DNA of 15,765 bases, taken from positions 1 through 15,765 of the forward strand of contig WTCI01000045.1 of the NCBI GenBank assembly GCA_013138655.1, read 5' to 3'. Below, one piece after another: positions 1-15,765 of the stretch. The notes beneath the pieces were generated by a model, which was not told where the DNA came from, made no database searches, and saw only the letters and a list, made by a program, of their open reading frames with translations. The translations under genes were made by a program, and so were the position numbers. Origin of the DNA: Desulfuromonadaceae bacterium (GTDB lineage: Bacteria > Desulfobacterota > Desulfuromonadia > Desulfuromonadales > Geopsychrobacteraceae). The stretch's first letter is position 1, and every line of letters starts with the position of its first letter.

Positions 1-3000
1 CAGCGCTGAGCCTGTTGTCGAAAAATGCCGGTCAAAACAGCTGGAGTACCCCGGATGGCAGTTTCTTTGCCCGCGGGGAATCCGCCGGGAACCTGGCGAT
101 GTTGTTTCCGGGGCAAGGGGCTCAGTATCCGGGCATGCTCAGGGACCTGGCGATCCAGTTTCCCCAATTTTTAAATGTCTTGCAGGTTGCAGATAACACT
201 CTTGCTGACAGGATGGATGGTCAGCTTTCAGGCCTGATCTATCCCCAACCAACGTTCGATGAACAGGCCCGAAGTGCCGTTGAGTCACACTTGCGCCAGA
301 CTGAGAACGCCCAACCGGCTCTCGGTGCGGTCAGCCTCGGTGCCAAGGCGGTGTTGGCAGGCTTCGGGATCAGTGCGGATGCTTATGCCGGTCACAGTTA
401 TGGGGAACTGACGGCTCTCTGTGCAGGCGGGGTCGTTGACCGGCCGACCCTGTTTGAGCTTTCGCGACTGCGGGGAGAATTGATGGCTGCCGGGCAGGGG
501 GACCTTGGTTCAATGCTCGCCGTTTCCGCCCCCTTGTCTCAGATAGAAACTGTTCTTGCTGAGGAACAATTGGATCTGGTTCTGGCCAACCGGAACACGC
601 CTGAACAGGGTGTTCTTTCCGGCGCAACCCGTGAAATTGAAAAAGCTGCATCGGTCCTGGAAAGACGGGGATTAAGATTCAAGCAACTTGCTGTTTCTGC
701 CGCTTTTCACAGTGCGCTGGTGGCAGGAGCCAGTGAGCCTTTTGCTGCGGCACTGTCAGATAAGTTGTTCGCCAAAGCAACAGCGAGTGTTTATTCGAAT
801 ACCACCGGCAAAATTTATCCGGCGGCAGAAAAGAATGCCAAAGAGTTACTCGCCGAACAGCTGGCAAAGCCGGTTGATTTTGTTGCGGAAATCGAAAATA
901 TGTACCGGGCGGGAATCCGGACCTTTGTCGAGGTCGGCCCCGGTGCCCGCATGACCGGGATGGTCAAGGCCATTTTGGGCGAACGTGAACATCATGCTTT
1001 TGCCATCGATTCATCAAACGGCCGGCGCTCGGGGATTCATGACCTGGCGCGTGTCCTTGCCCAACTGGCGACCCTGGGCTACAACGTCAAACTTGATCTC
1101 TGGGATGAGGGGTACCTGACCGGTGTAGAACAGAAACCGGACAAAAAACCTGGAATGACCGTCGCTATTTGTGGTGCCAACTATTTTAAGCCACCGAAAA
1201 AACGGCCCCCGATCAAGGAAAAGATCGCTGCTACAGCTGTCGCCCCTGCTGTATCGCAGGAGCGGAAGTCACCGCCTGAGACTGCTTCCCAGCCGGATTT
1301 GCAGGCACCCGGAATTTCTGCAAGCACTCCTGTGTTGCAGGATGCTTTGCGCATGACCCAGCAGAGTCTGCAGACATTGCAAAGTTTGCAGGAACAGACG
1401 GCAAGATTGCATCAGCAATTTCTTGAAGGGCAGCAGGCAGCGACCCAGTCATTTTTTAAACTGGTTGAGCAACAACGCCAGCTGGTTCAAGGTGTGCCGA
1501 CGAGCAATATTCCCCTGCCGACAGTGGTAACAACAGCCATTGCTCCCAGCCAGGAACCTGTCGTTACAATACCTCCCGCTGAAACTGAAATAACTGCACC
1601 CGTCGCAGAGGTCACTGCATCGGCGGCTCACTTCTCTGACGGGAAAGTTGCCGATGTTCTGTTAGAGGTGATTGCCGAGAAGACCGGCTATCCGGTGGAG
1701 ATGCTGGAACTTGAGATGGCCCTGGATACCGACCTGGGGATCGATTCGATCAAACGGGTGGAAATCCTCTCGGCTCTCCAGGAGAAGTTGCCCGAAGCTC
1801 CGGCAGTCAAGCCCGAAGATCTCGGGGTATTACAGACTCTTGGCCAGATTGTTGACCACCTGAACGCCGGCATGCCGGCAACGGGGACAGCGCCTGAGAA
1901 TAGTGCCGTCACGACGACAGCTCTGGATAGTCAGAAAGTTTCTTCGGCGTTGTTGGACGTGATTGCCGAGAAGACCGGTTATCCGGTGGAGATGCTGGAA
2001 CTTGAGATGGCCCTGGATACCGACCTGGGGATCGATTCGATCAAACGGGTGGAAATCCTCTCGGCACTTCAGGAAAGGCTTCCGGACGCCCCGGCCGTAA
2101 AGCCGGAAGATTTGGGGGTATTACAGACCCTCGGCCAGATCGTCGAGCACCTGAACTCAGGCGTGCTGAATGTCCAGTCGATATCGATGGCGGCAACGAC
2201 CGAGACGGCGGGCCATATGGACAACAGCCGGATTGCCCCCATCCTGTTAGAGGTCATTGCCGAGAAGACCGGTTATCCGGTGGAGATGCTGGAACTTGAG
2301 ATGGCCCTGGATACCGACCTGGGGATCGATTCGATCAAGCGGGTGGAAATCCTCTCGGCACTTCAGGAAAGGCTTCCGGACGCTCCGGCAGTGAAGCCGG
2401 AAGATTTGGCGGTGCTACAGACCTTGGGGCAAATTGTGGCACATTTGTCGGCGGGTGATCGTCAGGCGGTTTCTGCGAGTGCACCGACGGTCCCACAGTT
2501 GGGCCAGATTGATCGTGCCACAGTGGCGACAACTTTACTGGACGTGATTGCCGAGAAGACCGGTTACCCGGTGGAGATGCTGGAACTTGAGATGGCCCTG
2601 GATACCGACTTGGGGGTCGATTCGATCAAACGGGTGGAAATCCTCTCAGCGTTGCAGGAAAGACTTCCCGGTGCGCCGGCCATCAAACCTGAACATTTGG
2701 GAACCTTACAGACGGTGGCTCAAATTGTCGATTTCCTGGCCAGCGTGGCCGCGCCAACGACAGTTTCCACCTCTGCAGCTTCGGCTGAAACTGCGACCGG
2801 CACCGGGATTGACCGGCAGGTTTTGAAATTGGTGCCCCTGCCGACCGGTCCTGAGCGTTCCCGGTTCGAGCTTATCCCGGGGTCGGAGATCTGGGTGGCC
2901 GGGGAGCAGTCAGGACTCGCGGAGCGCATCTGTCAAGAATTTACAAGCCGTGGATTGAATGCTCATCAGGTGAATTTGACTGAGATTGACTCCCTTGTGC

Positions 3001-5174
3001 CACCACAAAATCTGGCAGGGTTGATCATATTAAGCCCGGTGTCGGGTGCAGATCACCAGTTTCTGAAAAATTCTTTCCGCTTACTGCAGCGGGTTGAGCC
3101 GGTGTTAACTGCCGGTGCTGAAAAACAGCCTGCCTTGTTGGCGACCATATCCCGGGTGAGTGGTGGTTTCGGTGTGATAGCCACCGAAAAAATCGCCGAT
3201 CCACTCTCAGGCGGGCTCGCCGGTCTGTGTAAAACGGCCGCCCACGAATGGCCGAAAGTCCACTGCAAAGCACTTGACCTGACTCCTGATCTGGAGATCA
3301 CAGACACGCTGGTGGAATCAATCGTTCAGGAACTGTTCACAGACGGGCCGCGGGAAGTCGGCATCAGTGCCAAGGGTTTGCAAACTCTGAAACTGTCAGC
3401 GTCTCCGGTTACGGCAGACGGCTTGTCGGTCCCGGTGGTAAAGGACGATCTCGTGATTATCAGTGGCGGAGCCCGTGGGGTCACGGCGCAAGTTGCGCTG
3501 GCTCTGGCCGAAGCCAGTCAGGCAACCTTGCTGTTGCTCGGACGCAGTCCGCTGCCTGACTCTGAGCCGGACTGGTTGCAAGGGCTGACAACCGAAACAG
3601 AAATTAAGCAGGCGGTGATGGCCAATGCCGCAACGCCACTCAAGCCCAAAGATGTCGCACAACGCTATCTGCAGATCAGTGGTCAGCGTGAAGTGCGGGA
3701 GAATGTCGCCCGCATCGAAGCTGCCGGCAGCCGGGTTATTTATCGCTCAGTTGATCTGCGTCAGAGCGCTGCTGTTGTGACTGTTGTTGACGAGGCACGT
3801 CGGCTATACGGGCCTGTCAAAGGCTTGATCCATGGTGCCGGGGTGCTGGCTGACCGTTTGATCAAGGACCAGACAGTTGAACAATTTGAGTCTGTTTATG
3901 CGACCAAAGTTGAAGGGCTGGATCATCTCCTCTCTGCTGTTGCCGATGACCCGTTGAATTTTATGGTGATGTTCTCCTCATCGACCGGACGCTTCGGCAG
4001 AACCGGACAGGTTGCTTATGCCGTCGCCAATGAGGTGCTGAATAAAATCGCTCAACAACAGGCCCAGTTGCGTCCCGATTGTCGGGTTCTTTCCCTGAAC
4101 TGGGGCCCTTGGGACGGTGGGATGGTGACCCCTGAGTTGAAAAAGGTTTTCGCCCGGGAAGGCATTGCGGTGATTGATCTGCGGGCAGGTGCCGAATACC
4201 TGGTTGAAGAAATTTCCACCCCGGCCGGTGGTCCGGTTGAGCTGGTGGTACTCGGCGGAGGGGAAGAGATTCAGAGCGAAACCGCAGGACAACCTCCACA
4301 GAATATTTACATCTCCAAGGCATTTGATCTCGACCTCAGCGTTGCACAGTATCCGTTTCTCAAATCGCATGTGCTCGATGGTAAAGCGGTTCTGCCTATG
4401 GCGGTCATTATTGAGTGGATGGCGCATGGTGCCATTCACAACAACCCCGGACTCAGGTTCCATGGTTTTAACGACATGCGTGTTCTCAAGGGGGTTATCC
4501 TGGAACCGGGACAAAGTAACAATCTGCAGGTCATGACCGGTAAGGCGATCAAGAGCGACGGGGTGCATGTTGTTCCGGTTGCGCTGTCCGGAATGACGGC
4601 TTCGGGGCAACCGTTCGTGCATGCCCGGGCGAAAATCGTTCTGGCGGCAAAACTGCCTGTTGGTAAAGCTCCGCTGGAACCGCTTGAATTGCCTGCATAC
4701 GCGAGGTCAATCGAAGAAATTTATATGTCTGACCGACTGTTCCACGGCACAGATTTCCAGGCAATCAGGGAAGTGCTCGGCTGTTCTGATGCCGGTATCA
4801 GCGCCCTGGTTTGTCCGGCTCCACAGCCGACGGAGTGGATTCAACAACCGTTGAGAAACTCCTGGTTGGCTGATCCGCTGGCCATCGACAGCAGTTTTCA
4901 ATTGATGATTCTCTGGAGTTTTGAACGCTATGGTGCCGGGTCTCTGCCGGTTTTTGTGGATCGATACCGTCAATACCGGGAATGTTATCCGGAAAACGGA
5001 GTCGAAATTCGCGTTCGAGTCACTGCGCAGGATGCCCATAAGGCCTCTGCAGACATCGATTTTCTTGATCCGCTAAGCGGCACACTGGTGGCACGTATCG
5101 AAGGGTACGAATGCGTCATTGATGCTTCACTCAATGCAAGCTTTCAACGGAATAAACTGCTGGGAGTTGCCTGA
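1..5174 (+). CDS. pfaA: PfaA/Pfa2-like PUFA synthase subunit, 5' partial: (KS missing)-MAT-ACPx4-KR-DH
   Basis: Iterative PUFA synthase subunit, cytosolic, carrying the growing chain from malonyl units. The frame is open to the window edge (codons start at position 3), so the TTG at 15 is not the true start; the family has a ketosynthase of about 450 residues before this point. Residues are numbered from nt 15. MAT about 27-345: GHSYGE with Ser128, malonate-binding Arg153 in RLRGELM, His232 in AAFHS, and EVGPG near the end. A Gln-rich helical linker covers about 443-493. Four ACPs carry DSIKR serines at 578, 675, 773 and 870. A structural then catalytic KR covers about 930-1400, with GGARGVTA near 1151 and Tyr1335 in AYAVAN. 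A polyketide-type DH covers about 1430-1700, with HxxxGxxxxP His1452 and DxxxQ Asp1625. All key residues seen are intact. The next gene starts 2 nt later, so the two are surely co-transcribed. Confidence 0.93.
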   Translation, partial: ALSLLSKNAGQNSWSTPDGSFFARGESAGNLAMLFPGQGAQYPGMLRDLAIQFPQFLNVLQVADNTLADRMDGQLSGLIYPQPTFDEQARSAVESHLRQTENAQPALGAVSLGAKAVLAGFGISADAYAGHSYGELTALCAGGVVDRPTLFELSRLRGELMAAGQGDLGSMLAVSAPLSQIETVLAEEQLDLVLANRNTPEQGVLSGATREIEKAASVLERRGLRFKQLAVSAAFHSALVAGASEPFAAALSDKLFAKATASVYSNTTGKIYPAAEKNAKELLAEQLAKPVDFVAEIENMYRAGIRTFVEVGPGARMTGMVKAILGEREHHAFAIDSSNGRRSGIHDLARVLAQLATLGYNVKLDLWDEGYLTGVEQKPDKKPGMTVAICGANYFKPPKKRPPIKEKIAATAVAPAVSQERKSPPETASQPDLQAPGISASTPVLQDALRMTQQSLQTLQSLQEQTARLHQQFLEGQQAATQSFFKLVEQQRQLVQGVPTSNIPLPTVVTTAIAPSQEPVVTIPPAETEITAPVAEVTASAAHFSDGKVADVLLEVIAEKTGYPVEMLELEMALDTDLGIDSIKRVEILSALQEKLPEAPAVKPEDLGVLQTLGQIVDHLNAGMPATGTAPENSAVTTTALDSQKVSSALLDVIAEKTGYPVEMLELEMALDTDLGIDSIKRVEILSALQERLPDAPAVKPEDLGVLQTLGQIVEHLNSGVLNVQSISMAATTETAGHMDNSRIAPILLEVIAEKTGYPVEMLELEMALDTDLGIDSIKRVEILSALQERLPDAPAVKPEDLAVLQTLGQIVAHLSAGDRQAVSASAPTVPQLGQIDRATVATTLLDVIAEKTGYPVEMLELEMALDTDLGVDSIKRVEILSALQERLPGAPAIKPEHLGTLQTVAQIVDFLASVAAPTTVSTSAASAETATGTGIDRQVLKLVPLPTGPERSRFELIPGSEIWVAGEQSGLAERICQEFTSRGLNAHQVNLTEIDSLVPPQNLAGLIILSPVSGADHQFLKNSFRLLQRVEPVLTAGAEKQPALLATISRVSGGFGVIATEKIADPLSGGLAGLCKTAAHEWPKVHCKALDLTPDLEITDTLVESIVQELFTDGPREVGISAKGLQTLKLSASPVTADGLSVPVVKDDLVIISGGARGVTAQVALALAEASQATLLLLGRSPLPDSEPDWLQGLTTETEIKQAVMANAATPLKPKDVAQRYLQISGQREVRENVARIEAAGSRVIYRSVDLRQSAAVVTVVDEARRLYGPVKGLIHGAGVLADRLIKDQTVEQFESVYATKVEGLDHLLSAVADDPLNFMVMFSSSTGRFGRTGQVAYAVANEVLNKIAQQQAQLRPDCRVLSLNWGPWDGGMVTPELKKVFAREGIAVIDLRAGAEYLVEEISTPAGGPVELVVLGGGEEIQSETAGQPPQNIYISKAFDLDLSVAQYPFLKSHVLDGKAVLPMAVIIEWMAHGAIHNNPGLRFHGFNDMRVLKGVILEPGQSNNLQVMTGKAIKSDGVHVVPVALSGMTASGQPFVHARAKIVLAAKLPVGKAPLEPLELPAYARSIEEIYMSDRLFHGTDFQAIREVLGCSDAGISALVCPAPQPTEWIQQPLRNSWLADPLAIDSSFQLMILWSFERYGAGSLPVFVDRYRQYRECYPENGVEIRVRVTAQDAHKASADIDFLDPLSGTLVARIEGYECVIDASLNASFQRNKLLGVA
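1671..2650 (+). repeat. Four tandem, near-identical ACP-coding repeats
   Basis: The 104-bp cores lie at 1671-1774, 1962-2065, 2256-2359 and 2547-2650, a period of 291-294 bp. Each codes for the front of an acyl carrier protein domain ending in LGIDSIKR or, in copy 4, LGVDSIKR; the Ser codons that would carry phosphopantetheine are at 1746, 2037, 2331 and 2622. By eye, copies 1 and 2 differ at one base in the core, copies 2 and 3 at one, and copy 4 differs from copy 2 at about four. Copies 2 and 3 also stay similar beyond the core. The linkers between copies are Ala/Thr/Ser/Pro-rich and diverged. Tandem ACPs are the hallmark of PUFA synthases, where the number of copies is known to affect yield rather than product identity. 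Confidence 0.95.
5162..5166 (+). promoter_or_regulatory. Ribosome binding site for the second megasynthase gene
   Basis: GGGAG lies inside the last codons of the preceding gene, 10 nt before the ATG at 5177. It supports that start and suggests translational coupling, because the upstream stop (TGA, 5172-5174) is only 2 nt away. Confidence 0.6.
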
Positions 5175-5176
5175 GC

Positions 5177-8100
5177 ATGAAGCACGGCAAGTCGGTTGCT
5201 ATTGTCGGGGTCGCTGGCATCTTTCCAAAGTCACCGACTCTGGAACAGTTTTGGGCCAACATCAAGGGGAATGTCAATACGGCGCAACTTCCTCCGTCGG
5301 GTCGCTGGTTGTTGGACCCGGATGAAGTTTATGCTTCGCAAATTGCGGCCCCCGATAAGGTTTACTCGAAAAAAGCCTGTTTCATCACTGATGAAACAGA
5401 TCCCTCCGCACTCTCTGCTCTGGCGATCGATGCCGATTTTCTCGGCAGCCTTGATCCCATGTATCGTCTGTTGCTGCAAGTTGGTCAAATGGCCTTCGTC
5501 GATGGCGTGGTTGAGGGGCTGGATCGTTCTAAAACCGGGGTCATTATCGGCAACCTGGCCTTACCGAGTGAAAAATCCTCGGCTCTGGCTCGTGAGTATC
5601 TGGGGCGGACCTTTGCGGAAAAACTGCTCGGTCCACAAACAGATCTGCCGCCGTTATCCATCAATCCATTGAACCGCTATGTGGCCGGTCTCCCCGCAGG
5701 CCTGCTTGCCAAAGCGCTCGGCCTCGGTGGAACCTGTTTCACCCTGGATGCAGCCTGTGCTTCTTCCCTCTATGCGATCAAGCTGGCGGTGGAAGAATTA
5801 GTTTCCGGTCGCGCTGATGCCATGTTGACCGGCGGCTTATCCCGTCCTGATTCCCTCTACACGCAAATGGGTTTCTCGCAGTTGCGGGCCCTGTCTCCCA
5901 GTGGAACCTGTTCTCCCTTCGACAAGCAGGGGAATGGATTGGTGGTCGGGGAGGGGTGTGGGATGTTCCTGCTGAAGCGGACGGAAGATGCGGTTCGTGC
6001 CGGTGATCATATTTATGCAGTTATCCGCGGCATCGGCTTGTCCAACGATCTTGGGGGCAGTTTGCTGGCCCCGGTTTCGGAAGGGCAGGTGCGGGCGATG
6101 CGCGCCGCTTACCGGCAAGCGGGCTGGTCTCCGACTGATGTTGATATGATCGAATGCCATGCGACCGGAACTCCCGTAGGTGACGCGGTTGAATTTGCCA
6201 GCATGAAAACGCTTTGGGGTGAACAGGGCTGGCGGCAGGGGCAGTGTATCATCGGTTCGGTCAAGTCGAATATCGGGCATTTGCTGACCGCAGCCGGTTC
6301 CGCTGCGCTGATGAAAACATTACTGGCATTAAAACATCAATCCTTGCCGCCGACGGCAAACTTTACGGCCCCGGCAGAAGACATTGATCTCGCCGGCAGC
6401 CCTTTCGCGTTGCTCAGTACCGCAAAGCCCTGGTCAGCCCGAAAAACCGGTCAACCGAGACGAGCAGCGGTAAGTGCTTTCGGTTTCGGTGGGATCAACG
6501 CCCATCTCTTGATTGAAGAATGGCTGCCGAAAAAGGCGAAGAAAAGTTCCGTTGCTTTTCACCCGTCATACCGGCAGAAAAAACAGCCGATAGCCATTGT
6601 CGGTATGGGGACACATTTTGGGATCTGGGATACCTTACGTCGATTCCAGCATCGCGTATTCGGCAACAATGAGCCGGTTGAGCCAAAAACTCCTGAACAT
6701 TTGTGGGGTGTTGAGCAGAGTCACTGGATTCAGCAGGCAGGACTGAATAAAAGCCGTTATTGCGGTTTTTTTGTACCGGAAGTCTCCGCACCTGTCGGCA
6801 AGTACCGTATCCCACCAAGTGAACTCGCTGAGATGCTGCCACGTCAGCTGCTCATGCTCAATGTCGCCGAGCAGGCATTGAACGATGCGGGTCTGAAGAA
6901 GGAAGACTTGTTGTTCACTGGTGTGTACGTTGGGGCCGGCCTGGACTTGAATGCGACCAATTTCAGCTTCCGCTGGGGTCTGCAAAAAATGGCTGAACAC
7001 TGGGCGGAACAACTCGGCCTTGATTTGTCGTCTGCAGAGTTCGCTGATTGGGTTGACGCTCTGCGTACTGCGGCCGGACCGCCATTGTCTGCCAATCGAA
7101 CCATGGGGGCACTCGGCAGTGTCGTTGCCAGCCGGATCGCCAAGGAATTTCGCATCGGTGGGCCGAGTTTTACCCTGTCGAGTGAAGAAAACTCTGGCTT
7201 GCGAGCGCTGGAAGTCGGCATCCATGCATTACAGGAAGGTTCGATAAACCGAGCCCTGATCGGTGCCGTCGATATGGCCGGAGACCTGCGCTCGGTACTT
7301 GGTCAACAAGCTGCCGGCATTTTTTCCGCCAAAGGCAGACTGAAGCCCTTTGCGAAAGATGCCGATGGTACCGTTGTCGGTGAGGGAGCCGCGGCCGTTG
7401 TTCTCAAACGTTTAGACGATGCGAAACAGGATGGCGATCACATCTACGCTGTTGTTAAAGGTATCGGTACGGCTGTCGGCGGGGACTGTGATTGCACCAT
7501 GCCGGAACCGCAAGTCTATCTTCAGGCGCTCGAACGGACCTGTCGGAATGCCAAAATCTCACCGGCAACGGTTTCCTATCTGGAAACAGCCGGGTGTGGT
7601 GTACCGCAGCAGGATGAACTTGAAGCGAATGCCCTTGGCGCTTTTTTCGGGACGGAAGCGAATTCCACTCGTTGCTTTGTCGGCAGTGTCAAAGCGGATA
7701 TCGGGCATGCCGGAGCGGCCGCGGGATTGGCCTCGCTGGTGAAGGCAGCGCTCTGCCTTGATCGACAAATCCTGCCCCCTCTTCGCAATGTGAAAAATCT
7801 GCGTTATGAATGGATTCGGGGGAAACGCCAATTTGTCCTCCCTGAGGCAACCCAATACTGGTTGCGGAACAGCGTCGATGGACCGCGTCGAGCCCTGGTC
7901 AGTTCCTTTTCTGTCGATGGGAGCTGTTCTCATGCCCTGCTGGAATCCTGGCACGGTGCCAAAAAACTCGCGCTGCCCCGCTTTGACCGGCCACTCGGTC
8001 CGCTGCATGAAGGTCTCTTCTCCCTGGAAGCTGATACGGTCTCAGAATTAGCAGAAAAAATTGCCAAGTGTCGGGAATTTCTCGCGGCTGAATTGCCGCA

Positions 8101-11100
8101 GCAGGTTGATCAGTTGGCAGCGCGCTGGCTGCAACTGTTCCCCCCGGACCGCGCAAAGAAACTATGTCTGGCCATGGTTGCCTCAAACCCGCAGGAACTG
8201 CTTGATCAACTGGATCATGCAGCAGCGTCTTTGCAGCAGGACCCGGCGCAGGCACTCGGTCAAAATGGCGGTTTGACGCTTTCTCCGGCTGTGCGGGATC
8301 GGATTTTTTATAGCTCTGAACCCCTCGCTCCAACAGGTAAAATTGCCTTTGTTTTTCCCGGTTCCGGTAATCATTACGCCGGAATGGGTCGAGAGCTTTC
8401 TGCTCTCTGGCCGGCAGTATTTGCCCGACAGGATCTTGTGAATCAGTCCCTGGAGAAACAATATCTTCCTGAGCATTTCTGGACAGAAACTCTGCATGAA
8501 ACTATCCACGATGACCATAATGCCCTGGTGATTTCGCATGTCGCGCTCTGTACGGCGTTGAGTGACCTGGTGCGCAGTTTTGGTATTGAGCCGCAGGCGG
8601 TCAGTGGCTACAGCTTGGGGGAATCCGCTGGACTTTTCTCAGCCAAGGCTTGGCAGGATCGTGATGGGATGCTGCAGCGCCTTGAGCAATCAAGCCTTTT
8701 TACCAAGGATCTGGCCGGTGAATGTAGCGCCGCCCGGGAAAGTTGGGGGCTGTCGGGAAATGAGCGGGTGGACTGGGACTTGGGGATAGTCAATGCCCCG
8801 GCAGCGGAAGTCAGAAAAAAACTTGCCGATAAAGACCGGGCGTACCTGCTGATTGTCAACACCTATCGTGAATCGGTGGTCGGTGGGGATCGGGCTCAGG
8901 TGGAACAGTTGGTCAATGAACTCGGTTGTCATTTCATCCGTTTAAGAGGTGTCACTACGGTGCATTGCCCGGTTGTCAAGCCGGTTGCCGAAGCGTATCG
9001 GGATTTGCATCTGTTTACCACAAAACCACCGGCGAAGATAACTTTTTACAGCTGTGCTCGCGGCAAAAATTATTTTGTGAATGCCGAGTCAGCAGCCGAT
9101 GTTATTCTTGCTCAGGCTCTCGATACCATAGATTACACCCAGGTCATAGAACAGGCTTATGCAGATGGGGCCCGTATTTTTCTGGAAGTCGGGCCGGGGA
9201 ATTCCTGCAGCCGGATGATCGGCAGCATTCTTGAAGACCGACCCCATCTGACGCGTCCCGTCTGCCCTCAGGGGGTGGATGCTGCCTCGGCGGTGTTGCG
9301 TCTGCTGGCACAGTGCCTGGCAGAAAGAGTGCCGGTGGATCTAACGGCCCTCTATCCTGAAAAACCGACAATTGAGACGAAAGCTTCCCCGCAGCCGCTG
9401 ATCAAAACAAGAATTGGTGGACAGCCGTTTGCGCCGCCACTGCCGCCGAAAAATAAACCGGTGACCGTCATGCCGATCGAACCGGCGGTTGAAGAGATTG
9501 CCGTTGAGCAAGGGTCGCGAGTTGTGGCACGAGGGAATGAAGAACCGATTGCGTCAACACAAAGCGATCCCTTATTGACACAACTTGCTGAAACAGCGGC
9601 TCTGAGTTCAGAAACGCACGCAGTTTACCTGACTTTTACCCAAACCATGGAGAAGACCCTCACCGAAAACATTGCGCTGCAGATGACTTTGCTACAGCAG
9701 CTGGTCGTCAATGGTGAAGCTTTCCCGGTGGTGCAACATGAACCGCTGCTGAAATCGCCAACCCCGGAACAGCCAGCCGTAGCATCCGTTATTTCAGCGC
9801 CGGTCACAGCTGACGTTGCTTTTGACCGGGCGATGTGCATGGAGTTTGCCATCGGCTCAGTGGCCAAAATGCTGGGTCCGGAATTCGCTGAAGTCGACAC
9901 CTACCCGACTCGGGTCCGTTTGCCGGATGAGCCGTTGATGCTGGTTGACCGGATATTAACGGTCGAAGGGGAAGCGCGATCGATGACCCGTGGCCGGGTG
10001 GTCACCGAGCATGACGTGACGGCTGATCGCTGGTATCTGGACGGAGGGCGGATGCCGACCTGCATCGCCGTTGAGGCCGGTCAGGCGGATCTGTTTCTCT
10101 CCGGTTATCTGGGTATTGATTTCATCAGCAAGGGGAAGGCGGTCTACCGACTGCTCGATGCCGTGGTCACTTTTCATCGTGCCCTGCCGGTCGCCGGTGA
10201 AACGATCCATTACGATATCAAGATCGATGATTTCTTCCGCCAGGATCAAACCTACCTGTTCCGTTTCAATTTTGAAGGAACGGTCAATGGCCAACCGCTG
10301 CTGTCGATGAAAGATGGTTGTGCCGGGTTCTTTACGGCCGAGGATCTTGCTGCCGGGCAGGGGATCGTTCACACCAAGCTGGACCTGTTGCCGCAGCCCG
10401 GGACGCTGCCGGATGACTGGCAGGATCTGTTGCCCATGGCCGTGGAGAGTTATGACGAGAAACAGATTGCGGCCCTTTATGCCGGTGATTTGCCTGCTTG
10501 CTTCGGCGAGAGTTTTGCCCACCTTGCGCTTAAGCAACCCTACACGCTGCCGGGCGGCAAGCTGAAACTGGTCGACCGGGTGGTTGAACTCAATCCCCGG
10601 GGCGGTCGCTACGGCATCGGCCAGATCATTGCTGAAATGGATATCAGCCCCGACGACTGGTTCCTCACGTGCCACTTTGTTGATGATCGGGTCATGCCCG
10701 GCACCCTGATGTACGAGTGTTGCATGCACACCCTGCGTATCTACCTGCTGCGCATGGGCTGGGTCGGCGAAGAGGGGACAACCTGGTGTGAGCCGGTTCC
10801 CGGAATCGACAGCGGCCTCAAGTGTCGCGGTCAGGTTGTCGAAACAACCAGGACAGTCACTTACCAGGTCAGTATCAAGGAGCTGGGTTATGGCCCTGAG
10901 CCTTTTGCGATCGTCGATGCACTGATGTTCGCCGACGGCAAGCCGATTGTGGAAATTCCCAACATGTCGGTACGGCTGTCCGGTCTCAACCGCCGACAGG
11001 TTGAAGTTTTATGGTCAGGGCAGGGGGGGCATCAAACGACGACTCCGCCTAAACCGATTCTTTACGATACTGAGCGGATTACTGCTTTTGCCATCGGCAA

Positions 11101-12133
11101 TCCTTCTGCTGCTTTTGGGGAACCTTATAAGATTTTTGACCAGGAACGGAAGATTGCTCGTTTGCCGGGTCCGCCGTTCCAGTTTTTGGACCGTATCGTC
11201 GCCATCGATGGTGAACCCTGGAAACTGGTCTCGGGGGCGACGGTAGAGGCTGAGTACGATGTCCCCCGGGATGCCTGGTATTTTTCGGCGAACCGGCAAA
11301 ATGAGATGCCGTTCAGCGTCCTGCTTGAAATCGGCTTGCAGCCCTGCGGCTGGCTGGCGGCTTACCTGGGCTCAGCTCTCACCAGCCCGATCGATTTGTC
11401 GTTCCGCAACCTGGACGGCAATGCCGTGCAGCATCGACCGGTGACAGCGGAATCGGGCACCCTGACCACTCATGTCAAAATTACCCGGATTGCCAGCAGT
11501 GGCGGTATGATTATTCAGGGTTATGATTTCGAGATCAGTGATTGTCACGGCCCGGTTTATACCGGTGATACCGTCTTCGGCTTCTTCTCTGCCGAATCTC
11601 TGGCACAGCAGGTCGGGGTGCAGGGGGCAACACTCTATCAGCCGAGTACGGAAGAACTTGCGCACGGTCAACAGTTTGCCTATCCGGCGGAAGATCCATT
11701 CCCCGAGAGCAAACTGCGCATGGTTGAGCGGATTGATCTCTATATTGCCGATGGAGGCAAGCATGGACTCGGTTTTATCCGCGGCACGAAAAAAGTTGAT
11801 CCTGATGAGTGGTTTTTCAAGGCTCACTTTTATCAGGATCCGGTTTGCCCCGGCTCCCTCGGACTTGAATCGTTCCTGCAGTTGCTCAAAGTTGCCGCCG
11901 TTAAGCGTTGGGGGGGCGGACCCGCGACGCGTTTTGAAACGATCGCGCTTGGCGTTAAGCACAGTTGGAATTACCGGGGGCAGATTGTCCCGACCAATGA
12001 TCTGGTGCAGATTGAAGCTGTCATTACCGCTGTGGATGACGAGCAGAGGCGGTTGACGGCTGATGGTTACCTGTCGGTCGATGGCAAAATCATCTATCAA
12101 TTGAATGATTTTTCCCTGCGATTACATTCCTGA
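5177..12133 (+). CDS. pfaC: PfaC/Pfa3-like PUFA synthase subunit: KS-CLF-AT-DH-DH
   Basis: 2318-residue PUFA synthase subunit for condensation, acyl transfer and the dehydration/isomerisation steps that set the double bonds. Domains: KS about 3-455 with triad Cys194 (DAACASS), His328 (CHATGTP), His368 (KSNIGH). CLF about 469-925 keeps the KS fold and KADIGH, but Glu671 replaces the Cys and ETAGCG replaces the first His motif. AT about 1054-1392 has FPGSGNHY, GYSLGES (Ser1146), His1263 and EVGPGNS. An Ala/Pro-rich linker with a short helix follows (about 1486-1510). Two FabA-like blocks each pair a His-less hotdog with an active one: His1833/Glu1847, then His2217/Glu2231. In Shewanella the AT is the separate PfaB; fusion as seen here is known from myxobacterial Pfa3, and the thraustochytrid OrfB is also KS-CLF-AT. 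No enoyl reductase or C-terminal glycerol-phosphate acyltransferase domain is present. The symbol pfaC is by closest role; pfa3 would also fit. Confidence 0.93.
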   Translation: MKHGKSVAIVGVAGIFPKSPTLEQFWANIKGNVNTAQLPPSGRWLLDPDEVYASQIAAPDKVYSKKACFITDETDPSALSALAIDADFLGSLDPMYRLLLQVGQMAFVDGVVEGLDRSKTGVIIGNLALPSEKSSALAREYLGRTFAEKLLGPQTDLPPLSINPLNRYVAGLPAGLLAKALGLGGTCFTLDAACASSLYAIKLAVEELVSGRADAMLTGGLSRPDSLYTQMGFSQLRALSPSGTCSPFDKQGNGLVVGEGCGMFLLKRTEDAVRAGDHIYAVIRGIGLSNDLGGSLLAPVSEGQVRAMRAAYRQAGWSPTDVDMIECHATGTPVGDAVEFASMKTLWGEQGWRQGQCIIGSVKSNIGHLLTAAGSAALMKTLLALKHQSLPPTANFTAPAEDIDLAGSPFALLSTAKPWSARKTGQPRRAAVSAFGFGGINAHLLIEEWLPKKAKKSSVAFHPSYRQKKQPIAIVGMGTHFGIWDTLRRFQHRVFGNNEPVEPKTPEHLWGVEQSHWIQQAGLNKSRYCGFFVPEVSAPVGKYRIPPSELAEMLPRQLLMLNVAEQALNDAGLKKEDLLFTGVYVGAGLDLNATNFSFRWGLQKMAEHWAEQLGLDLSSAEFADWVDALRTAAGPPLSANRTMGALGSVVASRIAKEFRIGGPSFTLSSEENSGLRALEVGIHALQEGSINRALIGAVDMAGDLRSVLGQQAAGIFSAKGRLKPFAKDADGTVVGEGAAAVVLKRLDDAKQDGDHIYAVVKGIGTAVGGDCDCTMPEPQVYLQALERTCRNAKISPATVSYLETAGCGVPQQDELEANALGAFFGTEANSTRCFVGSVKADIGHAGAAAGLASLVKAALCLDRQILPPLRNVKNLRYEWIRGKRQFVLPEATQYWLRNSVDGPRRALVSSFSVDGSCSHALLESWHGAKKLALPRFDRPLGPLHEGLFSLEADTVSELAEKIAKCREFLAAELPQQVDQLAARWLQLFPPDRAKKLCLAMVASNPQELLDQLDHAAASLQQDPAQALGQNGGLTLSPAVRDRIFYSSEPLAPTGKIAFVFPGSGNHYAGMGRELSALWPAVFARQDLVNQSLEKQYLPEHFWTETLHETIHDDHNALVISHVALCTALSDLVRSFGIEPQAVSGYSLGESAGLFSAKAWQDRDGMLQRLEQSSLFTKDLAGECSAARESWGLSGNERVDWDLGIVNAPAAEVRKKLADKDRAYLLIVNTYRESVVGGDRAQVEQLVNELGCHFIRLRGVTTVHCPVVKPVAEAYRDLHLFTTKPPAKITFYSCARGKNYFVNAESAADVILAQALDTIDYTQVIEQAYADGARIFLEVGPGNSCSRMIGSILEDRPHLTRPVCPQGVDAASAVLRLLAQCLAERVPVDLTALYPEKPTIETKASPQPLIKTRIGGQPFAPPLPPKNKPVTVMPIEPAVEEIAVEQGSRVVARGNEEPIASTQSDPLLTQLAETAALSSETHAVYLTFTQTMEKTLTENIALQMTLLQQLVVNGEAFPVVQHEPLLKSPTPEQPAVASVISAPVTADVAFDRAMCMEFAIGSVAKMLGPEFAEVDTYPTRVRLPDEPLMLVDRILTVEGEARSMTRGRVVTEHDVTADRWYLDGGRMPTCIAVEAGQADLFLSGYLGIDFISKGKAVYRLLDAVVTFHRALPVAGETIHYDIKIDDFFRQDQTYLFRFNFEGTVNGQPLLSMKDGCAGFFTAEDLAAGQGIVHTKLDLLPQPGTLPDDWQDLLPMAVESYDEKQIAALYAGDLPACFGESFAHLALKQPYTLPGGKLKLVDRVVELNPRGGRYGIGQIIAEMDISPDDWFLTCHFVDDRVMPGTLMYECCMHTLRIYLLRMGWVGEEGTTWCEPVPGIDSGLKCRGQVVETTRTVTYQVSIKELGYGPEPFAIVDALMFADGKPIVEIPNMSVRLSGLNRRQVEVLWSGQGGHQTTTPPKPILYDTERITAFAIGNPSAAFGEPYKIFDQERKIARLPGPPFQFLDRIVAIDGEPWKLVSGATVEAEYDVPRDAWYFSANRQNEMPFSVLLEIGLQPCGWLAAYLGSALTSPIDLSFRNLDGNAVQHRPVTAESGTLTTHVKITRIASSGGMIIQGYDFEISDCHGPVYTGDTVFGFFSAESLAQQVGVQGATLYQPSTEELAHGQQFAYPAEDPFPESKLRMVERIDLYIADGGKHGLGFIRGTKKVDPDEWFFKAHFYQDPVCPGSLGLESFLQLLKVAAVKRWGGGPATRFETIALGVKHSWNYRGQIVPTNDLVQIEAVITAVDDEQRRLTADGYLSVDGKIIYQLNDFSLRLHS

Positions 12134-12186
12134 CAAGTTTGAAACGTAGCTTTCGACGGGTTCCGGATGAAGGGTTTTCCGGATAT

Positions 12187-12216
12187 TTGATTCCTGCCTG
12201 CTGTCCATGTTACAAA
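12187..12216 (+). promoter_or_regulatory. Weak sigma70-like promoter candidate upstream of oleA
   Basis: TTGATT (12187-12192; 4 of 6 to TTGACA), an 18-nt spacer and TACAAA (12211-12216; 4 of 6 to TATAAT). It would start transcription near 12223 with a leader of about 70 nt. Matches of this quality occur by chance, so the call rests mostly on its location in the only gap of the cluster. Confidence 0.22.
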
Positions 12217-12285
12217 CTTAGCCCGATTTGGTCTGTTTTAATTGTTGTCGCTGTTCAGTAGAACCGAACACTTATCGTTTTAGCC

Positions 12286-12292
12286 GGTGGAG
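12286..12292 (+). promoter_or_regulatory. Ribosome binding site deciding the oleA start
   Basis: GGTGGAG overlaps an alternative in-frame GTG at 12287 and sits 3 nt before the ATG at 12296. It can pair with the 16S tail through GGTG, giving about 6 nt of spacing. Nothing similar precedes the GTG, so the ATG is preferred. Confidence 0.5.
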
Positions 12293-12295
12293 TTC

Positions 12296-13339
12296 ATGAA
12301 GTATTCAAGAGTCTATATCGAGTCAGTCGGCTACGAGCTGGCACCGATCGTTGTCACCTCGGCAGAGCTGGAAGCACGCTTGCAGCCCCTCTATGATGCC
12401 CTGCATATTGCTCCGGGTCAGTTGGAAGCCCTGACCGGCATCCGTGAGCGCCGCTGGTGGAAGCCGAACACACCGATTTCTTACGGGGCCATTGCGGCAG
12501 CGAAAAAATCGTTGCAAGAACGCAATATTTCTCCACAGGACCTCGGTGCAGTCGTTTATGCAGGCGTCTGCCGGGAACATTTTGAACCGGCCACGGCCTG
12601 TCAGGTTGCCGCTGCCCTCGGTGTGAAAGGGGATGTCGCGGTTTATGACACTTCCAACGCTTGTTTAGGAGTTCTCAACGGGGTTCTCGATATTGCCAAC
12701 CGTATTGAGCTGGGTCAGATTCGTGCCGGGCTGGTGGTCGCCTGTGAGAGTTCGCGGGAGATCAACGAAATCATGATTAAACGGATGCTTGAATCCCCCT
12801 CGATGGAGTTGTTCACAACGTCACTGGCGACACTGACCGGGGGGTCCGGAGCGGCAGCTGTGCTGTTAAGCGATGGCTCCTTTACGCCATCAAGACGCCC
12901 TAAACTATTGGGCGGGGTCAATCTTGCTGAACCGCAACATCACACCCTGTGCCGTTGGGGAATTAATACCGACTCTCCGGAAAATCATATTCCCTATATG
13001 CAGACCGATGCGGTTGCTGTCATGAAGCATGGTGTGGAACTGGGCAAGAGGACCTGGGAGGCCTTTGCCAGGGAACTGGACCTGACCACCGACAAGGTGG
13101 ACAAGGTCATCTGCCATCAAGTTGGCGAAGCGCATCAGAAGCTGATTCTGCAGTCCATCGGCATCTCAGCGGATAAAGATTTCACAACGTTTGAATTTCT
13201 CGGTAATATGGGAACCGTCTCGCTACCGATCACTGCGGCTATTGCGAAAGAGCGTGATGTGCTGTTGCCGGGGGACCTGGTCGGTTTTCTCGGTATCGGT
13301 AGCGGCTTGAACTGTTTGATGATGGGGATACAATGGTAA
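12296..13339 (+). CDS. oleA: OleA, thiolase-fold acyl condensing enzyme (beta-keto acid forming)
   Basis: Joins two fatty acyl thioesters head to head without decarboxylation to a 2-alkyl-3-keto acid, the first step of long-chain olefin synthesis; cytosolic. The protein is 347 residues from the ATG at 12296, a normal OleA length, and its N-terminus (MKYSRVYI) is as I remember for Shewanella-type OleA; the in-frame GTG at 12287 would add only three residues. Expected active-site residues are all visible: Glu97 (FEPATA), Cys123 (SNACLG), His274 (CHQVG) and Asn304 (LGNMGT). Spacings of 26 between Glu and Cys and 30 between His and Asn equal those of the characterised Xanthomonas enzyme. Glu97 separates OleA from ordinary FabH-type synthases. 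It begins 162 nt after the Pfa block, and its last 7 nt overlap oleB, so oleA and oleB are translationally coupled. The substrate is inferred to be the polyene made by the upstream genes. Confidence 0.93.
   Translation: MKYSRVYIESVGYELAPIVVTSAELEARLQPLYDALHIAPGQLEALTGIRERRWWKPNTPISYGAIAAAKKSLQERNISPQDLGAVVYAGVCREHFEPATACQVAAALGVKGDVAVYDTSNACLGVLNGVLDIANRIELGQIRAGLVVACESSREINEIMIKRMLESPSMELFTTSLATLTGGSGAAAVLLSDGSFTPSRRPKLLGGVNLAEPQHHTLCRWGINTDSPENHIPYMQTDAVAVMKHGVELGKRTWEAFARELDLTTDKVDKVICHQVGEAHQKLILQSIGISADKDFTTFEFLGNMGTVSLPITAAIAKERDVLLPGDLVGFLGIGSGLNCLMMGIQW
13324..13328 (+). promoter_or_regulatory. Ribosome binding site for oleB
   Basis: GGGGA lies inside the end of oleA, 4 nt before the ATG at 13333 and 10 nt before the ATG at 13339, which overlaps the oleA stop as TAATG. 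Either could be the real start; the proteins differ by two residues. Confidence 0.45.
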
Positions 13340-14241
13340 TGAGTTCATCTCTAATGAGCAGGGAATATCCCTTCGAAAGTCACTTCCTCGAGCTGGGTCG
13401 ACTGAAATACCATTATCTCGATGAAGGGCAGGGTGAGCCGGTGGTCATGCTGCACGGCAACCCTTCCTGGTCGTTCTATTATCGCCACCTGGCAAAAGAG
13501 TTGCGTGCTGATTACCGGGTCGTGGTGCCGGATCATATCGGCTGCGGACTGTCCGACAAGGTGGCCGATTCTCTTTACTCTTTTACCTTTGAACAGCGTG
13601 TTGATGATCTTGAAGCGTTGCTTGACCATCTCGATATCAAAAGCAATATCACTCTGGTTGTGCATGATTGGGGGGGGATGATCGGCATGACCTATGCTTC
13701 GAGATATCCGGAGCGGATTGCCCGCTTGGTGGTTCTCAACAGCGCTGCTTTTCATCTACCGGATGGCAAAAAGTTTCCCCTGGCTTTGAAAATCTGTCGT
13801 GAAACGCAGCTTGGAGCATTTCTGGTGCAGGGTTTCAATATGTTTGCCCGCGGTGCCGCGTTCGTCGGTTGCAAACGCAATCCGATGTCAACTGAACTGC
13901 GCAAAGCCTATTGCAGCCCTTATGATAATTGGCAACACCGTATTGCCACCCTGCGTTTTGTCCAGAACATCCCGCTGCAGCCGGAAGATTCCGGTTATGA
14001 CCTGGTCTCAGAAGTGGCCGCAGGGCTGCACCGCTTTGTCGATGTGCCGATGTGCATCTGCTGGGGAGAGAAGGATTTTGTTTTTGACCGTTCCTTCCTG
14101 GCCGAGTGGCGGCGGCGTTTTCCCAAGGCCGAAGTCCATTCATTTGCCGATTGCGGGCATTATATCCTCGAAGATGCCAAGGATGAGGTCATTCCGATCA
14201 TCGGCAAGTTCCTGTCTGATCATCCACTCAAGGCTAAATAA
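13333..14241 (+). CDS. oleB: OleB, alpha/beta hydrolase, beta-lactone decarboxylase
   Basis: Converts the cis-beta-lactone made by OleC into a cis-olefin and CO2, the last step of the pathway. 302 residues with a haloalkane dehalogenase-like fold: HGNPSWSF oxyanion segment near 36-43, DHIGCGLSD, nucleophile Asp112 in HDWGG (Asp rather than Ser, as in OleB and haloalkane dehalogenases), a candidate acid at Asp248 in GEKDFVF and catalytic His276 in CGHYILED. No signal peptide or membrane segment is apparent. Known OleB proteins join OleC and OleD in large assemblies, which fits the tight gene order here. The start at 13333 overlaps oleA by 7 nt; 13339 or 13354 are alternatives. A haloalkane dehalogenase is the other possible reading, but the position between oleA and oleC makes OleB much more likely. 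Confidence 0.92.
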   Translation: MVMSSSLMSREYPFESHFLELGRLKYHYLDEGQGEPVVMLHGNPSWSFYYRHLAKELRADYRVVVPDHIGCGLSDKVADSLYSFTFEQRVDDLEALLDHLDIKSNITLVVHDWGGMIGMTYASRYPERIARLVVLNSAAFHLPDGKKFPLALKICRETQLGAFLVQGFNMFARGAAFVGCKRNPMSTELRKAYCSPYDNWQHRIATLRFVQNIPLQPEDSGYDLVSEVAAGLHRFVDVPMCICWGEKDFVFDRSFLAEWRRRFPKAEVHSFADCGHYILEDAKDEVIPIIGKFLSDHPLKAK

Positions 14242-14243
14242 GT

Positions 14244-15765
14244 ATGAGTTCCGGCGCGTTGACCAACATTGCGGCACACCTGCCGGAGATGGCTCGCCGG
14301 CAACCGGAAACTCCAGCACTCTACATTCCCATGGGGCGGGATCATCAATACCGTCAATACAGCTTTCAACAGCTTGATCAGGAGAGCAACCGGATCGCTC
14401 ATGGGTTGGAATCGATCGGCATTTGCCGCGGTGTGCGCACGGCATTGATGGTCAAACCGGGGCTTGAATTTTTTGCCCTGACCTTTGCCCTGTTTAAAGT
14501 CGGTGCCGTGCCGGTACTGATCGATCCCGGCATGGGAGTCAAGAACCTCAAAACCTGCCTGGCCGAAGCGGAGCCGGAAGCTTTTATCGGCATTCCCAAG
14601 GCCCACATTGCCCGCTTGCTGCTCGGCTGGGGGAAGGAGACCATCAAGACCCTGCTGACCGTCGGGACAAAATTGTTCTGGGGCGGGAGCAGTCTTCAGC
14701 AACTGGTGGCGCCGATTCCACCTGAGCGTCCTTACACGATGGCAGCGACCACCAGCGACGAACCCGCCGCCATTCTTTTTACCAGCGGCAGCACCGGTGT
14801 TCCCAAAGGGGTGGTTTACAGTCACGGGAACTTTGTCGCCCAGGTCGAGCAGTTGCAACAGATCTATGACATTCGCCCCGGCGAGATCGACCTGCCGACC
14901 TTTCCGCTGTTTGCCCTGTTCGCTCCGGCATTGGGTATGAGTTCCGTGATTCCCGTGATGGATTTCACCCGTCCGGGCTCGGTCGATCCACGCAATATCA
15001 TCGACCCGATTCAGCGATTTAATATCACGACCATGTTCGGTTCTCCGGCGCTGATCAATCGGGTCGGAACTTACGGCCGGAAAAACAATATTCAGCTGCC
15101 GTCTTTGAAGCGGGCGATTTCGGCCGGAGCGCCTGTTCCCGCCGTGGTTCTTGAACGTTTTACCACGCTGCTTGCGGACGGTGTCCAGGTCTATACACCT
15201 TATGGTGCGACCGAATCATTACCGGTCTGTTCCATCGGAAGCGCTGAAATTCTCAACGACACTCGCTTTGCGCCCGACCGGGGAAAGGGGTTTGCATCGG
15301 CAAGCCGGTCCCCGGCATTCACCTGGAGATCATCCAGATCAGCGATGAGCCGATCGAAACCTGGCAGGATGACTTGAGAGTTGCCGAGGGGGTCATTGGC
15401 GAGATTGTCATAAAAGGACCGCAAGTCACCCGTCGTTATTACAATCGTCCGGAATCAACCCTGCTGGCCAAAATTGATGATCCGCAAAACAGCGATTTTT
15501 ATCATCGTATGGGGGATCTCGGTTATCGTGATGCGCAGGGGCGGATCTGGTTCTGCGGCCGCAAGTCACATCGGGTCAGCGGTGCCGGGGAAACCCTTTA
15601 TACCATTCCCTGCGAAGCGATTTTCAATACCCACGGGAAGGTGTTCCGTTCGGCACTGGTCGGTGTCGGTGTTCCCGGAAAGATCCGGCCGGTCCTTTGT
15701 GTCGAATTGGAAAGGGTGTTGAGAAGACAGAGCATGTTCAAATTCTTGCGGAACTGCGTCAGATC
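14244..15765 (+). CDS. oleC: OleC, AMP-dependent beta-lactone synthetase; frame-broken twice and 3' partial
   Basis: ANL-superfamily adenylating enzyme that activates the 2-alkyl-3-hydroxy acid with ATP and closes it to a beta-lactone. It starts 2 nt after oleB, with a weak AAGG 10 nt before the ATG. Residues 180-189 form the P-loop TSGSTGVPKG; PYGATES follows near 319-325. The first frame ends at a TGA at 15375-15377 after 377 residues, but its last 30 or so residues are nonsense for the family. From about 15284 the family sequence continues in the -1 frame (VCIGKPVPG, MGDLGY at about 15509, WFCGRKSHRV, YTIPCEAIFN, ALVGVG, VLCVELE) up to about 15712, where it appears to shift again by -1 and continue to the window end (EHVQILAELRQI). 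Restoring one base at each place gives one open frame. Sequencing error or real decay cannot be told apart here. The C-terminal part carrying the usual catalytic Lys lies outside. Confidence 0.88.
15281..15290 (+). other. Frameshift site 1 in oleC (purine run, one base short)
   Basis: The run GGGAAAGGGG. Upstream, the frame with codons starting at multiples of 3 codes for OleC up to APDRGKG; downstream, OleC continues in the -1 frame with VCIGKPVPG. One extra G in the final run, or one ribosomal slip of -1 on the in-frame heptamer G GGA AAG, gives exactly the same joined protein. Confidence 0.85.
15709..15716 (+). other. Probable frameshift site 2 in oleC (purine run, one base short)
   Basis: The run GGAAAGGG. 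Before it, the frame reads VLCVELE; after it that frame gives a Arg/Phe/Cys-rich tail, while the -1 frame gives KGVEKTEHVQILAELRQI, a plausible amphipathic C-terminal helix for an adenylating enzyme. One extra A or G would restore the frame. Only about 50 nt of downstream sequence is available, so this is less certain than site 1. Confidence 0.6.

Follow-up and report, generated by a model that had tools for sequence, protein, structure and literature searches.

The stretch of DNA analysed here (the window, 15,765 nucleotides) is one complete contig of a 364-contig draft genome of a Desulfuromonadaceae bacterium, a probable member of the Desulfuromonadales near Malonomonas. It contains pfaA, pfaC, oleA, oleB and oleC, all on the plus strand (Table 1), and family searches have borne out both the presence of these genes and the order in which an initial annotation, made from the sequence alone, had placed them. 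Since five neighbouring genes have long family matches, a chance reading is implausible, and the pfa and ole gene neighbourhood is real. It is also ordinary, since it is known from related bacteria. The frame split in oleC, the pfaB-type acyltransferase in pfaC and the fact that the window is a complete contig had gone unmentioned in the initial annotation.

Table 1. Features of the window with their positions, strand and the basis of each assignment.
Feature	Position	Strand	Basis
pfaA, 5' end cut by contig edge	3..5174	+	domain and family matches, motifs
pfaC (pfaBC fusion)	5177..12133	+	KS, CLF, AT, four hot-dog units
pfaC-oleA spacer, 153 bp	12134..12286		ORF list
oleA, head-to-head acyl condensing enzyme	12287..13339	+	NF006720, PDB sequence matches
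oleB, alpha/beta hydrolase	13333..14241	+	fold, position; 7-bp overlap with oleA end
oleC, first reading frame, N-terminal part, olefin beta-lactone synthetase-like	14244..15377	+	family match
oleC, second reading frame, cut by contig end	15281..15765	+	family match, alignment

The part of pfaA that lies in the window encodes a malonyl/acyltransferase (AT) with the motif GHSYG at residue 130, four tandem ACPs with LGxDS at residues 578, 675, 773 and 870, a KR and a PKS-type DH. Its score against the NCBIfam model omega_3_PfaA is 1069 bits (cut-off 1010). A KS domain that fits the absent pfaA start has been found on another contig of the same genome, C201, whose 3' end and the window start share a 424-bp overlap (94.3% identity). 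Because the overlap contains 24 mismatches, C201 may derive from a co-assembled strain. The same contig encodes PfaD (525.8 bits, cut-off 449) directly 5' of the pfaA start. Of the two flanking genes raised in the initial annotation, pfaD is present in the genome, on a second contig and across an inexact overlap, and oleD was not found in the assembly.

The KS domain of pfaC carries the Cys in the motif DAACAS, which the chain-length factor (CLF) lacks. The PfaB-like acyltransferase has its Ser in place (GYSLG) and scores 108 bits against pfaB_fam, under a cut-off of 144 that applies to the whole protein. The FabA family matches pfaC in four stretches, and, as read by eye, the His/PG motif is found in the second and fourth hot-dog units and is missing from the first and third. 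The four ACPs and the KS/CLF/AT/DH layout agree with a pfaBC fusion as in the Type I definition. A pfaT thioesterase gene, which lies between the pfa and ole operons of Photobacterium profundum SS9, was considered for the gap between pfaC and oleA and rejected, since these 153 bp hold no ORF of at least 80 aa. In seven Desulfuromusa-type loci, the corresponding gap holds a dihydrolipoyl-dehydrogenase-like flavoprotein.

The oleA product scores 475 bits against NF006720 (cut-off 285). The PDB entries that match it best in sequence, 3row, 3s21 and 5vxh, are taken here to be Xanthomonas OleA. In the oleA product, Cys126, Glu100, His277 and Asn307 align with identical residues of the OleA crystal sequence, and the last three are presumably catalytic positions. 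In PMC6463001, the catalytic Cys is named as Cys123 in the OleA of that study. The best NCBIfam match of the oleB product is a haloalkane dehalogenase model (164 bits, under the model cut-off of 241). Because there is no OleB model among the matches listed for this protein (25 of 29 families), fold and position are the basis for calling it OleB. By family, we assume the oleB product to be a beta-lactone decarboxylase.

Against olefin beta-lactone synthetase models, the first piece of oleC scores 416 bits and the second 141 bits, both short of the cut-offs of 850 and 900 that apply to the whole protein. When the 557-residue OleC of Malonomonas rubra is aligned to the window, it covers positions 14244-15290 (77.9%) and then, after a change of frame, 15281-15751 (66.2%). 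Homology leaves the first frame near 15281-15290, beside a G-run and ~475 bp from the contig end. Given this frame break, either the pathway could be broken in the strain or the assembly could be in error. Against the Shewanella and Xanthomonas models, the full-length M. rubra OleC reaches 695 of 850 and 677 of 900 bits, and the full-length M. rubra OleD 461 and 440 bits (cut-off 580). As M. rubra itself scores under the cut-offs, a precise function of OleC or OleD cannot be drawn from these models. In M. rubra DSM 5091, which has the cluster on a single contig, OleA is followed by OleC and OleD, and oleD by a PPTase-family gene; in many relatives, oleD and a phosphopantetheinyl transferase likewise come after oleC. 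The source assembly has no close OleD ortholog, and the M. rubra PPTase has no match in it, in a search run without a positive control. We infer that oleD and the PPTase gene lie just beyond the contig end.

The association of the two gene sets has been followed in 98 genomes, comprising the source genome and 97 relatives. PfaC was counted at E up to 1e-80, and short PfaC fragments could therefore be missed, while OleA was counted as present at ~200 bits or more among the matches listed, with weaker FabH-like matches dropped. Among the matches listed, 46 genomes have both proteins, 4 have PfaC only, 1 has OleA only and 47 have neither, which leaves five discordant genomes. At the level of genera, again among the matches listed, 22 of 46 have both, 22 have neither and the two discordant classes contain one genus each, so that 44 agree. 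The coupling of the Pfa synthase to the Ole enzymes, as claimed in the initial annotation, is well supported. In 52 of 69 OleA loci, a PfaC encoded on the same strand precedes OleA, and in 39 it does so within 400 bp; the remaining 17 comprise 9 with at least 4 kb of upstream sequence without PfaC and 8 with too little upstream sequence. At least four genomes (G044, G048, G064 and G074) carry PfaC and OleA at separate loci. The expectation that related Pfa genes would always have ole genes nearby does not hold in these genomes, nor in G002, in which the 350 bp available after pfaC lack oleA. OleA and PfaC C-terminal distances are correlated (r = 0.93; 46 sequences, window included), and this correlation and the co-occurrence partly reflect shared descent. 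A plasmid search with OleA returned 47 records, all with less than 60% identity.

The four genomes with PfaC only (out of 50 with PfaC, among the matches listed) count against the coupling and were examined singly as a possible refutation. In G084, OleC is present and the contig stops inside PfaC. In G026, no strong OleA and no OleC were found, and the contig ends within a gene that is 80% identical to the gene directly before oleA in the locus L048. The PfaC of G023 is a 3-kb fragment only, and no OleC was found in this genome. Neither a strong OleA nor an OleC match was found in G002, the nearest relative by PfaC, whose genome is only 84% complete; its pfaC is followed by other sequence, with a 168-bp element that carries 22-bp inverted repeats. 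OleC was seen in 6 of 9 genomes of a chosen subset.

Based on these observations, we consider it likely that the window represents a Type I Pfa synthase linked with an ole operon and yielding a long polyene hydrocarbon, and its proteins can be inferred to act together in the source organism. In an oxygen-independent manner, PfaA, the PfaBC fusion and PfaD would assemble a polyunsaturated acyl chain on the tandem ACPs, and OleA would condense two such chains head to head. The later Ole steps proceed in the order OleD, OleC, OleB. OleD would reduce the keto acid, OleC would form the beta-lactone and OleB would remove CO2 to leave the long polyene hydrocarbon. The sequence cannot give chain length, as the initial annotation also stated; by analogy with Geobacter bemidjiensis, two 16:4 chains are probably joined to a C31:9 product. 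The statement in the initial annotation that Pfa-made chains feed OleA agrees with the E. coli results in PMC6463001, where OleA accepts Pfa chains and cells with OleA and Pfa form a 31:8 ketone.

The leading alternative, which we regard as unlikely, is a dual use as in Shewanella: EPA/DHA-like acids would be made by the Pfa synthase for phospholipids, and OleA would divert only part of the chains. PfaB influences the final Pfa product, and the window PfaC does have a PfaB-like AT with the Ser in place. According to PMC6463001, cold raises EPA and C31:9 alike in S. pealeana and S. oneidensis, and P. profundum SS9, in which the pfa and ole operons are adjacent, produces EPA while C31:9 was undetected. 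The SS9 case also speaks against the favoured reading, and linkage by itself does not establish the dedicated hydrocarbon pathway suggested in the initial annotation. On the other hand, some bacteria, strict anaerobes included, are described in PMC4882568 as making C31:9 but no long-chain PUFA. The scarcity of PfaC genomes without OleA also argues against dual use, as does the absence of a Pfam glycerolipid acyltransferase domain from the six window proteins. It is less likely still that the pathway is decaying in the source organism, with oleC frameshifted and oleD and the PPTase gene gone. The oleC break, the search of the assembly that gave neither a close OleD ortholog nor a match to the PPTase, and the state of G002, with its element after pfaC and without strong OleA or OleC, would fit such a decay. 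However, the break lies beside a G-run close to a contig end of a draft in 364 pieces, the absent genes would sit just past that end, the available part of pfaA as well as pfaC, oleA and oleB are all open, and the G002 genome is incomplete. Finally, it is very improbable that OleA condenses ordinary fatty-acid-synthase chains beside the pfa genes by chance: OleA homologs use chains of either source, but the agreement of PfaC and OleA across genera (among the matches listed) includes unlinked genomes, and in PUFA-making species the Pfa-derived chain is reportedly the only one that OleA accepts (PMC6463001).

Beyond the joined pathway itself, the Pfa synthase in this bacterial order may be an obligate supplier of the Ole enzymes and not a PUFA synthase from which hydrocarbon synthesis merely branches off, with genomes gaining or losing both sets together, linked or not; we see even chances for this proposal. 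If so, this Pfa type would have the hydrocarbon as its original or its sole product. Because presence and absence are shared even where the sets are unlinked, the hydrocarbon as the real Pfa product can be tested in cultured carriers. The view that hydrocarbon synthesis may be the primary role of pfa genes is already in print (PMC4882568), and the present work extends an already known coupling of two lipid pathways by one genome and by a survey that covers 97 relatives.

In Shewanella, the pfa and ole sets are found at separate loci. The enzyme families of pfaABCDE and oleABCD are the same as in the window and the coupling is via OleA, but pfaB is a separate gene among five, whereas in the window it is part of pfaC. 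Whether the two sets are apart varies with the host (PMC6463001), and in P. profundum SS9 they are physical neighbours, as in the window. Linkage of the two sets appears already in PMC3098273, PMC4882568 and PMC6463001, and the idea that it is unusual or new was rejected. 'Type I' clusters, often with linked ole genes, were reported from Geobacter, Desulfuromonas and Pelobacter by Shulse and Allen (2011), and these authors already proposed the Type I cluster as the source of olefin precursors. The window shares with the Type I secondary lipid synthases (Geobacter, Pelobacter propionicus, Desulfuromonas acetoxidans, Gemmata) a pfaA with a pfaBC fusion and the ole genes that are often linked to them. 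No essential difference is seen, apart from the broken frame of oleC in the window and a contig that stops before oleD. The OleA of Geobacter-type loci (L076-L085) is 64-67% identical to that of the window. G. bemidjiensis has pfa and ole genes in tandem (pfaD-A-B-C-oleA-B-C-D-pfaE) and produces the C31:9 nonaene. The paper on this species lists pfaB and pfaC apart, while the window has both in one gene; as far as the contig reaches, the gene order of the two clusters agrees.

The anatomy of the window, the joint presence of the two gene sets in related genomes, and published work make a polyene hydrocarbon pathway running from Pfa to Ole, predicted from sequence, by far the best reading. The window is the complete contig C218 of a draft genome of 2.45 Mb (364 contigs, 93% complete). 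The genome probably belongs to the Desulfuromonadales, judging by the nearest named loci, which come from drafts of that order and from Malonomonas rubra. As the initial annotation had stated, pfaA, pfaC, oleA, oleB, and oleC follow each other in this order, all on the + strand.

Genes identified in contig C218 (window numbering)
Gene	Position	Strand	Features and basis of assignment
pfaA	3-5174	+	5' end absent; omega-3 PfaA model 1069 bits (cut-off 1010)
pfaC	5177-12133	+	ketosynthase, chain-length factor, acyltransferase, four hot-dog units
oleA	12287-13339	+	NF006720, above cut-off
oleB	13333-14241	+	fold and position; best NCBIfam match below model cut-off
oleC	14244 to contig end	+	two frames, cut by contig end

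By motif, PfaA contains one acyltransferase, four ACPs, a ketoreductase, and a PKS-type dehydratase. The PfaC ketosynthase keeps its Cys, the chain-length factor lacks the corresponding Cys, and the PfaB-like acyltransferase keeps its Ser; the catalytic His motif is found in two of the hot-dog units, which were delimited by eye, and is absent from the other two. The pfaC gene is a pfaBC fusion, the hallmark of the published Type I class of Pfa (secondary lipid) synthase clusters. In OleA, Cys126, Glu100, His277, and Asn307 are identical to the residues at the aligned positions of the nearest solved structures. OleC of the near relative Malonomonas rubra aligns to 14244-15290 and then, in a different frame, to 15281-15751. 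This break (15281-15377) adjoins a G-run ~475 bp before the contig end, so either an assembly error or a genuine mutation is possible. The full-length M. rubra proteins score below the cut-offs of the curated Shewanella and Xanthomonas models, OleC with 695 (cut-off 850) and 677 (cut-off 900), and OleD with 461 and 440 (cut-off 580). On sequence, they are homologs of the Shewanella and Xanthomonas enzymes whose exact function the curated models do not certify.

A search beyond the contig for the flanking genes recovered pfaD but no convincing oleD. A PfaD scoring above the cut-off is encoded on another contig of the same genome, C201, where the start of a pfaA lies ~40 bp past the pfaD stop. 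The end of C201 (L105 2800-3223) overlaps window positions 1-424 over 424 aligned bases with 94.3% identity (24 mismatches), which together with this layout places pfaD before pfaA. The inexact overlap suggests a strain mixture in the draft genome, and C201 may derive from a close strain rather than from the window's own. In a relative (G004), the gene immediately before pfaA encodes a protein of 533 residues, with which the C201 PfaD shares 78% identity over 385 residues. The best OleD match in the assembly has only 30% identity, and the M. rubra phosphopantetheinyl transferase (PPTase) retrieved no match there in a search run without a positive control. The OleD and PPTase genes directly follow oleC in M. 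rubra and many other loci.

Conservation of the neighbourhood was assessed in 69 loci from an OleA scan whose design favours near relatives. The PfaC C-terminus is encoded upstream of OleA on the same strand in 52 of them: 39 have it within 400 bp, 11 at 401-4000 bp, and two farther away. Nine loci have at least 4 kb upstream of OleA without PfaC, and eight have too little upstream sequence to judge. The order PfaC, OleA, OleB, OleC, OleD, PPTase is found in 35 of the 69. This full set is present in all four loci from Gemmatimonadetes/Longimicrobiales drafts (L092-L095), a kind of pfa-ole cluster on which no title appeared among the literature listings consulted in one library, and in two (L086, L088) of seven planctomycete-type loci (L086-L091, L098).

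Some loci depart in detail. In Desulfuromusa-type loci (L040 8520-9902; also L039, L043, L052, L053, L058, L061), pfaC and oleA are separated by a dihydrolipoyl-dehydrogenase-like flavoprotein gene; a gene of this kind precedes oleA in L037 and L044. In L070, oleA stands alone at 141-1397, with relatives of oleB, oleC, and oleD ~6 kb off on the opposite strand (7217-10773). In L074 (2858-9855; genome G028), the PfaC frame is broken and oleA to oleD are open.

Across 98 genomes (our own and 97 relatives), 47 carry OleA (~200 bits or more) and 50 carry PfaC (E ≤1e-80); 46 have both, four PfaC only, one OleA only, and 47 neither. Fisher p-values for these counts take no account of shared descent and are not to be read at face value. 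By genus (n = 46), the corresponding numbers are 22, 1, 1, and 22. OleA and PfaC C-terminus distances are strongly correlated across 46 sequences, the window among them (r = 0.93, a value reached by none of 999 permutations), although much of this correlation is expected from common ancestry.

Of the 46 genomes with both genes, 36 have them on a single contig, separated by between 7 bp and 11 kb, and ten have them on different contigs. Related genomes with Pfa genes away from ole genes, which the initial annotation had held would count against its proposal, exist: the loci are clearly separate in G044, G048, G064, and G074, and probably in G076, since its OleA lies 142 kb inside a contig without PfaC. 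PfaC is absent from the 10.4 kb (G037) and 5.7 kb (G068) preceding oleA. Contig ends cut the region in G001, G039, and G094; linkage is likely in G039, because successive parts of one gap gene occupy two contig ends. Linkage is thus common yet dispensable, while joint presence is nearly constant.

Four genomes with PfaC and without OleA count against the coupling. Of these, G084 has OleC. In G023 and G026 the contig is interrupted at or close to this site, but OleC also gave no match. The fourth, G002, poses a difficulty: no relative is closer by PfaC (97% protein identity), yet its 350 bp after pfaC (L116 3365-3716) soon diverge from the window and include a 168-bp element with perfect terminal inverted repeats of 22 bp. 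No strong OleA match, and no OleC match, was found in this 84%-complete assembly.

The initial annotation took physical linkage as a sign of a dedicated hydrocarbon pathway. Against this argument stands Photobacterium profundum SS9, where the pfa and ole operons are adjacent and the C31 nonaene C31:9 is reported as undetectable (PMC6463001), so linkage is no proof of flux. The EPA/DHA output of the lineage and the chain length are beyond what sequence can decide. The same report describes Pfa chains being accepted by OleA in E. coli (PMC6463001).

Type I clusters have been reported from several Geobacter as well as from Desulfuromonas acetoxidans and Pelobacter propionicus; the same paper states that G. 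bemidjiensis produces C31H46 and suggests that the Type I synthase may supply the precursors (PMC3098273). The tandem order described in G. bemidjiensis is pfaD, A, B, C, oleA, B, C, D, pfaE, and the pfa genes were concluded to serve likely primarily for such hydrocarbons (PMC4882568). The pfa-ole cluster of the window is real and its initial reading correct in outline, but it is another case of an arrangement already described (PMC3098273, PMC4882568).
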